Source of the DNA: Comamonas badia DSM 17552
GTDB taxonomy: Bacteria; Pseudomonadota; Gammaproteobacteria; Burkholderiales; Burkholderiaceae_C
DNA length: 64,000 nt
Reading direction: 5' to 3'
Assembly (NCBI RefSeq): GCF_000484635.1
Contig: NZ_AXVM01000006.1
Span: forward strand, 124,001 to 188,000
This document shows, in pieces, positions 1 to 64,000 of the stretch. How positions within the stretch are numbered: the stretch's first letter is position 1; the number at the start of each line of letters is the position of its first letter. Under the pieces are notes generated by a model that saw only the letters and a list, made by a program, of their open reading frames with translations, had not been told where the DNA came from and searched no databases. A program made the translations under genes and the position numbers.

Positions 1-179
1 CGCGCCAGTTTTGCCGGCGTGATTTCCAGCACGCCAGAGCCTGCCGCGTACGCAGCGCGCGCAGCTTGTGGTGTCAATGTGTGCAACGGCGGGCGCGCAG
101 CGCGGGCCATGCCCTGCACCACAGCGCGCATCTGTGGCGCCAGGGGCAAATCGGGGAATACGGCAGGTGCGTGGTTCAT
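1..179 (-). CDS. alpha/beta hydrolase (esterase/lipase-like), N-terminal part only
   Basis: An open frame begins with ATG at 179 and runs off the left edge; 59 residues are visible. The N-terminus (MNHAPAVFPDLPLAPQMRAV, then a PPLHTLTPQAARAAY stretch) resembles the helical cap start of hormone-sensitive-lipase-type esterases, which commonly open with an 'M..l..l..aggppl..lsp..aR' pattern. The catalytic GxSxG part lies outside the window, so function is tentative. It starts 9 bp after the stop codon of the MscS-like gene on the same strand, so the two are probably co-transcribed. Confidence 0.5.
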   Translation of the reverse strand, partial: MNHAPAVFPDLPLAPQMRAVVQGMARAARPPLHTLTPQAARAAYAAGSGVLEITPAKLA

Positions 180-188
180 GCGCGGGCC

Positions 189-1253
189 TCAAAGGGCGGT
201 GCCATCATCGGAAGCGTGCAGCACGCGCGTCGGCGTGACGAGCCGCACTTGCAGCTGTTCGACCAAGGCAAGTATGGCGAGCGTGATGTGCTGCTGGGTA
301 TCGCGATGCTGAACAAATTGCGGAGTCAGCACATACCAGACGAATTCATAGTCCAGCGAGGCATCCCCAAAGCCAATCAGGTGGCCGCGGTCAAAACGCA
401 CCTTCGGTTCAGCCACGATGCGCTGGCGCACCTCCTCCACGATGCGCTCCGCCTTGCTGCGTGGCGTGTCGATCGCGATGCTCAGCCGGTAGGCCACGCG
501 CCGCTCCTGCATGCGGGTGTAATTGCGCACCAGTTTGCCCAACAGCGCCGCATTGCCTATCGCGATTTCTTCGCCCGAAAGCGAACGCAGGCGCGTGCTT
601 TTGATGCCCACGTGGCTCACGGTGCCTTCCACGGCATCGAAAGCGATGTATTCACCGACTTCAAATGGCTTGTCCAGCCCGATGCTGATGGACGCAAGCA
701 GGTCTCCCAGCACGCTCTGCGCAGCCAGGGCCACGGCCACGCCGCCTATGCCCAGGCTGGCGATGAAGGCATTGACATTGATCCCCGCATTCGAAAGCAC
801 CGCCAGCAGCAGCACCACCCAGACCACAAGCTGCGTGCTCCATTTGACGATCCCCAGCATGACGGGATTGCGCTGTGCGCCCTCGCGCTCGGCCAGATGC
901 TCCAGCGAGCGCACCAGCAGGCGCGCGATCCACAGCGCCAGTTGCACACCGACCAGCACGTAAATGAGGTGCCCCAGCGCAGCATGGGCATCGTCCGGCA
1001 GGTGCAGCACACGCAAGGCAATGGCCAGCGACAGCAGCAGCAGCACCCAGCCGCGCGTGGCCTTGACGACCGCTGCCGCAATATTCAGCAACGGGCCTTG
1101 GGGGTAGGCCCGTGCCAGCCGAGCCAGATGCCTGCCGAGCACTACCGCCAGACCGTACACCAACCCATACGCCAGCAGCGCCAGCGCCAGCGCCACTCCC
1201 CACGACAGCGCCGTATGTCCCAGCCAACTCGATTGCTCCAACCACTGCTGCAC
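189..1253 (-). CDS. small-conductance mechanosensitive channel family protein (MscS)
   Basis: 354 aa. Several hydrophobic segments occupy about residues 15-155, followed by the typical MscS pore and beta-domain stretch: a Gly/Ala-rich helix (IASLGIGGVAVALAAQ) leading into DLLASISIGLDKPFEVGEYI. The protein is expected in the inner membrane as a homoheptameric tension-gated channel protecting against hypo-osmotic shock. The start is GTG, chosen because an AAGGAG box sits six bases upstream and no in-frame ATG fits. It is somewhat longer than E. coli MscS (286 aa), with extra N-terminal membrane helices. The family call is solid; specific subtype is not. Confidence 0.9.
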   Translation of the reverse strand: MQQWLEQSSWLGHTALSWGVALALALLAYGLVYGLAVVLGRHLARLARAYPQGPLLNIAAAVVKATRGWVLLLLSLAIALRVLHLPDDAHAALGHLIYVLVGVQLALWIARLLVRSLEHLAEREGAQRNPVMLGIVKWSTQLVVWVVLLLAVLSNAGINVNAFIASLGIGGVAVALAAQSVLGDLLASISIGLDKPFEVGEYIAFDAVEGTVSHVGIKSTRLRSLSGEEIAIGNAALLGKLVRNYTRMQERRVAYRLSIAIDTPRSKAERIVEEVRQRIVAEPKVRFDRGHLIGFGDASLDYEFVWYVLTPQFVQHRDTQQHITLAILALVEQLQVRLVTPTRVLHASDDGTAL

Positions 1254-1359
1254 GCATCACTCCTTCATCGGCATCGCTGCGTTCTTCTGGAGCACGCGCC
1301 GCACCTCGAAAAGCCCCACCACCGGCTGCCGCCAGGCTGTCACCCCGCGCACCTTCGCC

Positions 1360-2223
1360 TTACTTGAAATGCACCGTCACCGGCTGTGCGCCCGCCAGGC
1401 CTTCATAGCTCACCGTGACCGACAACCCTGGCTTGGGTGGCATGAGCGCGGAAAACGAGCCCAGGCTGATCAGGTCGCCCGGCTTCATGCGCAGATGCTC
1501 CTTGTGCAACGCCTGCGTCAGCCACACCACGGCATTCAGCGGGTGCTCCAGAATGTCGCTGCCCTTGCCCGCGCCGATCTGCTTGCCCGTCTGGTCCGCC
1601 ACCTTGATCTGCATGTTGGCCAGCTGCGCCAGCATCACGAAGCGATCCATGCGGTCGGCCGGCACCGGCATGGGCGTGCCGGCCACACCCAGGCGCGCGC
1701 CGACGTTGATGGCGTTGATCGCCGCGCCGTTGAGCTTGGGCGGCGCCTCCACGATCAGATCGGGCAGCTCGATGAAGGGAATCACCTGATCGATGTGCTG
1801 CATCACCTCCTCGGGCGTCCTGGCGTTGTTGATGCCTGCGTCCTTCACCCGCACCAGCATGTCCGCTTCGAACAGCGGCCTCGCGCCGAAATTGGGCACG
1901 GTGCTGAAGCCATTGGGCTGAATTATGCCGTCGTACAGCACTCCCCAGGTCGGCTGGCTGGTGTTGAATCGCTTTTGCGTGGCCGGGTTGGTCAGGCCCG
2001 CCTTGTAGCCCACCACCTTGCCGTAGTGCGCCGCCAGCAGCTTGTTGAATCGGGCCCGCGTGCAGGCCGCATCCTTGTCGCTTTGCGCAGCAAAGTTCGG
2101 CGTGGGCTTCTTGGCGAAATAGTCGTCCGCCATGGTCTGAACCTGGGCCTGGGTCAGGCACGCCGCCTGCGCACCGGCGATCAATCCCACACCCATCAAG
2201 AGGGCGAAAAAGGTCTTTTGCAC
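1360..2223 (-). CDS. exported fumarylacetoacetase/2-keto-4-pentenoate hydratase (MhpD)-like protein
   Basis: 287 aa. The first 20 residues (MQKTFFALLMGVGLIAGAQA) form a clear Sec signal peptide. The rest follows the MhpD/FAH fold pattern: GYKAGLTNPATQKRF, an acidic FEADMLVRV stretch, PFIELPD, a GKGSDILEHPLNAVVWL segment and the closing GDLISLGSFSAL. Family members are normally cytoplasmic enzymes of aromatic meta-cleavage pathways that hydrate or decarboxylate 2-oxo-4-enoates, so export is unusual. No other aromatic-degradation genes are nearby. The gene is divergent from the TonB receptor at 2316, with 92 bp between starts. The fold is well supported; substrate unknown. Confidence 0.75.
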   Translation of the reverse strand: MQKTFFALLMGVGLIAGAQAACLTQAQVQTMADDYFAKKPTPNFAAQSDKDAACTRARFNKLLAAHYGKVVGYKAGLTNPATQKRFNTSQPTWGVLYDGIIQPNGFSTVPNFGARPLFEADMLVRVKDAGINNARTPEEVMQHIDQVIPFIELPDLIVEAPPKLNGAAINAINVGARLGVAGTPMPVPADRMDRFVMLAQLANMQIKVADQTGKQIGAGKGSDILEHPLNAVVWLTQALHKEHLRMKPGDLISLGSFSALMPPKPGLSVTVSYEGLAGAQPVTVHFK

Positions 2224-2315
2224 AACAATCTCCTATGCTGGATCAAAACCAGCATGCTACGCGAGCGGGCATGCCTTTTGCTGAATTCACTGCCTCCCGA
2301 CAAAATTTGCCCCTT

Positions 2316-4427
2316 ATGCCCACCCATCGCCCATTTGCCTGTGCAGCGGTCCTTGCGCTGAGCACACTGCCCGCCGCGGCGCAGCCCGCGCCTCCCCCTG
2401 GATCGCTGCCGGAGCAAACCATACGCAGCACGCTGCTGGCCTCGCCGCTTGAACAGGTACCGGCCTCGGTCACCGTGGTGGACGGGGACGGCATCCGCGA
2501 CCGGCAGTGGCAGGTCAATCTCTCGGAATCGCTTTCCTCCACCCCGGGCCTGCTGCTGCAAAACCGCCAGAACTATGCGCAGGATCTGCAGCTTTCCATC
2601 CGCGGGCATGGCGCCCGCTCCACCTTCGGCGTGCGCGGGATACAGATCTATGTGGACGATATCCCCGCCACCATGCCTGACGGCCAGGGGCAGAGCAACC
2701 ACATCGATCTTTCCTCCGTCGAGCGCATCGAGGTGCTGCGCGGGCCCTACTCGGCGCTGTATGGCAACGCATCCGGCGGCGTGATCAACGCCTACACCGA
2801 ACGCGGCCAGGGTGCGCCACGCCTGGAAAGCCGCCTTGCGATCGGCAGCAACGGACAAAAGCGCATCGGACTCAAGGCCACCGGTGAAGCCAACGGGGTC
2901 GGCTACGTGGTATCGGCAAGCCGATTCCTGACCGATGGCTACCGCGGGCAAAGCCGCGCCGACAAAAACCTGCTGAACGCACGCCTTGACACCCAGCCGT
3001 CCGATGACAGCCACCTCATGCTGGTCGTCAACCACATCAACGTCGATGCGCTCGATCCCGGCGGCGTCACGCCTGCGCAATGGCTGGCCAACCCGCGCGC
3101 CGTGGCGCAGGGGCCGCTGGATTTCAATGCCCGCAAGAGCCAGCGCCAGACGCAGCTGGGGCTGAAATACGAAAACCGCATCGATGCCCAGAACGCCCTG
3201 CAAGCGGTAGGCTACATCGGCACGCGCGCCATCGTGCAATTCCAGTCCACACCGGCGGCAGCGCAAAAGCCGCCCACCAGTGCCGGCGGGGTGATTGACC
3301 TGGGCCGCAACTACGGCGGGCTGGACATGCGCTGGTCGCACGAGCGCAGCATCGGCACCAATACCCTGCATGTGGTCGCCGGGCTCACCGCCAATGCCGT
3401 GCGGGAAGACCGCAAGGGCTACAACAATTTCATCGGATCGACACTGGGCGTGCGCGGCGACCTGCGCCGCAGCGAAAGCAACACGCTGAGCAACATTGAC
3501 CCCTACGCCCAGGCCTCCTGGGCCTTCGCGCCACAGTGGGCACTGGACGCCGGTCTGCGCTGGAGCAACGTGCGCTTTGACTCACGCGACGAGTACATCG
3601 CCCCGGGCAATGGCGACGACAGCGGCAGCGCCCGGTACCGGCGCGCGCTTCCCGTGGTTTCGCTGCAGCATGCATTCAACGCCCATACCCTCGTCTATGC
3701 CGCGCTGGGCAGCGGTTTCGAAACACCTACCTTCAACGAAATCTCCTACCGCTCTGGCGGACTTGGCGGCTTGAACTTCGGCCTGCAGCCGGCCAAATCA
3801 CGCAGCGTCGAGATCGGCGTGCGCCAGCATTACGCCACGCAGACCATCCGCGGCGACTGGAGCGCGGCGCTGTTTCACACCCGCACCAAGGACGAAATCG
3901 TCGCCGCCGAAAATTCCGGCGGGCGCACCGTGTTCCAGAATGCCGGAAACACCCGCCGCCAGGGGTTTGAGCTGGCCAGCACCACCTGGCTGGACCAGCA
4001 GTGGGAATTCAACCTCGCGCTCACCCTGCTGGACGCCCGTGTCACCCAAGGGTATTGCGACACCAAGGGCGATTGCGTCGCCGCCGGCAACCGCCTGGCG
4101 GGCACGGTGCGCGGCCAGGCCTACCTTGCGGCCAACTGGCATCCGCTGCCGGGCGCACGCATAGGCATTGACTGGCGCCATGTGGGCAAGGTCGCCGCCA
4201 ACGACAGCAACAGCGTTTATGCGCCGGCCTACAGCGTGGCGGCGCTCAGTGCGGGCTACGCCAGGGATTGGGGGCGCTGGACACTGGACGTGTTCGCCCG
4301 CATCGACAACCTCACCAACAGGCGCTACGTCGGCTCGGTCATCGTCAATGAATCCAACGGCCGCTACTATGAGGCGGCACCGGGGCGCCAGTGGATGGCG
4401 GGCGCCAGTCTGGCCTACAGGTTCTGA
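2316..4427 (+). CDS. TonB-dependent outer membrane receptor (siderophore/metallophore type)
   Basis: 703 aa from the ATG at 2316, which gives a good signal peptide (ending PAAAQ); an upstream in-frame ATG at 2235 would add 27 residues in front of the signal and is disfavoured. The plug domain is clear (PASVTVVDGDGIRDR, then SIRGHGARSTFGVRGIQIYVDDIPATMPDGQ read in parts, and VERIEVLRGPYSALYG), followed by a beta-barrel ending in the aromatic YRF. No STN signalling domain is present. Receptors of this class import Fe-, Cu- or other metal chelates. Its position beside a PQQ dehydrogenase locus makes a role in metal uptake for that locus possible, but ligand is not readable from sequence. Confidence 0.88.
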   Translation: MPTHRPFACAAVLALSTLPAAAQPAPPPGSLPEQTIRSTLLASPLEQVPASVTVVDGDGIRDRQWQVNLSESLSSTPGLLLQNRQNYAQDLQLSIRGHGARSTFGVRGIQIYVDDIPATMPDGQGQSNHIDLSSVERIEVLRGPYSALYGNASGGVINAYTERGQGAPRLESRLAIGSNGQKRIGLKATGEANGVGYVVSASRFLTDGYRGQSRADKNLLNARLDTQPSDDSHLMLVVNHINVDALDPGGVTPAQWLANPRAVAQGPLDFNARKSQRQTQLGLKYENRIDAQNALQAVGYIGTRAIVQFQSTPAAAQKPPTSAGGVIDLGRNYGGLDMRWSHERSIGTNTLHVVAGLTANAVREDRKGYNNFIGSTLGVRGDLRRSESNTLSNIDPYAQASWAFAPQWALDAGLRWSNVRFDSRDEYIAPGNGDDSGSARYRRALPVVSLQHAFNAHTLVYAALGSGFETPTFNEISYRSGGLGGLNFGLQPAKSRSVEIGVRQHYATQTIRGDWSAALFHTRTKDEIVAAENSGGRTVFQNAGNTRRQGFELASTTWLDQQWEFNLALTLLDARVTQGYCDTKGDCVAAGNRLAGTVRGQAYLAANWHPLPGARIGIDWRHVGKVAANDSNSVYAPAYSVAALSAGYARDWGRWTLDVFARIDNLTNRRYVGSVIVNESNGRYYEAAPGRQWMAGASLAYRF

Positions 4428-4432
4428 AAACG

Positions 4433-4462
4433 AAAAAACCCGGGGCCGTGCAGCACCCGGGT
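4433..4462 (-). terminator. rho-independent terminator after the MoxJ-like gene
   Basis: Read on the minus strand: stem ACCCGGG, 11-nt loop, CCCGGGT, then six T. It lies 28 bp beyond the stop codon of the minus-strand gene at 4490. The plus strand has no T-run after the stem, so it serves the leftward transcript. Confidence 0.75.
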
Positions 4463-4489
4463 CCGCTTGGCGCCTGCGGCGCGGTTGCC

Positions 4490-5377
4490 TCAGGGTGTCA
4501 CCAGCGTCAAGCCATGCTGCTTGAACAGCGCCAGCAACTGGCCATTGCTGCGCAAGGCCGCCAATGCCTGCACCAGTTCCTTGCCCAGTTCGTCGTTGCC
4601 TGACTTGATGGCCATGCCTACCGGCCAGCCATCCTTGGGAACTCCCTGCAACGGCAAATCGCTGATCTCTATATGGTCCGGCCTGGGGTTGGCCTGGAAA
4701 ATGACCGTTTCCGCCTGAGCGCGGGTGACATAGGCCGCAGCCGCCTTGCCGTCAAGCACGGCCTGCATCGCCTTGATGCCATCGTCGTAGATCTGCACCT
4801 GACTGCTGAGCATGTGGTTTTCATGCCCGATCAGCGCGCTGGCAGCGCCCGTTCCGCGCTCGGCCGCCAAAGGAACACCCTTGAGATCTTCCGCCTTGCC
4901 AACCTTTGGCAATTGGCGCGTGTCCCGCGCCAGCACCACCTGCTCGCGCAGGTACGGCGCAAAAATCACCGCCTGCTTGTTGTTCTGCTGAAAATACTTG
5001 TCCACCGGCACATGCAGCATCACGTCCGCCGGCCCGTAGCCCAGGTAATGCCCTTTCCAGACCATGTTGCGCAGGTCGTCGCCCATGTTTTCGTCGGCGT
5101 CAAAGGGCAGCAGCGTCATCTGCAGCCCCATCTGCTGCGCCAGCGCCCTGCCCAGCTCAACGTCCAAGCCTTGCATCCCTTTGCCGGCACGGTAAGAAAA
5201 CGGTGCGAAGGCGTTATAGACCGCCACCTTCAACGCGCCACTGGCGCGGATGCGCGCCATGCCCGTCAGTTCTTCCTGCGCCTGCGCGCCCTGCGCACCC
5301 AATACCAGCGCCGGCAAGGCGCCCAGCAGCCATTGCCGACGACCCAGGCCGATGGTCTTTTCAAGCATTTTTGTCAT
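4490..5377 (-). CDS. quinoprotein dehydrogenase-associated periplasmic binding protein (MoxJ/XoxJ/PedG-like)
   Basis: 295 aa. An N-terminal GLGRRQWLLGALPALVLGAQ stretch is a signal peptide with a twin-arginine look. The body matches the type II periplasmic solute-binding fold (ASGALKVAVYNAFAPFSY, then LDVELGRALAQQMG). Proteins of this class occur beside PQQ methanol/ethanol dehydrogenases; MxaJ/XoxJ are thought to help mature or contact the dehydrogenase rather than serve a transporter. The start was set at the ATG whose ATGA overlaps the stop of the pedF gene, so the two are translationally coupled. It is the second gene of the pedF operon with a sigma54-type promoter. Confidence 0.82.
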   Translation of the reverse strand: MTKMLEKTIGLGRRQWLLGALPALVLGAQGAQAQEELTGMARIRASGALKVAVYNAFAPFSYRAGKGMQGLDVELGRALAQQMGLQMTLLPFDADENMGDDLRNMVWKGHYLGYGPADVMLHVPVDKYFQQNNKQAVIFAPYLREQVVLARDTRQLPKVGKAEDLKGVPLAAERGTGAASALIGHENHMLSSQVQIYDDGIKAMQAVLDGKAAAAYVTRAQAETVIFQANPRPDHIEISDLPLQGVPKDGWPVGMAIKSGNDELGKELVQALAALRSNGQLLALFKQHGLTLVTP

Positions 5378-5868
5378 TCCGCACCACGCCGCGATTCGAG
5401 ATAGGTCTTGATGGACCAAAGGGCTTCCTGCGACAGCATACCTTCAAACGGCGGCATGTACACGCGGCCATCGCGCGTACGGCCATGGCGCACAGTGCTG
5501 ATGAAGTAATCGTTCATTTCCTTGAAGCAGGCCTTTTTCTTGGCGTCGTCGGCGTAGCCGACACACTCGTCGTCCAGCTTGCGCAGATCGGGCGCTATCC
5601 CGCCAGAAATCGCTTCCAGCCCATGACAACGGGCGCAATTCTGGTTGTAGCCCGAAGCGCCGATGCGCAGCGCCTCATCATGCTGGGGTCCGGAACTGTA
5701 AGGGTTGTCCTCCAGCCATTTATCGCCGAGTTTTGGCAAGGTATGGGTGTCTACCGGCTGAGGGGTCACGTCCCCATGCGCCAGCGCCACCGACGCGCCG
5801 CAGACCAGCGCCAGCGCCAGCAGCCCGCGGACGCCCATTTTGGGCAGAAACGAAGAAACAAAAACCAT
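5374..5868 (-). CDS. pedF: cytochrome c-550, PedF family
   Basis: 164 aa. Signal peptide of about 30 residues (LLALALVCGASVALAHG), then a single heme site CARCH at residues 78-82 with a probable distal Met in VYMPPFEGM near the C-terminus. This pattern and genomic context match the PedF cytochrome, the periplasmic electron acceptor of quinoprotein ethanol dehydrogenases. The start (ATG 5868) has a GGAGA box eight bases upstream; the longer in-frame ORF to 6009 lacks a signal peptide and is rejected. The gene overlaps the next one by four bases. A sigma54-like promoter lies at 5910-5925. Confidence 0.87.
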   Translation of the reverse strand: MVFVSSFLPKMGVRGLLALALVCGASVALAHGDVTPQPVDTHTLPKLGDKWLEDNPYSSGPQHDEALRIGASGYNQNCARCHGLEAISGGIAPDLRKLDDECVGYADDAKKKACFKEMNDYFISTVRHGRTRDGRVYMPPFEGMLSQEALWSIKTYLESRRGAE

Positions 5869-5909
5869 GGTGGAGTCTCCAGATGAAAAAACGTGCGTGT
5901 CAGCAGGCA

Positions 5910-5925
5910 GGCAAATTGCGTGCCA
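5910..5925 (-). promoter_or_regulatory. sigma54 (-24/-12) promoter for pedF
   Basis: Minus-strand TGGCACGCAATTTGCC matches the consensus TGGCACG-N4-TTGCW at all but the last base, with correct GG-to-GC spacing. It ends about 42 bp before the pedF start codon. Confidence 0.7.
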
Positions 5926-5976
5926 ATTTGGGGAAATAGTGACCCGAGTCCATTGATGTGTTCCAAAACAGCTCAC

Positions 5977-5989
5977 TTTCTCAGAGAAA
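5977..5989. promoter_or_regulatory. short palindrome in the pedF/regulator intergenic region
   Basis: TTTCTC-A-GAGAAA is a perfect 6-bp inverted repeat about 55 bp upstream of the pedF sigma54 promoter. A TGTTCC hexamer lies at 5959-5964. Either could be an activator-binding site; this is inference only. Confidence 0.25.
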
Positions 5990-6090
5990 CAGGGGCTAGG
6001 GAAAACCATAGGTCGCCAAAAATCGGCCTTTTGTCACACTATGAATCACCATCAGGACACATTTTGTTTGATGCTGCCTTCCGGAGCACC

Positions 6091-8148
6091 ATGCAGACCA
6101 AGCAGGAATCAGCCATGCAAATTTCATCTGCGGCAAACACCGGAGCAATCCCGCCCCCAGGCGAGGACTCTCTCCTCAAGGCCCACGAGCGATCGCAGGC
6201 CTTTGGCGTTGCCGCCACCGACGACCCGGACTTTTCCAGCCTGACACACACCCAGCTAAGACACGCCCTGGACGAAAACCGGCTGCTGCTCGACCACGCC
6301 CTTCCGGCGATGCAAACGCTGTATGGCCAGATCGCCAATACCGGCAACGTCGTGGTACTCAGCTCCGCCCGGGGCGTGCTTCTGCGCACGCTGGGAGATG
6401 CGGACTTCGAAGAAAAAGCATCCAAAGTGGCACTGCTGCCAGGGGTCGACTGGTCGGAGCGGACCAAGGGCACCAACGCCGTTGGCACGGCCTTGAGTGA
6501 GCAGCAACCCGTGACTGTCCACGGCAAACAGCACTATTTGACTGCCAACAAGATATTGGCGTGCTCCTGCGCTCCCATTTTTGATCCAGAAGGAGGGCTG
6601 CTCGGCGCATTGGACGTCACCGGGGACTACCGCAGTCACCACCCGCACACGCTGGCGCTGGTACGCATGTCGGTCCAGATGATGGAAAACCGCATGCTGA
6701 AAAACAACTTCCCCAAAGCCATTCAGCTTCGTTTCCATGCAGGCGCCGAATTTCTGGGCACTCTCGCCGAAGGACTCGTGGCATTTACCCGGGACGGGCG
6801 TTTTCTCTCGGCCAATCGCTGCGCGCAATTTCAGCTGGGCATGTCGCTCAACGCCCTCAAGGCCCACACCTTCTCATCGCTTTTTGATCTTCCCATATCG
6901 GCACTCGTCGAACTGTTCGGCAACGCGCCGGCGGCTCCCAAGCAGTTGTGCATGCACAACGGCGTCAACGTATGGTGCCAGGCGGACATCAGACCCACGG
7001 GTCCCTGGATCGCCCCATTGTTTTCCGCCACACAGGAAAGCAGTACGACAGGAGCACCCTCGCAGCCATTGACGGCGCCAGCGCCAGAAGAGCCGGCGAT
7101 GACACGTTCGCGCAACGGCGCCCGGCGCAGCACGAGCGCGCTTGACGGGCTGGACACAGGGGACAAGCAGATCCATGCGGTGATTCAAAAGTTGCGCAAG
7201 GTGGCCAACCACGATATCCCCGTGCTGATTCTTGGCGAGACCGGTACCGGCAAGGACCTTATGGCCCGCGCCATCCATGACGATTCCCAGCGCGCGAACA
7301 AGCCTTTCGTCCCCGTGAACTGCGCCTCCATCCCCGACACGCTGATTGAAGCCGAGCTGTTCGGCTATGAGGAGGGCGCATTCACGGGGGCCCGCAAAAA
7401 GGGATCGCCCGGCAAGATTTTGCAGGCACATGGCGGCACGCTTTTCCTAGATGAAATCGGGGATATGCCGCCGCACCTTCAGGCCCGATTGCTACGGGTT
7501 TTGCAAGAGCGCAGAGTCAGCCCCCTGGGCTCTGCGAGCGAGTTGAACGTGGATATCTACGTGGTCAGCGCAACCCACAAGAATCTCAAGGAAATGATTG
7601 CCCGCGGCCAATTCCGGGAAGACCTGTACTACCGCCTCAATGGCATGGTCGTCCAGTTGCCGGCGCTGCGCGACCGATCGGACTTTGAGTCACTGGTACA
7701 AAAAATCCTGCAATCGCTGTCCAAAACCGGCCCCGCAGTCGCCGTATCCCGCAACGTCATGGCCCTGCTGCGCTGCCACCATTGGCCGGGCAATCTGAGG
7801 CAACTGCACAATCTGCTGCGCACGGCGGTGGTCATGGCCAGCGACGAGGGCTGCATTGAGCGCGAACACCTGCCTGACGACTTTTTGATGGAAGTTTCTG
7901 GCGCGGTCACGCCCGCTGCCGCCGCTGACGTCGATACTCCCGACCCCCATCCTGCCGCAGCGCCATCCGCGCTGCCGCCTCCGCCAGACACGGAAAACCA
8001 GCGCCTGCAGGATGTGACCCTGCAAACCATGGTGCAGATACTGCGCCAGCACAAGGGCAACATCTCGGCCGCCGCGAAAGCGCTGGGCGTCTCACGCAAC
8101 ACGATCTACCGCAAGAAGCACATCTTGCCGCAGGGACTCATCGACTGA
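6091..8148 (+). CDS. sigma54-dependent transcriptional activator, AcoR-like (GAF-AAA+-Fis HTH)
   Basis: 685 aa. The N-terminal half holds a GAF-type sensor region (YLTANKILACSCAPIFDPEG, GALDVTGDYRSHHPHTLALV) typical of AcoR/AdhR regulators. The central AAA+ domain has Walker A GETGTGKD (about residue 381), the sigma54-contacting GAFTGA loop (about 428) and Walker B GGTLFLDEIGD. A Fis-type helix-turn-helix ends the protein (NISAAAKALGVSRNTIYRKK). Relatives activate acetoin, alcohol and aldehyde catabolic genes. It sits divergent from pedF and beside pqq genes, and four sigma54-like promoters occur in this locus, so it is the obvious candidate regulator. Start 6091 follows GGAG; ATG 6115 is an alternative with a better AGGA spacing. 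Confidence 0.9.
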   Translation: MQTKQESAMQISSAANTGAIPPPGEDSLLKAHERSQAFGVAATDDPDFSSLTHTQLRHALDENRLLLDHALPAMQTLYGQIANTGNVVVLSSARGVLLRTLGDADFEEKASKVALLPGVDWSERTKGTNAVGTALSEQQPVTVHGKQHYLTANKILACSCAPIFDPEGGLLGALDVTGDYRSHHPHTLALVRMSVQMMENRMLKNNFPKAIQLRFHAGAEFLGTLAEGLVAFTRDGRFLSANRCAQFQLGMSLNALKAHTFSSLFDLPISALVELFGNAPAAPKQLCMHNGVNVWCQADIRPTGPWIAPLFSATQESSTTGAPSQPLTAPAPEEPAMTRSRNGARRSTSALDGLDTGDKQIHAVIQKLRKVANHDIPVLILGETGTGKDLMARAIHDDSQRANKPFVPVNCASIPDTLIEAELFGYEEGAFTGARKKGSPGKILQAHGGTLFLDEIGDMPPHLQARLLRVLQERRVSPLGSASELNVDIYVVSATHKNLKEMIARGQFREDLYYRLNGMVVQLPALRDRSDFESLVQKILQSLSKTGPAVAVSRNVMALLRCHHWPGNLRQLHNLLRTAVVMASDEGCIEREHLPDDFLMEVSGAVTPAAAADVDTPDPHPAAAPSALPPPPDTENQRLQDVTLQTMVQILRQHKGNISAAAKALGVSRNTIYRKKHILPQGLID

Positions 8149-9190
8149 TGCTCCTGTCCTGCGCCACGCATTCGCGCAGGCACACCTGCATCGCCCGCTC
8201 ACCGGACAGATGCCCGGCCACGGGCTGGTGCAGCCGCACCCACGGCGCGCCGTGCGCCGCAGCCATCCAGCGACGGCTGTTCGCGGGGGGGCAGATGGCA
8301 TCCAGCCGGCCATGCACCCAATCGATCGGAATGCGGTGCGTCAACACCGCCCGAACGGCGGCATCCAGACCCTGCGGGCCGATGAAGCCGCGGTGCACCA
8401 GGTAATGCGCCTGAATACGGTAGCGCGACCAGCGTTGTTCGTCCTGCGGACTCCAGCACGGCTGGGGCAGGTTCGCCTCCAGATGGCGCATCTGACGGCG
8501 CAATGCCCTCCAGTCACGCCGCTGCTGCGCCGCCAGCACGGCGGGCTGCCGCCCCAGGCTGCGGCGCACGCCGGTGGCCGCATCGCGCAATTCGCGCAAT
8601 TGCCATCCGCGCATGAGTGCCAAGGCTGTTGCACCGCTTGCTCTCTTTTGGAGCAATCGGGCTGCCCGGCCCAATGCCACTGGCAATGGCAGAGAGCGCC
8701 CAAGCGGCCATCCAGCGTCCGCCCCGCCCAGACGCTTGCCTTTTTGCGTGGAAGGCTGCAGCAAGCCTGCGATTTCGCGACGCGTCAGGCGAAACGATCC
8801 GCGCAGCACCAGACGCTGCACGCGGTGGGGATGGCGTGCGGCATAGGCCAAAGCAACCACGGATCCCCACGAACCCGCAAGAATCGACCATCGCTCTATG
8901 CCCAGGTGCGCCCGCAAGGCCTCCAGGTCCGCCACCAAGGCGGCTGTATCGTTGCGCGCGAGCACCCCCCTGGGGCGCGAGCTCCCGGCACCACGCTGAT
9001 CCGGCGCAATCACCCGATCACGCTGCAGATCAAACGGCGCCAGCATGCCCGGCTGGCAAGCGCCGCCGGGCCCGCCGTGTACCACCAGCCACGCTGGCGC
9101 ATGCGGCGGACCGAAATCGCGCCAGGCCATGCGGTGCAGGCCAGGGCGCGGCAGACTAAAGGGCTTGCTCCATGAATGGTTAATTCTCAT
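8138..9190 (-). CDS. alpha/beta-fold hydrolase, prolyl aminopeptidase-like
   Basis: 350 aa from ATG 9190 (MRINHSWSKPFSL); an upstream in-frame ATG would add 27 residues. HGGPGG is the oxyanion motif of proline iminopeptidases; the nucleophile is in GSWGS, the acid probably in HGRLDAICP and the histidine in AGHLSG. The family releases N-terminal residues, often Pro, from small peptides. It lies divergent from pqqA, so a role in trimming PqqA-derived peptide is conceivable, as no PqqF/G protease is seen in the window; this is inference. It converges with the regulator gene with an 11-bp overlap of the 3' ends. Its start codon region overlaps the sigma54 promoter of pqqA. Confidence 0.78.
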   Translation of the reverse strand: MRINHSWSKPFSLPRPGLHRMAWRDFGPPHAPAWLVVHGGPGGACQPGMLAPFDLQRDRVIAPDQRGAGSSRPRGVLARNDTAALVADLEALRAHLGIERWSILAGSWGSVVALAYAARHPHRVQRLVLRGSFRLTRREIAGLLQPSTQKGKRLGGADAGWPLGRSLPLPVALGRAARLLQKRASGATALALMRGWQLRELRDAATGVRRSLGRQPAVLAAQQRRDWRALRRQMRHLEANLPQPCWSPQDEQRWSRYRIQAHYLVHRGFIGPQGLDAAVRAVLTHRIPIDWVHGRLDAICPPANSRRWMAAAHGAPWVRLHQPVAGHLSGERAMQVCLRECVAQDRSISR

Positions 9191-9205
9191 GGCATTGATT
9201 TTGCA
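9190..9205 (+). promoter_or_regulatory. sigma54 (-24/-12) promoter for pqqA
   Basis: TGGCATTGATTTTGCA fits TGGCAC-N5-TTGCA with one mismatch and correct GG-to-GC spacing. It points to pqqA, about 100 bp downstream, and overlaps the divergent hydrolase start codon. Confidence 0.6.
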
Positions 9206-9303
9206 TAACATGTACCAGCCATTGGTGCGTTGGAGCAATCGCGCGATGATGCTCTTGTGGCCTGTGCACATTGTTTCTTTTATTTTTACCCAAGGAGATC
9301 TCC

Positions 9304-9378
9304 ATGCAATGGACCGCCCCCGCTTTCACCGACCTGCGCTTCGGCTTTGAAATCACGATGTACATCGCCAACCGTTGA
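9304..9378 (+). CDS. pqqA: PQQ precursor peptide PqqA (24 aa)
   Basis: A 24-codon gene starting [18 protein letters not shown] and ending MYIANR. Glu16 and Tyr20, in the E-xxx-Y arrangement of PqqA, are the two side chains that are cross-linked by PqqE and become the PQQ skeleton. The start has an AAGGAG box six bases upstream. The peptide is bound by PqqD, modified by PqqE and then processed. It is first in the pqqABCDE order, separated from pqqB by a hairpin-plus-T-run, which should make its transcript more abundant than the enzyme genes. Confidence 0.97.
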
Positions 9379-9409
9379 GGTCTGGCGGTTGACCCAGTTG
9401 TCAACCCCG

Positions 9410-9442
9410 AGGCGCATCCAGGCATCTTGGATGCGCCTTTTT
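9410..9442 (+). terminator. intrinsic terminator/attenuator between pqqA and pqqB
   Basis: AGGCGCATCCA (9410-9420), 7-nt loop, TGGATGCGCCT (9428-9438), then T5: a perfect 11-bp stem with U-tract, 31 bp after the pqqA stop. Partial read-through would give excess pqqA message over pqqB-E. Confidence 0.88.
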
Positions 9443-9464
9443 GCTTTATGGAACTGCTCCCACC

Positions 9465-10382
9465 ATGCTTCTGCGTGTTCTCGGCTCTTCGGCCGGCGGT
9501 GGTTTTCCGCAATGGAATTGCAACTGCCCCAACTGCACCGGCGTGCGCTCGGGCAGCCTCAAGGCGCTTGCGCGCACCCAGTCTTCGATCGCTGTCAGTG
9601 CCGACGCCCAGAACTGGCTGCTGGTCAATGCCTCGCCCGACATCCTCACGCAGATCCGCCAGACACCGCAGCTGCAGCCAGCGCGCGCCCGGCGGGACAC
9701 CGGCATCGCCGCCGTCCTGCTGATGGATGCGCAGATCGATCATGTCACGGGCCTCCTGATGCTGCGCGAGCATGCGGGGCCGCTGCCGCTGCTGGCCACC
9801 AAGGAAGTGCTGTCGGACATCGAGGATGGCTTCCCGCTGACGCGCATCCTCTCGCACTACTGCGGCCTGGCTGCACAGACCATTCCCTCGGATGGCAGCC
9901 GCTTCACCGTGGAGCAGTTACCCGGGCTGCATCTTGAAGCCATAGCACTGTCTTCCAAGCCACCGCCCTACTCGCCCTGGCGCAATGCACCACGACCAGG
10001 CGACAACATTGGCTTGCTGATGCAAAACCCCACCAGTGGCGCCCGCGTGTTCTATGCGCCTGGCCTCGGGGAGATCACCGAGGGCCTGCTGGCGCGCATG
10101 GCCCAGTGCGACGTGGTACTGATCGATGGCACCTTCTGGACAGACGATGAAATGCAGCGCCTGGGCCTTTCCGCCAAACGGGCGGCAGACATGGGGCATC
10201 TGGCACAAAGCGGCGCAGGCGGCATGATCGAACAACTGGACAGGCTGCCCACCAGCACGCGCAAAATCCTGATTCACATCAACAACACCAATCCCATTCT
10301 GGTGGAAGACTCGCCGCAGCGGATGGAATTGGCGCGGCACGGCATTGAAGTTGCATACGATGGCCTGGAGATCAGCTTTTAA
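9465..10382 (+). CDS. pqqB: PQQ biosynthesis protein PqqB (metallo-beta-lactamase fold)
   Basis: 305 aa, normal length for PqqB. The N-terminus [20 protein letters not shown] and the CNCPNC zinc site are diagnostic, and the MBL core is seen around [14 protein letters not shown]. PqqB is an iron-dependent hydroxylase acting on the glutamate-tyrosine product late in PQQ synthesis. ATG 9465 was chosen to fit the family N-terminus over an upstream ATG at 9441 that lies inside the attenuator. Cytoplasmic. pqqC follows after 11 bp. Confidence 0.97.
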
Positions 10383-10393
10383 ACACCGCCACC

Positions 10394-11134
10394 ATGATGG
10401 ATATTGCCACCAGTCCCCTGCCGGACCCGTCTCTGCCGGCCTGGACCCGCGAAGAATTCGAAGCGCGATTGCGCGACAAGGGCCAGTCCTACCACATCCA
10501 CCACCCGTTCAACGTACGGATGAATGCGGGCGGCTGCAGCCCGGATGAGTTGCGCTGCTGGGTCGCCAACCGCTTTTATTACCAAATCTGCATTCCGCGC
10601 AAGGACGCGGCCATCATCGCCAACATGCCCGACCGCGCACAGCGGCGCCAGTGGGTGGAGCGCATCCTGGACCACGATGGCTATGGCGACCACGAAGGCG
10701 ACCGAGCCGGCGGCATCGAAGCCTGGACGCACCTGGGCGAGGCGGTAGGCATACCGCGCGCAGAACTGTGGTCGTTGCAGCGCGTGGTCCCGGGCGTGCG
10801 TTTTGCCTGCGACGCCTACGTGAATTTCGCCTCCCGCGCCCCTTGGCAGGAAGCTGTTTGCTCGTCCTTGACGGAGATGTTCGCGCCACAGATCCACAAG
10901 GATCGCCTGGCTACCTGGCCGACGCACTATCCGTGGATCGACGCCGAGGGCCTGAGCTATTTCCGCACCCGCATTCCGCTGGCCACGCGAGATGTGGACC
11001 ACGGCTTGCGTGTCACCCTGCAACATTTCACCACCCGCGCAGCACAACAGCGCGCACTGGACATTCTGCAATTCAAGCTGAGCGTGCTCTGGAGCATGCT
11101 GGACGCCGTGGAAAAGGCCTGCCATGAACACTGA
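10394..11134 (+). CDS. pqqC: pyrroloquinoline-quinone synthase PqqC
   Basis: 246 aa, family length. The TenA-like all-helical enzyme carries out the last step, ring closure and eight-electron oxidation of AHQQ to PQQ with O2. Recognisable stretches are [47 protein letters not shown] and FSRFRTRI-like [18 protein letters not shown]. Its 3' end overlaps pqqD by 11 bp, consistent with tight co-translation in the operon. Confidence 0.97.
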
Positions 11135-11402
11135 AGATTCCGCACAGGCCGCAGAGTCTCCGCGCCTGTCCCGCCGCATGCGGCTGCAATACGAGCCGGC
11201 GCAGACCCGCTGGGTGCTGCTCTATCCGGAGGGCATGGTGCAGCTCAACGACAGCGCCGCCGAAATTCTGCGGCGTTGCGACGGTTCAAAACCTGTCTCC
11301 ACCATCATCGATGAGCTGGAAACCCTGTTCAGCGTCCAGGGGATTGCCCCGCAGGTACGTTCCCTGATCGAGGAAGGCACGAAGCGTGGCTGGCTCGACT
11401 GA
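11124..11402 (+). CDS. pqqD: PqqD, PqqA-binding chaperone (RiPP recognition element)
   Basis: 92 aa. Central pattern [20 protein letters not shown] followed by [18 protein letters not shown] is typical of PqqD, the small winged-helix protein that binds PqqA and presents it to PqqE. It overlaps both neighbours: the start lies in the end of pqqC and the stop lies 17 bases inside pqqE. Slightly extended N-terminus (about 15 residues rich in Glu/Ala) compared with compact homologues. Confidence 0.96.
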
Positions 11403-12495
11403 CATTGCTCCCCCACTGTGGCTGCTGCTGGAGCTGACGTACAGCTGCCCACTGCACTGCGTGTTCTGCTTCAATCCCACCAACTACACCGGCGTGGGCA
11501 AGGAGCTGACGACCGCGCAGTGGGTGGACGTGATGCGCCAGGCGCGCGCCCTGGGCGCAGCGCAGATCGGGTTCTCTGGCGGCGAGCCGATGAACCGCGA
11601 CGATCTGGAAGAGCTGGTGCGAGAAGCGCATGCCTTGGGCTTCTACACCAACCTGCTGACTTCCGGCGTCGGGATGACGGCCGAGCGCGCCGGCCGGCTC
11701 AAGGCCGCAGGGCTAGACCACGTGCAGCTCTCATTTCAGGACAGCACGCGCCAACTCAATGACTTCCTGAGCCACACCAAGACTTTCGAGCTCAAGAGAA
11801 AAGTGGCGCGCATCATCAAGGACCACGACTGGCCCATGGTGATGAACTGCGTGCTGCACCGCCACAACCTGCCGCATGTCGACAAGATCATCGACATGGC
11901 GCTGGAGATGGGGGCCGAATACCTCGAGCTGGCCAACACCCAGTACTACGGCTGGGCCTGGGTCAACCGCGACCAGCTCATGCCCACCCGCGAGCAATTG
12001 CAGGAAGCCGAAACCGTCGTGCAGCGCTACCGCGAAAAAATCGGCAACCGCTGCCGTATCCTGTTCGTCGTGCCTGATTACTTCGAAAACCGCCCCAAGC
12101 CCTGCATGAATGGCTGGGGTTCGGTGTTTCTGAGCGTTGCGCCTGACGGCGTGGCCATGCCCTGCCACAACGCACGCGAGCTGCCCGGCCTGAACCTTCC
12201 CAGGGTCACGGAGCAATCCATTTCCGACATTTGGTACCAAAGCTCTGCCTTCAACGCCTTCCGTGGTGAATCCTGGATGCAGGAGCCCTGCCGCAGCTGC
12301 GACGAGCGGCACAAGGATTTTGGCGGCTGCCGCTGCCAGGCCTGGCTGCTGACGGGCGATGCCGCGGCAACCGACCCGGTCTGCGACAAATCGCCGCACC
12401 ATGGCAAGGTCCTGGACATCGTCGAGAAGGCACGCCATCGCAAGGATGCGCACATCGTCTTTCGTACCGACGCAGAGTCGCGCGCCCGGTCATGA
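11386..12495 (+). CDS. pqqE: PqqA peptide cyclase PqqE (radical SAM, SPASM)
   Basis: 369 aa. The radical-SAM cluster motif CPLHCVFC (Cys21, 25, 28) follows PLWLLLELTYS. The C-terminal SPASM region carries several cysteines (CMNGWGS, PCHNAREL, EPCRSCDERHKDFGGCRC) for auxiliary Fe-S clusters. It forms the carbon-carbon bond between Glu16 and Tyr20 of PqqA. The start is GTG 11386, within pqqD and behind GAGGAAGG. Its stop overlaps the next gene by four bases, tying a cytochrome c into the pqq operon. Confidence 0.96.
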   Translation: MAGSTDIAPPLWLLLELTYSCPLHCVFCFNPTNYTGVGKELTTAQWVDVMRQARALGAAQIGFSGGEPMNRDDLEELVREAHALGFYTNLLTSGVGMTAERAGRLKAAGLDHVQLSFQDSTRQLNDFLSHTKTFELKRKVARIIKDHDWPMVMNCVLHRHNLPHVDKIIDMALEMGAEYLELANTQYYGWAWVNRDQLMPTREQLQEAETVVQRYREKIGNRCRILFVVPDYFENRPKPCMNGWGSVFLSVAPDGVAMPCHNARELPGLNLPRVTEQSISDIWYQSSAFNAFRGESWMQEPCRSCDERHKDFGGCRCQAWLLTGDAAATDPVCDKSPHHGKVLDIVEKARHRKDAHIVFRTDAESRARS

Positions 12496-12827
12496 CGCAC
12501 GCACGGCTGGCATTCCTGGCGCCGCTGGCACTCGCCGCCTGCTCCAACACACCGCCGGGGTCAGGGGTCGCGGCCCTTACCCCATTGAACGACACCGCCG
12601 TGCTCGCAGCCAACTGCACCACCTGCCACGGGGTGGAAGGGCGCGGCAGTGGAGATATTCCCGCCCTGCGCGGTCGCCCGGCCACGCAGCTTGCCGAGCG
12701 CATGCTGGCCTTCAAGGACCACCGGGTCACCGGCGCCAGCGCCACCGTGATGCCCCTGATGATGCAGGGCTACAGCGCCACGCAGATCGAGGCGCTGGCG
12801 CAATGGTTTGCAAAGGAAACGCCATGA
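12492..12827 (+). CDS. c-type cytochrome lipoprotein, partner of the adjacent flavoprotein
   Basis: 111 aa. A lipobox LALAAC at residues 12-17 predicts a lipoprotein. One heme site CTTCH (42-46) and a MPLMMQGY stretch offering the sixth Met ligand make it a small class I cytochrome, like FccA halves. It overlaps pqqE (ATGA) and the flavoprotein (ATGA), so the three are translationally coupled. The pair resembles flavocytochrome c sulfide dehydrogenase. Whether it oxidises sulfide or serves alcohol oxidation here is not known. Confidence 0.82.
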   Translation: MTHARLAFLAPLALAACSNTPPGSGVAALTPLNDTAVLAANCTTCHGVEGRGSGDIPALRGRPATQLAERMLAFKDHRVTGASATVMPLMMQGYSATQIEALAQWFAKETP

Positions 12828-14098
12828 TGCAGCGCCGCACCTGGCTGGCTGGCTCCCTGTGCGCCGCGGCAACCGTCGGTGCGCCCACACTGGCGCGGGC
12901 ACAGGCGGGCGCGGCACGCGTGGTGGTGGTGGGCGGAGGCTTCGGTGGCGCCACCGTCGCACGCTACCTGCGCCAGTACGCACCGAGCATCCACGTCACT
13001 CTGGTCGAACCCGCCACGCGCTTCTATACCTGCCCCTATTCCAATCTGTTCCTCGGCGGCTTGCGCACCTGGGAGAGCCTTGGGCACGGCTACGACGGAC
13101 TGCATGCCGCGGGGGTGCAAATAGTGCATGCCACGGCACAAGACGTGGATGCCCATGCGCATACGCTCAAGTTGTCGGATGGAAGCACCCTGGCATGGGA
13201 CAAGCTCGTCCTCTCGCCCGGCGTAGATATGCGCTGGAACGCGATTCAGGGCTACGACGCGGCTGCCGCCGAAAAAGCGCCCCACGCCTGGAAAGCCGGC
13301 CCGCAAACGCTGCTGCTGCGCCGGCAGATGGAGGCCATGCCGGATGGCGGCACCTTCATCATGGCGATCCCCGACACGCCCTACCGCTGCCCGCCCGGGC
13401 CGTATGAGCGCGCAGCCATGGTGGCGCACTACTTCAAACAACACAAGCCGCGCAGCAAGATTCTGCTGCTGGACGCCAAGAACAATTTTTCCAAGAAGGC
13501 TCTTTTCCTGCAGGGCTGGAAAGCACTCTACGGCGACATGATCGAATGGGTGAGCCTGGCGGAAGACGGTCAGGTCGTGCGCGTTGATCCCGCCACGCTG
13601 GAGGTGGAAACCTTCTTCGGCGGGCGCCACAAGGCTGACGTGCTCAACGTCATTCCGCCGCAGAAGGCAGGTTTCATCGCCGGCCGCGCCGGTGTCACGG
13701 ACCGCAGCGGCTGGGTACCTGTCAAGGGCGAGACCTTTGAATCCGTGCAGGTGCCCGGCGTCCACGTCGTCGGTGATGCAAGCCTTGCGGGGCCCATGCC
13801 CAAATCCGGGTTCTCAGCCAACAACCAGGGCAAGCTGGTAGCAGCCGTCGTTGCCGCAGAGCTGCTGGGCAAGCCGGTGCCCACGGCGTGGTACGCCAAC
13901 ACCTGCTACAGCCTGATCGGCCCAGGCTACGGAATAGCAGTATCGGGCGTTTACGAGGCCAGGGAGGGGCGGGTGGTGGACATCCACGGCTCGAACGCCA
14001 CCAGCCCGCTGGATGCGGACTTGGCATTCAGGGCGGCCGAGGCGCGCTATGGAGCCTCCTGGTACGCAGCCATCAGCAAGGACATCTGGGATCGCTGA
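12824..14098 (+). CDS. FAD-dependent flavocytochrome c sulfide dehydrogenase-like flavoprotein (FccB/SoxF-like)
   Basis: 424 aa. The first 27 residues (MMQRRTWLAG...PTLARA) are a signal peptide, so the protein is periplasmic. A Rossmann motif VVVVGGGFGGATVARYLRQY binds FAD. Cys70 in FYTCPYSN corresponds to the cysteine that carries covalent FAD in FccB, and Cys189 (YRCPPGPYERAA) plus Cys361 (NTCYSLIGPGYG) match the redox-active pair. All key FccB cysteines are therefore kept. The C-terminal FCSD-binding segment is present. The start overlaps the cytochrome stop and has an AAAGGA box; an ORF extension to 12359 in this frame runs through pqqE and is not real. Confidence 0.87.
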   Translation: MMQRRTWLAGSLCAAATVGAPTLARAQAGAARVVVVGGGFGGATVARYLRQYAPSIHVTLVEPATRFYTCPYSNLFLGGLRTWESLGHGYDGLHAAGVQIVHATAQDVDAHAHTLKLSDGSTLAWDKLVLSPGVDMRWNAIQGYDAAAAEKAPHAWKAGPQTLLLRRQMEAMPDGGTFIMAIPDTPYRCPPGPYERAAMVAHYFKQHKPRSKILLLDAKNNFSKKALFLQGWKALYGDMIEWVSLAEDGQVVRVDPATLEVETFFGGRHKADVLNVIPPQKAGFIAGRAGVTDRSGWVPVKGETFESVQVPGVHVVGDASLAGPMPKSGFSANNQGKLVAAVVAAELLGKPVPTAWYANTCYSLIGPGYGIAVSGVYEAREGRVVDIHGSNATSPLDADLAFRAAEARYGASWYAAISKDIWDR

Positions 14099-14137
14099 GC
14101 CCATTGCTCAGCGCCCGGAGCCTCGCCCCATCCTGCC

Positions 14138-16426
14138 TTACTTCCACTCGTAACGCAGCCCCACCACAATGCTGCGGCCCGCTCCAGGTGCGAGGAAGCG
14201 TGCAGAAGACATGTCATCTCCCGGACTCACGATGACTCCGCCCGGAAAGGCATCCTCGCTCCCCACCACGTAGGTGGCATAGCGCTTGTCGAGCAGATTG
14301 TTCACCCGTACATAGGCTTTCCAGCGCTCGTTGAACTGCCAGCTGGCACGGGCGTTGAATAGACTGAAACCTGCCACATTGCCAAGCTTGGGGCGCGTAC
14401 CGCTCTCGTTTCCTGCAGCCACCGACGAGCCCACCATGAGCCAATCACCGCCAATGACGACACGCGGGGCGGCACGCCAATCTGCGGAGAGCTTGAACAC
14501 ATGGCGCGGCAGCGCAGCCATGCGCGTGCCCGGATGGAAGGCGTTTGGATTCTTGGCCGTACTCAGTGGCCCGAACAACACACCGCTGCTTTGGTAGGTG
14601 GCATCAAGATAGCCATAGCTTGCGCGCCAATCCCAGTCGCCACGGCGCACGCGGGCGCTCAGTTCAAAACCCTGGCGCCGTGTCTTGCCGATGTTGTCGA
14701 AGAAGCCTGCTTGCGAAATCCCTGCACGCATGAAGGCGATATCGTCGTTGTTGACCGAGCGGAAGAAGGCCCCCGAGATCTCCACACCCTCCATCGGGCG
14801 AGCACGGGCGCCAATCTCCAGGGTGCGGGTCACCACCTGCTTGAGGTAGGGATCGGCCTGCAGGCCCACCGGCAAGGTACAGGGATTGGCCGGGTCAGCG
14901 CAGCCCAGCTCAAGCGCTGACGGCATGCGCGTACCTTGCGACCAGTTGGCAAAGCCAATCAAGGACTTGCCGAAGGCATGCGTGATGCCGATCGCGGGGT
15001 TCAATTTGCTGTAGCTGAAGCTCTCGCGCTCATAATCGTCGGGATGGCCGAGGTCATTGCGCACGCGGCTGCGGTTCCAGCGCGCCGAAATATCAAGACG
15101 GGTCTGGTCCGACAGCTTGATGGTGTCCGCGGCAAACAGGCTGAACCGGTTGCTGCTTCCGCGCAAGGACACTTCGTGCTCCAGTGCTTCGCCGGCCAGT
15201 GGCCGGGTGATGCGATTGGCATCAAAAACCGCCTCCTGGTCAAACTGGTCATAACGCGACGTGCTGCGCGCCACCTCGGCACCCAAGGCAAACTTGTGCG
15301 CGCCCGCCTCGTGCGTCCATTGCACGGTTGCACCGACCTCTGAATATTTCGCCCTGCTGTCATTGAACACAGCGTTGTTGTGGATGTAACCGGGATCGCT
15401 CGGATTCACGCATTGCGGCGCGCCGGAATCCTCGCAGTCCTCCACCCACTCTTCCCAATCTTCGTTCACATCGCCATTGCTTCCGTGCCGCCTGGATGAA
15501 CGGTACCAGGCCACCGCGGCGATCTGGTCACGCGGGGAAAGCGCATGGCTCAGCTGGAAATTGAGCAGATCGCCACGATTCCACGTCTGATCGTAGAAGG
15601 TATATCCGGCACGCGGATTGATGTCGTAGAGGCTCTGGTTCAGCAGGCCATTGCCGATCAGATTGCTGCGTCCATAGGTGTAGCTCAGCGACCAGGCGGT
15701 ATCACCCATGTCGCGGCCCAGCTTGAGAAACAGGTTGCCCAAATTGCCGGGCGAGCGCTCGCGCCAGCCTTTTTCGTCAAACCAGGTGCCTGCGACGTAA
15801 CCGTGCCAGCCCTCGCTCCAACGCGCGCCATGTCCGAACTCGACGCGTTTGCGGCCAAAACTGCCGATGGAGGCATCGATTTCGGTGCCTGGGTGCGTGA
15901 GACCGGATTTGGTGCCCAATACCAGGGCCCCGCCCAGCGTGTTCAGGCCGTAAAGGGGGTTCGATCCCGGGATCAGGGCCATGTCGGAGATCGCCATTTC
16001 GGGCACCAGATCCCAGTCCATCACATCGCCCAGCGGCTGGTTCACGCGCACGCCGTCGATGTAGACCGAGAGGCCCTGGGGAGAACCCAGCAGCGGCGAC
16101 AGGCGGTGGCCACGGTAGCTCAGGTCAATCTGGTAAGGGCTGCCCTGCACATCGGCCGTCGATACGCCGGGAATGCTGCGGTTGAGGAAATCTCCCAGAT
16201 TGACAGCGCCGGAACGCTCGATGTCCGCATCGGTCGCCGTCTGAACGTTGCCAGGGTATTCATCCTTGGGCACATCCAGACCGGGCAGCGGCGTCTGCTG
16301 AATCACATTCACCTGCGGCAGCGCCCGCACCTTGTCCATGTCCACCTGCTGCGCCAGCGCCAGCATCGGACATGCCGACGCCAGCACCAGCCAGCTCTTC
16401 GTCGGCTTCAAACGGTATTTCGCCAT
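14138..16426 (-). CDS. TonB-dependent outer membrane receptor in the PQQ/ADH locus
   Basis: 762 aa. Signal peptide (SWLVLASACPMLALAQQ), plug domain (NLGDFLNRSIPGVSTADVQG, LSVYIDGVRVNQPLGDVMDW, MALIPGSNPLYGLNTLGGAL) and a barrel ending VGLRYEWK. No STN domain. An extracellular-loop candidate at about residues 316-335 is strongly acidic (NEDWEEWVEDCEDSG) and cysteine-flanked. The start ATG 16426 follows AAGGAG with six-base spacing; a second ATG five codons upstream is inferior. Being just downstream of the dehydrogenase and a cytochrome, and in line with TonB receptors used for lanthanide uptake in methylotrophs, it may import a metal chelate for the dehydrogenase; ligand is unproven. Confidence 0.87.
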   Translation of the reverse strand: MAKYRLKPTKSWLVLASACPMLALAQQVDMDKVRALPQVNVIQQTPLPGLDVPKDEYPGNVQTATDADIERSGAVNLGDFLNRSIPGVSTADVQGSPYQIDLSYRGHRLSPLLGSPQGLSVYIDGVRVNQPLGDVMDWDLVPEMAISDMALIPGSNPLYGLNTLGGALVLGTKSGLTHPGTEIDASIGSFGRKRVEFGHGARWSEGWHGYVAGTWFDEKGWRERSPGNLGNLFLKLGRDMGDTAWSLSYTYGRSNLIGNGLLNQSLYDINPRAGYTFYDQTWNRGDLLNFQLSHALSPRDQIAAVAWYRSSRRHGSNGDVNEDWEEWVEDCEDSGAPQCVNPSDPGYIHNNAVFNDSRAKYSEVGATVQWTHEAGAHKFALGAEVARSTSRYDQFDQEAVFDANRITRPLAGEALEHEVSLRGSSNRFSLFAADTIKLSDQTRLDISARWNRSRVRNDLGHPDDYERESFSYSKLNPAIGITHAFGKSLIGFANWSQGTRMPSALELGCADPANPCTLPVGLQADPYLKQVVTRTLEIGARARPMEGVEISGAFFRSVNNDDIAFMRAGISQAGFFDNIGKTRRQGFELSARVRRGDWDWRASYGYLDATYQSSGVLFGPLSTAKNPNAFHPGTRMAALPRHVFKLSADWRAAPRVVIGGDWLMVGSSVAAGNESGTRPKLGNVAGFSLFNARASWQFNERWKAYVRVNNLLDKRYATYVVGSEDAFPGGVIVSPGDDMSSARFLAPGAGRSIVVGLRYEWK

Positions 16427-16514
16427 GCTTCGCTCCTTCACACAATGGCGTTGATAAAGATAACGAAATACCGCTTGCCCACGACCGATTCCGGCTGCCG
16501 ACGCGGTCCTTCGT

Positions 16515-16841
16515 TCAGGGCTTGGCGGCCAGAATCCACTCTGCCAGGGTCTTCAGGTCATCGGCGCTCAGGCTCGGGTGTGCCGGCATGGGTATGCGCC
16601 CCCACTTCCCCTTGGACCCATATTGGATGGACTGTGCAATGGAGGCGGCCGCGTCGCTTTCGCCCGCATATTTTTCCGCCACCTTGACGTAGGCCGGGCC
16701 CACAACCTTTTCAGTCATGGCATGACAGCTCAGACAGCCATTGGCCTTGGCCAGCTCCTGCGCCGCGGCTGCATCCACAGCCCACGCAGGCGCCACAGCA
16801 CCCGCAGTCATCACCAACATTAAAAACAGGGCACAACGCAT
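16515..16841 (-). CDS. periplasmic class I cytochrome c (c551/c8-type)
   Basis: 108 aa. Signal peptide to about residue 21 (GAVAPAWA), heme site CLSCH (36-40), AMTEKVVGPAYVKVAEKY, and the methionine ligand in GRIPMPAHPSLS. This is the compact cytochrome c551/c8 plan, about 85 residues mature. It lies between the quinoprotein dehydrogenase and the TonB receptor in the same direction, and probably carries electrons from the dehydrogenase to a terminal oxidase. A GAGG box precedes the ATG by six bases. A terminator between it and the dehydrogenase may lower its expression. Confidence 0.9.
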   Translation of the reverse strand: MRCALFLMLVMTAGAVAPAWAVDAAAAQELAKANGCLSCHAMTEKVVGPAYVKVAEKYAGESDAAASIAQSIQYGSKGKWGRIPMPAHPSLSADDLKTLAEWILAAKP

Positions 16842-16864
16842 GTCCCACCTCGATATACAGCTAT

Positions 16865-16902
16865 TAAAAAAGAGCGATGCAGGCTAGCTGCACCGCTCGC
16901 TC
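16865..16902 (-). terminator. intrinsic terminator after the PQQ dehydrogenase
   Basis: On the minus strand: GAGCGA, bulge, TGCAG, 5-nt loop, CTGCA, TCGCTC, then six T. It sits 14 bp past the dehydrogenase stop and before the small cytochrome gene, so it terminates or attenuates that message. Confidence 0.78.
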
Positions 16903-16915
16903 CCACCAGAGAGGA

Positions 16916-18637
16916 TTACTTCATGAGTTTGAAGGTCCAGACCGTGCCGCCCTGTTCGAGGAAGTTGACCTTCTTGGCCACTTCACCACCCCACAGGGGC
17001 ACAGCACCGCCCCAACCAGAGACCACGCTGAGGTATTGCTCGCCATCCTGCGTCCAGGTGATGGGAGGCGCAACGACGCCCGAACCGGTCTGGAATTTCC
17101 ACACTTCCTTGCCGGTCTTCGCATCAGCCGCCTTCAGATAGCCCTCGGGCGTGCCCCAGAACACCAGGTCACCGGCCACCAGCACACCTCCCCAGAGCGG
17201 GGCTTCGTTCTTGATTTCCCAGGCGATCTTGCCGGTCTTGGGATCGATCGCGCGCAGCGAGCCGATGTAATCGTCATACAAGGGCTTGATCGTGAAACCC
17301 GCACCAAGGAAGGCGGCGCCCTTCTTGTAAGTGATGGGTTCGTTCCAGATTTCCATGCCCCATTCGTTGCTAGGCACATAGAACAGGCCGGTCTTGGGGC
17401 TGTACGCCATGGGCATCTGGTTCTTGCCACCCAGGAAGCCGGGGGCTGCGAACACGGCCTTGCCCTTCTTGCCATCGGCATCAGGCGCGGTCGGGTCGCC
17501 CGGGCGGTTCTCCGGCACGAAGTTCGGACGGCCGGTCTTCAGATCGACGCCAGTGGCCCAAGTCTGCTTGGTCACGAACGGGAAAGCATTCTGGAGTTTG
17601 CCGGTCTTCGCGTCGATCACATAGAAGAAGCCATTGCGGTCCGCCTTGGCGCCCATGCGCTTGCCGTCCATGTCGAAAGTGATGAACTCGTTCACGCCGT
17701 CGAAATCCCAGCCGTCATTGGGCGTACCCTGGTAGTGCCAGGCGATCTTGCCGGTCTTGACGTTGATGGCCACCGTCGACGATGTGAACAGGTTGTCCCC
17801 CTGGCGCACATGGCTGTTCCATGGGCCAGGGTTGCTGGTACCGAAATAGGCCAGGCCCGTGGTCGCGTCGTAACTGCCACCCATCCAGGTGGAACCGCCG
17901 CCGGTCTTCCACGTCTCGCCCGGCCAGGTGGCGTTGAGCGTGCCGGAAATGCCGTTCTCCTTGCCATTGAGGTAGCCCATGTGACCTTCGACCGTCGGGC
18001 GTGTCCAGACCATCTTGCCGGTCTTGGCGTCGCGCGCCTGCACTTCGCCGACCACGCCGAATTCCCCCCCCGAATTGCCGGTGATGACCAGGCCGTCGAC
18101 CACCAGCGGAGCGGCCGTGTAGCTGTAACCGGCCTGGTAATCGGCGATCTTGTCTTTCCAGACGATCTTGCCGGTGTCCTGATCCAGGGCAATGATCTGC
18201 GCATCCAGCGTGCCGAAGATCACGAGGTTGTCGTAGAGCGCGGCGCCGCGATTGACCACATCGCAGCAGGGCATGATGCCTTCGGGCAGGCGATGCTCGT
18301 ACTTCCAGAGCTTCTTGCCGGTCTTGGCGTCGACCGCAAAGATGCGCGAATACGAGGCCGTGACGAACATCTTGCCGTTGTAGACCAGCGGCTGGCTTTC
18401 CTGGCCGCGCTGCTTTTCACCGCCAAAGGACATGGCCCACACCGGGGTCAGGCGATTGATGTCCTTTTCGTTGATGTCCGTCAGCGGGGAATAGCGCTGG
18501 CCCTGCGTGCCGAGGCCCCAGGTCAGCACATCGCCCGGGGTCGTGGCGTCGTCGGCCAGCATCTTGTCGGTCACGCCGGCCGTGGCAACCTGTGCAGCAG
18601 CCATCATCACCAGCAGACTCAATAACTTGCGTTTCAT
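16916..18637 (-). CDS. PQQ-dependent type I alcohol dehydrogenase, lanthanide-type active site
   Basis: 573 aa with a 20-residue signal peptide. An eight-bladed propeller quinoprotein without a C-terminal heme domain, so it needs an external cytochrome. The vicinal Cys124-Cys125 (MPCCDVV) forms the disulfide typical of methanol/ethanol dehydrogenases. Metal and active-site residues: Glu192 (GGEFG), Asn269 (TSNPGPWN), catalytic Asp311 and, two residues on, Asp313 in [12 protein letters not shown]; Arg334 in DRNGFF. An Asp at that +2 position marks XoxF and PedH lanthanide enzymes, whereas calcium enzymes have Ala or Ser. It oxidises primary alcohols in the periplasm, exact range unknown. A GGAGA box precedes the ATG and a consensus sigma54 promoter lies about 100 bp upstream. 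Confidence 0.95.
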
Positions 18638-18736
18638 CTATGTCTCCTGCAAACATGAGAAAAATTCGCCAGTGCACCATGCACCAGCCCCGTGATGCCG
18701 TCTTCACGGCGGTACCCATCACGCGCTACGGCTTAT

Positions 18737-18752
18737 TGCAAAACGCGTGCCA
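18737..18752 (-). promoter_or_regulatory. sigma54 (-24/-12) promoter for the PQQ alcohol dehydrogenase
   Basis: Minus-strand TGGCACGCGTTTTGCA is a full match to TGGCACG-N4-TTGCA. It ends 100 bp before the dehydrogenase ATG. A leader of about 90 nt follows. Confidence 0.85.
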
Positions 18753-18834
18753 ATCCGTTCCCGGCAACAGGGGCATTGGTCGCCCTTGGCTGAGGGCCGC
18801 ATGGAACAGTCTCATTGCGCGGATCGTTGCAGGA

Positions 18835-18861
18835 TGTTCAGTTGCGGAACAAATTCCGCAA
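18835..18861. promoter_or_regulatory. putative enhancer (UAS) for the dehydrogenase promoter
   Basis: Two overlapping dyads: TGTTCA-N5-GGAACA (18835-18851) and the perfect 8-bp repeat TTGCGGAA-N4-TTCCGCAA (18842-18861). They lie 85-125 bp upstream of the sigma54 promoter, the usual distance for an enhancer-binding protein. The first dyad resembles the perfect one at 23865-23881. Confidence 0.55.
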
Positions 18862-18878
18862 AATCGTATCGGGTGCGA

Positions 18879-19841
18879 TCACTTGCCTGGGCCGTCAAGC
18901 GCTGCCCTCTCGTAGCGCGGGTACCAATGCACCAGGGTGCGTTGCCATTCGGCTGGCTGCGCGGCCCATTTGGCAAAGCGTTCCGGAACCGGCTGGCGCA
19001 TCAGTTCGCTCAGGTCCACGCCGCTGGCCGCGCTTTGCCGCAGCGTCGTGGTAACCCATTGAAGCCAGTCCTGTGTCTGCGCAATGCCCTCCATCCCACG
19101 CGGCACGGGGCCATGGCTGGGAACCAGTTGCGTGAACTCGCCCGCCTTGCGCCACTGCTCCAGCGTGGCAAGGCTTTCCTGCCATGTCGCGGCGTCGGCA
19201 TGCGGAGTGGTGGGGACACGATCGGCAAAGACCAGACCTCCCGCAAACAGCACGCCGGTGGTTTTGTCCAGCACCACGAGGTCGTCGTCGGTATGGCCCT
19301 TGAGCTGGCGCAGCACCAGCTGGTGCTTGCCCAACGTGATCGTCTGCGGCTCTATCGCCTCGCGCGCCGGGGTCGATTCGGTGCCCTTCATCCAATCGCC
19401 GCACAGGCGGTAGAGGTTGTCGGCATAAGCGCCGCCTTCGGCGCGCATGCCGTTGATCGTTCCCTGGAGCGCCTGGGTGGGCACGTCGCTCCATGCCTGA
19501 TTGCCGAAGAAATAGTCCGGGTGCAGATTCAGATTGAGGATCCGGCGCACCGGTTCGGCCGTCACCTTGGCGATGGCCTTGCGCTGCTGCTCGCCATAAA
19601 GGCGCGAAGCGCCCGTGTTGATGACCACCACGCCGTCACCGGTTGCAATGAAGGCGGTGTTGATGATATTGCAGCCATTGGCAGGCAATAGATCGGCCAC
19701 CGCGCCTTCGATCACCCAGGTGCCCTCGGCAATCTGGCGCGGCTGAAGGTCGTAATTCAGCGTCTTCATATCCGGCGCAGACTGGGCCAGCGCACCCGCG
19801 GCGCACAGCAGGCCCAGCGCGCATAGAACCGATGACTTCAT
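18879..19841 (-). CDS. quinoprotein relay system metallo-beta-lactamase-fold protein (SoxH-like)
   Basis: 320 aa with a signal peptide (LCALGLLCAAGALAQ). The MBL fold is recognisable (GDGVVVINTGASRLYGEQQ, LKGHTDDDLVVLD, LVPSHGPVPRG). The usual zinc motif HxHxDH reads NLHPDYFFGN, so the first His is Asn and the last His is Tyr, while other ligands (GH, SHG) remain. This suits the SoxH-related proteins that accompany PQQ dehydrogenases and a SoxYZ-like carrier. It is the last gene of the five-gene operon and overlaps the SoxYZ-like gene by four bases. Enzymatic activity is uncertain given the altered motif. Confidence 0.82.
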   Translation of the reverse strand: MKSSVLCALGLLCAAGALAQSAPDMKTLNYDLQPRQIAEGTWVIEGAVADLLPANGCNIINTAFIATGDGVVVINTGASRLYGEQQRKAIAKVTAEPVRRILNLNLHPDYFFGNQAWSDVPTQALQGTINGMRAEGGAYADNLYRLCGDWMKGTESTPAREAIEPQTITLGKHQLVLRQLKGHTDDDLVVLDKTTGVLFAGGLVFADRVPTTPHADAATWQESLATLEQWRKAGEFTQLVPSHGPVPRGMEGIAQTQDWLQWVTTTLRQSAASGVDLSELMRQPVPERFAKWAAQPAEWQRTLVHWYPRYERAALDGPGK

Positions 19842-20638
19842 GCCCTGACCTCCACCTCGATACGGTTGCCGCCGTTGTCCCGCCCCTTGAGGGTGAAATT
19901 TCCGGGGCCTTCCTTGGGCATTTCAAAGGTGATCAAGGGGTTTTCGGAAATGGGTTCGTACAGCCCCATGCGCCACCACGCCTGCCCCGTGCTGTCGAGG
20001 AGTTCCAGGCGTTCGAGATGAAAAGCGGGTATGCCGGCCACCAGCCCGGTATCCATGGGGTGCATGATCTGCACCCGCAAACGCCGGTTGTTCGGGCCGT
20101 CAAGCACGTTGGAAAAGAACTTGGCATGCACCTGATTGAGCGTCTTGCTCCACGAGCCATCGGCACGGGTAACGCCAGGCACCGTGCAGCCACCGCCAGC
20201 AGCCTGCGCGAACGAGCCGCCGACATGCCACATACCGTCCTTGGTCTGCACCAATGCGCGGACGGGCGACCCCTGCTCCAGCTTGATGCGAAAGGCCAGC
20301 AGCGGCTCTGCCCGCAAGGGCTCGAACGTCAGGATTTCATGAATCGGGTTGCGATCCGCCATCACCAGCATGCTCTTGATGCCGCCACCCACGCCGCCGA
20401 GCGCGCGCGCATCCACCTGCAGCGGGACGTTCATCGCATCATCGGCAAATGCCGGTGTGCGCACGACCACCTTGTCGGTGAACTGCATGGGCGCATCGCC
20501 CATGTATTTCTTGCGCAGCACGGGCCATTGCATTGACCCCAGCGGATCCCCGCCGGTATGGTCCTCTTCGGCCGCCCACGCCGCGGCCCCCATGCCGGCG
20601 AGCACGCCTGCCCCAATGATCTGTCTGCGTCCCAGCAT
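19838..20638 (-). CDS. quinoprotein dehydrogenase-associated fused SoxYZ-like carrier
   Basis: 266 aa. After a short signal segment (IIGAGVLAGMGAAAWAAEE), an SoxY-like half ends near the Gly-rich cysteine stretch AAGGGCTVPG, which mirrors the SoxY swinging-arm cysteine but internally. The second half is SoxZ-like (VQIMHPMDTGLVAG, FHLERLELLD, ISENPLITFEM). In sulfur oxidisers SoxYZ carries the sulfur substrate on that Cys; fused forms linked to PQQ dehydrogenases have no proven role. ATG 20638 starts two bases after the permease stop. The longer frame to 20857 overlaps the permease and lacks a signal. Confidence 0.85.
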   Translation of the reverse strand: MLGRRQIIGAGVLAGMGAAAWAAEEDHTGGDPLGSMQWPVLRKKYMGDAPMQFTDKVVVRTPAFADDAMNVPLQVDARALGGVGGGIKSMLVMADRNPIHEILTFEPLRAEPLLAFRIKLEQGSPVRALVQTKDGMWHVGGSFAQAAGGGCTVPGVTRADGSWSKTLNQVHAKFFSNVLDGPNNRRLRVQIMHPMDTGLVAGIPAFHLERLELLDSTGQAWWRMGLYEPISENPLITFEMPKEGPGNFTLKGRDNGGNRIEVEVRA

Positions 20639-20640
20639 GA

Positions 20641-21483
20641 TCAGCCACCCCCTTTTTGACGAATGAAGCCGCGCTGCGGGTCGTAGCCCCAGAGCGCGAG
20701 CAGGAAAAACACCACGCCACAGACCGCCACCACCGCCCAGGCGAGCGGATTGGCCTGGCCGTTCATCGCAAAGCGCATGGCCTCGACGGCATAAGTGAAC
20801 GGGTTCACCTGGGCCACGTTGAAAAGCCACAGCGCGCCCGACTCCTCCAGCTTCCACAGGGGATAGAGCGCCGAGCTGATGAAAAACATCGGAAAGATCA
20901 CGAAATTCATGGCGCCGGCAAAATTTTCCAGCTGCTTGACATAGACCGACAGCATCAGCCCCAGCGCCGCCAGCATGGCCGCGCCCAGCACCATGGCCGC
21001 GAGCGCCGCTGGCAGATAGGTGAGCGGCACCTCCACGCCGAAGGCCAGCGCGATCAGCAGGAAGACCAGCATCTGCAGGATGGAAAGCACGGTGCTGGCC
21101 AGCAGCTTGAACCCCAGCAGCCAGCTGCGCGCCAGCGGCGCGGTGAGCAGCAGCCGCATCACACCCATTTCACGGTCGTATACCATGGAAAGCGAGCTCT
21201 GCATGCCGTTGAACAGCGCCACCATGCCGAGCAGCCCGGGGACCATGTAGACCTTGTATTCGATATAGGTCTCGTACGGCGGGACGATCGCAACGCCAAA
21301 GACGTTGTGAAAGCCTGCGGAAAATACCAAAAACCATAGCAATGGGCGCACGAGGGCAGAGATCAAACGCGTAGGTTGGCGCAGAAAACGCCAGATCTCG
21401 CGCCCCACCACGGCACGCAAGGCGCGCAAGAGGTGCACGGGCAGGCCGACCGGAACCCGCGCCGTCATGGTCGCTGCTTGCAT
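20641..21483 (-). CDS. ABC-2 type permease, alcohol/PQQ-associated (PedC-like)
   Basis: 280 aa. About six membrane segments (for example LISALVRPLLWFLVFSAGF, YMVPGLLGMVALFNGMQSSL, FVIFPMFFISSALYPLW), the ABC-2 transporter plan. Matches the permease of the conserved ABC cassette found near PQQ alcohol dehydrogenases (PedC in Pseudomonas); in P. putida that cassette has been linked to lanthanide-dependent growth, according to my memory of the literature. It overlaps the binding-protein gene by 19 bp. The matching ATPase is at 24884 on the other strand. Confidence 0.88.
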   Translation of the reverse strand: MQAATMTARVPVGLPVHLLRALRAVVGREIWRFLRQPTRLISALVRPLLWFLVFSAGFHNVFGVAIVPPYETYIEYKVYMVPGLLGMVALFNGMQSSLSMVYDREMGVMRLLLTAPLARSWLLGFKLLASTVLSILQMLVFLLIALAFGVEVPLTYLPAALAAMVLGAAMLAALGLMLSVYVKQLENFAGAMNFVIFPMFFISSALYPLWKLEESGALWLFNVAQVNPFTYAVEAMRFAMNGQANPLAWAVVAVCGVVFFLLALWGYDPQRGFIRQKGGG

Positions 21484-22658
21484 TGGCTCTCCTGTTCATC
21501 CACGCCCAAGGTATCCAGCACCTCCCTGGGATGCAACACGCCATCCACCGGAGCCGTGGCGATGACACCGTCGCCGTCGCTGAGCAGCACGGGCTGGCGC
21601 AGCTGCCCATCCCACGGCCGGAACGACAGGCGCTGGCCCTTGAAGCCATCCAGAAACACGGCGGCTGTGCGCAGCTTGCGCAACTGCTCGGCCACGCCGG
21701 CCTTGGGATCGTCCGCAAGCACGGTGGCAATCGCCTTGCCAGCCATCCAGGCAGCCCAATCCTGGCCCTGCATCAAACGCTGGAACTGCTTGCGAAAGCG
21801 CCGCGTGAGCTGCGGACCGCCATAGCGCTCCCATTGCGGGTGCCAGGCCAGGGACGTGAGGCCCGAGGCCCCCACCACCGGGCGCGGCCACTGGGTGGCG
21901 TACGGCACGGTGCGGGCGAATTCGCCATCGCTGTCCATCACGGCCACCACGTCGTGCTCCTTGTCGCTCGTAAGCAGCCGCACGTTCGCCAGATCGCGCT
22001 CACGCGGGTCGCCACTGAGCTTGAAGGGCTTGGTCTGCACGATCTTGAGGCCATAGCGCTTGGCCGATCGGGTAAAGGCCTGCTGCATCAGCGCATCGCC
22101 CGGACGGGGGCCCTGCAGCATCAGCACCTTGCGCCAGTTGCGCGCGGCGAGGTACTGGGCGATGGCATCCATCTCCATCTGGCGGCTGGGAAAGGTGTGC
22201 AGCAATACCGCGGAACAGGCTTCAGCGCGCAGGCTGTCTTCGGGAAGACCGGTGTTGAACACGATGACGTCGCCCAGCGCGGCGGGCGCCGTACGTACCA
22301 GTTCGCGCAGCGCCGGCGCCGGCAGATCAGCCACCACGTAATGCACCTCGGCCTTCTTGAGCTCCGCCAGCGCCTTGGGCAGATCGGCAGCCGTGGGCAG
22401 CACCACGTCCTTGACGGACAGCGCCAGATCGGATTCCCCCAGCTCGAATTCCGCATCCTTCGCGGCCAGCTGCACCGCTTCCACGGCGCGCCCCTGCGGC
22501 TGGCCGGGATAGCCCTGCTCCATGCGCCGGCTGGCGTAGCGCGGATCGTCCGCGACGGAAATGACCGCCACACCGACCGTGCGCGCGGCCCAGGCCGACA
22601 GCGGCGCCCCCAGCAGCCACCAGAGGCCTACCGCCAGAGCCAGCAGCGCACGCTTCAT
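21465..22658 (-). CDS. PQQ-catabolism-associated ABC transporter substrate-binding-like protein
   Basis: 397 aa. Signal peptide (LLALAVGLWWLLGAPLSAWA) then a periplasmic type I binding-protein fold of the branched-chain amino acid class (VGVAVISVADDPRY, GDVIVFNTGLPEDSLRAEAC, VAVMDSDGEFARTVPYATQW). It belongs to the group regularly found with PQQ dehydrogenase ABC cassettes. Ligand unknown. Overlaps the propeller gene by four bases upstream and the permease gene by 19 bases downstream. Confidence 0.85.
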   Translation of the reverse strand: MKRALLALAVGLWWLLGAPLSAWAARTVGVAVISVADDPRYASRRMEQGYPGQPQGRAVEAVQLAAKDAEFELGESDLALSVKDVVLPTAADLPKALAELKKAEVHYVVADLPAPALRELVRTAPAALGDVIVFNTGLPEDSLRAEACSAVLLHTFPSRQMEMDAIAQYLAARNWRKVLMLQGPRPGDALMQQAFTRSAKRYGLKIVQTKPFKLSGDPRERDLANVRLLTSDKEHDVVAVMDSDGEFARTVPYATQWPRPVVGASGLTSLAWHPQWERYGGPQLTRRFRKQFQRLMQGQDWAAWMAGKAIATVLADDPKAGVAEQLRKLRTAAVFLDGFKGQRLSFRPWDGQLRQPVLLSDGDGVIATAPVDGVLHPREVLDTLGVDEQESQCKQRP

Positions 22659-23665
22659 GGCTCAATCAGCACGCTGTGCGGCACCCGGCCCGCGGGCACG
22701 GTGCGCAGGGCCTTGGCGGCTGCGGTATCGATGAGGGTCATGTCGTCAGACAGGCCGTTGGTCACGTACAGGGTCTTGCCGTCCGGGTGCAGGCCCAGGC
22801 CCCACGCGCGCTTGCCCACCAGCACCTGGTGCTGCACCTTTCTGCTCGCCGCATCCACCTGTGCGACGCGGTTGGCGCGGCCCAGCGCCACCCAGACGGT
22901 CTTGCCGTCCTGCGTGGCCACCATGCCCACCGGCGTGATGTCGGAAGCACGCAAGCCGTCCACGGCGAACTTGATGCTGGCCTTGACGGTGTGGTTCGCG
23001 GTATCGATGACCGTCACCGAGGCATCGAGCTCATTCGTCACCCACAGCTCTGCCCCGCCGGCCACCAGCACCAGGCGGCGCGGGCGCTTGCCCACCTTGA
23101 TGGACTTGAGCACCTTTTTCTGGGCCAGATCGATGTAGTGGACCGAATTCGCCACTTCGGACGTGACGTAGGCGAACTTGCCGTCGGGCGTGACCAGCAC
23201 GCCCTCGGGCTCACCGCCCGTCTTGACGGTGAACAGCGGCTTCTTGCTCGCCAGGTCGTAGGCGGCCAGTTCGTTGTCGTCCTCGATCGAGACATAGGCG
23301 GTCTTGCCGTCAGGACTGAGATCGAAGATTTCCGGGCTCTCGCCCACCGGCACGGTATCGACCAGCTTGGCGCTGGCAACGTCGACGATGCCCAGCTGGT
23401 CGCTGTCGCCACAGCTCACCACGATCTTGCTGTGCTGTTCGGTGAACATCATGGCGCGCGGGCGCTTGCACACTTCAATGGCCGACAGGCGGTCGCCCCT
23501 GGTGTTGAAGACCTGCAGCACGTTGTCCTTCTCGCTCGACACGTAGACCCGGTCAGGCACCGGCGCTGCCTGCGCCGACGCCACGATTGCCATGCCCGCC
23601 AGGGCCACCCAGCAGGACCGCCCCCCTCGCCCGCTCCACACGCTGTTTCGCACCGCCCGCACCAT
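22655..23665 (-). CDS. PQQ-associated YVTN-family beta-propeller protein
   Basis: 336 aa, exported (signal near residues 15-35). Repeated YVTN-type blades are obvious: DRVYVSSEKDNVLQVFNT, GKTAYVSIEDDNELAAYDL, GKFAYVTSEVANSVHYIDL, GAELWVTNELDASVTVIDT and GKTLYVTNGLSDDMTLIDT. This seven-bladed-type propeller accompanies quinoprotein ABC cassettes; role unproven. First gene of the leftward five-gene operon, with an AGGAGA box before the ATG and a sigma54-like promoter at 23723-23738. Confidence 0.9.
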   Translation of the reverse strand: MVRAVRNSVWSGRGGRSCWVALAGMAIVASAQAAPVPDRVYVSSEKDNVLQVFNTRGDRLSAIEVCKRPRAMMFTEQHSKIVVSCGDSDQLGIVDVASAKLVDTVPVGESPEIFDLSPDGKTAYVSIEDDNELAAYDLASKKPLFTVKTGGEPEGVLVTPDGKFAYVTSEVANSVHYIDLAQKKVLKSIKVGKRPRRLVLVAGGAELWVTNELDASVTVIDTANHTVKASIKFAVDGLRASDITPVGMVATQDGKTVWVALGRANRVAQVDAASRKVQHQVLVGKRAWGLGLHPDGKTLYVTNGLSDDMTLIDTAAAKALRTVPAGRVPHSVLIEP

Positions 23666-23722
23666 GTCTTGTCTCCTTGTTGCCCAAAGATACCAAACTC
23701 AAAAACCTTCGCCGCACAATCA

Positions 23723-23738
23723 AGCAAAAAAGGTGCCG
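23723..23738 (-). promoter_or_regulatory. sigma54 (-24/-12) promoter for the YVTN/ABC/SoxYZ operon
   Basis: Minus-strand CGGCACCTTTTTTGCT matches the TGGCAC-N5-TTGC pattern with one changed base and correct spacing. It ends 58 bp before the propeller start codon. Confidence 0.6.
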
Positions 23739-23860
23739 CGAATACAGGAATGAAATTTGCCTGCATCGCTTGGCCAAACGCTGCCAAAAGCAGCTGATTG
23801 CGTTGATTTCACAGGATTTTTCATGCGAGACCCAGTTTCCGGTCCAGGTTGCGCGAGTTC

Positions 23861-23885
23861 CATCTGTTCCAGCAAGGAACAGATG
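23861..23885. promoter_or_regulatory. perfect 10-bp inverted repeat, putative activator site
   Basis: CATCTGTTCC-AGCAA-GGAACAGATG covers the ribosome-binding site and ATG of the Bug-family gene (ATG 23883) and lies about 125-160 bp upstream of the minus-strand sigma54 promoter. It contains TGTTCC-N5-GGAACA, nearly repeated at 18835-18851. It could be an enhancer for the leftward operon, a repressor of the rightward gene, or an mRNA hairpin hiding its start. Confidence 0.55.
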
Positions 23886-24887
23886 AACACCGGACGGCGG
23901 CAATGGTTGCGCGGCGCGGCGGCTGCCTCGCTCGCCGCTGCAGTACCTTTGGCAGCACGCGCGCAAGGGTCTGCCCACTGGCCCGCCAAGCCACTGCAAC
24001 TCATCGTTCCCTGGCCCGCCGGCGGCGCAACCGACCTGACGCTGCGCGTGCTGTGCGAGGAGGCCAAGCCCTTCCTCGGCGAAACCATCGTGATCATCAA
24101 CAAGCCCGGTGCCGCCGGCACGCAGGTGGCCAATCTGCTCAAACAGGCCGAACCCGACGGCTACACCATCGGCCAGATGCCGATCACCGTGTACCGCTAT
24201 GCGCTGATGAACAAGGTGGCGTGGAGCCCACTGAAGGATTTCAGCCCCATCCTGCAGGTGGCGGGAACGACTTTCGGGCTGCTGGTGCCGGCCGACAGCG
24301 CGTGGAAAACCTTTGGCGACATGCTGCAGTGGGCCAAGGCGCACCAGGGCGAGCTGCTGCTGGGCTCCACCGGCATAGGCACCACCGCGCATCTGGCGAT
24401 GGAAGAAATCCTGCTTCAGAACCAGATCAAATATGTGCACGTGCCCTACAAGGGCACGACCGACCAGATGCTGGCGATTGCCACCAGGCAGATCATGGCG
24501 GGCGTGAATTCCACCGGGTTCACGCCCTGGCTTGAGCAGGGCAAGATGCGCCTGCTGGCGGTATTCAGCGCGGCGCGCAACCCGCGCTGGCCCGAGGTAC
24601 CCACCATGCGCGAACTGGGCTACCCGAATGCCGTGTACACATCGCCCTGGGGCATCGCGGCGCCGGCAGGCACGCCCCCCGAAATCATCCAGAAGCTGCA
24701 ATCCGCGCTGGCGCGCGCGGTGCACACGCCGCGCCACCTGCAGGAGCTGGCCCGGTTCGAGCAGGATCTGGAGTATCTTGACACCGCCGATTACGCCAAG
24801 GCGCTGCGCGCCAGCGTGGCCCACGAATGCAAACTGCTCGACCGCATGCACCTGCTGAGCCAAACCTGCCCGGTACCGACGACATGA
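23883..24887 (+). CDS. Bug/TctC family periplasmic tricarboxylate-type binding protein
   Basis: 334 aa. A twin-arginine-like signal GRRQWLRGAAAASLAAAVPL is followed by the TctC fold (LIVPWPAGGATDLTLRVLCE, VNNKPGAAG-like IINKPGAAGTQVANLLKQ, GTTAHLAMEEI, VPYKGTTDQM). Such proteins are very abundant in Burkholderiales and bind small carboxylates. The start has AAGGA seven bases upstream; the frame extends to 23757 without signal features. Its stop overlaps the ABC ATPase start (ATGA), an odd partnership because TctC proteins normally work with TctAB or as orphans. Confidence 0.9.
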   Translation: MNTGRRQWLRGAAAASLAAAVPLAARAQGSAHWPAKPLQLIVPWPAGGATDLTLRVLCEEAKPFLGETIVIINKPGAAGTQVANLLKQAEPDGYTIGQMPITVYRYALMNKVAWSPLKDFSPILQVAGTTFGLLVPADSAWKTFGDMLQWAKAHQGELLLGSTGIGTTAHLAMEEILLQNQIKYVHVPYKGTTDQMLAIATRQIMAGVNSTGFTPWLEQGKMRLLAVFSAARNPRWPEVPTMRELGYPNAVYTSPWGIAAPAGTPPEIIQKLQSALARAVHTPRHLQELARFEQDLEYLDTADYAKALRASVAHECKLLDRMHLLSQTCPVPTT

Positions 24888-25642
24888 CCACCGAACACCC
24901 CCTGCTGCTGCAGGCACGCGGACTGAAAAAATCCTATGGCAGCAAGCCGGCCCTCAAAGGCGTGGACCTGCAGCTGCGCGCCGGCGAAATGCTGGCACTG
25001 CTGGGTCCCAACGGCGCAGGCAAGTCAACGCTGCTGCAACTGCTGACCGGCCTGTTCACGCCCGACGCGGGCGAGATCGAGGTGCTGGGCCAGGACATGC
25101 GCCGCCACCCGGCGCAGGCGCTGGCCGGCCTGGGCGTGGTGTTCCAGCAAAGCGCGCTGGACATGGACCTGAGCGTGATCTCCAACCTGCTGTTTCACAC
25201 CGATCTGCATGGCCTGCCGCGCGCCGTGGCGCGCGAGCGCATCGCCCGCCACCTGCCGGCGCTGGGTCTTTCGGGTCAGGAAAAGGCCCAGGTGCGCAAC
25301 CTGTCGGGCGGCAATCGGCGCAAGGTGGAGCTGGTGCGCGCCCTGCTGCACGCGCCGCGCGTGCTGCTGATGGACGAGGCCACCGTGGGCCTGGACCCCG
25401 CGTCGCGCCAGCAACTGCTCGCCCATGTGAATCACCTGTGCCACAGCGAAGGCATAGGCGTGCTCTGGACCACGCATCTGATCGAAGAGGTGCAGAACGC
25501 GGACCGGCTGATGCTGCTGCACCAGGGCAAGGCGCACTTTGATGGTTCGATTGCCGACTTCATGGCCAAGGCGGGCGAAGGCAGCGATTTCAAGACCGAA
25601 ATCCTGCGCCAGCTGAGCGGCCCGGCCTCGGCCAACCGCTGA
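24884..25642 (+). CDS. PQQ-associated ABC transporter ATP-binding protein
   Basis: 252 aa. Walker A GPNGAGKST, signature LSGGNRRKVELVRALLHAPR, Walker B VLLMDEATVGLD and switch His in WTTHLIEE are all present. It is of the ABC-2 exporter class, and is the expected ATPase for the permease at 20641, although encoded on the opposite strand. Start ATG 24884 overlaps the TctC stop; the in-frame upstream extension to 24827 lies inside that gene. Confidence 0.9.
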   Translation: MTTEHPLLLQARGLKKSYGSKPALKGVDLQLRAGEMLALLGPNGAGKSTLLQLLTGLFTPDAGEIEVLGQDMRRHPAQALAGLGVVFQQSALDMDLSVISNLLFHTDLHGLPRAVARERIARHLPALGLSGQEKAQVRNLSGGNRRKVELVRALLHAPRVLLMDEATVGLDPASRQQLLAHVNHLCHSEGIGVLWTTHLIEEVQNADRLMLLHQGKAHFDGSIADFMAKAGEGSDFKTEILRQLSGPASANR

Positions 25643-25650
25643 ACTGCCGC

Positions 25651-27132
25651 TCAACCCGCCACCAGGGCGGCGAGCGTGCCGGGCGCAAACGCCTGCCGCA
25701 CGGCGGCGGCGAGCTGCTCGAACGCGGCCTCCAGCGGCGGCGCGTCCACGCCGAACAAGGCGCGCAGCGCATCGGCATCTTCAAACAGCCCGTGCAGATA
25801 CAGGCCCAGCACATTGCCCGCGGCGTTGTGCCACGCCATGCCCGGGATGGCCACCCGCGCCACATCCCCCTTGGCCGCCATGCCCGGGTGCTGCACCGTG
25901 CGTCCGCTGTGGATTTCATAGCCCTTGACCGGCACGCCCGACAAGGCGGCCCAAGCCCCATGCAGCGCACCGAACCGCCAGGCACCGCGAGAGACGGTCT
26001 TGCGCCGCGCAAATTGGGTCACCAGGGGCAGCAGACCCAGTCCCGGGCCGCTGCCGGCCGGCTCGATGCCGTCCAAGTCAATCACGGCCTCGCCCAGCAT
26101 CTGCAGCCCGCCGCAGATGCCCAGCACCCGGCCGCCCCGCGCCGCATGCCGGGCAATCACGCCTGACAGGCCCTGGGCGCGCAGCCACGCCAGATCGGAT
26201 GCGGTCGCCTTGCTGCCGGGCAGAATGATCCAGTCGGCGCCTTCCAGCTGGGCCGCGTCGCGCGCCCAGACGAGCCGGATACCCGGCACGCTGCGCAAGG
26301 GCTGGAACTCGTCCAGGTTGCTGATGCGCGGGTAGGCAACGATGGCAATGCGCGTCATGCGCTCGCCCGGCGACTCGGCAGTGGCTGCCGTGCCATCGCC
26401 AAACCAACCGTCTTCCTCGGGCAAGCCATGCCCGTGGCGCATCGGCACCACGGCCACGGTCGGTATGCCGGTCAGCTCGCGCAATTGTTCGGGCGCAGGC
26501 GCCAGCAGCGCGGGATCGCCGCGAAACTTGTTCAGCACAAAGCCCTGAATGCGCGCGCGGTCCGCCTCGGGCAGCAAGGCCCAGGTGCCGTACAGGTGCG
26601 CAAAGGCGCCGCCCCGGTCGATGTCCGTCACCAGCAGGCAGCGCGCGTCGGCATGGCGCGCCACGCGCAGGTTCACCACATCGGTCGCCATCAGGTTGAT
26701 TTCCGCGGGCGAACCGGCACCCTCCACCACCACCACATCGTTTTCAGCGCGCAGCGCATCCAGTGCCGCGGCGATCCGCGGCCACACCGCTTCGCCGCGC
26801 CCATGCCAGGGCAGGCGCGACAGCGCTTCATCGACCTGCCCCATCAGCACCACCTGGCTGTGCGTATCCGCCTCGGGCTTGAGCAGCAGCGGGTTCATGC
26901 GCACATCCGGCTGCGCGCGCGCGGCGAGCGCCTGGAAATACTGTGCGCTGCCAATCTCGCCTTGCGCGCCATCCGATGCGGGCACCACGCGGGCGTTGTT
27001 ACTCATGTTCTGCGCCTTGAATGGCGCAACCCTGAGCCCCTGGTTGGCATAGTGGCGGCACAAGGCGGTTGCGATCCAGCTTTTGCCGGCACCGCTGCTG
27101 GTGCCCAGCACCATGACGCAGCGGGCGGTCAT
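25651..27132 (-). CDS. cobQ: cobyric acid synthase (CobQ/CbiP)
   Basis: 493 aa, family length. The N-terminal P-loop-like VLGTSSGAGKSWIATALCRH and AQNMSNNARVVPASDGAQGEIGSAQ are diagnostic; the C-terminal class I glutamine amidotransferase triad Cys lies in RVLGICGGLQMLGEAV. It amidates four carboxylates of adenosylcobyrinic acid diamide using ATP and glutamine. ATG 27132 is chosen because the homologous N-terminus starts there. It converges with the ABC ATPase gene, 8 bp between stops. No other corrin-ring genes are in the window, so it could serve salvage or be one part of a scattered pathway. Confidence 0.94.
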   Translation of the reverse strand: MTARCVMVLGTSSGAGKSWIATALCRHYANQGLRVAPFKAQNMSNNARVVPASDGAQGEIGSAQYFQALAARAQPDVRMNPLLLKPEADTHSQVVLMGQVDEALSRLPWHGRGEAVWPRIAAALDALRAENDVVVVEGAGSPAEINLMATDVVNLRVARHADARCLLVTDIDRGGAFAHLYGTWALLPEADRARIQGFVLNKFRGDPALLAPAPEQLRELTGIPTVAVVPMRHGHGLPEEDGWFGDGTAATAESPGERMTRIAIVAYPRISNLDEFQPLRSVPGIRLVWARDAAQLEGADWIILPGSKATASDLAWLRAQGLSGVIARHAARGGRVLGICGGLQMLGEAVIDLDGIEPAGSGPGLGLLPLVTQFARRKTVSRGAWRFGALHGAWAALSGVPVKGYEIHSGRTVQHPGMAAKGDVARVAIPGMAWHNAAGNVLGLYLHGLFEDADALRALFGVDAPPLEAAFEQLAAAVRQAFAPGTLAALVAG

Positions 27133-27363
27133 GCCGAACGCCCCGCCAGCACCCGTTGGATCAAAACTTGGCTCATACGGAAAATCCAGAAAAATCGAAA
27201 GCACACACCACGGGCAACAGCGTAACCGGGCGCCGTGGATAAAAACCTGAAACGCGGCGGCGCGCGACCCCATCCAATGGACAGCTCGGGTAGTTTCCTG
27301 AAAGAACGAGTGGCCGGGATGAGTGGTTCACCACGGCGTCATCAACGATTTGGAGAGTTCGCC

Positions 27364-28023
27364 ATGAAGATGAAATTGCAAGCATTGTCGATCGCCTGCG
27401 CGGCCTTGATGGGCTTGGGCTTTACGGTTTCCACGCCGGCGCTGGCGCAAGGCCATGCGCACGCCGCCACTGCCGCGACGCAGACGGCCCCCAATCTGCA
27501 CAAGGCCATGCGCGCGCTGTGGCATGGACACGTGGTCACCACGCGCGATTACGCGATGGCCGTGTTTGCCGGCGACCAGGCCGGCGCCACCAAAGCGGGT
27601 GATGCCGTCGTGGCCAATGCCAAGGAGATCAGCGGCGCAGTTGCCGGTTTCTACGGTCAGCCGGCCGGCGACGCACTGCTCAAGCTGCTCGCGGGGCACT
27701 GGGGCGCCGTCAAGGCATTGACCGATGCCGCACACGCTGGCAATGCCGCCGCTGAAGACAAGGCGCTGAATGACGCCGTCGCCAACGCCGGGCAGATCGC
27801 CAAGTTCCTGGCCGGTGCCAACCCGAACTGGAAAGAGGCCGACCTCAATGCCGGCCTGATCGCCCACGGCGGACACCACAAGAAGCAGGTGGACATGATG
27901 GCGGCCAAGGCGCCCAAGGCCGACCAGGATGCCGAATGGCAAGCCATGCAGGACCACATGAACGCGATCGCCGACGTGCTGGCGGACGGCATCGCCAAGC
28001 AGTTCCCCACCAAGGCGAACTGA
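27364..28023 (+). CDS. exported histidine-containing helical protein of unknown function
   Basis: 219 aa from ATG 27364, preceded by GGAGAG. A signal peptide ends near FTVSTPALAQG. The mature N-terminus is His-rich (GHAHAAT, then LHKAMRALWHGHVV), followed by Ala-rich helices resembling a four-helix bundle (TTRDYAMAVFAGDQAGATKA, GHWGAVKALTDAAHAG) and another His cluster IAHGGHHKKQVDMM. I do not recognise the family. The histidines suggest metal binding, but nothing proves it. It has its own strong terminator and is flanked by genes on the other strand, so it is monocistronic. Confidence 0.75.
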   Translation: MKMKLQALSIACAALMGLGFTVSTPALAQGHAHAATAATQTAPNLHKAMRALWHGHVVTTRDYAMAVFAGDQAGATKAGDAVVANAKEISGAVAGFYGQPAGDALLKLLAGHWGAVKALTDAAHAGNAAAEDKALNDAVANAGQIAKFLAGANPNWKEADLNAGLIAHGGHHKKQVDMMAAKAPKADQDAEWQAMQDHMNAIADVLADGIAKQFPTKAN

Positions 28024-28079
28024 GCTCGCGAGACTGCGAGAACCGCAAGGCCTCGCACTGGCGGTTTTCCAGCCAAGGG

Positions 28080-28111
28080 CCTGGCGGGCATGGAGCCCGC
28101 CAGGCTTTTTT
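28080..28111 (+). terminator. intrinsic terminator after the exported His-containing protein
   Basis: CCTGGCGGGC, loop ATGGA, GCCCGCCAGG, C, then T6. A perfect 10-bp GC-rich stem, 57 bp past the stop. Confidence 0.88.
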
Positions 28112-28116
28112 CGACC

Positions 28117-28623
28117 TTACGCGCTGCGCTCCAGCGTCAGCAGCCATTCCTTGCGCGGCACGCCGCCGCCATAGCCGGTGAGGCTGCCATCGCTGCCGAT
28201 CACGCGGTGGCAGGGCACGATCAAGGCAATCTTGTTGGCGCCGTTGGCCGCAGCGACGGCGCGCGTGGCCGTGGGTTTGCCGATCTGGCGCGCCTGCTCG
28301 CCATAGCTGCGGGTCTGGCCGTGGGGAATCGTGAGCAACGCCCGCCAGACGGTCTGCTGAAAGGCCGTGCCCACCAGGTCCAGCGGGATATCGAACTGGT
28401 TGCGCTTGCCGGCGAAATACTGCGCCAGTTCCTTCCCGAGCTGGCGCGTGAACGCATTCTCGCCCGGTACCGGCGGGCCACCGCGGGCCGCCTCCACCTG
28501 GGCGATCTCGCGCGCCAGGCCCTTGGTGCGCTCGGTGAACTCCAGAAGACACAACCCCTTGGGGGAGAGCAAGGCGGTCATTTCTCCCAAAGGGGTGGAA
28601 TAGGTGTGGGATATCAGGCTCAT
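28117..28623 (-). CDS. ogt: methylated-DNA--protein-cysteine methyltransferase (Ogt)
   Basis: 168 aa. The active-site motif IVPCHRVIGSDGSLTGYGGG and the DNA-binding FQQTVWRALLTIPHGQTRSY with arginine-finger region are intact. It transfers O6-alkyl groups from guanine to its own cysteine, a one-shot repair protein. ATG 28623 has a GAGG box with five-base spacing; the frame can extend nine codons upstream. Downstream of the btu operon but 37 bp from btuD, possibly its last member. Confidence 0.94.
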   Translation of the reverse strand: MSLISHTYSTPLGEMTALLSPKGLCLLEFTERTKGLAREIAQVEAARGGPPVPGENAFTRQLGKELAQYFAGKRNQFDIPLDLVGTAFQQTVWRALLTIPHGQTRSYGEQARQIGKPTATRAVAAANGANKIALIVPCHRVIGSDGSLTGYGGGVPRKEWLLTLERSA

Positions 28624-28659
28624 GGCATCCTCGCGCGTCAGTGCGGCCATGATCCTACG

Positions 28660-29478
28660 TTAATCGCGCCATGCGGCGCCACCGGCCTGGGCATGGCGGC
28701 CCGCGGTCGGAGCGCCCCGGAGCTCCCGCGGCAGCGCTATCCACTGCCCCTGCACCGGATGGATGGCGATGCGCTGGCCAAAGGCGGCCACCAGCGCTTG
28801 GTGCGTGGCGGCCTCATGGCTGGCGCCAAAATGGCTCAGCCGCCCGTCGCGCACAATGGCAAGGTCGTCCGCCTGCAGCGCCATGTTCAGCTCGTGAAGC
28901 ACGCTCACCACCGTGGCGCCGCCCGCCACCAGGGTGCGCACCGCGGCCAGCCAATCGGACTGGTGCGGCGGATCGAGGTGGGCCAGCGGCTCATCCATCA
29001 GCAGCACCCGTGCCTGCACCGCCAGCAGGCGCGCCAGCAGCACCCGCTGGCGCTCGCCGCCCGAGAGCTCCCCGAGGCGCCGGCCACGCAGCTCCCAGCA
29101 CTGCATGCGGCACAGCGCCGTGCGCACCGCGGCCAGGTCACCGTTGTCTGGCGGCGCCAGCCAGGCCCGGTGCGGCAAGCGCCCGAGCATCACCGCATCC
29201 CACACCAGCAGATCATCGCCGCCCCCCTCCTGCTGGCCCATCCACGCCAAGGCGCGAGCACGCTCGCGCGTGGGCCAATCGGCCAGTGGCCGCCCCAGCA
29301 GGCGCACCACCCCTTCGCACGGCAGCAGGCCAGCCAGCACGCGCAGCAGTGTCGATTTACCTGCTCCGTTGGGACCGGCGATGGCGCACCAGCGGCCAGG
29401 CGCCAAATCCAGCTGCAGGCCATGCAACGTGAACCCAGCGCCCATGCGCGCCCTGGCGATCCGCGCCTGCAACGCCAT
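28660..29478 (-). CDS. btuD: cobalamin/heme-type ABC transporter ATP-binding protein (BtuD)
   Basis: 272 aa. Walker A GPNGAGKSTLLRVLAGL, signature LSGGERQRVLLARLLAV, Walker B VLLMDEPLAHLD, and switch His in SVLHELNMAL. Belongs to the FepC/BtuD class. Given the cobalamin riboswitch upstream of the operon and the BtuB, BtuF and BtuC homologues, vitamin B12 is the likely substrate. The start at 29478 leaves five bases after the btuC stop; a longer frame to 29526 would overlap btuC. Confidence 0.9.
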   Translation of the reverse strand: MALQARIARARMGAGFTLHGLQLDLAPGRWCAIAGPNGAGKSTLLRVLAGLLPCEGVVRLLGRPLADWPTRERARALAWMGQQEGGGDDLLVWDAVMLGRLPHRAWLAPPDNGDLAAVRTALCRMQCWELRGRRLGELSGGERQRVLLARLLAVQARVLLMDEPLAHLDPPHQSDWLAAVRTLVAGGATVVSVLHELNMALQADDLAIVRDGRLSHFGASHEAATHQALVAAFGQRIAIHPVQGQWIALPRELRGAPTAGRHAQAGGAAWRD

Positions 29479-29483
29479 GGCGC

Positions 29484-30560
29484 TCACGCTGCAGCCCCCG
29501 CGCCCGAGCGTCGCCCCATCAGCCACAGCAGATAAACACCCCCCAGCACCGCCGTCAACACACCCACCGGAAGCTCTTGCGGCGCCACCAGCAGGCGTGC
29601 GGCGATATCGGCCAGCACCAGCAGCAGCCCGCCCACGAGGGTGGAGAGCAGCAGCAGCGGCCCGTGCGTGCAGCGCACCATAGAACGCACCAGGTGCGGC
29701 GCCACCAGTCCGACGAAGCCAATCAATCCGGTCTGCGCCACCGCGGCGCCAGTGGCCAAGGCCAGCACACCCACGAGCAAGGCACGCAGAGGCGCCAGCG
29801 GCAACCCCAGGCTGAGCGCGGTGCTCTCCCCCAGGGTCAGGGCATCGAGCACGCGCGCCAGCGCCCAGGACAGCAGCAGCAGCGGCGCCAGCACCGACGC
29901 CATGACGGCGCAGCCCTCCCAGCCGACGAAGCCGGTCATCCCCAGCGTGAAGCCCTGCATGGCCTGCAGCACATCGGGCTGCGCCAACTGCACCAGATCA
30001 CGCACGGCGCCCAGCACAAAACCCACCACCACACCCGCCAGCAGCAAGCGCAAGGTCTGCTGCACGCCGCGCGCCAGTGCCAGTGCCAGCAGCACGCCGC
30101 CCAGCGCGCCCAGGAAGGCGGCGCCGGTCAAGCCCAGCCGCGCCAGCCAGGGCGTGGCCGCCTGCAGCAGCAGAACGCTGCCGCCGCCTGCCGCCAACCC
30201 GCCCGCCCCCAGCGCCGCATAGACCAGCGCCACCGCCAGCGCGGCGCCCGAAGCGCTGCCCAGCAAAAACGGATCCGCCAGCGGATTGCGAAACAAGCCT
30301 TGCGCGACGGCACCCGCCAAGGCCAGCAGCGCGCCGGCCAGCCATGCCCCCAGGGTGCGCGGCAGGCGGATGTTCCAGACGATCTGCGCCGCCGCCGGGT
30401 CATCGCGCACGCGCAGCAAGCTGTCCAGCCCGGTGCTGCCCACGCTCGCTCCCCAGGCCAGCGCCAGCAGCGAGAGCGCCAGCAGCAGCGCAGCGAGCCA
30501 GCGCACGCGCGATCCTGCCTGGGGAAAGATCCCGGCTGCGGGGCCGGCCAAGGTATTCAT
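29484..30560 (-). CDS. btuC: FecCD-family permease, cobalamin importer (BtuC)
   Basis: 358 aa, about ten membrane helices. Typical FecCD signatures: IRLPRTLGAWLAGALLALAG, GLFRNPLADPFLLGSASGAA, GLIGFVGLVAPHLVRSMV and LPVGVLTAVLGGVYLLWLM. It forms the membrane channel with BtuD and receives B12 from BtuF. The start at 30560 is the more probable of two ATGs seven codons apart; neither has a strong ribosome site. A copy of the intergenic repeat lies just upstream. Confidence 0.92.
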   Translation of the reverse strand: MNTLAGPAAGIFPQAGSRVRWLAALLLALSLLALAWGASVGSTGLDSLLRVRDDPAAAQIVWNIRLPRTLGAWLAGALLALAGAVAQGLFRNPLADPFLLGSASGAALAVALVYAALGAGGLAAGGGSVLLLQAATPWLARLGLTGAAFLGALGGVLLALALARGVQQTLRLLLAGVVVGFVLGAVRDLVQLAQPDVLQAMQGFTLGMTGFVGWEGCAVMASVLAPLLLLSWALARVLDALTLGESTALSLGLPLAPLRALLVGVLALATGAAVAQTGLIGFVGLVAPHLVRSMVRCTHGPLLLLSTLVGGLLLVLADIAARLLVAPQELPVGVLTAVLGGVYLLWLMGRRSGAGAAA

Positions 30561-30573
30561 ACCAATATATTCA

Positions 30574-30612
30574 ATCAAATTGGCTTGTAGTGCTTACTGC
30601 ATAAGCACATAA
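30574..30612. repeat. Comamonadaceae-type short intergenic repeat, copy 1
   Basis: TGGCTTGTAGTGCTTACTGC followed by ATAAGCACATAAAGCTC. The core GCTTNCTGCATAAGC is shared with copies at 44118 and 53989. It lies between btuF and btuC, an operon-internal position. Confidence 0.6.
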
Positions 30613-30615
30613 AGC

Positions 30616-31494
30616 TCATTTTTCAGAAGCGTTTTCGCGGATGACGCAATCGGCCATCAGCCACGCCGCCTCGGCCATGCGCGGGCCGGGGCGCACCAGA
30701 ATATCGCGCTCGGCGCTGTTGAACCCGCACACCCTGCCCAGCCGCAGCGCACGCAAACGGCCCCAGCCCGGGCGGCGCGCCATATCGGCGCCGCCTTGCT
30801 CGCTCGCCATGATGAGGTCCGGGTCCAGCCGCACCACCAGCTCGGGGTTGATGCGCGGGTACAGCCCCAGATCCGCATCCATGGCATTCACCAGGCCCAG
30901 CGCCTGCATCAATTCATCGATGAAGGTGCCGCGCCCCGCGGCGCGCGGCTCGGGCGTGATTTCGTAGTAGACGCGCTCTCCGCGCGCCGCGGCCGGCACG
31001 CGGTGGGCGGCCTGCCGCACACCGGCATCGATCTCCTGCAGCAGCCGATCAGCGCCATCGACCTGCAGCAGCTCGCCCAGCAGCACGGTGGTGCGGCGCA
31101 TCGCCGCGCGGGTCTTGGGCTCCAGGGCGAGCACCTTCAGGCCCAGCTCGCGCAGGCGCACGCTGGCACGCGAGGAGGACGCGAGCAGCACCACATCGGG
31201 CTTGAGCGCCACCACCGCCTCGATGCCCGGGTCCAGCCCGCCGCCCACCTGCGGCAGCGCCCGCACGGCCTCGGGCCAGTTGGAGTAGCGGTCCACGCCG
31301 ACCAGCCGGTCGCAGGCCTTGAGCGCGCATACGGTTTCCGTCAGCGACGGCAGCAGGCTGACGATGCGCATCGGCGGGCGCTCGAAACGCGTGGTGCGGC
31401 CCGCGTCATCCGTGATCTCGTAGGCATGCGCCGCCGCGCCCGCCAGCAGCACGCTCGCAAGCGCCGCACCGCACCACCATTTCCAGACGTTCAT
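30616..31494 (-). CDS. btuF: cobalamin-binding periplasmic protein (BtuF-like)
   Basis: 292 aa. Signal peptide (CGAALASVLLAGAAAHA), then the type III helical-backbone binding fold: RIVSLLPSLTETVCALKACD, LVGVDRYSNWPEAVRALPQV, VALKPDVVLLASSSR. The spacing and SLLPS opening match BtuF. It delivers vitamin B12 to BtuCD. ATG 31494 is preceded by GGAGG seven bases away. Placed between btuB and btuC under the cobalamin riboswitch. Confidence 0.9.
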   Translation of the reverse strand: MNVWKWWCGAALASVLLAGAAAHAYEITDDAGRTTRFERPPMRIVSLLPSLTETVCALKACDRLVGVDRYSNWPEAVRALPQVGGGLDPGIEAVVALKPDVVLLASSSRASVRLRELGLKVLALEPKTRAAMRRTTVLLGELLQVDGADRLLQEIDAGVRQAAHRVPAAARGERVYYEITPEPRAAGRGTFIDELMQALGLVNAMDADLGLYPRINPELVVRLDPDLIMASEQGGADMARRPGWGRLRALRLGRVCGFNSAERDILVRPGPRMAEAAWLMADCVIRENASEK

Positions 31495-31532
31495 CAAACT
31501 GCCTCCGCCCATCGGGTCAAGCCGCTGCCCGG

Positions 31533-33380
31533 TCAGCGCCCCGTCCAGCGCAGGCCGACAAAGAAGCTGCGCGGCAGCGCCGGATAGCCTTGCGCAAGCT
31601 GGTAGCTTCTATCGCCCACGTTGTCCACACGCACCAGCACATCCCACTGGCGGGCAACCGTGGTGCTGGCATAGAGATTGACCAGCCCATAACCACCCAG
31701 ACGGCTGGTGTTGGCGGCGTTCTCCCACCGGTGGCTCGCCAGGTGCCACTCCGCGCCCAGCCGCCACTGCGCAACCCGGGTATCGGCGGCCAGCTTGAGC
31801 AGGCGCTGGGCGCGGCGCGCCAGCAGCGTGCCGGTCGCCAGGTTCTTCGGCTGCTGCAGATCCAGTGATGCGCTCAGGTTCACGCCGGCCACCTGGTGGG
31901 CCGCCATGAATGTCAGGCCCTGCAGGCGCGCCTTGCCCGCGTTTTCAAAGCAGCCAAAGGGGCTCAGGCATGCGCCGGGGGCGCCAAAATTGATCAGGTT
32001 GCTGACGCGGTTGCGGTACAGGGTGACGCCCAGGCGGCTGGCCGCCTGCCCCCAGTGCAACCCGATCTCCACGTTGCGCCCCTTCTCCGGCAGCAGTGCC
32101 GGCTGGCCGTATTCCGAGAAGCGCTGGTACAAGGTCGGCACGCGGAACGCCGTGCCGGCCGCCGCGGTGGCGCGCCAGCCCGGCGCAAACGCGAAGCCGT
32201 AGGCCACGCCGCCGGTGGTCTGCCCGCCAAATTCGCTGTCGCGATCGTGGCGCAGGTTCAGCTGGACGGTGTGTGCTCCGGCCACGTAACCGTAGCCCAG
32301 CGCCAGGCCATCCTGATGGCGGCCCTGGTCGATGGGGGCGTTGACAAGATGGTCCTCGCGGCGCTCCAGCGTGCCGGTGAAGGTGTGCGCCCCCTCCTTC
32401 CACTGGTTTTGCAGCAGGTAATTGCGCAGCCGGGTCCTGGACAGGTAGGGCGGCGTGGGCACCATCTCGTAGCGCTGCTGCGATTCGCTCACGCTCAAAC
32501 GCGTGCTGTAGGCCGGACTCCACTGCGCCGTCCAGCTCGCGCCCAGCGTGGCGAGACGGTTCAGCCCGTGGTCATCAAGCCCGGGCAGGAAGCCATCGTA
32601 TTGCGCATCCATGTCAGTGTAGGTGCCGGTGAGATCCACCCGATGCGCCTCGTTCAGCCGCAGCCCAATGCGGCCGCTCGCCGCCGTCTGGCGGTAGCCA
32701 TCGCGGTCGGGGTTGGAGCCGGGGTGCGAGTCATGGCCTCGGCTCATGTCGCGCTGCAGGCCCAGCGAATAATCCAGCGCACCTTGCTTGCCCGAAAAGC
32801 CGGCCTCCAGCTTGCCGGTGCGGCGATTGCCGGCGCCGATGCCCACGTACGGCGTGAAGGGCCCATCGCCCTGGCGCGTGAAGATCTGCACCACGCCCGC
32901 CACGGCATCCGAACCATAGACCGCGGCTGCCGGGCCGCGCACGATCTCGATGCGCTCCACCTGGCCCAGGGCAATCGCCTCCCACGGCGCGCCACCGGTC
33001 GATTGCGAATCGACGCGCACACCATCAATGTAGACGGCGGTGAAACGCGTCTCCGCGCCACGCAGGAACAAGCTGGTCGCCGTCCCCGGTCCGCCGCTGC
33101 GGGAGAGCTCGACGCCAGGCTGGCGCGCCAGCAGATCGGCGATCGTCACCGCGCCACTTTGCGCAATCTGGTCCCGGTCGATCAGCGTCACATCCGCCAG
33201 CACATCCGTGAGGGGCTGCGGCGCCCGCACGGCGGTGACCACCACCTCGGAGAGTCGCGGCGCAGCGGCCGCCAGCGCCAACCGCTCTGCGCCGGACTGC
33301 GCCCATGCGGACAGCGACGCCATTGCCACCAGGGACAGGCCGGCGCGCGCGCAGGCGCGCCCCATATTCAAACGATTCAT
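31533..33380 (-). CDS. btuB: TonB-dependent vitamin B12 receptor (BtuB)
   Basis: 615 aa, same size as E. coli BtuB. Signal peptide, a TonB-box-like segment LSEVVVTAVRAPQPL, plug region (DLLARQPGVELSRSGGPGTA, FLRGAETRFTAVYIDGVRVD, VERIEIVRGPAAAVYGSDAV) and barrel ending SFFVGLRWTGR. First gene of btuBFCD. The cobalamin riboswitch ends 91 bp before its ATG, which strongly supports B12 as substrate. No clear Shine-Dalgarno box is visible right before the ATG, in line with translational control. Confidence 0.94.
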   Translation of the reverse strand: MNRLNMGRACARAGLSLVAMASLSAWAQSGAERLALAAAAPRLSEVVVTAVRAPQPLTDVLADVTLIDRDQIAQSGAVTIADLLARQPGVELSRSGGPGTATSLFLRGAETRFTAVYIDGVRVDSQSTGGAPWEAIALGQVERIEIVRGPAAAVYGSDAVAGVVQIFTRQGDGPFTPYVGIGAGNRRTGKLEAGFSGKQGALDYSLGLQRDMSRGHDSHPGSNPDRDGYRQTAASGRIGLRLNEAHRVDLTGTYTDMDAQYDGFLPGLDDHGLNRLATLGASWTAQWSPAYSTRLSVSESQQRYEMVPTPPYLSRTRLRNYLLQNQWKEGAHTFTGTLERREDHLVNAPIDQGRHQDGLALGYGYVAGAHTVQLNLRHDRDSEFGGQTTGGVAYGFAFAPGWRATAAAGTAFRVPTLYQRFSEYGQPALLPEKGRNVEIGLHWGQAASRLGVTLYRNRVSNLINFGAPGACLSPFGCFENAGKARLQGLTFMAAHQVAGVNLSASLDLQQPKNLATGTLLARRAQRLLKLAADTRVAQWRLGAEWHLASHRWENAANTSRLGGYGLVNLYASTTVARQWDVLVRVDNVGDRSYQLAQGYPALPRSFFVGLRWTGR

Positions 33381-33470
33381 GATGAAAAAGCTTCAAAGGC
33401 AGCTCCGCCAGCTTCCCCGCCGGCTCTGAGCGATCACGGCTGGCGCGCCAGAAGCGCGCGCAGCCACCTC

Positions 33471-33687
33471 GTTGGCCGGTATCCGGGCTGGCGGAGCGCC
33501 CTCGCAGCGCCTTCCCAGGCGCTTGTTCAAGGCGCCCAGTGGCTGTATTGCTGCAAGAGTGAATCGAATCGATTCGTCCGCTGACCGTTGCGGGGGCAGC
33601 GCAGGCTGGGCAAGCCCTTCATGGCGAAGGACGCCTCCCTGCTTCCCGTTGAACTGCGGCGTGCGAACCACGACCGCGAGCACCAAC
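33471..33687 (-). ncRNA. cobalamin riboswitch controlling btuBFCD
   Basis: Minus-strand reading shows the consensus elements in order: CTGCCCCCGCAACGGT (conserved core), CGCCTGGGAAGGCG, and the B12 box AGCCCGGATACCGGCC, with GTTGG/CCAAC ends able to pair as P1. The element stops 91 bp before btuB and should shut off expression when adenosylcobalamin is plentiful. A GC-rich hairpin (CTGCGCGCGC...) follows it toward btuB. Confidence 0.95.
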
Positions 33688-33737
33688 AGGAGCGGATTTT
33701 AGCGGAGCAGACCCGCGGTCTTTACAATCTGCGCCCC

Positions 33738-33956
33738 ATGGGCAACCCTTCCATTTCCCAGATCGCCGAGCGCGTTGACCGGCTGCTGCTGCGCCATGCC
33801 GAACTTCAGCGCACCAATGCACTGCTGAACCAGCAGGTGCAGGAGCTCACGCAGGAGCGTGATTCACTGCGCTCACGGCTGCAGGCCGCGCGCGCGCGCA
33901 TCGAATCGCTGCTGGACCGCCTGCCAGCCTCCGCCAAGAACAAGGAGCAGCCGTGA
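33738..33956 (+). CDS. small coiled-coil protein upstream of ZapA (ZapB-like)
   Basis: 72 aa, an almost continuous coiled coil (ISQIAERVDRLLLRHAELQR, LLNQQVQELTQERDSLRSRL). Its place directly upstream of zapA, with GTGA overlap, and its size match the ZapB-like cell-division proteins of betaproteobacteria that interact with the FtsZ ring via ZapA. ATG 33738 is preceded by a TACAAT -10 element at 33723-33728. Identity rests mostly on context and coiled-coil nature. Confidence 0.75.
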   Translation: MGNPSISQIAERVDRLLLRHAELQRTNALLNQQVQELTQERDSLRSRLQAARARIESLLDRLPASAKNKEQP

Positions 33957-34282
33957 GCAGCAAGCAGCTGGAAGTGCAGATCCTGCAGCAGACCTATCTG
34001 CTGGCCTGCCCCGAAGGGCAGGAAGCACGCCTGCTGGAGGCCGTGGAGCGCGTGGACACCGCCATGACGCGCATCCGCGACGCCGGCAAGGTACGCGCCC
34101 GCGAGCGCATCGCGGTACTGGCCGCGCTCAACCTCGCATTCGAGCTGGGCGACCAGGTGACCGGCAGCGCAGCCCCGCTGCCACCGGCCACGGAGCCGGC
34201 GAATGCCGCCGATACGGCGACGTTGCAAGGGCTGGCCGCCCGCCTGGACGATGCGCTGGGCAGCGACGGACAACTGATCTGA
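33953..34282 (+). CDS. zapA: cell division protein ZapA
   Basis: 109 aa. KQLEVQILQQTYLLACPEGQ and LLEAVERVDTAMTRIRDAGK, then RARERIAVLAALNLAFEL, are the ZapA N-terminal globular domain and dimer helix. It binds and bundles FtsZ filaments at the septum. GTG start overlaps the upstream gene. 6S RNA follows, as in many proteobacteria. Confidence 0.95.
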   Translation: MSSKQLEVQILQQTYLLACPEGQEARLLEAVERVDTAMTRIRDAGKVRARERIAVLAALNLAFELGDQVTGSAAPLPPATEPANAADTATLQGLAARLDDALGSDGQLI

Positions 34283-34289
34283 ACAGCGC

Positions 34290-34317
34290 TGGACAAGGGC
34301 CGCGGCACGCCTACAAT
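34290..34317 (+). promoter_or_regulatory. sigma70 promoter of 6S RNA
   Basis: TGGACA (34290-34295), 16-bp spacer, TACAAT (34312-34317), five bases before the 6S RNA terminal stem. Confidence 0.65.
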
Positions 34318-34321
34318 GGCA

Positions 34322-34496
34322 GTGTCTGCGGTGCCGCCGGGCTTTATATTGCCTTGAACCAATGCTCGTAGAGCACGGACTAGGTACATCACCCGGCAGG
34401 CGTGATCATCTCGCGTCAGATGAACCCAATGCCTGGTTGCCCTGGCCCACCTGAACCCCGGTTCAGGATGACGGCTCGGCGGCGTGCCGCAGACAC
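34322..34496 (+). ncRNA. ssrS: 6S RNA (SsrS)
   Basis: The ends form a long closing stem, GTGTCTGCGG (34322-34331) with CCGCAGACAC (34487-34496), extended by GTGCCGCCGG / CTCGGCGGCG. The interior holds the conserved-looking TGCTCGTAGAGCACGGAC and CCTGAACCCCGGTTCAGG hairpins around an open bubble. About 175 nt, typical size, and it sits right after zapA, the usual position. 6S RNA mimics an open promoter and holds sigma70 RNA polymerase in stationary phase. Confidence 0.9.
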
Positions 34497-34526
34497 CCCC
34501 CACCCTTTTCCTCCACCCCTGCACTG

Positions 34527-36959
34527 TCAGCCGCGCAGCGTGTGCCTGAGTGTCGCCAGGGTGCGAAATTCATCCGCGGGAAGCGCCGGGGAACACAGGA
34601 ACCCCTGGTAATAGGCGCAAGGCATTTGCCGCAAGGCCTGGCGCTGGGCCTCGGTCTCCACACCCTCGGCCAGCACCTTCATCTGCAGGGCGCTGCCCAT
34701 GCTCGTGATGGCCTGGACGATCGCCCGATCGCCCTCATCCTGCGGCAAGCCGCGCACAAAGGATTGGTCAATCTTGAGCTTGTGGATCTTCAGGCGCTTG
34801 AGGTAGGCCAGGCTGGAGTAGCCGGTGCCGAAATCATCGATGGCCAGCGACACGCCCATCGCAGCCAGGGCGGCGATGCGCGCCTCCATTTCCTCGACGT
34901 CGTTGAGCAGCACGCTTTCGGTCAGCTCCAGTTCCAGCAGGTGCGGCGCCAGCCCGTGGCGTGCCAGCAGGGAAGTGACCCGCTCGATGAAGCCGGCCTG
35001 CCGGAACTCGATGGCCGAGACATTCACCGCCACGCTGAGCTGCTCGCCCGCCGCCGCCCACTGCGCGGCGTCATCGATCGCCCTGTCCATGACCCAGGCG
35101 CCCAGCGTGGCGATATAGCCGGTCTCTTCCGCCAGGGGAATGAACTGGGATGGGGGCACCGCCCCGAGCTCGGGATCGGTCCAGCGTACCAGCGCCTCGG
35201 CCCCCACGATGGCGCCGCTTTCCAGGTCAACCTGCGGCTGGTAATGCACCGCCATATGCCCCTGCTGCAAAGCCTGGCGCAGCGCATGCTCTAGCTTCAT
35301 GCGCGGCAGCAGATCGGCGCTCATGCGTGGCTGGTAGAAACCAAAGCTGCCTCGGCCGCGCTCCTTGACACGGTTCATAGCGGCATCCGCCTGGCTGATG
35401 AGTTCGTCTACCGTGCGCGCATCCTGCGGAAACAGCGTCAGGCCGATGCTGCACTGCAGGGACAGCGTCATATCATCCACCACACACGGGCGCGCAACCG
35501 CCTCCATCACGCGCCGCGCCACCGCCTCCGCGCCTCCCGCGTTGGCCGCATGCAGATAGACGACGAATTCGTCGCCGCCGATGCGGCAGAGCATGTCCGA
35601 ATGGTGCAGACAATCCTGCAGCCGATGCGCCACCACGCGCAAGGCCCGGTCGCCAAACGGATGGCCAAGGGAATCGTTGATGTTCCTGAACCGATCCAGA
35701 TCGAGCAGCATGATGGCAAAGCCCGTGCCGCTGCCCTGGGCCTCGTCAATCGCCTGCGAGACCCGCTGCCCGAACGAAAGCCGGTTGGGCAAGCCCGTCA
35801 GCACATCACGATAGGCAAGCTCCTCGACGCGCCTCTCGGCCGCATGCTGCGGCGTCAGGTCCTGCATGAAGCCAATCGACTGCGTGAGCGCGCCAGCGGC
35901 ATCGCGCAGCGCCACCCATGACAGCCGCACCACCGTGGTGCCGGCACCCGGACGGGGCAGAAAAAGCTCGCCTTCCCACACATTGCCCTGGCTCCAGGCT
36001 TGACGCACCTGCTCCATCAGCCGTCCGCGTTCAGGCAGCGCGCTGAGGAACTGCAGCACAGGAACGCCCACCACCGCAGCGCTGTCCGTCAGCCACAGCT
36101 GTTCGCAACTGGGATTGACCCGAACCACCACGCCGGCTTGATCGGCCACAAAAATGGCATCCAGGCTGGATTCGAAGGCTTGCGCCGCCAGGCGCAGCTC
36201 GGCTTGCTGCCGCACCTGCAGCGTGATATCGCGGAACGTGAACACGCGACCGCTGGGATGACCGTTGGTCCATTGCGGCACCGCGCGCCGCTCCAGCACC
36301 GTGCCATCAGCCAGATGCAGCACATCGCGCGCCTCATGCATCGGGTCCTGCGCGAGCGCGCTCAGGCGCTCTCCATAGGCCGCCGGATCCTGTACCAGCG
36401 ATTGCATGTGTGCGGCGATCGCGGCGTCATTGCGCTGAATCAGCAAGCTCCGGGGCAACTGCCATATCCTTGCCCAGGCGTGGTTGAAAGCGCGAATGCC
36501 GCCTTGCAGATCGCAGCTGAGCATCCCATCGGCCGCAGCGTCCAAGGTTGAACCCAACTGCGCAATCTGACCCAGCAATGCGCGCTCCGCCGCTTCCTCG
36601 CGCGAACAATCGCGCATCGTCATGAGCAGCAAATCCTGCGTCCCCTCGCCACGCAGCGCCGTGACATGGCGATCCACCGCAATCAGCTCGTCGCGGCCGG
36701 CCTGCTGGACGCTGGAGCGCGACGCAATCCCGAGCGCAAGGTCCTGGACGCTCTGGCCCCAGAATATCTGGTCTTCCGGCGTGCACGCGAGCTCCAGCAC
36801 CAGGCTGCCAACCATGGCCTGGGGATCGCGGCCCACCAGACGGCCAGCGCCCGCATTGGCGTGGACGATGCGCAGCGAGGGACCATGCACCAGCCATGCC
36901 GCCAGGTCCAGGGCATCCGCCACGGACTTCCAGGTGACCAAGGCAGCCTGAGCGGTCAT
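34527..36959 (-). CDS. PAS-PAS-GGDEF-EAL c-di-GMP turnover protein
   Basis: 810 aa, soluble. N-terminal PAS-like regions at about 15-120, 135-250 and 255-375 (LRIVHANAGAGRLVGRDPQA; ESSLDAIFVADQAGVVVRVN), then GGDEF (YRDVLTGLPNRLSF, intact IGGDEFVVYL) and EAL (GAEALVRW, ELTESVLLNDVEEME, DDFGTGYSSLAYLKRL). Both catalytic signatures are intact, so it may make and break c-di-GMP, with the PAS part sensing a signal. It overlaps the HD-GYP gene by four bases, forming a coupled pair. Confidence 0.95.
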   Translation of the reverse strand: MTAQAALVTWKSVADALDLAAWLVHGPSLRIVHANAGAGRLVGRDPQAMVGSLVLELACTPEDQIFWGQSVQDLALGIASRSSVQQAGRDELIAVDRHVTALRGEGTQDLLLMTMRDCSREEAAERALLGQIAQLGSTLDAAADGMLSCDLQGGIRAFNHAWARIWQLPRSLLIQRNDAAIAAHMQSLVQDPAAYGERLSALAQDPMHEARDVLHLADGTVLERRAVPQWTNGHPSGRVFTFRDITLQVRQQAELRLAAQAFESSLDAIFVADQAGVVVRVNPSCEQLWLTDSAAVVGVPVLQFLSALPERGRLMEQVRQAWSQGNVWEGELFLPRPGAGTTVVRLSWVALRDAAGALTQSIGFMQDLTPQHAAERRVEELAYRDVLTGLPNRLSFGQRVSQAIDEAQGSGTGFAIMLLDLDRFRNINDSLGHPFGDRALRVVAHRLQDCLHHSDMLCRIGGDEFVVYLHAANAGGAEAVARRVMEAVARPCVVDDMTLSLQCSIGLTLFPQDARTVDELISQADAAMNRVKERGRGSFGFYQPRMSADLLPRMKLEHALRQALQQGHMAVHYQPQVDLESGAIVGAEALVRWTDPELGAVPPSQFIPLAEETGYIATLGAWVMDRAIDDAAQWAAAGEQLSVAVNVSAIEFRQAGFIERVTSLLARHGLAPHLLELELTESVLLNDVEEMEARIAALAAMGVSLAIDDFGTGYSSLAYLKRLKIHKLKIDQSFVRGLPQDEGDRAIVQAITSMGSALQMKVLAEGVETEAQRQALRQMPCAYYQGFLCSPALPADEFRTLATLRHTLRG

Positions 36960-38263
36960 GCCACCCCCTCCCGCACCGTATCAACGGGCTGCACGCGATC
37001 GAAGAAGTAGCACAGCTGCTGACCCGGCAAGAAAAATTCAAGCGCCTCATCCGACAAGGCATCGAACTTCACGCTACGGCGTATTCCCTGCTCCTGATGA
37101 CTGCCAAGATCGACGACCCGCGCGTCACGCCGCGACACACCCACCACAAACGGCAGCACATGGGGCCGCAGCGGGGACTGTGAATTACTGGCAACCACGC
37201 GCGCATAGCGCCCGTCGTTGAGCTGCACCAGCGAGCCCGGCGGATACACCCCCATCAGGCGAATGAAGGCAGCCAGCACCGTCGTGGCATCAAAGCGTTT
37301 GCGCTCCTGCGCGAACAGCCGCGCCAAAGCCTCATGCGGCGTGTGGGACGATTCGCCGTGCAGGGGGTTGCAGAGCCGGTCATAACGGTTGACCAGCGCC
37401 AGGATTTTCCCGAACTGGCCCATCTGCGCCGCCTCGACCCGCCGCGGATAGCCGCTGCCATCCGCCATCTCGTGGTGCTGCCCTATGGCAAGCAGGACAT
37501 CGGCACCAAACCCCATGCGCTGTGCCAATGCAACCGAGCGAATCACATGTTCTTCATAGATCCGCTTGTCACTCGCCGACAGCGGGGCACCCGGTTGCGC
37601 AATGTGCGCCGGCAAGTGAATCTTGCCGATGTCGTGCAGCAGTCCGGCCGCCGCCAGATGCTCCAGGGCCTGCGCCCCCAGGCCGAGAGCCCGCCCCAGG
37701 AGCAGGGACAGCACCATCACATTGACGCAATGGTTGCCCTGGTGCTGACCGATGATGCCCGTCAGCAAATGCACGGTGTAGTTTTCCGATTGCAGCAACT
37801 CTGCCACATCCGCCCGCGCCAGCGCCTCGACCTGAGCACGCGCGGCGACGGGGGCGGAATCCACCGTCTCCGCCACCTCCGCATAAAGCGACGCCGCCTG
37901 GTTGAAGCGTGTCCGGCACCTGGCCTGCACGACTTCATGGCGATCGGGAGAATCCAGCATCGGCTCCAGGGTTTCGGCGTCCTGCTGCGCGCCAGCAGCC
38001 GAAGATGGCCCCGCCTGCATCGGCAACGAAGCATCGTCGGGTGCCGGACGCTCGTCCGAATCCACCACCAGACTCTTGGACGGCACGTAACGCAACTGGG
38101 TCACCCCCAGGCCGCGCAATATCTGAATCTGCTCCACGGAAGCAATGCGAAAGTTGCTCGTCGGGAACGGATGGTTCATCCAGCCCATTTCGAGCTGGAT
38201 GAACATGCCCACGCGGAGCCTTTCGATATCGACCAGAACAGAAGGTGGAGGCACAGTCTGCAC
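36956..38263 (-). CDS. HD-GYP domain c-di-GMP phosphodiesterase
   Basis: 435 aa. N-terminal DUF3391-like region (LRVGMFIQLEMGWMNHPFPT), then the HD-GYP domain with HDIGKIHLP and the downstream variant HHEMADGSGYPR, in which the HHExxDGxGYP signature is kept apart from the gap in spacing. HD-GYP proteins hydrolyse c-di-GMP to GMP at a metal site. Start is GTG 38263, as the family N-terminus begins there; no strong Shine-Dalgarno seen. Translationally coupled to the GGDEF-EAL gene downstream. Confidence 0.92.
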   Translation of the reverse strand: MQTVPPPSVLVDIERLRVGMFIQLEMGWMNHPFPTSNFRIASVEQIQILRGLGVTQLRYVPSKSLVVDSDERPAPDDASLPMQAGPSSAAGAQQDAETLEPMLDSPDRHEVVQARCRTRFNQAASLYAEVAETVDSAPVAARAQVEALARADVAELLQSENYTVHLLTGIIGQHQGNHCVNVMVLSLLLGRALGLGAQALEHLAAAGLLHDIGKIHLPAHIAQPGAPLSASDKRIYEEHVIRSVALAQRMGFGADVLLAIGQHHEMADGSGYPRRVEAAQMGQFGKILALVNRYDRLCNPLHGESSHTPHEALARLFAQERKRFDATTVLAAFIRLMGVYPPGSLVQLNDGRYARVVASNSQSPLRPHVLPFVVGVSRRDARVVDLGSHQEQGIRRSVKFDALSDEALEFFLPGQQLCYFFDRVQPVDTVREGVA

Positions 38264-38403
38264 CGCACACGTAAGTGCCGCGGATGAATGGTTGTTTACG
38301 TTGGATTATCGGCAGCCAGTGCTACCAGTTAACTGTTGAATTGAGGGGTAAACAACGGTGAAACCATATGAAATCAGAAAACGCGATCGAAAAAATCTAC
38401 CAA

Positions 38404-38720
38404 GAAAACCCTGCTCGGCAGCCGCGCCACGCTGAAGCCAGAGCCGTGTTCACGCGCAAGGTACTCGTGGGCCAGTTGCGGGCCAAAGCCGGCGTAATGC
38501 GTGCGCACCAGCTGCACGTAGTGCGCCTGCTGCGCCTCGTCGATGCGCCGGTTGCTGGGCTGCCTGCGATTGCGTCAGTCCCTCATGCTGCAGGCGTTTG
38601 AGCACCTGCAGACGCTGCACTTCCTTGTGACTCATCAGCTTGTCCTGTGCCTGCACCTGCGTCCTCCAACAGCATCGAAGGGGACACTTCTACTTGGGGC
38701 AAAGGGGACATTACTGTCTT
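38404..38720 (-). pseudogene. remnant of an ISNCY-like transposase
   Basis: An ATG at 38635 opens MSHKEVQRLQVLKRLQHEGL-TQSQAA, the HTH start of ISNCY transposases. The reading then jumps: in another frame the strand continues SNRRIDEAQQAHYVQLVRTH and AGFGPQLAHEYLARE before it is lost near 38404. The part between the HTH and SNRRI is missing, so there was an internal deletion and frame loss. Direct GGGGACA motifs at 38680-38710 may be remains of the element's end. Surrounding sequence from 38264 to 38403 shows no gene. Confidence 0.6.
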
Positions 38721-38782
38721 GGGGCCACACACCCAATGCCTTGCCCAATGCCTTGCAGCCCATGCCCTACACTGGCACCCCC

Positions 38783-40072
38783 ATGCCGTCACTGCTCTCT
38801 CCTTCGCTGCTGTTCACCTACCTGTTCGCCGCGGCGCTCGTCGCCGGGCTGCTGCTCAAGGTCTGGCTTGCCAGTCGCCAGATACGATCGGTGGCGCGGC
38901 ACCAGGGCGAAGTGCCGGCGGCGTTCGCCGGCCACATCAGCCTGGCGGCCCATCGGCGTGCGGCGGGCTACACCATTGCCAAGACACGCCTGGGCCTGCA
39001 GGAGCTGGCCGTCGGAAGCTGCGTGCTGCTGGGCTGGACGCTGCTGGGCGGCCTGAATGCGCTCAACCAGGCACTGCTCGGCTGGCTGGGCGGCGGCATG
39101 TGGCAGCAGCTGGCGCTGCTTGCGTGCTTCGCCCTGATCGGCGGGCTCATCGACCTGCCCTTGGGCTGGTACAAGACTTTCGTGGTCGAGCAGCGCTGGG
39201 GCTTCAACCAGATGACGCCGGGGCTGTGGCTTTCGGACCTCGCCAAATCGACGCTGGTGGGCGCGCTGATCGGTCTGCCGCTGGCCGCGCTGATTCTCTG
39301 GCTCATGCGGGCGGCGGGCACGCTGTGGTGGCTCTGGGCCTGGGGCGTGCTGGTGGCCTTCAATCTGGTGATGATGGTGGCCTATCCGCTGTGGATCGCA
39401 CCGCTGTTCAACCGCTTCCAGCCGCTGGAAGACGAAAGTCTCAAGAGCCGCATCGCGGCACTGATGCAGCGCTGCGGTTTCAAGGCCAGCGGCTTTTTCG
39501 TCATGGACGGCAGCCGGCGCAGTGCGCACGCCAATGCCTATTTCACCGGGCTGGGTCGCGCCAAGCGGGTGGTGTTCTTCGACACGCTGCTCAAGCAGCT
39601 CTCGCCCGACGAGGTGCAGGCGGTGCTGGCGCACGAGCTCGGACACTTCAAGCACAAGCATGTGCTGCGCCGCATGGTCGGCCTGTTCGTCATCAGCCTG
39701 CTCGGCTTCGCGCTGCTGGGCTGGCTGTGCACGCGCGCCTGGTTCTACACCGGCCTGGGCGTGCAGCCCAACCTGACGCTCGATGGCAGCGCGCCCAACG
39801 ACGCGCTGGCGCTGCTGCTGTTCATGCTGGCGCTGCCGGTGTTCACCGTCTTCGTCACGCCGCTGCTGGCCCAGCTCTCGCGCCGCGACGAGTTCCAGGC
39901 CGATGCCTATGCGGCGGCGCAGGCCAGCCGCGACGACTTGCGCAGCGCGCTGCTCAAGCTCTACCAGGACAACGCCTCCACGCTCACGCCCGACCCGGTG
40001 TACGCTTCGTTCTATTACTCCCACCCACCGGCCAGCGAGCGTCTGGCACATCTCGCACCGGCAACACCATGA
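38783..40072 (+). CDS. M48 family metallopeptidase (Ste24/CAAX protease-like)
   Basis: 429 aa. Several membrane helices, an N-terminal Ste24-type region (RWGFNQMTPGLWLSDLAKS), the zinc motif AHELGHFKHKHV and the downstream ligand Glu in RRDEFQADAYAA. An integral inner-membrane zinc protease probably for membrane-protein quality control. The start at 38783 was taken; ATG 38762 is also possible, and an in-frame extension to 38543 crosses the transposase remnant and is rejected. The stop overlaps the next gene (ATGA). Confidence 0.92.
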   Translation: MPSLLSPSLLFTYLFAAALVAGLLLKVWLASRQIRSVARHQGEVPAAFAGHISLAAHRRAAGYTIAKTRLGLQELAVGSCVLLGWTLLGGLNALNQALLGWLGGGMWQQLALLACFALIGGLIDLPLGWYKTFVVEQRWGFNQMTPGLWLSDLAKSTLVGALIGLPLAALILWLMRAAGTLWWLWAWGVLVAFNLVMMVAYPLWIAPLFNRFQPLEDESLKSRIAALMQRCGFKASGFFVMDGSRRSAHANAYFTGLGRAKRVVFFDTLLKQLSPDEVQAVLAHELGHFKHKHVLRRMVGLFVISLLGFALLGWLCTRAWFYTGLGVQPNLTLDGSAPNDALALLLFMLALPVFTVFVTPLLAQLSRRDEFQADAYAAAQASRDDLRSALLKLYQDNASTLTPDPVYASFYYSHPPASERLAHLAPATP

Positions 40073-40404
40073 CGTCTTCTTTCCCTAAAAAGGACTGGTC
40101 AGCGCAGACCAGGCGTGCGCTGACAGCTACGGAAATCGTAACGCAGCTGGCAGATCTGAGCGGCTGGGCACTGCAAGGCGACGGCGCGCAGGTGGCGATT
40201 GCCAAGACCTACCACTTCGCCAACTACTTCGAGACCATGGCCTTCGTCAACGCCATCGCCTTCATCGCGCATGCGCAGGACCACCATCCTGACCTTTCCG
40301 TGCACTACAACCGCTGCGTCGTGTGCTTGAACACGCACGATGTCGGCGGCATTTCGGCGACCGACATCGCGTGCGCCCGCCAGATGGACGCCCTGCTCAC
40401 GTGA
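40069..40404 (+). CDS. phhB: 4a-hydroxytetrahydrobiopterin (pterin-4a-carbinolamine) dehydratase
   Basis: 111 aa. Typical PCD pattern: LTATEIVTQLADLSGWALQG, YHFANYFETMAFVNAIAFIA and the active-site HHPDLSVHYNRCVV with T-H-DVGG near the end. It recycles oxidised tetrahydropterin from aromatic hydroxylases. Coupled by overlap to the M48 protease gene and to rsgA, an arrangement common in Comamonadaceae. Confidence 0.93.
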   Translation: MTSSFPKKDWSAQTRRALTATEIVTQLADLSGWALQGDGAQVAIAKTYHFANYFETMAFVNAIAFIAHAQDHHPDLSVHYNRCVVCLNTHDVGGISATDIACARQMDALLT

Positions 40405-41342
40405 CTGCCGCGCCCGGCCTGGTGGTGGCCGCGCACGGCCGCCACTGCGTCGTGGAGACGCCCGACGGCGAGCGGCGCATCTGCCACCCGCGCGGCAAGA
40501 AAAGCCAGGCCGTGGTCGGGGATCAAGTGCTCTGGCAAAGTGCCCGCCATGGGGACGGTGAAGGCACGGTGGAGCAGGTACTCGAACGCCGCAACCTGCT
40601 CTACCGCCAGGACGAGGTACGCAGCAAATCGTTCGCCGCCAACCTCGATCAGGTGCTGATCCTGCTGGCCGCGGAACCGGTGTTTTCCGAAAGCCTGCTG
40701 GCGCGCGCGCTGATCGCCTGCGAGGCGGCCGGCGTCACGCCGCTGATCGCGCTCAACAAAAGCGATCTGGTCACGCCATTCGCCAGCGCCTGGGAGCGGC
40801 TCTGGCCCTACCGCCACATGGGCGGCGATGGCCAGGGCGCGCACCACTACCGCGTGCTGCCGCTTTCGCTCACGCAGTCGGGCGCGGTCGATCGCGGCGC
40901 CCTGCTGGCGCTGCTCGCGGACAAGACCACGCTGGTGCTCGGCCCTTCGGGCGTGGGCAAGAGCACGCTGGTGAATCTGCTCGTGCCGGGCGCGGCGGCG
41001 CAGACGGGCGAGATCTCGCAGGCCCTCGGCTCGGGCAGGCACACCACCACCACCACCACGCTGTACTGGCTGGAGGACGCGCGGCGCAGCGCGCTGATCG
41101 ATTCGCCGGGCTTTCAGTCCTTCGGTCTGAACCACATCGCAGCCACGGATCTTGCGCGGCTGATGCCTGACATGGCCTTGCACCTGGGGGGCTGCCGCTT
41201 CTACAACTGCACCCACCTGCATGAGCCCGGCTGCGCGGTGCTGGCGCAGGTGGCGGAGGGGCGGGCGCCCGGCCTCATCAGCCCGCCGCGCCATCGCATC
41301 TACCGCGAATTGTTCGCAGAGCTGAGCACACGGCCCTATTGA
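40401..41342 (+). CDS. rsgA: ribosome small subunit-dependent GTPase RsgA
   Basis: 313 aa. Circularly permuted GTPase order: LNKSDL (G4), then [14 protein letters not shown] (G1) and [10 protein letters not shown] (G3), followed by the Zn-binding [16 protein letters not shown]. An OB-like N-terminus ([20 protein letters not shown]) contacts the ribosome. It acts in late 30S subunit maturation. GTG start overlaps the PCD stop; the longer frame from 40323 lies inside PCD. Confidence 0.95.
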
Positions 41343-41484
41343 CAGGGACAGCGGTACGCCGGGCGCGAACGTGCCATTGCCTATCGCCGCGATCAAGAAT
41401 ACTCAAACACCAGGCACACGATTTTTCTTACGATGCTCCCATCGGTTTCGCCGATCTTTGCAAACCCTTCTGTTGGAGCATCTC

Positions 41485-43014
41485 ATGCAGGATAAATCCC
41501 CCAAGTGCCCCGTGACCCACCTGACGACCGACTTCGGCGCCCCCGTGGTCAGCAACCGCGACAGCCTGACCGCCGGCCCGCGCGGCCCGCTGCTGGCGCA
41601 GGACAACTGGCTGAATGAAAAACTGGCCGGCTTCGTGCGCGAGGTGATCCCCGAGCGCCGCATGCACGCCAAGGGCTCGGGCGCGTTCGGCACCTTCACC
41701 GTGACCAAGGACATCACCCAATACAGCCGCGCCAAAATCTTCGAGAAGGTGGGCAAGCAGACCGAGATGTTCGCCCGCTTCACCACCGTGGCCGGCGAGC
41801 GCGGCGCGGCCGACGCCGAGCGCGACATCCGCGGCTTTGCCCTCAAGTTCTACACCGAAGAGGGCAACTGGGACATGGTGGGCAACAACACGCCGGTGTT
41901 CTTCATGCGCGACCCGCGCCAGTTCCCCGACCTGAACAAGGCCGTCAAGCGCGACCCGCGCACCAATCTGCGCTCGGCCAGCAACAACTGGGACTACTGG
42001 ACGCTGATCCCCGAGGCCCTGCACCAGGTCACCGTGGTGATGAGCGACCGCGGCATCCCGGCCAGCTACCGCCACATGCATGGCTTCTCGTCGCACACCT
42101 ACAGCTTCTGGAACCATGCGGGCGAGCGCTTCTGGGTCAAGATGCACTTCAAGACCCAGCAGGGCATCCAAAACCTGACGGACGCCGAGGCCGAGGCCCT
42201 GGTCGGCAAGGACAGAGAGAGCAGCCAGCGCGACCTGTACGAGGCCATAGCGCGCGGCGACTTCCCGAAGTGGACGATGTACGTGCAGGTCATGCCGGAG
42301 GCGGACGCCGAGAAGGTGCCCTACCACCCCTTCGACCTCACCAAGGTCTGGCCGCATGGCGACTACCCGCTGATCGAGGTCGGCGTGTTCGAGCTGAACA
42401 AGAACCCCGAGAACTTCTTCCTCGACGTGGAGCAATCGGCGTTCTCGCCCAGCAACCTGGTGCCCGGCATCGGCGCCTCGCCCGACCGCATGCTGCAGGC
42501 GCGCCTATTCAACTACGCCGACGCGCAGCGCTACCGCCTGGGCGCCAACTACCAGCAGATCCCGGTCAACCAGGCGCGCTGCCCGGTGCACAGCAACCAC
42601 CGCGACGGCCAGGGCCGGGTGGACGGCAACTACGGCGGCCTGCCGCACTACGAGCCGAACAGCTTCGGCCAGTGGCAGGCGCAGCCGCAGTTTGAAGAGC
42701 CGCCGCTCAAGATCAACGGCGACGCCAAGCACTGGAGCTACCACCAGGACGACAGCAACTACTTCCAGCAGCCGGGCAACCTGTTCCGCCTGATGACGGA
42801 TGCACAGAAAGAAGCGCTGTTCGGCAACACCGGCCGCGCCATGGGCGACGCGCCCGAGTTCGTCAAATTCCGCCACATCCGCAACTGCAACGCGGCCGAC
42901 CCGGCCTACGGCGCGGGCGTGGCCAAGGCGCTGGGGCTGGACTTGAAAAAGGCGCTGGCGTCGAAGAAGGACGATCCGATGAACGGCAACCCGCTGGTGG
43001 CGCTACCGGTTTGA
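41485..43014 (+). CDS. monofunctional heme catalase (clade 3-like, KatA/KatB type)
   Basis: 509 aa. Conserved active-site His in [16 protein letters not shown], Asn in [11 protein letters not shown], and proximal heme Tyr in [14 protein letters not shown]; also [13 protein letters not shown]. Decomposes H2O2 in the cytoplasm. ATG 41485 follows GGAG. Convergent with hisC with the 3' ends overlapping by 12 bp. Upstream 142 bp intergenic region shows no clear OxyR site that I can certify. Confidence 0.96.
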
Positions 43015-44097
43015 CGCCAGGATGGCCGCCACCGCCCGCACCAGCGCATCGCACTGCGCGGGCGTGCCCACGCTGATGCGCAGGTAGGGCGCAATACGCT
43101 CGGGCCGCGCGAAGTGGCGCACCAGCACCGCGCGCTCGCGCAGCAGCGCGGCCAGTTGCGCGCCGTCGCGCCCCGGATGGCGCGCGAAAAGGAAATTGGC
43201 CTGCGAGGGCAGTACCTCGAAGCCCAGCTCCTGGAGAGCGCGCGCCAGACCGTCGCGGTTGTGCATCACGGCGTGGCGGGTTGCGTCGAAATACGCCACG
43301 TCCTGCACGGCAGCGCACGCGCCGGCCTGGGCCAGGCGGTCCAGCGGGTAGGAGTTGAAGCTGTCCTTCACGCGTGTGAGCGCGTCGATCAGCGGCGGCG
43401 CCCCGAAGGCCGCGCCCACCCGCAGCCCGGCGAGCGAGCGCGACTTGGACAGCGTGTGCACCACCAGCAGGTTGGGATGGCGTGCAATGAGCCCCACGGC
43501 GCTCTCGCCGCCGAAATCCACATAGGCTTCATCGACCAGCACCACGCGCTGCGGGCAAGCCGCCAGCAGCCGCTCGATCTGCGCCAGCGGCAAACCCATG
43601 CCCGTGGGCGCGTTCGGGTTGGCCAGCACGATGCCTGCGCACGGCCCTTGCGCAGCACGCGCGGCCAAGGCGCCCACATCGACCGCCAGCCCGGCATCGA
43701 GTGGCTGCAGCTCGGCGCCGATGCCCCACAGCCCGCAGTACACGCGGTAGAAGCTGTAGGTGATATCGGGCATCAGAAGCCGCTCGCCCGCATGCTGGAA
43801 GAATGCGAAGAAGGCATGCGCCAGCACTTCGTCCGAGCCGTTGCCGACAAAGACCTGATCCGTCTGCAACCCATGGGCTGCCGCCAGCGCCTCGCGCAGC
43901 GCGAGCGATTGCGGATCAGGGTAGAGCTGCAGGCCCTCGCGTGCGGCCGCCTCCACGGCCGCGATGGCGCGCGGCGACGGCGGATAGGGGTTCTCGTTGG
44001 TGTTGAGCTTCACCAGGCCCGCGATGCGCGGCTGCTCGCCGGGCACATAAGGTTCGAGCCGCTCCACGACGGGGCTGCACAGCGAAGGGATGGACAT
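43003..44097 (-). CDS. hisC: histidinol-phosphate aminotransferase HisC
   Basis: 364 aa. Class I/II PLP fold: [50 protein letters not shown], and PLP lysine in [18 protein letters not shown]. Catalyses transamination in histidine synthesis. Start ATG 44097 has an AGGAA box; the frame extends seven codons to 44118, inside a copy of the intergenic repeat. Away from other his genes in this window, so it may be a second or scattered copy. Confidence 0.92.
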
Positions 44098-44115
44098 GCG
44101 GGAAATTCCTGTTTT

Positions 44116-44153
44116 CATAGCTTACAGCGCTTGCTGCATAAGCGCTTGAGACT
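44116..44153. repeat. Comamonadaceae-type short intergenic repeat, copy 2
   Basis: CATAGCTTACAGCGCTTGCT followed by GCATAAGCGCTTGAGACTG. Contains the GCTTNCTGCATAAGCG core and flanking inverted symmetry (AGCGCTT...AAGCGCT). Confidence 0.7.
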
Positions 44154-44169
44154 GTTTTTTCTTATATTT

Positions 44170-45150
44170 TTAGCCCAATAGCCGCGCCAGCGTGAGCAGC
44201 GCCAGCAGCAGCATCCAGACCACCACCGAGCGCCACACCAGCCCCACCACGCTGCGCAGGTGCGCCACCTGCGGTTCCTGGCCGGGCGTGGCATCGCTGT
44301 CACCCAACGCGCCACCGGCTTCAAAACCGGCATTCGCGGCACCACGCCCGCGCAGCGCCACGCCGCCCAGGCGCACGCCGATCGCACCGGCCGTCGCCGC
44401 CAGCACCACGCCATCGTTGTCACCGGGAAAGCGCTGCGCGTGAAAGCGCCAGCCTTCGATCGCATCCTCGAAACTGCCGACGACGGCGAAGGACAGCGCG
44501 GTCAGGCGCGCGGGCAGCCAGTCGATCACCATCCATGCCCGCTCCGCCGCCCTCACCAGCGCCTGGCTGGGCGGGTGTTCAGGCAACGGTGCGCCCGCGC
44601 CCCAGTGGCGCGCCGCGAATTCCGCCATGCGATAGAGCACCGCCCCGCTGGGTCCCAGCCCCAGCGCCGCAAATCCGGCAAACCACGCCAGCACGCCAAA
44701 CACATGGCGATGCGCAGCGACCACCGAGTACTCGATGACGTGGCGCACGATCTCGCTGCGCGGCAGCTGATCCACTTCCACCTGTTTCCAGCGCGCCAGG
44801 CCTTCGCGCGCGCGCTGCACGTCGCCCTCTTCGAGCGCATCACGGATAGCGGTGAAATGGTGGCTGAACTGGCGGAAACCCAGCGTGATGTAGAGCACCA
44901 CAATATTCCAGACCAGCGCCAGCGGCCAGCCTACGAAATGCAGCAGCGCCCAATACACCGCCAGCACCGCCAGCGGCGGCACGCCCACCGCCAGCGCCCA
45001 GGTGAGCCAGCCATGGGGCGGGCTGCCAGCGTCGAAATTGCGCCGCGCCGACAGCGCCCAGGCACGCAATCCTTCATGGATGGGATTGCTGCGCGCCAGG
45101 GGGCGCGCCTGCTCGATCAGCAGGGCCAGCAGGATGGCAAAAAAACTCAT
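44170..45150 (-). CDS. CobD/CbiB (AmpE)-family membrane protein
   Basis: 326 aa with four to five membrane segments. Opens SFFAILLALLIEQARPLARS, then YITLGFRQFSHHFTAIRDAL, EIVRHVIEYSVVAAHRHVFG, and GAVLYRMAEFAARHWG, the CobD/CbiB-AmpE superfamily pattern. In Burkholderiales a conserved member lies between rsgA/hisC-like genes and a NUDIX gene without other corrin genes, so it may not be a true adenosylcobinamide-phosphate synthase. A GGXHYXD-like catalytic core cannot be pinpointed by eye. Confidence 0.8.
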   Translation of the reverse strand: MSFFAILLALLIEQARPLARSNPIHEGLRAWALSARRNFDAGSPPHGWLTWALAVGVPPLAVLAVYWALLHFVGWPLALVWNIVVLYITLGFRQFSHHFTAIRDALEEGDVQRAREGLARWKQVEVDQLPRSEIVRHVIEYSVVAAHRHVFGVLAWFAGFAALGLGPSGAVLYRMAEFAARHWGAGAPLPEHPPSQALVRAAERAWMVIDWLPARLTALSFAVVGSFEDAIEGWRFHAQRFPGDNDGVVLAATAGAIGVRLGGVALRGRGAANAGFEAGGALGDSDATPGQEPQVAHLRSVVGLVWRSVVVWMLLLALLTLARLLG

Positions 45151-45190
45151 GCGGACAATGATAGCGAGCCGCGCCCGCCGAACGCGCCCT

Positions 45191-45883
45191 TCAGGCGCTC
45201 ATGAATCGATAGAAATTGCGCAGCATGCCCGCCGTGGCACCCCAGATGAAGCGTGTCCTGCCGCCATCCTGGTAGGGCATCGCATACCACTCGCGGCGCT
45301 GCCCCTGCCATTCGAACGCCTGGCGCCGGTGGTGCGCGGGATCAAGCAGAAATTGCAGCGGCACCTCGAAGATATCGGCCACTTCGTCCGGGTTGGCGTG
45401 CAGGCGCGCACCGGGCCTCACCAGCGCCACGACCGGCGTCACGATGAAGGACGATCCGGTCACATAGTCCGGCAGGCTGCCGAGCACCTCGACCCCGCCG
45501 CTGTCCAGCCCCACTTCTTCGCGCGCCTCGCGCAGCGCAGTCGCAGCGGCATCCCGGTCCTGCGGATCGCTGCGTCCGCCCGGGAAGGCCACCTGTCCCG
45601 AATGCGTGGACAGATGCTGGGTGCGCTCCGTCAGCAGCACCGTGGGGCGCGCGTGCAGCACGATGGGCACGAGCACGGCCGCATGGGCCGGCGCGCGGTC
45701 CAGGAATTTCGGCTCGCGCTGAATTTCCGGCACCCAGGCCGGCGGTGCCGCAAAGCGCTGGCGCAACGCCGCCACGGTCTGCGCCGCGTCAGCGACCGGG
45801 GGCAGCGCATCCGGCTCCCCCACGAATGGCAGCCTGCGCGGATCAAAGCGCGGGAGCGTGAAAGGAGCGGCGGACTTCTGCAC
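45191..45883 (-). CDS. NUDIX hydrolase, probable CoA pyrophosphatase
   Basis: 230 aa with start GTG 45883. NUDIX box within GGRSDPQDRDAAATALREAREEVGL is intact; the CoA-pyrophosphatase-like lead QVAFPGGRSDP is seen. It splits CoA or its oxidised forms to 3',5'-ADP and phosphopantetheine. The frame can extend to a TTG at 45901, but that start would lie inside the terminator of the rplS operon, so GTG 45883 is preferred. It follows rplS on the same strand after that terminator. Confidence 0.9.
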   Translation of the reverse strand: MQKSAAPFTLPRFDPRRLPFVGEPDALPPVADAAQTVAALRQRFAAPPAWVPEIQREPKFLDRAPAHAAVLVPIVLHARPTVLLTERTQHLSTHSGQVAFPGGRSDPQDRDAAATALREAREEVGLDSGGVEVLGSLPDYVTGSSFIVTPVVALVRPGARLHANPDEVADIFEVPLQFLLDPAHHRRQAFEWQGQRREWYAMPYQDGGRTRFIWGATAGMLRNFYRFMSA

Positions 45884-45892
45884 GGGCTCTCG

Positions 45893-45930
45893 GGAAAACA
45901 AAACCGCTACAGGCCTGCGCGCTGTAGCGG
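45893..45930 (-). terminator. intrinsic terminator of the rpsP-rimM-trmD-rplS operon
   Basis: On the minus strand: CCGCTACAG, 9-nt loop, CTGTAGCGG, then TTTTGTTTT. It starts 42 bp after the rplS stop and ends in the start region of the NUDIX gene. Confidence 0.88.
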
Positions 45931-45971
45931 CTTTGGGTGCTCTGCCAGCATGGTCGTGGCAGCCAGGCCCA

Positions 45972-46358
45972 TCAGGCCTGGGGAGCGTCGCTGACCTTGA
46001 CGCGCGAAGGCAGCTTTTCCTTGATGCGCGCGCGCTTGCCGCTCAGGCCGCGCAGGTAGTACAGCTTGGCGCGGCGCACGTCGCCACGGCGCTTGACTTC
46101 GATCTTGGCGATCAGCGGGCTGTAGGTCTGGAAGGTGCGCTCCACGCCTTCGCCGTTGGAGATCTTGCGCACGATGAAGCTGCTGTTCAGGCCGCGATTG
46201 CGCTTGGCAATCACCACGCCTTCGTACGCCTGCACGCGCTTGCGCGTGCCTTCGACGACGTTCACGCTGACGATCAGCGTATCGCCGGCGGAAAAATCAG
46301 GGATCTGGCGGTTGAGGCGGGCAATTTCCTCTTGCTCAAGGGTCTGGATCAGGTTCAT
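45972..46358 (-). CDS. rplS: 50S ribosomal protein L19
   Basis: 128 aa. [40 protein letters not shown] and the closing [17 protein letters not shown] are typical L19 at the 30S-50S interface. ATG 46358 gives the family start; four extra in-frame codons exist upstream. A 113-bp gap to trmD holds an internal TATAAT near 46470. Confidence 0.98.
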
Positions 46359-46471
46359 GGTGTCATCCATCGATCATGCCCGCGCCAAGATTGGCAGCGG
46401 CGCCCCGATTGGCGCCTTGTAGGCCATGGCCATTGCCATGACGGCCGGGTAGAGGATCGAAAAGCCGCTGA

Positions 46472-47227
46472 TTATAGCAAGCGAAGGCTGGTTTCGTCAT
46501 CCTCCGTCAGCAGCCCATCGGCGCGCGCCGCATCCAGCAGGTCCGGGCGCAGCTGCCGCGTCAGGCGCAGCCGCTGGCCGCGGCGCCACTGCGCAATCTG
46601 CGCGTGGTTGCCCGAAAGCAGCACCGCCGGCACCTCGCGCCCCCGCCACGCTTCAGGACGGGTGTAGTGCGGGCAATCGAGCAAACCGTCAAGCTGCGGG
46701 CTGAAGCTGTCCTGCCTGGCGCTGTCCTCGTCGTGCAGCACGCCCGGCTGCAGGCGCGCCACGGCATCGAGCAGCGCCATGGCGGCCACCTCGCCGCCGG
46801 AAAGGACAAAATCACCCAGGCTGATTTGCCGCTGGACATGGGCATCGATGAAGCGCTGATCGATGCCTTCGTAGCGGCCGCAGAGCAAAATGGCGCCGCT
46901 GCCGGCCGCCCAGGCCTGCACGCCCGCCTGGCCAAGCCGCTCTCCCACGGGAGAAAACAGCACCATCGGCGCCTGTACCTCGCGTGCTTCGTTGCGATCG
47001 GCGCGGATGGCCGCGAGGCAATGCGCCAGGGGCTCCGCCATCATCACCATGCCCGGGCCGCCGCCAAACGGACGGTCATCGACACGGCGGTAGTTGCCCT
47101 CGGCATGATCGCGCGGGTTCCACAGGTGCACCGCCACCTGCCCCGAGGCATAGGCGCGGCGCGTGACGCCACTTGCGAGAAAAGGGGCGAACAGCTCGGG
47201 GAACAGCGTGATGAGATCAAAACGCAC
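46472..47227 (-). CDS. trmD: tRNA (guanine37-N1)-methyltransferase TrmD
   Basis: 251 aa. RFDLITLFPELFAPFLASGV, VDDRPFGGGPGMVMMAEPLA and LSGGEVAAMALLDAVARLQP are diagnostic SPOUT-knot signatures. Methylates G37 of tRNAs reading CNN to prevent frameshifting. GTG start with a GAGG box. Third gene of the ribosomal operon; rimM ends 13 bp upstream. Confidence 0.97.
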   Translation of the reverse strand: MRFDLITLFPELFAPFLASGVTRRAYASGQVAVHLWNPRDHAEGNYRRVDDRPFGGGPGMVMMAEPLAHCLAAIRADRNEAREVQAPMVLFSPVGERLGQAGVQAWAAGSGAILLCGRYEGIDQRFIDAHVQRQISLGDFVLSGGEVAAMALLDAVARLQPGVLHDEDSARQDSFSPQLDGLLDCPHYTRPEAWRGREVPAVLLSGNHAQIAQWRRGQRLRLTRQLRPDLLDAARADGLLTEDDETSLRLL

Positions 47228-47239
47228 GCCGAGACCTCT

Positions 47240-47812
47240 TCAGTAATCCGGCTGCCAATCGACCGTGATGCGCCGGCCCGCGAGATCCACCTGATCAACA
47301 AAGGCGGAAACAAAGGGAACCAGGCGCTCACAGGGCTTGCCACCTTGCTCGCCTGCCAGCACCAGCGTGGTCTGCGGCCCGGAGGCGAGCAAATCCCGGA
47401 CCGTGCCCAGCTGCACGCCCTCGCGGTTGGCGACCGCAAGGCCGATCAGGTCAACCCAGTAGTATTCGTCGTCCTGCGTCTGCGGAAACGCCGAACGGGG
47501 AATGAAAATGCGCGCGCCGCGCAGCAATTCAGCCTGCGCCCGGTCCTGCACCTCCTGCGCCTGCGCCACGACCGCATCGCCGTGCGGACGCGCCTGCTGC
47601 ACGCCGAGGCTCACGCAACGCCCGAACGGGCTCTTCGCCCCGCGCTCTGCGGGCAGCAGGAACCACTGCGGCGCCGCCAGCAAGGCCTCTGGCGCGCTGC
47701 TGAAGGGCACCACCTTGAACCAGCCCTTGACGCCCCAGGCCTCGCCGACACGGCCAACCTCTATGGCGTCGTGCGGCAGTTCGGCAAAGGGCAGTTCGGG
47801 GAAATCGATCAT
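47240..47812 (-). CDS. rimM: ribosome maturation factor RimM
   Basis: 190 aa. N-terminal RimM barrel (IEVGRVGEAWGVKGWFKVVP) and C-terminal PRC barrel (YYWVDLIGLAVANREG, LVPFVSAFVDQVDLAGRRIT). Binds S19 during 30S head assembly. Second gene of the operon after rpsP. Confidence 0.96.
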   Translation of the reverse strand: MIDFPELPFAELPHDAIEVGRVGEAWGVKGWFKVVPFSSAPEALLAAPQWFLLPAERGAKSPFGRCVSLGVQQARPHGDAVVAQAQEVQDRAQAELLRGARIFIPRSAFPQTQDDEYYWVDLIGLAVANREGVQLGTVRDLLASGPQTTLVLAGEQGGKPCERLVPFVSAFVDQVDLAGRRITVDWQPDY

Positions 47813-47821
47813 GCGCGTTGA

Positions 47822-47861
47822 AAAACAAAACGGGCCCGTCAGTGCGCCCGACGAAGCCCGT
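47822..47861 (-). terminator. hairpin attenuator between rpsP and rimM
   Basis: On the minus strand: ACGGGC, small bulge, inner 4-bp extension, GCCCGT, then TTTGTTTTT. It lies 21 bp after the rpsP stop and could reduce expression of rimM-trmD-rplS relative to S16. Confidence 0.7.
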
Positions 47862-47882
47862 GCTGGCTGGCGCCAGGAGTGA

Positions 47883-48134
47883 TCAGGCAGCCTGCTTGGC
47901 GGCCTGGCGGATCAGGCGATCCACGGTGGGAGACGCCTGCGCGCCCACGCTCTTCCAGTAGGTGATGCGATCCTGCACCAGACGCAGACCTTCCTCGCCG
48001 CCCTTGGCGGAGGGGTTGTAGAAACCCACGCGCTCGATGAAGCTGCCGTCGCGGCGCACGCGCTTGTCGGCAACGACGATGTTGAAGAACGGACGGCCCT
48101 TGGCGCCGCCGCGGGAGAGTCGAATCACGACCAT
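47883..48134 (-). CDS. rpsP: 30S ribosomal protein S16
   Basis: 83 aa. [20 protein letters not shown] and [20 protein letters not shown] are typical S16. ATG 48134 fits the family start; the ORF extends upstream to 48296 without support. First gene of rpsP-rimM-trmD-rplS. Confidence 0.98.
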
Positions 48135-48236
48135 GGTTGAATCCTTCGGGTGGTTGCCGCTGACATTGCGGCAGTTCTTGCTGCGCTTGAGACACGCGAC
48201 TGGCCACCCGGCCAGCGACACGCTGCAAAGCCCGGC

Positions 48237-48242
48237 ATTATA
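48237..48242 (-). promoter_or_regulatory. -10 element of the rpsP operon promoter
   Basis: TATAAT on the minus strand in CCCGCTATAATGCCG, about 100 bp before the S16 start. I see no convincing -35 box, so the start site is approximate. Confidence 0.5.
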
Positions 48243-48273
48243 GCGGGATGATTTCGGAGGAATAATCACACCC

Positions 48274-48720
48274 ATGAAAAACAAGACCCTCACCACCTGG
48301 CTTGCCTTCCTGGGCGGTCCGCTCGGACTGCACCGCTTCTATCTGCGCGGCCTGGGCGACTGGCTCGGCTGGCTGTTCCCTATCCCGACCGCTCTCGGAA
48401 TCGTCGGCGTCGAACGCATCCAGCAGCTCGGCGTGGATGACCAGCTCAGCTGGGCGCTGATTCCGCTGCTGGGCCTGATCATCGCCGTGTGCGCGCTGAC
48501 GGCCATCGTGTACGGCCTGATGCCGCAGGACCGATGGAACGCACGCTTCAACCCCGGCGCGGCGCCGGACCATCCGGCTGGACGCACCTACTGGCTGACG
48601 GTGATGGGCGTTGCCGCCGCGCTGCTGGTGGGTGCGGGGGTGCTGATGGCGACGATTGCCTTCGGCTTCGAGCATTTCTGGGAATACCAGCTCGAAGAGG
48701 CTCGCAAGATATCGCAGTAA
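48274..48720 (+). CDS. TM2-domain membrane protein
   Basis: 148 aa. N-terminal [20 protein letters not shown] followed by [20 protein letters not shown] gives the TM2 two-helix hairpin with its charged-turn motif GLHRFYL. Two further helices follow ([20 protein letters not shown] and [20 protein letters not shown]). Function of TM2 proteins is not defined. Divergent from rpsP. Confidence 0.8.
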
Positions 48721-48724
48721 AAAG

Positions 48725-48768
48725 CATTCCAGCGCTTTTCGCCAAAGCGCGGGCAGCTATCATATTGA
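48725..48768. repeat. divergent copy of the short intergenic repeat, copy 4
   Basis: On the minus strand ATAGCTGCCCGCGCTTTGGC continues AAAAGCGCTGGAATGC. It keeps ATAGCTGC...CGCTTT...AAGCG of copy 3 but the CTGCAT centre is changed, so it is a weaker match. It occupies most of the gap between TM2 and pit. Confidence 0.45.
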
Positions 48769-48772
48769 GAGA

Positions 48773-49783
48773 TCAATACATCTGCAGGCTCGCCCAGTAG
48801 GCGATGCCGGAGATGAATGCACTCGCCGGGATGGTGAGTATCCAGGCCCAGACGATATTGCCCGCCACGCCCCAGCGCACGGCGCTGGCACGCTGGGTGG
48901 AGCCAACGCCCACGATGGCTCCGGTGATGGTGTGCGTGGTCGAGACCGGAATGCCCAGCCAGGTGGCCAGGAAAAGCGACAGCGCCCCGCCCGTCTCGGC
49001 GCAAAACCCGCCCACGGGCTTGAGCTTGGTGATCTTCTGCCCCATGGTCTTGACGATGCGCCAACCGCCGAACATGGTGCCCAGTCCCATCGCGCTGTAG
49101 CAGGCCAGAATGACCCAGATGGGCGGCTCGGCATCCCCGGCGGAGGCATAGCCGGTCGCGATCAGCAGCAGCCAGATGATGCCTATGGTCTTCTGCGCAT
49201 CGTTGCCGCCATGCCCCAGGCTGTAGGCGCCGGCCGAGATGAGCTGCAGGCGCCGGAACCACCGGTCGATGCGCTGCGGACGCGCGCGCCGCAGGAGCCA
49301 GGCCATGAGCACCATCATCATCGAGCCCAGGATGAAGCCCAGCAGCGGCGAGATGAAGATGAACGCCACGATCTTGAAGATGCCGCTGGCCACCAGCGCG
49401 CCCGCGCCCGTCTTGGCGATCACGGCCCCGACGATGCCGCCGATCAGCGCATGCGAGGAGCTGCTGGGAATGCCGTAGTACCAGGTGATGATGTTCCAGC
49501 TGATCGCGCCGACGAGCGCGCCGAAGATCACGTGCGTGTCCACCACATGGATGTCGACAATGCCTTTGCCGATGGTGGCCGCGACACTCAGGTGGAACAC
49601 GAAAATCGCAATGACGTTGAAGAACGCCGCAAACACCACCGCCTGCGACGGCTTGAGCACGCCGGTGGAGACGACGGTGGCAATCGAATTGGCCGCGTCG
49701 TGAAAGCCGTTCATGAAATCGAACGCGACGGCCAGACCAACCAGCAGAATCACGACCCAGAGGGCGGCCTGAACGGTTTCCAT
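48773..49783 (-). CDS. low-affinity inorganic phosphate transporter (Pit)
   Basis: 336 aa with about ten membrane helices and two Pit repeats: FDFMNGFHDAANSIATVVST, and GHGGNDAQKTIGIIWLLLIA, each with the conserved G-[NH]D signature. Symports metal-phosphate with protons. Directly downstream of a DUF47 gene, the usual partner order. Confidence 0.95.
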   Translation of the reverse strand: METVQAALWVVILLVGLAVAFDFMNGFHDAANSIATVVSTGVLKPSQAVVFAAFFNVIAIFVFHLSVAATIGKGIVDIHVVDTHVIFGALVGAISWNIITWYYGIPSSSSHALIGGIVGAVIAKTGAGALVASGIFKIVAFIFISPLLGFILGSMMMVLMAWLLRRARPQRIDRWFRRLQLISAGAYSLGHGGNDAQKTIGIIWLLLIATGYASAGDAEPPIWVILACYSAMGLGTMFGGWRIVKTMGQKITKLKPVGGFCAETGGALSLFLATWLGIPVSTTHTITGAIVGVGSTQRASAVRWGVAGNIVWAWILTIPASAFISGIAYWASLQMY

Positions 49784-49814
49784 GGTGCAGGGAAAGTGAT
49801 GAAGAAGCGATGCT

Positions 49815-50462
49815 TCAGGAGTTTTCGAGGATCACGCCCTCGATGTGGTTGGCCACGTCCTCGCATTTGTCCGTCACGGTTTCGAGCAGCTCGTAGATTT
49901 CCTTGAGCTTGATGATCTCGCGCGCATCGACCGCTTCGCGAAACAGCTTGCTCATCGCGCTGCGCAGCACGCGGTCCGCCTCGCCCTCGACACGGTCGAT
50001 CTCCTCGCAGACCTTGAGCGCGCGCTCCGTCACCGCCGGCTCCGCGATGCGCCCCAGCATGCGCACCGCATCGCGCACCAGGCCGCAGCACGTGACGCAC
50101 AGCTCCGTGAGGTGCCGGATTTCCTCGGTCACATGCTGCAAGTCATAGAGCGCCATGGCTTCGGCCGTGTCCTGCAGCAGGTCGGCCACGTCGTCCATGG
50201 TGTTGATGAGTGAATGGATCTGCTCGCGGTCGATGGGCGTGATGAAGGTGCGGTGCAAGGCCCGGTTCACCTCGTGCGTCACGCGGTCGGCGGCGCGCTC
50301 GGCATCGTCAACCTCCTGCTGGTGGCGCTCGCGCTGCTGCGGGTTTGCATAGTCCGCCACCAATGAGGAAAACGCCTCCACCGCCTCCACGATGCGATCG
50401 GCATGCTGGTTGAACATCTCGAAAAAATTGCCCTCGCGGGGCAATAATTTTCCAAACAGCAT
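49815..50462 (-). CDS. DUF47/PhoU-like phosphate transport regulator
   Basis: 215 aa. PhoU-like helical repeats: LPREGNFFEMFNQHADRIVE, VNRALHRTFITPIDREQIHS, DEVADLLQDTAEAMAL-like MDDVADLLQDTAEAMALYDL, and KVCEEIDRVEGEADRVLRSA. Genes of this type sit before pit and modulate phosphate entry. The start at 50462 follows AGGAG by five bases; an ORF extension to 50573 is unsupported. pit starts 31 bp downstream. Confidence 0.92.
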   Translation of the reverse strand: MLFGKLLPREGNFFEMFNQHADRIVEAVEAFSSLVADYANPQQRERHQQEVDDAERAADRVTHEVNRALHRTFITPIDREQIHSLINTMDDVADLLQDTAEAMALYDLQHVTEEIRHLTELCVTCCGLVRDAVRMLGRIAEPAVTERALKVCEEIDRVEGEADRVLRSAMSKLFREAVDAREIIKLKEIYELLETVTDKCEDVANHIEGVILENS

Positions 50463-50624
50463 GCAGGCTCCTGGTGGGAAGGACTTGTGAGGCAGCGGGC
50501 CGCGCTTGGTGTGGTGCGAACCGCGAGAAGCCGGAATTTTACTCGGGGTAACCCCGGGGTCCGGCGAGCGCAAAATCTTCTATAACCGCTGCACCGTGAC
50601 AGCACGGCGTCCGCGCCGCCCTCC

Positions 50625-51866
50625 ATGCCAGCCCCGCCTCTTTCCAACGCCAGCGCCGCGCCACCACTGACGGGGCTGGTGCTGACCGGCGGCGGAGCCC
50701 GGGCGGCCTACCAGGTCGGGGTGCTGCAGGCGATCTCGGACCTGCGCCGCCAATGCGAGCCGGACAACCACGCCAACCCTTTCCCCGTCATGACCGGCAC
50801 CTCGGCCGGGGCGATCAACGCGGCCGCATTGGCCTGCGGGGCGGACCAGTTCGATCGCGCGGTGCGGCGTCTGGCGCGCGTCTGGAGCCATTTTCATCCG
50901 CACAACGTCTACCGCTCGGACTCGATCAGCATGCTGCGCAGCGGTGCCAGCTGGCTGTCGCTGCTGTCGCTCGGCTGGGTGGTCGCGCGCTGGCATCGCC
51001 TACGGCCGCGCTCATTGCTGGACAACGGCCCGCTGCTGCAATTGCTGCAGCAGCTCGTGCCCCTCATCCGCCTGCCCCTGCTGATGCGCGAAGGCCATCT
51101 GCACGCGCTGGCCATCACGGCGTCCAGCTACAGCTCGGGCGAGCACATCACCTTCTTCGAAGCCAGCGACCGGCTCGTGCCCTGGGTGCGCACCCAGCGG
51201 CGTTCGGTGCGCGACGAGATACGCCACGAGCACCTGCTGGCATCGTCCGCCATTCCTTTCATCTTTCCCGCCCAGGGCATAGACATCGACGGCGCCACGG
51301 AGTATTTTGGCGACGGCTCGATGCGCCAGTCCGCCCCGATCGCACCGGCGATCCATCTTGGCGCGGAGCGCATCCTGGTGATCGGCGCGGGGCGCATGCA
51401 CGAATCCGGGAGCGATCCGACGGCCGCGCCCTCCAGCGGCTATCCGTCGCTCGCGCAGATCGCCGGCCATGCGCTCTCCAACATCTTCCTCGACGCCCTC
51501 TGGGTGGACGTGGAGCGCATGCAGCGCATCAACAAGACGCTGTCGCTGATCCCCCCGCAAGCGCGCACCAGCAGCGCGCTGAAGCCGCTGGAACTGCTGG
51601 TGATCGCGCCATCCCAGCGCCTGGACGCCATCGCCACCCGCCACGTCGATCGGCTGCCGGTGGCGCTGCGCACGCTGCTGGGAACCATAGGCGTGTCGTC
51701 AAAAAAACAGGAAGTGCGCAGCGCCGCACTGGCCAGCTATCTGCTGTTCGAGGAGCACTACACGCAGGAGCTGATGGCGCTGGGCCGGGCCGATGTGGCG
51801 GCGCGGCGCGATGAGGTGCTGGCGTTCTTCGGCTGGACGCTGCCCGTACAGGCCAGCAAGCCTTGA
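50625..51866 (+). CDS. patatin-like phospholipase
   Basis: 413 aa. The oxyanion motif GGGARAAYQVGVLQAI, nucleophile elbow GTSAGAINAA and the Asp of the Ser-Asp dyad in YFGDGSMRQSAPIAP are all present, so it is probably active on lipid acyl chains. No signal peptide. Length exceeds minimal bacterial patatins owing to a C-terminal region of unknown role. Precedes metG by 56 bp. Confidence 0.92.
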   Translation: MPAPPLSNASAAPPLTGLVLTGGGARAAYQVGVLQAISDLRRQCEPDNHANPFPVMTGTSAGAINAAALACGADQFDRAVRRLARVWSHFHPHNVYRSDSISMLRSGASWLSLLSLGWVVARWHRLRPRSLLDNGPLLQLLQQLVPLIRLPLLMREGHLHALAITASSYSSGEHITFFEASDRLVPWVRTQRRSVRDEIRHEHLLASSAIPFIFPAQGIDIDGATEYFGDGSMRQSAPIAPAIHLGAERILVIGAGRMHESGSDPTAAPSSGYPSLAQIAGHALSNIFLDALWVDVERMQRINKTLSLIPPQARTSSALKPLELLVIAPSQRLDAIATRHVDRLPVALRTLLGTIGVSSKKQEVRSAALASYLLFEEHYTQELMALGRADVAARRDEVLAFFGWTLPVQASKP

Positions 51867-51893
51867 ACAGCACGCGGCAGCGTTTCCTACAAT
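51863..51893 (+). promoter_or_regulatory. possible metG promoter
   Basis: TTGAAC at 51863-51868, 19-bp spacer, TACAAT at 51888-51893, 30 bp before the metG ATG. Long spacer lowers confidence. Confidence 0.4.
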
Positions 51894-51922
51894 GACCGGT
51901 TTCGCAAAGCCAGTCGCCACCC

Positions 51923-53983
51923 ATGTCCGCCCGCAAGATCTTCGTCACCACCGCGCTGCCGTATGCCAACGGCAAGTTCCACATCGGCCACATCATGGAA
52001 TACATCCAGGCCGACACCTGGGTGCGGGCGCAGCGCATGGCGGGCTCGCAGGTGAATTTCGTCGGCGCCGACGACGCGCACGGCGCGCCCATCATGATCG
52101 CGGCCGAGAAGGCCGGCAAGACGCCGCAGCAGTTCGTCGCCGACATCGCCGCCGGGCGCAAGGAATACCTGGACGGCTTTCACATCGCGTTTGACAACTG
52201 GCACAGCACCGACGCGCCGGAAAACCACGCGCTCGCGCAGCAGATCTACCTGGATTTGAAGGCCAACGGCCTGATCGAAACCCGCACCATAGAGCAGTTC
52301 TTCGACCCGGAGAAGAACATGTTCCTGCCCGACCGCTTCATCAAGGGCGAATGCCCGCGCTGCCACGCCAAGGACCAGTACGGCGACAACTGCGAGGTCT
52401 GCGGCGCGGTCTATGCGCCCACCGAACTCATCAACCCCTACTCCGCGCTCTCGGGCGCCAGGCCCGAGCTCAAGACCTCGGAGCACTTCTTCTTCAAGCT
52501 CTCGGACCCGCGCTGCGTGCAGTTTTTGAAAGAGTGGACGCAGGACGGCTTTCACGTGCAGCCCGAAGTGGCCGCCAAGATCAGGGAATGGTTCGGCACG
52601 CGCACCAACCCCGATGGCAGCACCAGCGAGGGCCTGGGCGACTGGGACATCTCGCGCGACGCGCCCTATTTCGGCATCGAAATCCCGGATGCGCCAGGCA
52701 AGTATTTCTACGTCTGGCTGGATGCGCCCATTGGTTATCTGGCATCACTCAAGAACCTTCTGGACAAGCGCGGCGAGGATTACGACGCCTACATGGCCGA
52801 CCCGGCCCTGGAGCAGTACCACTTCATCGGCAAGGACATCATCACCTTCCACACGCTGTTCTGGCCCGCCACGCTGAAATTCAGCGGCCGCAAGACGCCG
52901 ACCAAAATCTGCGTGCACGGCTTCATGACGGTGAACAACGGCGAGAAGATGAGCAAAAGCCGCGGCACCGGCCTCGATCCGCTCAAGTACCTGGCGCTGG
53001 GCATGAATCCCGAGTGGCTGCGCTACTACCTGGGCGCCAAGCTCAACGGGCGCAACGAGGACATCGACTTCAACCCCGAGGACTTCATGGCCCGGGTGAA
53101 CGCCGATCTGATCGGCAAGTACGTGAATATTGCGTCACGCGCCGCAGGCTTCATCGCCAAGCGTTTTGGTGGCAGGCTTGGCAGCGTGGGCAGCGACGGG
53201 CAGGCCTTGCTGGCCGAACTGCACGCGCAGCAAGCCGCCATCGTGCAGGCCTACGAAGACCGCGACAGCGCCCGCGCGGCGCGCGACACCATGCTGCTGT
53301 GCGACCGGGTGAACAGCTATGTGGACGCCAACAAGCCCTGGGAACTCGCGAGGCAGGAAGGGCAGGACGCGCGCCTGCACGATGTCTGCACCACCTGCAT
53401 CGAGGCCTTCCGCCTGCTCACCATTTACCTGAAACCCATGCTGCCCGCCACGGCGGCGCAGGTGGAAGGCTTCCTGCAGATTGCGCCACTCTCCTTCGCC
53501 GACGCGCAAAGCCTGCTGGGCACTGGCCACGCGATTGGCCAGTACCAGCATCTGATGCAGCGCGTGACGGTGGAGCAGCTCGATGCGCTGTTTGCCCTGC
53601 CCGAGCCGGAAAAGGTCTTGCCCGGCGGCGAGGAGATCGCCCCCACGATCACGATCGCCGATTTCGCCAGGATCGATCTGCGCATCGCCAGGATCGTCGA
53701 ATGCCAGGCGGTGGAGGGCTCGACCAAACTGCTGCGGCTCACGCTGGACGCGGGCGAAGGGCGGCTGAGGAATGTCTTCTCGGGCATCTCCAGCATGTAC
53801 CAGCCCGAGCAGCTGCAAGGCAAGCTCACCGTGCTGGTGGCCAACCTCGCGCCGCGCAAGATGAAATTCGGCGTGAGCGAGGGCATGGTGCTTGCCGCCA
53901 GCCATGCGGATGAAAAATCGCACCCCGGCATCTACGTGCTTGAACCCTTCCCGGGTGCCGAGCCCGGCATGCGGATTCATTGA
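51923..53983 (+). CDS. metG: methionine--tRNA ligase
   Basis: 686 aa. KFHIGHI (HIGH-like) near residue 22, zinc cysteines [18 protein letters not shown], and KMSKS in [16 protein letters not shown]-terminal tRNA-binding (Trbp111) domain follows from about residue 580 ([20 protein letters not shown]). Full-length E. coli-type enzyme that charges initiator and elongator tRNAMet. Confidence 0.98.
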
Positions 53984-53988
53984 AAAGC

Positions 53989-54025
53989 ATAGCTGCTCAC
54001 GCTTTCTGCATAAGCGTTTGAGCCC
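53989..54025. repeat. Comamonadaceae-type short intergenic repeat, copy 3
   Basis: ATAGCTGCTCACGCTTTCTG followed by CATAAGCGTTTGAGCCC, between metG and the esterase gene. Shares the core with copies at 30574 and 44116. Confidence 0.7.
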
Positions 54026-54033
54026 GATTTGGC

Positions 54034-54696
54034 TTGAAAACCATCCGTACACCCATCCCCGCCGACCGGCGCCGCCTGCTGCTGGCCGCGCTGGCGCTCG
54101 GCGCCATGGCCGCCTGCGGCCGGCGCGCACCCAAGGCGCAGGCCGTCCCCGCGGGCGCCACGGTGCTCGCGCTGGGGGATTCGCTGACGCAGGGCGTGGG
54201 CGCCGATCCGCAGCACGCCTATCCCGCCGTGCTGCGGGAGCTCAGCGGCTGGAACCTGGTCAATGCCGGCGTCTCGGGCGACACCAGCGCGCAGGCGCTC
54301 GCACGCCTGCCCGACTTGCTGGTCGAGCACCATCCGGCGCTGGTGCTGATCGGCCTGGGCGGCAATGATTTCCTGCGCCAGACGAGCGCCAGCGCCGCCA
54401 AGGACAATCTCCGCGCCGCCTGCCGAATGTCGCTGGACAGCGGCGCGCAGGTGGTGTTGATCGCGGTGCCGCAGTTCTCGCTGCTCGCCGCCAGCACCGG
54501 GAAGCTGAGCGATCACCCGCTCTACGCCGAACTGGCGAGCGAGCTGGAGATGCCCCTGTACGCGGGCGGCTGGTCCGAAGTGCTCGGCGACGCGCGCCTG
54601 CGCTCCGACCGGGTGCACGCCAATGCCGAGGGCTACCGTCAGTTCGCGGACGGCCTGGCGCGGCGGCTGCGAGAACTCGGGCTGCTCGCGCGCTGA
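54034..54696 (+). CDS. SGNH-family esterase/thioesterase lipoprotein (TesA-like arylesterase)
   Basis: 220 aa. Block I GDSLTQGVG, block III GLGGNDFLR and block V SDRVHANAEGY form the SGNH catalytic set. The N-terminus RRLLLAALALGAMAACGRR carries a lipobox AMAAC, so it is likely a lipoprotein rather than a free TesA. The start is a TTG at 54034, the only early start giving the signal; another in-frame ATG (AMAAC) is too late, so start confidence is moderate. Confidence 0.88.
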   Translation: MKTIRTPIPADRRRLLLAALALGAMAACGRRAPKAQAVPAGATVLALGDSLTQGVGADPQHAYPAVLRELSGWNLVNAGVSGDTSAQALARLPDLLVEHHPALVLIGLGGNDFLRQTSASAAKDNLRAACRMSLDSGAQVVLIAVPQFSLLAASTGKLSDHPLYAELASELEMPLYAGGWSEVLGDARLRSDRVHANAEGYRQFADGLARRLRELGLLAR

Positions 54697-54787
54697 GCCG
54701 CCCCGCATCGGGGCCGATGCGGCGTTGCGCAAGGCCGCTGGGTGATCCAGCTACAGGTCAGCTACGCTGCTCAGCGCCTCGTCCCGG

Positions 54788-55960
54788 CTACGTACGGCCG
54801 CGCGCCAGCCAATCGTCCAGCCGCCGCACCCCCAGCGCCAGCCGTGCCGCGTCCTTGGAGGCGAAACACCAGCGCAGCCAGCCTTCCCCCTCGGCGGAAA
54901 ATGCCGCGCCGGGTGCAAGGCCCAGGCCTGCCTCCAGCACCAGGCGCTTGGCCAGCTGCAGTGAATCGGCAAACCCATCGATGCGGACAAAGGCGTACAT
55001 CCCGCCCGGCGCACGGCTCGTGCGCACCCCCGGCAAGGCCTGCAGCGCGGGCACCAGCGCATCGCGGCAGGCGCGCATGTGGGCGACGATGCGCGGCGTG
55101 ATCTCCGCCACATGCTCCAGCGCCGCCAGCGCTCCCTGCTGCGCAAACACCGGCGCGCACGAAGTGTTGAATTCGATCACCTTGCCCATCTGCGCCGCCA
55201 TCGCGGGCGGCATCACCATCCAGCCCAGGCGCCAGCCGGTCATGAGGAAGGCCTTGGAAAAACTCTGCACCACCACCAGCCGGTCGTCTTGCGCCGCGAT
55301 GTCCAGAAACGACGGCGCGGCGCGGCTCTCGGTGTCGTCCCGGTAGTACAGCCGCTCGTACACCTCGTCGGACAAAATCCAGGTGCCGGTGCCGCGGCAA
55401 TGGTCCAGGATGGCCTGCTGCTCGGCGCGCGTGAGCGTCCAGCCCGTGGGGTTGTTGGGCGAGTTGAGCACCAAGAGGCGCGTGCGCGGCGTGATGGCCG
55501 CCAGCAGCTTCGCCAGATCCAGCGTCCACGCGCCGTCTTCCTGCGGCTGCAGGGCCACGCAGCGCAGCTGCGCGCCCATGATCTGCGGCTGCCCGGTGAG
55601 GTTGGGCCACACGGGCGTGACCACCACGACCTCATCACCCGCATCCACCAGCACCTGCATCGCGAGCATCAGCGCATTCACGCCGCCCGAGGTCACCGCG
55701 ATGCGCTCGGCCGCCACCGCGCCGCCATGCAGGCGCGAGCTGTAGTCGGCCAGCGCCTCGCGCAGCTCGGGCAGGCCCATGTTGTGCGCGTAGAACGTCT
55801 CGCCCGCCTGCAGCGAGGCTATTGCCGCGGCGAGAATCACTTCGGGCGTGGTTTCGTCGCTCTCGCCAAACCAGAAGGGCAGCACATCGGCGCGGCCCAT
55901 GCCCGCATTGGCGACTTCGCGGATTTTGGAGGCTTCAAGGTTCAGGATGGCACTGCGCAT
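54788..55960 (-). CDS. class I/II PLP-dependent aminotransferase
   Basis: 390 aa. PLP-binding features: TSGGVNALMLAMQVLVDAGD, LNSPNNPTGWTLTRAEQQAI, ILSDEVYERLYY and Schiff-base lysine in VQSFSKAFLMTGWRLGW. Aspartate-aminotransferase fold subgroup I; the substrate cannot be read from sequence. Divergent from rlmJ with 69 bp between starts. Confidence 0.92.
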   Translation of the reverse strand: MRSAILNLEASKIREVANAGMGRADVLPFWFGESDETTPEVILAAAIASLQAGETFYAHNMGLPELREALADYSSRLHGGAVAAERIAVTSGGVNALMLAMQVLVDAGDEVVVVTPVWPNLTGQPQIMGAQLRCVALQPQEDGAWTLDLAKLLAAITPRTRLLVLNSPNNPTGWTLTRAEQQAILDHCRGTGTWILSDEVYERLYYRDDTESRAAPSFLDIAAQDDRLVVVQSFSKAFLMTGWRLGWMVMPPAMAAQMGKVIEFNTSCAPVFAQQGALAALEHVAEITPRIVAHMRACRDALVPALQALPGVRTSRAPGGMYAFVRIDGFADSLQLAKRLVLEAGLGLAPGAAFSAEGEGWLRWCFASKDAARLALGVRRLDDWLARGRT

Positions 55961-56029
55961 GGTTCTCTTTCGTCAGGAGTTCAAGCATGGCACAGAACGC
56001 ATGTCCCCGTGCGGCTACCATTGCCGCCC

Positions 56030-56908
56030 ATGTTCAGTTACCGCCACGCCTTTCACGCCGGCAACCACGGCGATGTGCTCAAGCACACCGTGCTCATTGC
56101 CTGCCTGCGCCACCTCACGCTCAAGGAGACGGGGCTCACCGTGATCGACACGCACGCGGGCGCGGGCCTGTACCGGCTCGATGGCGACTACGCCCGCACC
56201 AGCGGCGAGGCGCTCGAGGGCGTGCAGCGCCTCTCCGGGGCTGCCGATCTGGCGCCCGCCTTGCAGGATTATCTGGAGGTGGTGCGCAGCTTCAACAGCA
56301 AAAGCGCGCTGCGCATTTACCCAGGATCACCCTTCATCACCCAGCGGCTTCTCCGCCCGCAAGACCGGCTGCGGCTGTTTGAAATTCACCCCAGCGATTT
56401 GCCTACGCTGGTACGCAACGTGGCGCAGCTGGAGGCGGACAGGCAAATCACCGTGTACTCCGAAGACGGCTTTGAGGGCATCAAGAAATTACTGCCTCCA
56501 CAGCCCCGCCGCGCCCTGCTGCTCTGCGATCCAAGCTATGAATTGAAGAGTGATTACGCCCGCGTGCACGCCCTGCTGCAGGAAGCCATCAAGCGCTTTG
56601 CCACCGGCTGCTACGCCGTGTGGTACCCCGTGATCGCCCGGCCCGAAGCGCACGAACTGCCCCGGCGCCTGAAGGCGCTGGCCGCGCGCGCGGGCAAGCC
56701 CTGGCTGCATGCCACCCTCACCGTGAAATCGGCGCGCGTGCGCAAGCTCGAAGACGGCAGCGAGCAGCGCCCGGGCCTGCCGGGCAGCGGCATGTTTCTG
56801 GTGAACCCGCCGTATCTGCTGCAGGAGCAGCTGCAGGCGGCGCTGCCGCAGATGGCCGAGCTGCTGGCGCAGGACGACCACGCCAGCCACCTGCTGGAAA
56901 CGGGCTGA
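56030..56908 (+). CDS. rlmJ: 23S rRNA (adenine2030-N6)-methyltransferase RlmJ
   Basis: 292 aa. FSYRHAFHAGNHGDVLKHTV and VIDTHAGAGLYRLDG (SAM site) are diagnostic. The catalytic (D/N)PPY motif reads LLLCDPSYELKSDY, so the second Pro is Ser. It methylates A2030 of 23S rRNA. ATG 56030 fits the family start; the in-frame extension to 55079 crosses the aminotransferase antisense and is rejected. Confidence 0.94.
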   Translation: MFSYRHAFHAGNHGDVLKHTVLIACLRHLTLKETGLTVIDTHAGAGLYRLDGDYARTSGEALEGVQRLSGAADLAPALQDYLEVVRSFNSKSALRIYPGSPFITQRLLRPQDRLRLFEIHPSDLPTLVRNVAQLEADRQITVYSEDGFEGIKKLLPPQPRRALLLCDPSYELKSDYARVHALLQEAIKRFATGCYAVWYPVIARPEAHELPRRLKALAARAGKPWLHATLTVKSARVRKLEDGSEQRPGLPGSGMFLVNPPYLLQEQLQAALPQMAELLAQDDHASHLLETG

Positions 56909-56924
56909 AGGCCGCCCCCTGTGG

Positions 56925-57608
56925 CTACTTGCGTTTCAGCCCCTGGCCGGATGCCTTCTTGAGCCCCAGCGGGGCAGCAGCAGGCGAAGGCGAGCGGCTC
57001 GCGGGCTCCAGACTGCGCTCCGCCTGCTGCGCCCCGACGTCCTCGCCCAGCGCGGGCACGCAATCCTCGCCGTCGTCGTCCACCAGCCACAGTTCCACGG
57101 GCTTGATGCCGAGGCCGATCATGCCCAGCTCCTGCGCAGCCGCCTGGCTCAGATCCACCACACGATCGCCCGCACCGCCAAACGGCCCGCGGTCGTTGAT
57201 GCGCACCATCACCGTCTTGCCGGTGACCAGGCTGCGCACGCACACCCTGGTGCCAAACGGCAGCGTGCGGTGCGCGGCAGTGAAACCCATGCGATCAAAC
57301 CGCTCGCCGCTGGCCGTGCGCCGCCCGTGCAGGCCAGGGCCGTACCACGAAGCCAGCCCTTGGTCGAGCAACTGGTACTCCGGCTTTGCCGATTCAACCT
57401 CGGGCGGCGCAGCCGGCGCAGGGGCCTGTGCCACTTCAGACGCTGGCGGCGTGAATGGCCGCTCCACAGGCTGCGCCGTCTGCTCAGGCAGCCGTACCGC
57501 GCGGCGCGGCACGTCCGGCGCAGCATCGGTGCTCTCAGGCACCGGCAGCGCGCAGGCCACCAGCAACAGGACCAAGGCACAGACAGACGCCAGGCGCGGC
57601 GCACGCAT
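56925..57608 (-). CDS. rlpA: septal ring lytic transglycosylase-like lipoprotein RlpA
   Basis: 227 aa. Lipobox LLVAC at about residue 18, a Pro/Ala/Glu-rich linker, then the double-psi beta-barrel (GLASWYGPGLHGRRTASGER, AAHRTLPFGTRVCVRSLVTG, VRINDRGPFGGAGDRVVDLS). RlpA cleaves naked glycan strands at the septum. No SPOR domain is visible at the C-terminus. ATG 57608 overlaps the metF stop by one base (TGATG). Confidence 0.92.
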   Translation of the reverse strand: MRAPRLASVCALVLLLVACALPVPESTDAAPDVPRRAVRLPEQTAQPVERPFTPPASEVAQAPAPAAPPEVESAKPEYQLLDQGLASWYGPGLHGRRTASGERFDRMGFTAAHRTLPFGTRVCVRSLVTGKTVMVRINDRGPFGGAGDRVVDLSQAAAQELGMIGLGIKPVELWLVDDDGEDCVPALGEDVGAQQAERSLEPASRSPSPAAAPLGLKKASGQGLKRK

Positions 57609-58444
57609 CACGCGGGCCCCACTCCCAGACGATGGCACAGCTCCAGCGTCGCCGCGCTCTGGTTCATGGTGTAGAAGTGCAGCGCGGGCGCGCCGCCAGC
57701 CACCAGCTGCTCGCACAGCCGCGCCACCACATCCAGGCCAAAGGCGCGAATGCTGGCCACATCATCCCCAAAGCCCTGCAGCCGCAGGCGCAGCCAGCGC
57801 GGCACCTCGGCGCCGCAGGCATCCGAAAAGCGCAGCAGCTGGGTGGAGCCGAGGATGGGCATGATGCCCGGAACGATGGGCACATCCAGCCCCGCGCGGC
57901 GGGCTTCATCGACGAAGCGGAAATACGCATCGGCGTTGAAGAAATACTGCGTGATCGCCGCATCGGCCCCGGCATGCACCTTGGCCGCGAAGGCCTTGAG
58001 GTCGGCCTCGGGCGAACGCGCCTGCGGATGCGTCTCGGGATAGGCCGCCACCTCGATATGAAAATGCCTGCCGGTCTCTTCACGGATGAAGGCCACGAGG
58101 TCGCTCGCGTACTGAAACGCGCCCCCCATGCCGTAGCCGCTGGGCAGGTCGCCGCGCAGCGCCACCAGGCGATTCACCCCCATGGCCCTGAGCTCGGCGA
58201 GCTGCTCGCGCACCTTCTCGCGCGTGGCGCCTATGCAGGAAAAATGCGAGGCCGCGGGCACACCTTCGGCCAGAATCTCCTGCACGGCGGCAAAGGTGCC
58301 CGCCTGCGTGGAGCCGCCCGCGCCGTAGGTGACCGAGCAGAACTCGGGCTGGAGCCGATAGAGCTGCTCGCGCACCACGCGCAGCTTGCCCACGCCTTCG
58401 GGCGTCTTGGGCGGGAAGAATTCAAAACTGACAGGGACAGCCAT
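57608..58444 (-). CDS. metF: 5,10-methylenetetrahydrofolate reductase MetF
   Basis: 278 aa. VPVSFEFFPPKTPEGVGKLR, CSVTYGAGGSTQAGTFAAVQ, DAAITQYFFNADAYFRFVDE. Flavoprotein making 5-methyl-THF for methionine synthesis. The start at ATG 58444 rather than a GTG one codon upstream. Follows ahcY by 12 bp, linking methyl-cycle genes under the SAH riboswitch. Confidence 0.96.
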   Translation of the reverse strand: MAVPVSFEFFPPKTPEGVGKLRVVREQLYRLQPEFCSVTYGAGGSTQAGTFAAVQEILAEGVPAASHFSCIGATREKVREQLAELRAMGVNRLVALRGDLPSGYGMGGAFQYASDLVAFIREETGRHFHIEVAAYPETHPQARSPEADLKAFAAKVHAGADAAITQYFFNADAYFRFVDEARRAGLDVPIVPGIMPILGSTQLLRFSDACGAEVPRWLRLRLQGFGDDVASIRAFGLDVVARLCEQLVAGGAPALHFYTMNQSAATLELCHRLGVGPA

Positions 58445-58456
58445 CACGCCCCCGCC

Positions 58457-59884
<1,428 letters not shown>

Positions 59885-59960
59885 GGTGGGGTCCTTCACG
59901 GTAGAAGTTGAACCACGCCACCGGGCACCGACAAGAGCAATCACCGCACCGGCACAGCGT

Positions 59961-60034
59961 GGGTGAGCGTCGTTGCAGAGGAAAGGATTTCCGAGCCTCG
60001 CACCCGGCTTGGGGTGCTGCAACGCTCCTCGGAA
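59961..60034 (-). ncRNA. SAH riboswitch controlling ahcY-metF
   Basis: Minus strand reads CCGAGGAGCGTTGCAGC, CCAAGCCGGGTGCGAGGCTC-GG, then GCAACGACGCTCACCC, the SAH-aptamer pseudoknot elements seen upstream of ahcY in beta- and gammaproteobacteria. It activates expression when SAH rises. It ends 77 bp before the ahcY start. Confidence 0.93.
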
Positions 60035-60045
60035 ATGAGGCGCAA

Positions 60046-60051
60046 ATTATA
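60046..60051 (-). promoter_or_regulatory. -10 element for ahcY
   Basis: TATAAT on the minus strand, preceded by CCGG, about 13 bp before the SAH riboswitch start. No good -35 seen at 17 bp. Confidence 0.5.
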
Positions 60052-60063
60052 CCGGCGCATGTT

Positions 60064-60091
60064 TTGGCAAACCTTGCCAAGCTTTTACAAT
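60064..60091 (+). promoter_or_regulatory. promoter and operator-like palindrome of the parDE pair
   Basis: TTGGCAA-ACC-TTGCCAA (60064-60080) is a perfect 7-bp inverted repeat. TTGGCA also serves as -35, with TACAAT at 60086-60091 after 16 bp. ParD-type antitoxins usually bind such repeats for autoregulation. It could also affect the divergent ahcY promoter. Confidence 0.6.
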
Positions 60092-60099
60092 GGAGCGCC

Positions 60100-60372
60100 A
60101 TGAGCACCGTCACCATGAACATCTCGCTTTCCGATGAGCTGAAGGCCTTTGTAGATGCCCGCGTGCAGGCGCGCGGCTACAGCAGCACCAGCGAATACAT
60201 GCGCGACCTGGTGCGCCGCGACGAAGAGCGCGCATCCGAGGAGCGGTTTCGGGCACTGATTCAGGAGGGTGTTGATTCAGGTATCGATCCACGCCCCTGG
60301 AGCGAACTGCGCGATGACTGGACTGCCCGCATCGCTGCAGCCCGTGCCATCAAGGCCACGGCGAGTTTGTGA
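60100..60372 (+). CDS. ParD-like type II antitoxin
   Basis: 90 aa. STVTMNISLSDELKAFVDAR is the ribbon-helix-helix DNA-binding half, and VRRDEERASEERFRALIQEG, DSGIDPRPWSELRDDWTARI the toxin-wrapping tail typical of ParD/CopG antitoxins. ATG 60100 follows GGAG. Overlaps the toxin gene (GTGA). Represses its own operon in this family. Confidence 0.88.
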   Translation: MSTVTMNISLSDELKAFVDARVQARGYSSTSEYMRDLVRRDEERASEERFRALIQEGVDSGIDPRPWSELRDDWTARIAAARAIKATASL

Positions 60373-60677
60373 CGCCTGTTGCTCTATCTACCCAGGCCAC
60401 CAGAGACCTGGAGCAAGCCTTTGTTTACTACTTCGATGTCGCAAATTTGGCCCTGCCCGAGCGTTTCAGGGATGAAGTAGATGCTGCGCTGAACCATATT
60501 GCCGAGCATCCGGGCACCGGATCCACCCGATACGCGCTTCAAGGTGATGCCACACCATTGCGTTTCTGGACTTTGCGCCGATTCCCCTTCGCCATCTTCT
60601 ACACCGAACACCCCGACCACATCACCGTAGTGCGCGTGCTGCATCAGTCGTCCGACCTGCCCCACCACCTGAATTGA
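60369..60677 (+). CDS. ParE-like toxin (RelE/ParE superfamily)
   Basis: 102 aa. LSTQATRDLEQAFVYYFDVA, ALNHIAEHPGTGSTRYALQG and RRFPFAIFYTEHPDHITVVR, VLHQSSDLPHHL match the ParE fold with the closing alpha/beta pattern. ParE toxins inhibit DNA gyrase; here homology only. GTG start. Located 16 bp before prfC. Confidence 0.88.
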   Translation: MTPVALSTQATRDLEQAFVYYFDVANLALPERFRDEVDAALNHIAEHPGTGSTRYALQGDATPLRFWTLRRFPFAIFYTEHPDHITVVRVLHQSSDLPHHLN

Positions 60678-60692
60678 TCCACCGAGAACCCC

Positions 60693-62318
60693 GTGTCCTT
60701 TGCCTCTGAAACCCGGCGCCGCCGCACCTTTGCCATCATCTCCCACCCCGACGCCGGCAAGACCACGCTGACCGAAAAACTACTGCTTTTTTCCGGCGCG
60801 ATCCAGATCGCCGGAGCGGTGAAGGGTCGCAAGGCCAGCCGCCACGCGACCAGCGACTGGATGGAGATCGAGAAGCAGCGCGGCATCTCAGTGGCCTCGT
60901 CGGTCATGCAGATGAGCTACCGCGAGCACGTCATCAACCTGCTCGACACCCCCGGCCACAAGGATTTCAGCGAGGACACCTACCGCGTGCTCACGGCCGT
61001 CGATTCGGCGCTGATGGTGATCGACGCCGCCAACGGCGTGGAATCGCAGACGCGCCGCCTGATCGAGGTCTGCCGCCAGCGCGACACGCCCATCATCACC
61101 TTCGTCAACAAGATGGACCGCGAAGTGCGCGACGCGCTCGACATCCTGGACGAAGTGGAGCGCGAACTGGGCATGCCCTGCTGCCCCATCACCTGGCCCG
61201 TGGGCCACGGCAAGACCTTTGGCGGCATCATCGACCTTCGCACCCGCACGATGACGGTGTTCCAGGCCGGCACGGAAAAGCGCCCGCAGGATTTCGAGGT
61301 CATCCCGCTCACCGAAACCGAGACGCTGCGCCAGCGCTTCGGCAGCGCCTTCGACGAAGCGCTGGAGAGCATGGAGCTGGCCGTCGGCGCATCGGCCGCA
61401 TGGAACCACGAACAATTCCTGGCCGCCCAGCTCACCCCGGTGTTCTTCGGCTCGGGCGTGAACAATTTCGGCGTGCAGGAAGTGCTCAACGCGGTGGTGG
61501 ACATGTCGCCCCCGCCCGGCCCGCGCAAGGCCTGGCAGGAGGTGAACCGCCAGCGCGAGGAAGTCACCATCCGCCCCGAGGACGAGAGTTTCTCGGGCGT
61601 GGTCTTCAAGGTGCAGGCCAACATGGACGCCAACCACCGCGACCGCATCGCCTTCGTGCGCGTGGCCAGCGGCAAATACACCCCCGGCATGAAGATGAAG
61701 GTGCAGCGCACCGGCAAGGAGCTGCGCCCCACCAGCGTCGTCACCTTCATGAGCCAGCGGCGCGAGGCCGTCGACGAGGCCTACGCCGGCGACATCATCG
61801 GCTTCACCATCCACGGCGGCGTGCAGCTGGGCGACTCGATCACCGACGGTCCCAACCTGCAGTTCACCGGCCTGCCCTTCTTCGCGCCCGAAATGTTCAC
61901 CACCGTGGTGCTCAAGAACCCGCTGCGCACCAAGCAGTTGCAGCAGGGCCTGATGCAGCTGGGCGAAGAGGGCGCGATCCAGGTCTTCAAGCCCGACGCC
62001 GGCGGCAACATGCTGCTGGGCGCCGTCGGCCAGCTGCAGTTCGAGGTGGTGCAGCACCGCCTGAAGACCGAATACGACTGCGACGTGCGCCTGGAGGGCT
62101 GCCAGTACACCGGCGCGCGCTGGATCACGGCCAACACGCCCGCCGAGCTGCGCGAGTTCGAGAACGCCTACCCGCTGCGCATGGCGCACGACGCGGCCGA
62201 TGCGTTGGCCTACCTGTGCACCAGCCCGTATGACGTGCGGCTGGCGCAGGAGCGATTTCCGAAGATTCACTTTCATCCGCTGAGGGAACACGCGGGGTTG
62301 GCGCTGCAGGCGGGCTGA
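60693..62318 (+). CDS. prfC: peptide chain release factor 3
   Basis: 541 aa. ISHPDAGKTTLTEKLLLFSG (G1), DTPGHKDFSEDTYRVL (G3), NKMDRE (G4), and RRREAVDEAYAGDIIGFT-type domain II (RREAVDEAYAGDIIGFTIHG). GTPase removing RF1/RF2 from the ribosome. GTG start just after parE. Overlaps the acyltransferase by one base. Confidence 0.97.
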   Translation: MSFASETRRRRTFAIISHPDAGKTTLTEKLLLFSGAIQIAGAVKGRKASRHATSDWMEIEKQRGISVASSVMQMSYREHVINLLDTPGHKDFSEDTYRVLTAVDSALMVIDAANGVESQTRRLIEVCRQRDTPIITFVNKMDREVRDALDILDEVERELGMPCCPITWPVGHGKTFGGIIDLRTRTMTVFQAGTEKRPQDFEVIPLTETETLRQRFGSAFDEALESMELAVGASAAWNHEQFLAAQLTPVFFGSGVNNFGVQEVLNAVVDMSPPPGPRKAWQEVNRQREEVTIRPEDESFSGVVFKVQANMDANHRDRIAFVRVASGKYTPGMKMKVQRTGKELRPTSVVTFMSQRREAVDEAYAGDIIGFTIHGGVQLGDSITDGPNLQFTGLPFFAPEMFTTVVLKNPLRTKQLQQGLMQLGEEGAIQVFKPDAGGNMLLGAVGQLQFEVVQHRLKTEYDCDVRLEGCQYTGARWITANTPAELREFENAYPLRMAHDAADALAYLCTSPYDVRLAQERFPKIHFHPLREHAGLALQAG

Positions 62319-63394
62319 TGATGGATGTGGCGCCCTCGGTGCGCGATGCGAGGGCTGAAAGCAGTGCCCGCGCAGACCGCAGCCATTACAACAACTTCGA
62401 TGCCATACGCATCGTCGCCGCGTTCCTGGTGCTCTACAGCCACCAGTTCGCGCTGACCGGCCGGCCCGAGCCCTCCTTCCTCGGGCTGCACAGCTGGGGT
62501 GGCCTGGCGGTAATCGTGTTTTTCGTGGTCAGCGGCTATCTCGTCACCAGCAGCTGGTACAACGACCCCAACGTTCTGCGCTTCGCCGCCCGGCGCATTC
62601 TGCGACTGTGGCCCGCGCTGACGGTCATTGTGGTGCTCACTGCCTACGGCCTGGGGGCCTGGGTGACGGCGCTGCCCCTGGGGGACTACTGGAAACATCC
62701 CGCCACGCTCGACTATCTGCGCATCCTCAAGATGCAGATTCACTACGTGCTGCCCGGCGTCTTCACCAATAACCCCTATGCGGGGGGCGTCAATGGCTCA
62801 CTCTGGACCATTCCGCTGGAAGTGCGTTGCTACGTGGTGCTGGCTCTTGCCGGCTTGTTGCAGTTGCTGCGCTGGCGCACCATCTGGCTGGCGCTCATCG
62901 CCGTCTACCTGGCCTGGTTCCTGTTCAAGAGCAGCGCCGACGTAACCGGGCATGTGCATTACGGGCGAGAACTCAGCGCGTTCTTTCTGTGCGGCTCGGC
63001 ATTGTTCCTGCTCAAGCAGCGCTGGGAGCGCCGCCCGCTGGCGTGGCTGCTTGGCCTGGGCGCACTGGGGCTGCTCCTCTGGTGGGCGAGGTGGCGCTAC
63101 ACCGCCACGCTCGCGACGCTGCCGCTGGTGATTCTGTACATGGGCACCCGCTCTACGCCGGTGATCCGCCGCTTCGGCCGGTGGGGAGATCCATCGTACG
63201 GCGCGTACCTGATTGCATTCCCGGTACAGCAAACCGTCACTTTCTATACGTGGCCCACACTCGGCTTCGCGGGGACTCTCATGCTGGCTCTAGGAGTAAC
63301 TACTGTACTTGCCTACACAAGCTGGCACGGAATCGAAAAACAGGCTTTGAAGTGGAAACCGTCCAAGTCAAAAATTCCGGAGAAAAACCATTGA
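62318..63394 (+). CDS. acyltransferase-3 family membrane protein (OafA/YrhL-like)
   Basis: 358 aa with about ten helices. NNFDAIRIVAAFLVLYSHQF carries the catalytic-region His, IVFFVVSGYLVTSSWY, RRILRLWPALTVIVVLTAYG and NGSLWTIPLEVRCYVVLALA are family signatures. Such proteins O-acylate cell-surface sugars. ATG overlaps the prfC stop (TGATG). The last 20 codons become AT-richer, matching the membrane gene that follows. Confidence 0.92.
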   Translation: MMDVAPSVRDARAESSARADRSHYNNFDAIRIVAAFLVLYSHQFALTGRPEPSFLGLHSWGGLAVIVFFVVSGYLVTSSWYNDPNVLRFAARRILRLWPALTVIVVLTAYGLGAWVTALPLGDYWKHPATLDYLRILKMQIHYVLPGVFTNNPYAGGVNGSLWTIPLEVRCYVVLALAGLLQLLRWRTIWLALIAVYLAWFLFKSSADVTGHVHYGRELSAFFLCGSALFLLKQRWERRPLAWLLGLGALGLLLWWARWRYTATLATLPLVILYMGTRSTPVIRRFGRWGDPSYGAYLIAFPVQQTVTFYTWPTLGFAGTLMLALGVTTVLAYTSWHGIEKQALKWKPSKSKIPEKNH

Positions 63395-64000
63395 CACAAG
63401 CGATACTGAAGAAATTTTTCCGACTCACGCAATTTCAGCATTTTTGCGTGCTGTTTTTCCTCTTGTCCATCTTGTATGTTGCATGGTGGATAGCCTCGTG
63501 GCCGGGAATTCTTGGACAAGATAGCCTCGCGACAATTTTAGAAGTCGAGAGCAACCAGGAATTCCAATCCGGGAAGCCTGCATTTTGGGCCCTCTATGCA
63601 ATAGCGACATACGGGCCTTGGCGATTAGTAGAGATTCCGATAGCCATACAACTTCTGCTCTGTGCCATCGTGTGCGCACGCGTTTTGAGTTGGATGCTCC
63701 AAAAGATGATGTACAAGAGTTTCTTGTATTGTTTGCTTTTCGTGGCATTGGCACCAAGCGTTGTGTATTACGCTTCCAGCCTGTATTCCGACGGTATTTA
63801 TGCGATCAGTACAGCAGCAATGCTATTTGAAATCTGGCGCATCCATCAAAACAAGAAAATTGATAGCGCCGCGGCCTGCATACTGCTAATCACGATCCCA
63901 TTTTCTTTGTTTTCGCGACCAAATGGAATTATAAATATCATCGCAATATTGGTTTTGGCATATATCCTTTCGCGTCGTGAACGAATCAAGCTCGCAATGA
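63391..64000 (+). CDS. polytopic membrane protein, possible glycosyltransferase-C-like, truncated by the window
   Basis: About 203 codons visible to the right edge. TTG start overlaps the acyltransferase stop (TTGA) and follows GGAGA. Multiple hydrophobic helices, with an aromatic/acidic loop VAWWIASWPGILGQDSLATI and ALAPSVVYYASSLYSDGIYA. This resembles GT-C membrane glycosyltransferases acting on lipid-linked sugars, but the family cannot be fixed from this fragment. Codon use is clearly more AT-rich than neighbours. Confidence 0.7.
   Translation, partial: MTQAILKKFFRLTQFQHFCVLFFLLSILYVAWWIASWPGILGQDSLATILEVESNQEFQSGKPAFWALYAIATYGPWRLVEIPIAIQLLLCAIVCARVLSWMLQKMMYKSFLYCLLFVALAPSVVYYASSLYSDGIYAISTAAMLFEIWRIHQNKKIDSAAACILLITIPFSLFSRPNGIINIIAILVLAYILSRRERIKLAM

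Follow-up and report, generated by a model that had tools for sequence, protein, structure and literature searches.

An altered metal site in the SoxH-like partner of a SoxYZ-like carrier beside a PQQ-dependent alcohol dehydrogenase

In methylotrophy and in Pseudomonas alcohol metabolism, the role of the SoxYZ-like carrier and SoxH-like partner that accompany lanthanide-dependent alcohol dehydrogenases is still an open question. In Comamonas badia DSM 17552 the partner, a protein of the metallo-beta-lactamase (MBL) fold, carries LNLNLHPDYFFGN at the place of HxHPDH in its relatives, which raises the question of what such a protein can do for the carrier and for the dehydrogenase. We addressed this in a window of 64,000 nucleotides (contig NZ_AXVM01000006.1, positions 124,001 to 188,000), to which the coordinates below refer unless a locus is named, and in related loci. 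The module has already been named and discussed in the literature (PMC12997753; PMC11237559), and the family assignment of the pair is ordinary and present in RefSeq; what is new is the remodelled metal site of the partner. The clade with this site, a parallel in Azospirillum and a group of degenerate paralogues are all undescribed in the literature that we found on the carrier, on PP_2677/2678 and on the module.

Family searches over genomes recovered 12 genomes with the altered form (N-type) and more than 30 with an intact site (H-type), while a scan of named genomes with the patterns NGCNIINT and HPDYF[FL]GN yielded 80 N-type loci. The 12 genomes from the family searches are free of the bias of pattern selection, and the same signature is found in them.

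The locus and its carrier

The carrier (19838–20638, minus strand, 266 aa) and the partner (18879–19841, minus strand, 320 aa) are encoded by open reading frames that overlap by four bases and lie within the known gene set of a PQQ-dependent alcohol dehydrogenase (PQQ-ADH), with pqq genes also among the neighbours. The stop of a PedC-type ABC permease gene (20641–21483, minus strand; TIGR03861, 350 bits) is found just upstream of the carrier start, in the same gene run. Further minus-strand genes encode the substrate-binding protein of the PQQ-ADH ABC system (21465–22658; TIGR03863, 422 bits) and a beta-propeller protein associated with PQQ-dependent catabolism (22655–23665; TIGR03866, 289 bits), and the ATPase of the ABC system is encoded on the divergent plus strand (24827–25642; TIGR03864, 311 bits). 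On the other side of the pair are a PQQ-dependent dehydrogenase of the methanol/ethanol family (16916–18637, minus strand; TIGR03075, 758 bits) and a small c-type cytochrome (16515–16841, minus strand; PF00034, haem motif CLSCH), which recurs in 50 of the 54 long related loci and is the likely electron acceptor of the dehydrogenase. The dehydrogenase contains the motif WDFDG and an adjacent cysteine pair (CC124–125) with no other cysteine. A second Asp two residues past the catalytic one (WD[FY]D) is what we take to be the mark of a lanthanide-dependent PQQ-ADH, and by it the enzyme is predicted to belong to that class, as is the nearest ADH in 63 of the 66 readable loci (DFD or DYD) among the 80 named N-type loci.

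Two further genes are variably present. A TonB-dependent receptor (14138–16441, minus strand), whose gene separates those of the flavocytochrome from that of the dehydrogenase and which is found in 18 of the 54 long loci, could import lanthanide or PQQ. A substrate-binding-like protein, presumably of the tripartite tricarboxylate type, is encoded divergently from the beta-propeller gene (23757–24887, plus strand) and recurs in 39 of 54; the literature that we read gave no role for it in the PQQ-ADH system. A promoter and terminator scan returned no more sites than in shuffled sequence.

Both members of the pair score well above the cut-offs of their families. The carrier matches TIGR04557 (quinoprotein dehydrogenase-associated SoxYZ-like carrier) with 211.4 bits (cut-off 140) over model positions 1–226 of 226, and the partner matches TIGR04558 (‘quinoprotein relay system zinc metallohydrolase 1’) with 412.3 bits (cut-off 300) over its full length, so that the pair is almost certainly the known quinoprotein-dehydrogenase accessory module. 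Behind a twin-arginine-like N-terminus, the carrier combines halves that match SoxY (PF13501, 4e-25) and SoxZ (PF08770, 3e-7) in one chain, with the cysteine arm (AAGGGCTVPG, the Cys being residue 151) internal to it; the internal GGGC arm and the SoxZ half had been noted in the original prediction. Its AlphaFold2 (AF2) model (pLDDT 87.5) comprises two beta domains joined via this arm, residues 153–157 of which fall below a pLDDT of 50. The first domain matches SoxY (VIA, Z about 12), with carrier residues 36–151 aligned to SoxY 1–110. Cys110 is the sulfur-binding cysteine of SoxY (PMC11237559), and it is here that the VIA alignment ends, opposite carrier residue 151. The SoxZ half returned immunoglobulin-like folds only (VIA, Z 6–8), with no SoxZ chain among the matches listed. 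The carrier is not a true SoxY or SoxZ, as it scores 49 bits against 125 for TIGR04488 and 32 against 76 for TIGR04490, and has an internal arm in place of a C-terminal GGCGG. The GGGC arm is present in all 80 aligned N-type carriers and the same arm is found in H-type carriers; a single residue outside the arm (R96) is the only fixed difference between the two sets.

The original prediction also drew a flavocytochrome pair into the relay, and this part was not supported. The monohaem cytochrome and the FCSD flavoprotein, which has two cysteines (189 and 361) in FCSD-like contexts, are encoded on the opposite strand (12492–14098, plus), directly after pqqE and beyond the dehydrogenase. They are conserved near the carrier in only 10 of the 80 named loci, all of them Comamonadaceae-type neighbours of the window, and the C. 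badia genome holds two further FCSD homologues. We therefore rejected the flavocytochrome as a core of the module, and with it an FCSD-coupled Sox-like relay. Two other candidate links were set aside. A rhodanese-like CXXCW protein (TIGR03865) exceeds its cut-off in none of 11 N-type and 11 of 19 H-type genomes, a distribution that lineage may explain because most H-type Burkholderiales also lack it. True SoxY is found above its cut-off in 8 of the 11 N-type genomes and in 7 of the 19 H-type ones, a comparison too confounded by lineage to be used as a link to true Sox.

The partner metal site and its clade

Comparison of the metal ligands across the family confirmed the motif change and extended it. 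N105 and Y110 are invariant in all 88 N-type sequences, which excludes a chance mismatch, and they form part of a signature (C57, N105, H107, D109, Y110, C147, H183, G202, S242, H243) that is found in every one of the 88. The N-type pattern reads NxHPDY...GH...GG...PSHG, together with NGCNIIN and YRLCGDWM, where the 30 H-type sequences compared have an intact HxHPDH...GH...GD...PGHG. Beyond the motif noted originally, Asp221 is lost (G202), the second-shell Asp is replaced (N75), and two cysteines, C57 and C147, are gained. These are the only cysteines in the aligned mature columns of N-type proteins, whereas 24 of the 30 H-type sequences have none there. H107, D109, H183 and H243 are retained, class B positions 116, 121 and 221 are changed, and no replacement for the zinc site is visible elsewhere in the partner sequence. 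With N105, Y110 and G202 standing for H, H and D, the partner departs from the ligand set of TIGR04558 (HxHxDH, H196, D221, H263), and the name ‘zinc metallohydrolase’ may be wrong for it; a likely misannotation is thereby flagged across the whole N-type clade. The literature that we found contains no experiment on an N-type protein and no report of zinc binding or hydrolase activity for the family.

The substitutions are concentrated at and around the metal-ligand positions. Ten positions are fixed and different between the 88 N-type and 30 H-type sequences (57, 60, 75, 104, 105, 110, 139, 147, 202 and 242). Of the seven canonical ligand positions, three fall within this set (hypergeometric P 9e-4), and five members of the set coincide with a ligand position or adjoin one (P about 7e-5). 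Comparison with close relatives gives a dN/dS of 0.09–0.24 for the partner, which is purifying selection. Together, the sequence comparisons argue that the metal site has very probably been remodelled under constraint rather than having decayed.

Across the sequences compared, the change of motif characterises a whole clade and is no peculiarity of the C. badia genome. Nearly all of the 80 named loci belong to Burkholderiales and Rhodocyclaceae (Comamonas, Acidovorax, Hydrogenophaga, Limnohabitans, Cupriavidus, Ralstonia, Polaromonas and others), and the Burkholderiales sequences examined include no intermediates between the two signatures. N-type proteins form one clade nested inside the H-type (support 100; 94–98 with the trait columns removed). 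The carrier lies beside the partner in both kinds of locus. Each N-type genome contains one match at E <= 1e-60, from which it follows that the N-type form takes the place of the H-type and is no spare copy. One record titled as a Chitinophaga pinensis MAG (L107) contains a typical Burkholderiales locus and is probably a mislabelled or mixed bin.

A plasmid search identified Azospirillum proteins of about 50% identity that share the altered site (NLHPDY...GG...NHG, with Q75) but have G57 and V147, and a class-wide search added two more proteins of this type. They too retain H107, D109, H183 and H243, and the carrier/partner synteny is likewise annotated on an Azospirillum lipoferum plasmid. 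Because the N/Y/G change occurs here without either cysteine, the cysteines appear as an add-on and not as a simple replacement for the lost ligands; on the same observation we dropped the idea of a single switch to thiol chemistry in which metal loss and the cysteine pair arose together. The Azospirillum proteins fall apart from the Burkholderiales clade when the trait columns are removed, but one shared origin of the N/Y/G change is neither shown nor rejected (AU p 0.49); it may have arisen once or by convergence.

Structural models and possible functions

Modelled with AF2 (58 sequences, pLDDT 91.7), the partner has a full MBL fold. Its nearest solved fold is 8d2z (Z 29.9, 269 residues aligned, 2.3 Å), followed by chlorothalonil dehalogenase 6uxu (Z 28.1, 277 aligned, 2.8 Å) and then by two mono-zinc enzymes of subclass B2, Sfh-I and CphA (VIA, Z 26–27, 220–224 aligned, 2.2–2.4 Å). 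B2 enzymes have Asn116, His118 and His196, a mono-zinc site formed by Asp120, Cys221 and His263, and a long alpha3 helix that flanks the groove of the active site (PMC4463611). In the model, a predicted helix (residues 126–151) that carries C147 is placed where the B2 alpha3 sits, and N105, H107 and D109 fall on N116, H118 and D120 of Sfh-I in a weak alignment of the two sequences. The partner has Asn116, H118, D120, H196 and H263 in common with CphA and Sfh-I, but has Gly for Cys221, Tyr and not Arg at 121, and 17% identity. With five of the six ligands, and 19.2 bits against a cut-off of 240, it is not a subclass B2 metallo-beta-lactamase; the resemblance is a lead only and carries no beta-lactamase claim.

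On sequence grounds, we consider the chances about even that the N-type partner still binds one metal. In the mechanism that we favour, tentatively and as a whole at somewhat less than an even chance, both proteins would be periplasmic. Cys151 on the flexible carrier arm would capture reactive sulfur (sulfane, thiosulfate-derived or similar) that might otherwise attack PQQ, and the MBL partner would dock the arm and then discharge or transfer the bound group. For this the partner would use a single-metal site formed by H107, D109, H183 and H243 in place of the ancestral di-metal site, and the Cys57/Cys147 pair, added in Burkholderiales, would probably form a disulfide or act as a further thiol station. 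That the module protects the PQQ-ADH from reactive sulfur is possible, and we hold it with yet more reserve. Published proposals for the module comprise disulfide formation, cofactor stabilisation and the shielding of PQQ from sulfur species (PMC12997753; PMC11237559). Two points speak against the mechanism. Disruptants of the H-type module in P. putida show little phenotype on alcohols in the absence of lanthanides (PMC12997753), and 3 of the 11 N-type genomes examined have no true SoxY above the cut-off, so that thiosulfate oxidation by the organism itself is not the shared reason.

The invariance of C57 and C147, and the loss of H116, H121 and D221 in the same clade, might instead point to a thiol relay in which an MBL protein devoid of metal exchanges a Cys57–Cys147 dithiol or disulfide with Cys151 of the carrier. 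We regard this as unlikely: Azospirillum relatives show the same change of the metal site without either cysteine, and the four remaining ligands are kept in all N-type and Azospirillum sequences, which argues against a metal-free fold.

Less likely again is that the module makes or restores the disulfide ring formed by the adjacent cysteines of the PQQ-ADH. This has been put forward in the literature (PMC12997753) and agrees with a dehydrogenase whose only cysteines are CC124–125, but the ring also occurs in ADHs of the same genome that are unlinked to the module (L013/L016, L012/L018) and in organisms without it (PMC12997753). The original prediction had named both cofactor and disulfide handling for the dehydrogenase: the former remains plausible as cofactor protection (PMC12997753; PMC11237559), while the latter is weakened because adjacent-Cys rings are found in ADHs without the module.

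We place at the same low level an acyl or aldehyde relay, in which the aldehyde product of the ADH would be held on Cys151 as a thiohemiacetal or thioester and released by the partner as a glyoxalase-II-like thioesterase. MBL-fold thioesterases are established chemistry and the carrier cysteine is on a flexible arm, but the hydrolytic di-metal site is the very part that is dismantled in the N-type clade. A single-metal site of the preferred kind could also be B2-like, with the missing 221 ligand supplied by a thiolate, either the carrier's Cys151 in trans or, in Burkholderiales, Cys57 or Cys147. This is improbable; if true, the metal site would be finished by the cargo-bearing arm of the carrier, for which the literature that we found has no precedent among SoxYZ partners. 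It is equally improbable that the partner is functionless or a mere scaffold for the carrier, as the three lost ligand positions and the unclassified degenerate paralogues of related loci might suggest, given strong purifying selection, a ten-residue signature without exception among 88 sequences and identical substitutions in Azospirillum.

Nature thus offers a series of mutants, from the intact H-type through N/Y/G without cysteines (Azospirillum) to N/Y/G with the cysteine pair (Burkholderiales). With the di-metal site replaced and the carrier and locus constant, the role of the metal becomes directly testable via partner swaps.

Comparison with known systems

Many related loci contain degenerate MBL paralogues (L147:10827–11837, L139:17669–18766, L110:17969–19069, L143:16193–17176 and others) with HxHxE(H/N), an RCxxCL motif and GG for D221, mostly without GHG. 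They score under the TIGR04558 and TIGR04559 cut-offs and retain the Zn1-type histidines, whereas N-type proteins retain D120 and H263. We rejected such a protein as an obligate partner of the N-type form because it is absent from the C. badia genome and from G300, G301 and G310. Two loci (L058 and L062) have two adjacent MBL-like open reading frames, of which one keeps its metal site and the other is degenerate (GHVEFL), which suggests that this pairing recurs in this branch of the superfamily.

The C. badia genome provides an internal control in the form of a true Sox locus, which encodes true SoxY and SoxZ together with a SoxH whose site is intact. This SoxH (L017:3060–4025) belongs to the same superfamily and likewise stands in a SoxYZ context, but has an intact site (THYHADH...GD...GHG) and scores about 70 bits to the window partner. 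A second PQQ-ADH (HDAWDYDG, YACCDV) is found about 12 kb from this sox cluster (C2:381000–398300; L016, L017).

The carrier shares a fused SoxY–SoxZ chain, an internal cysteine arm and linkage to PQQ-ADH and soxH with the SoxYZ fusion clades S2 and S4 (PMC11237559), and R96 in carriers of N-type loci is the sole difference that we found from these and from TIGR04557. H-type members of TIGR04558 (P. putida PP_2678 and Azospirillum AZOLI_RS20050) occupy the same slot, after the SoxYZ-like carrier and before the PQQ-ADH, but keep HxHPDH, GD and GHG where the clade of the window has NxHPDY, GG and SHG and two cysteines.
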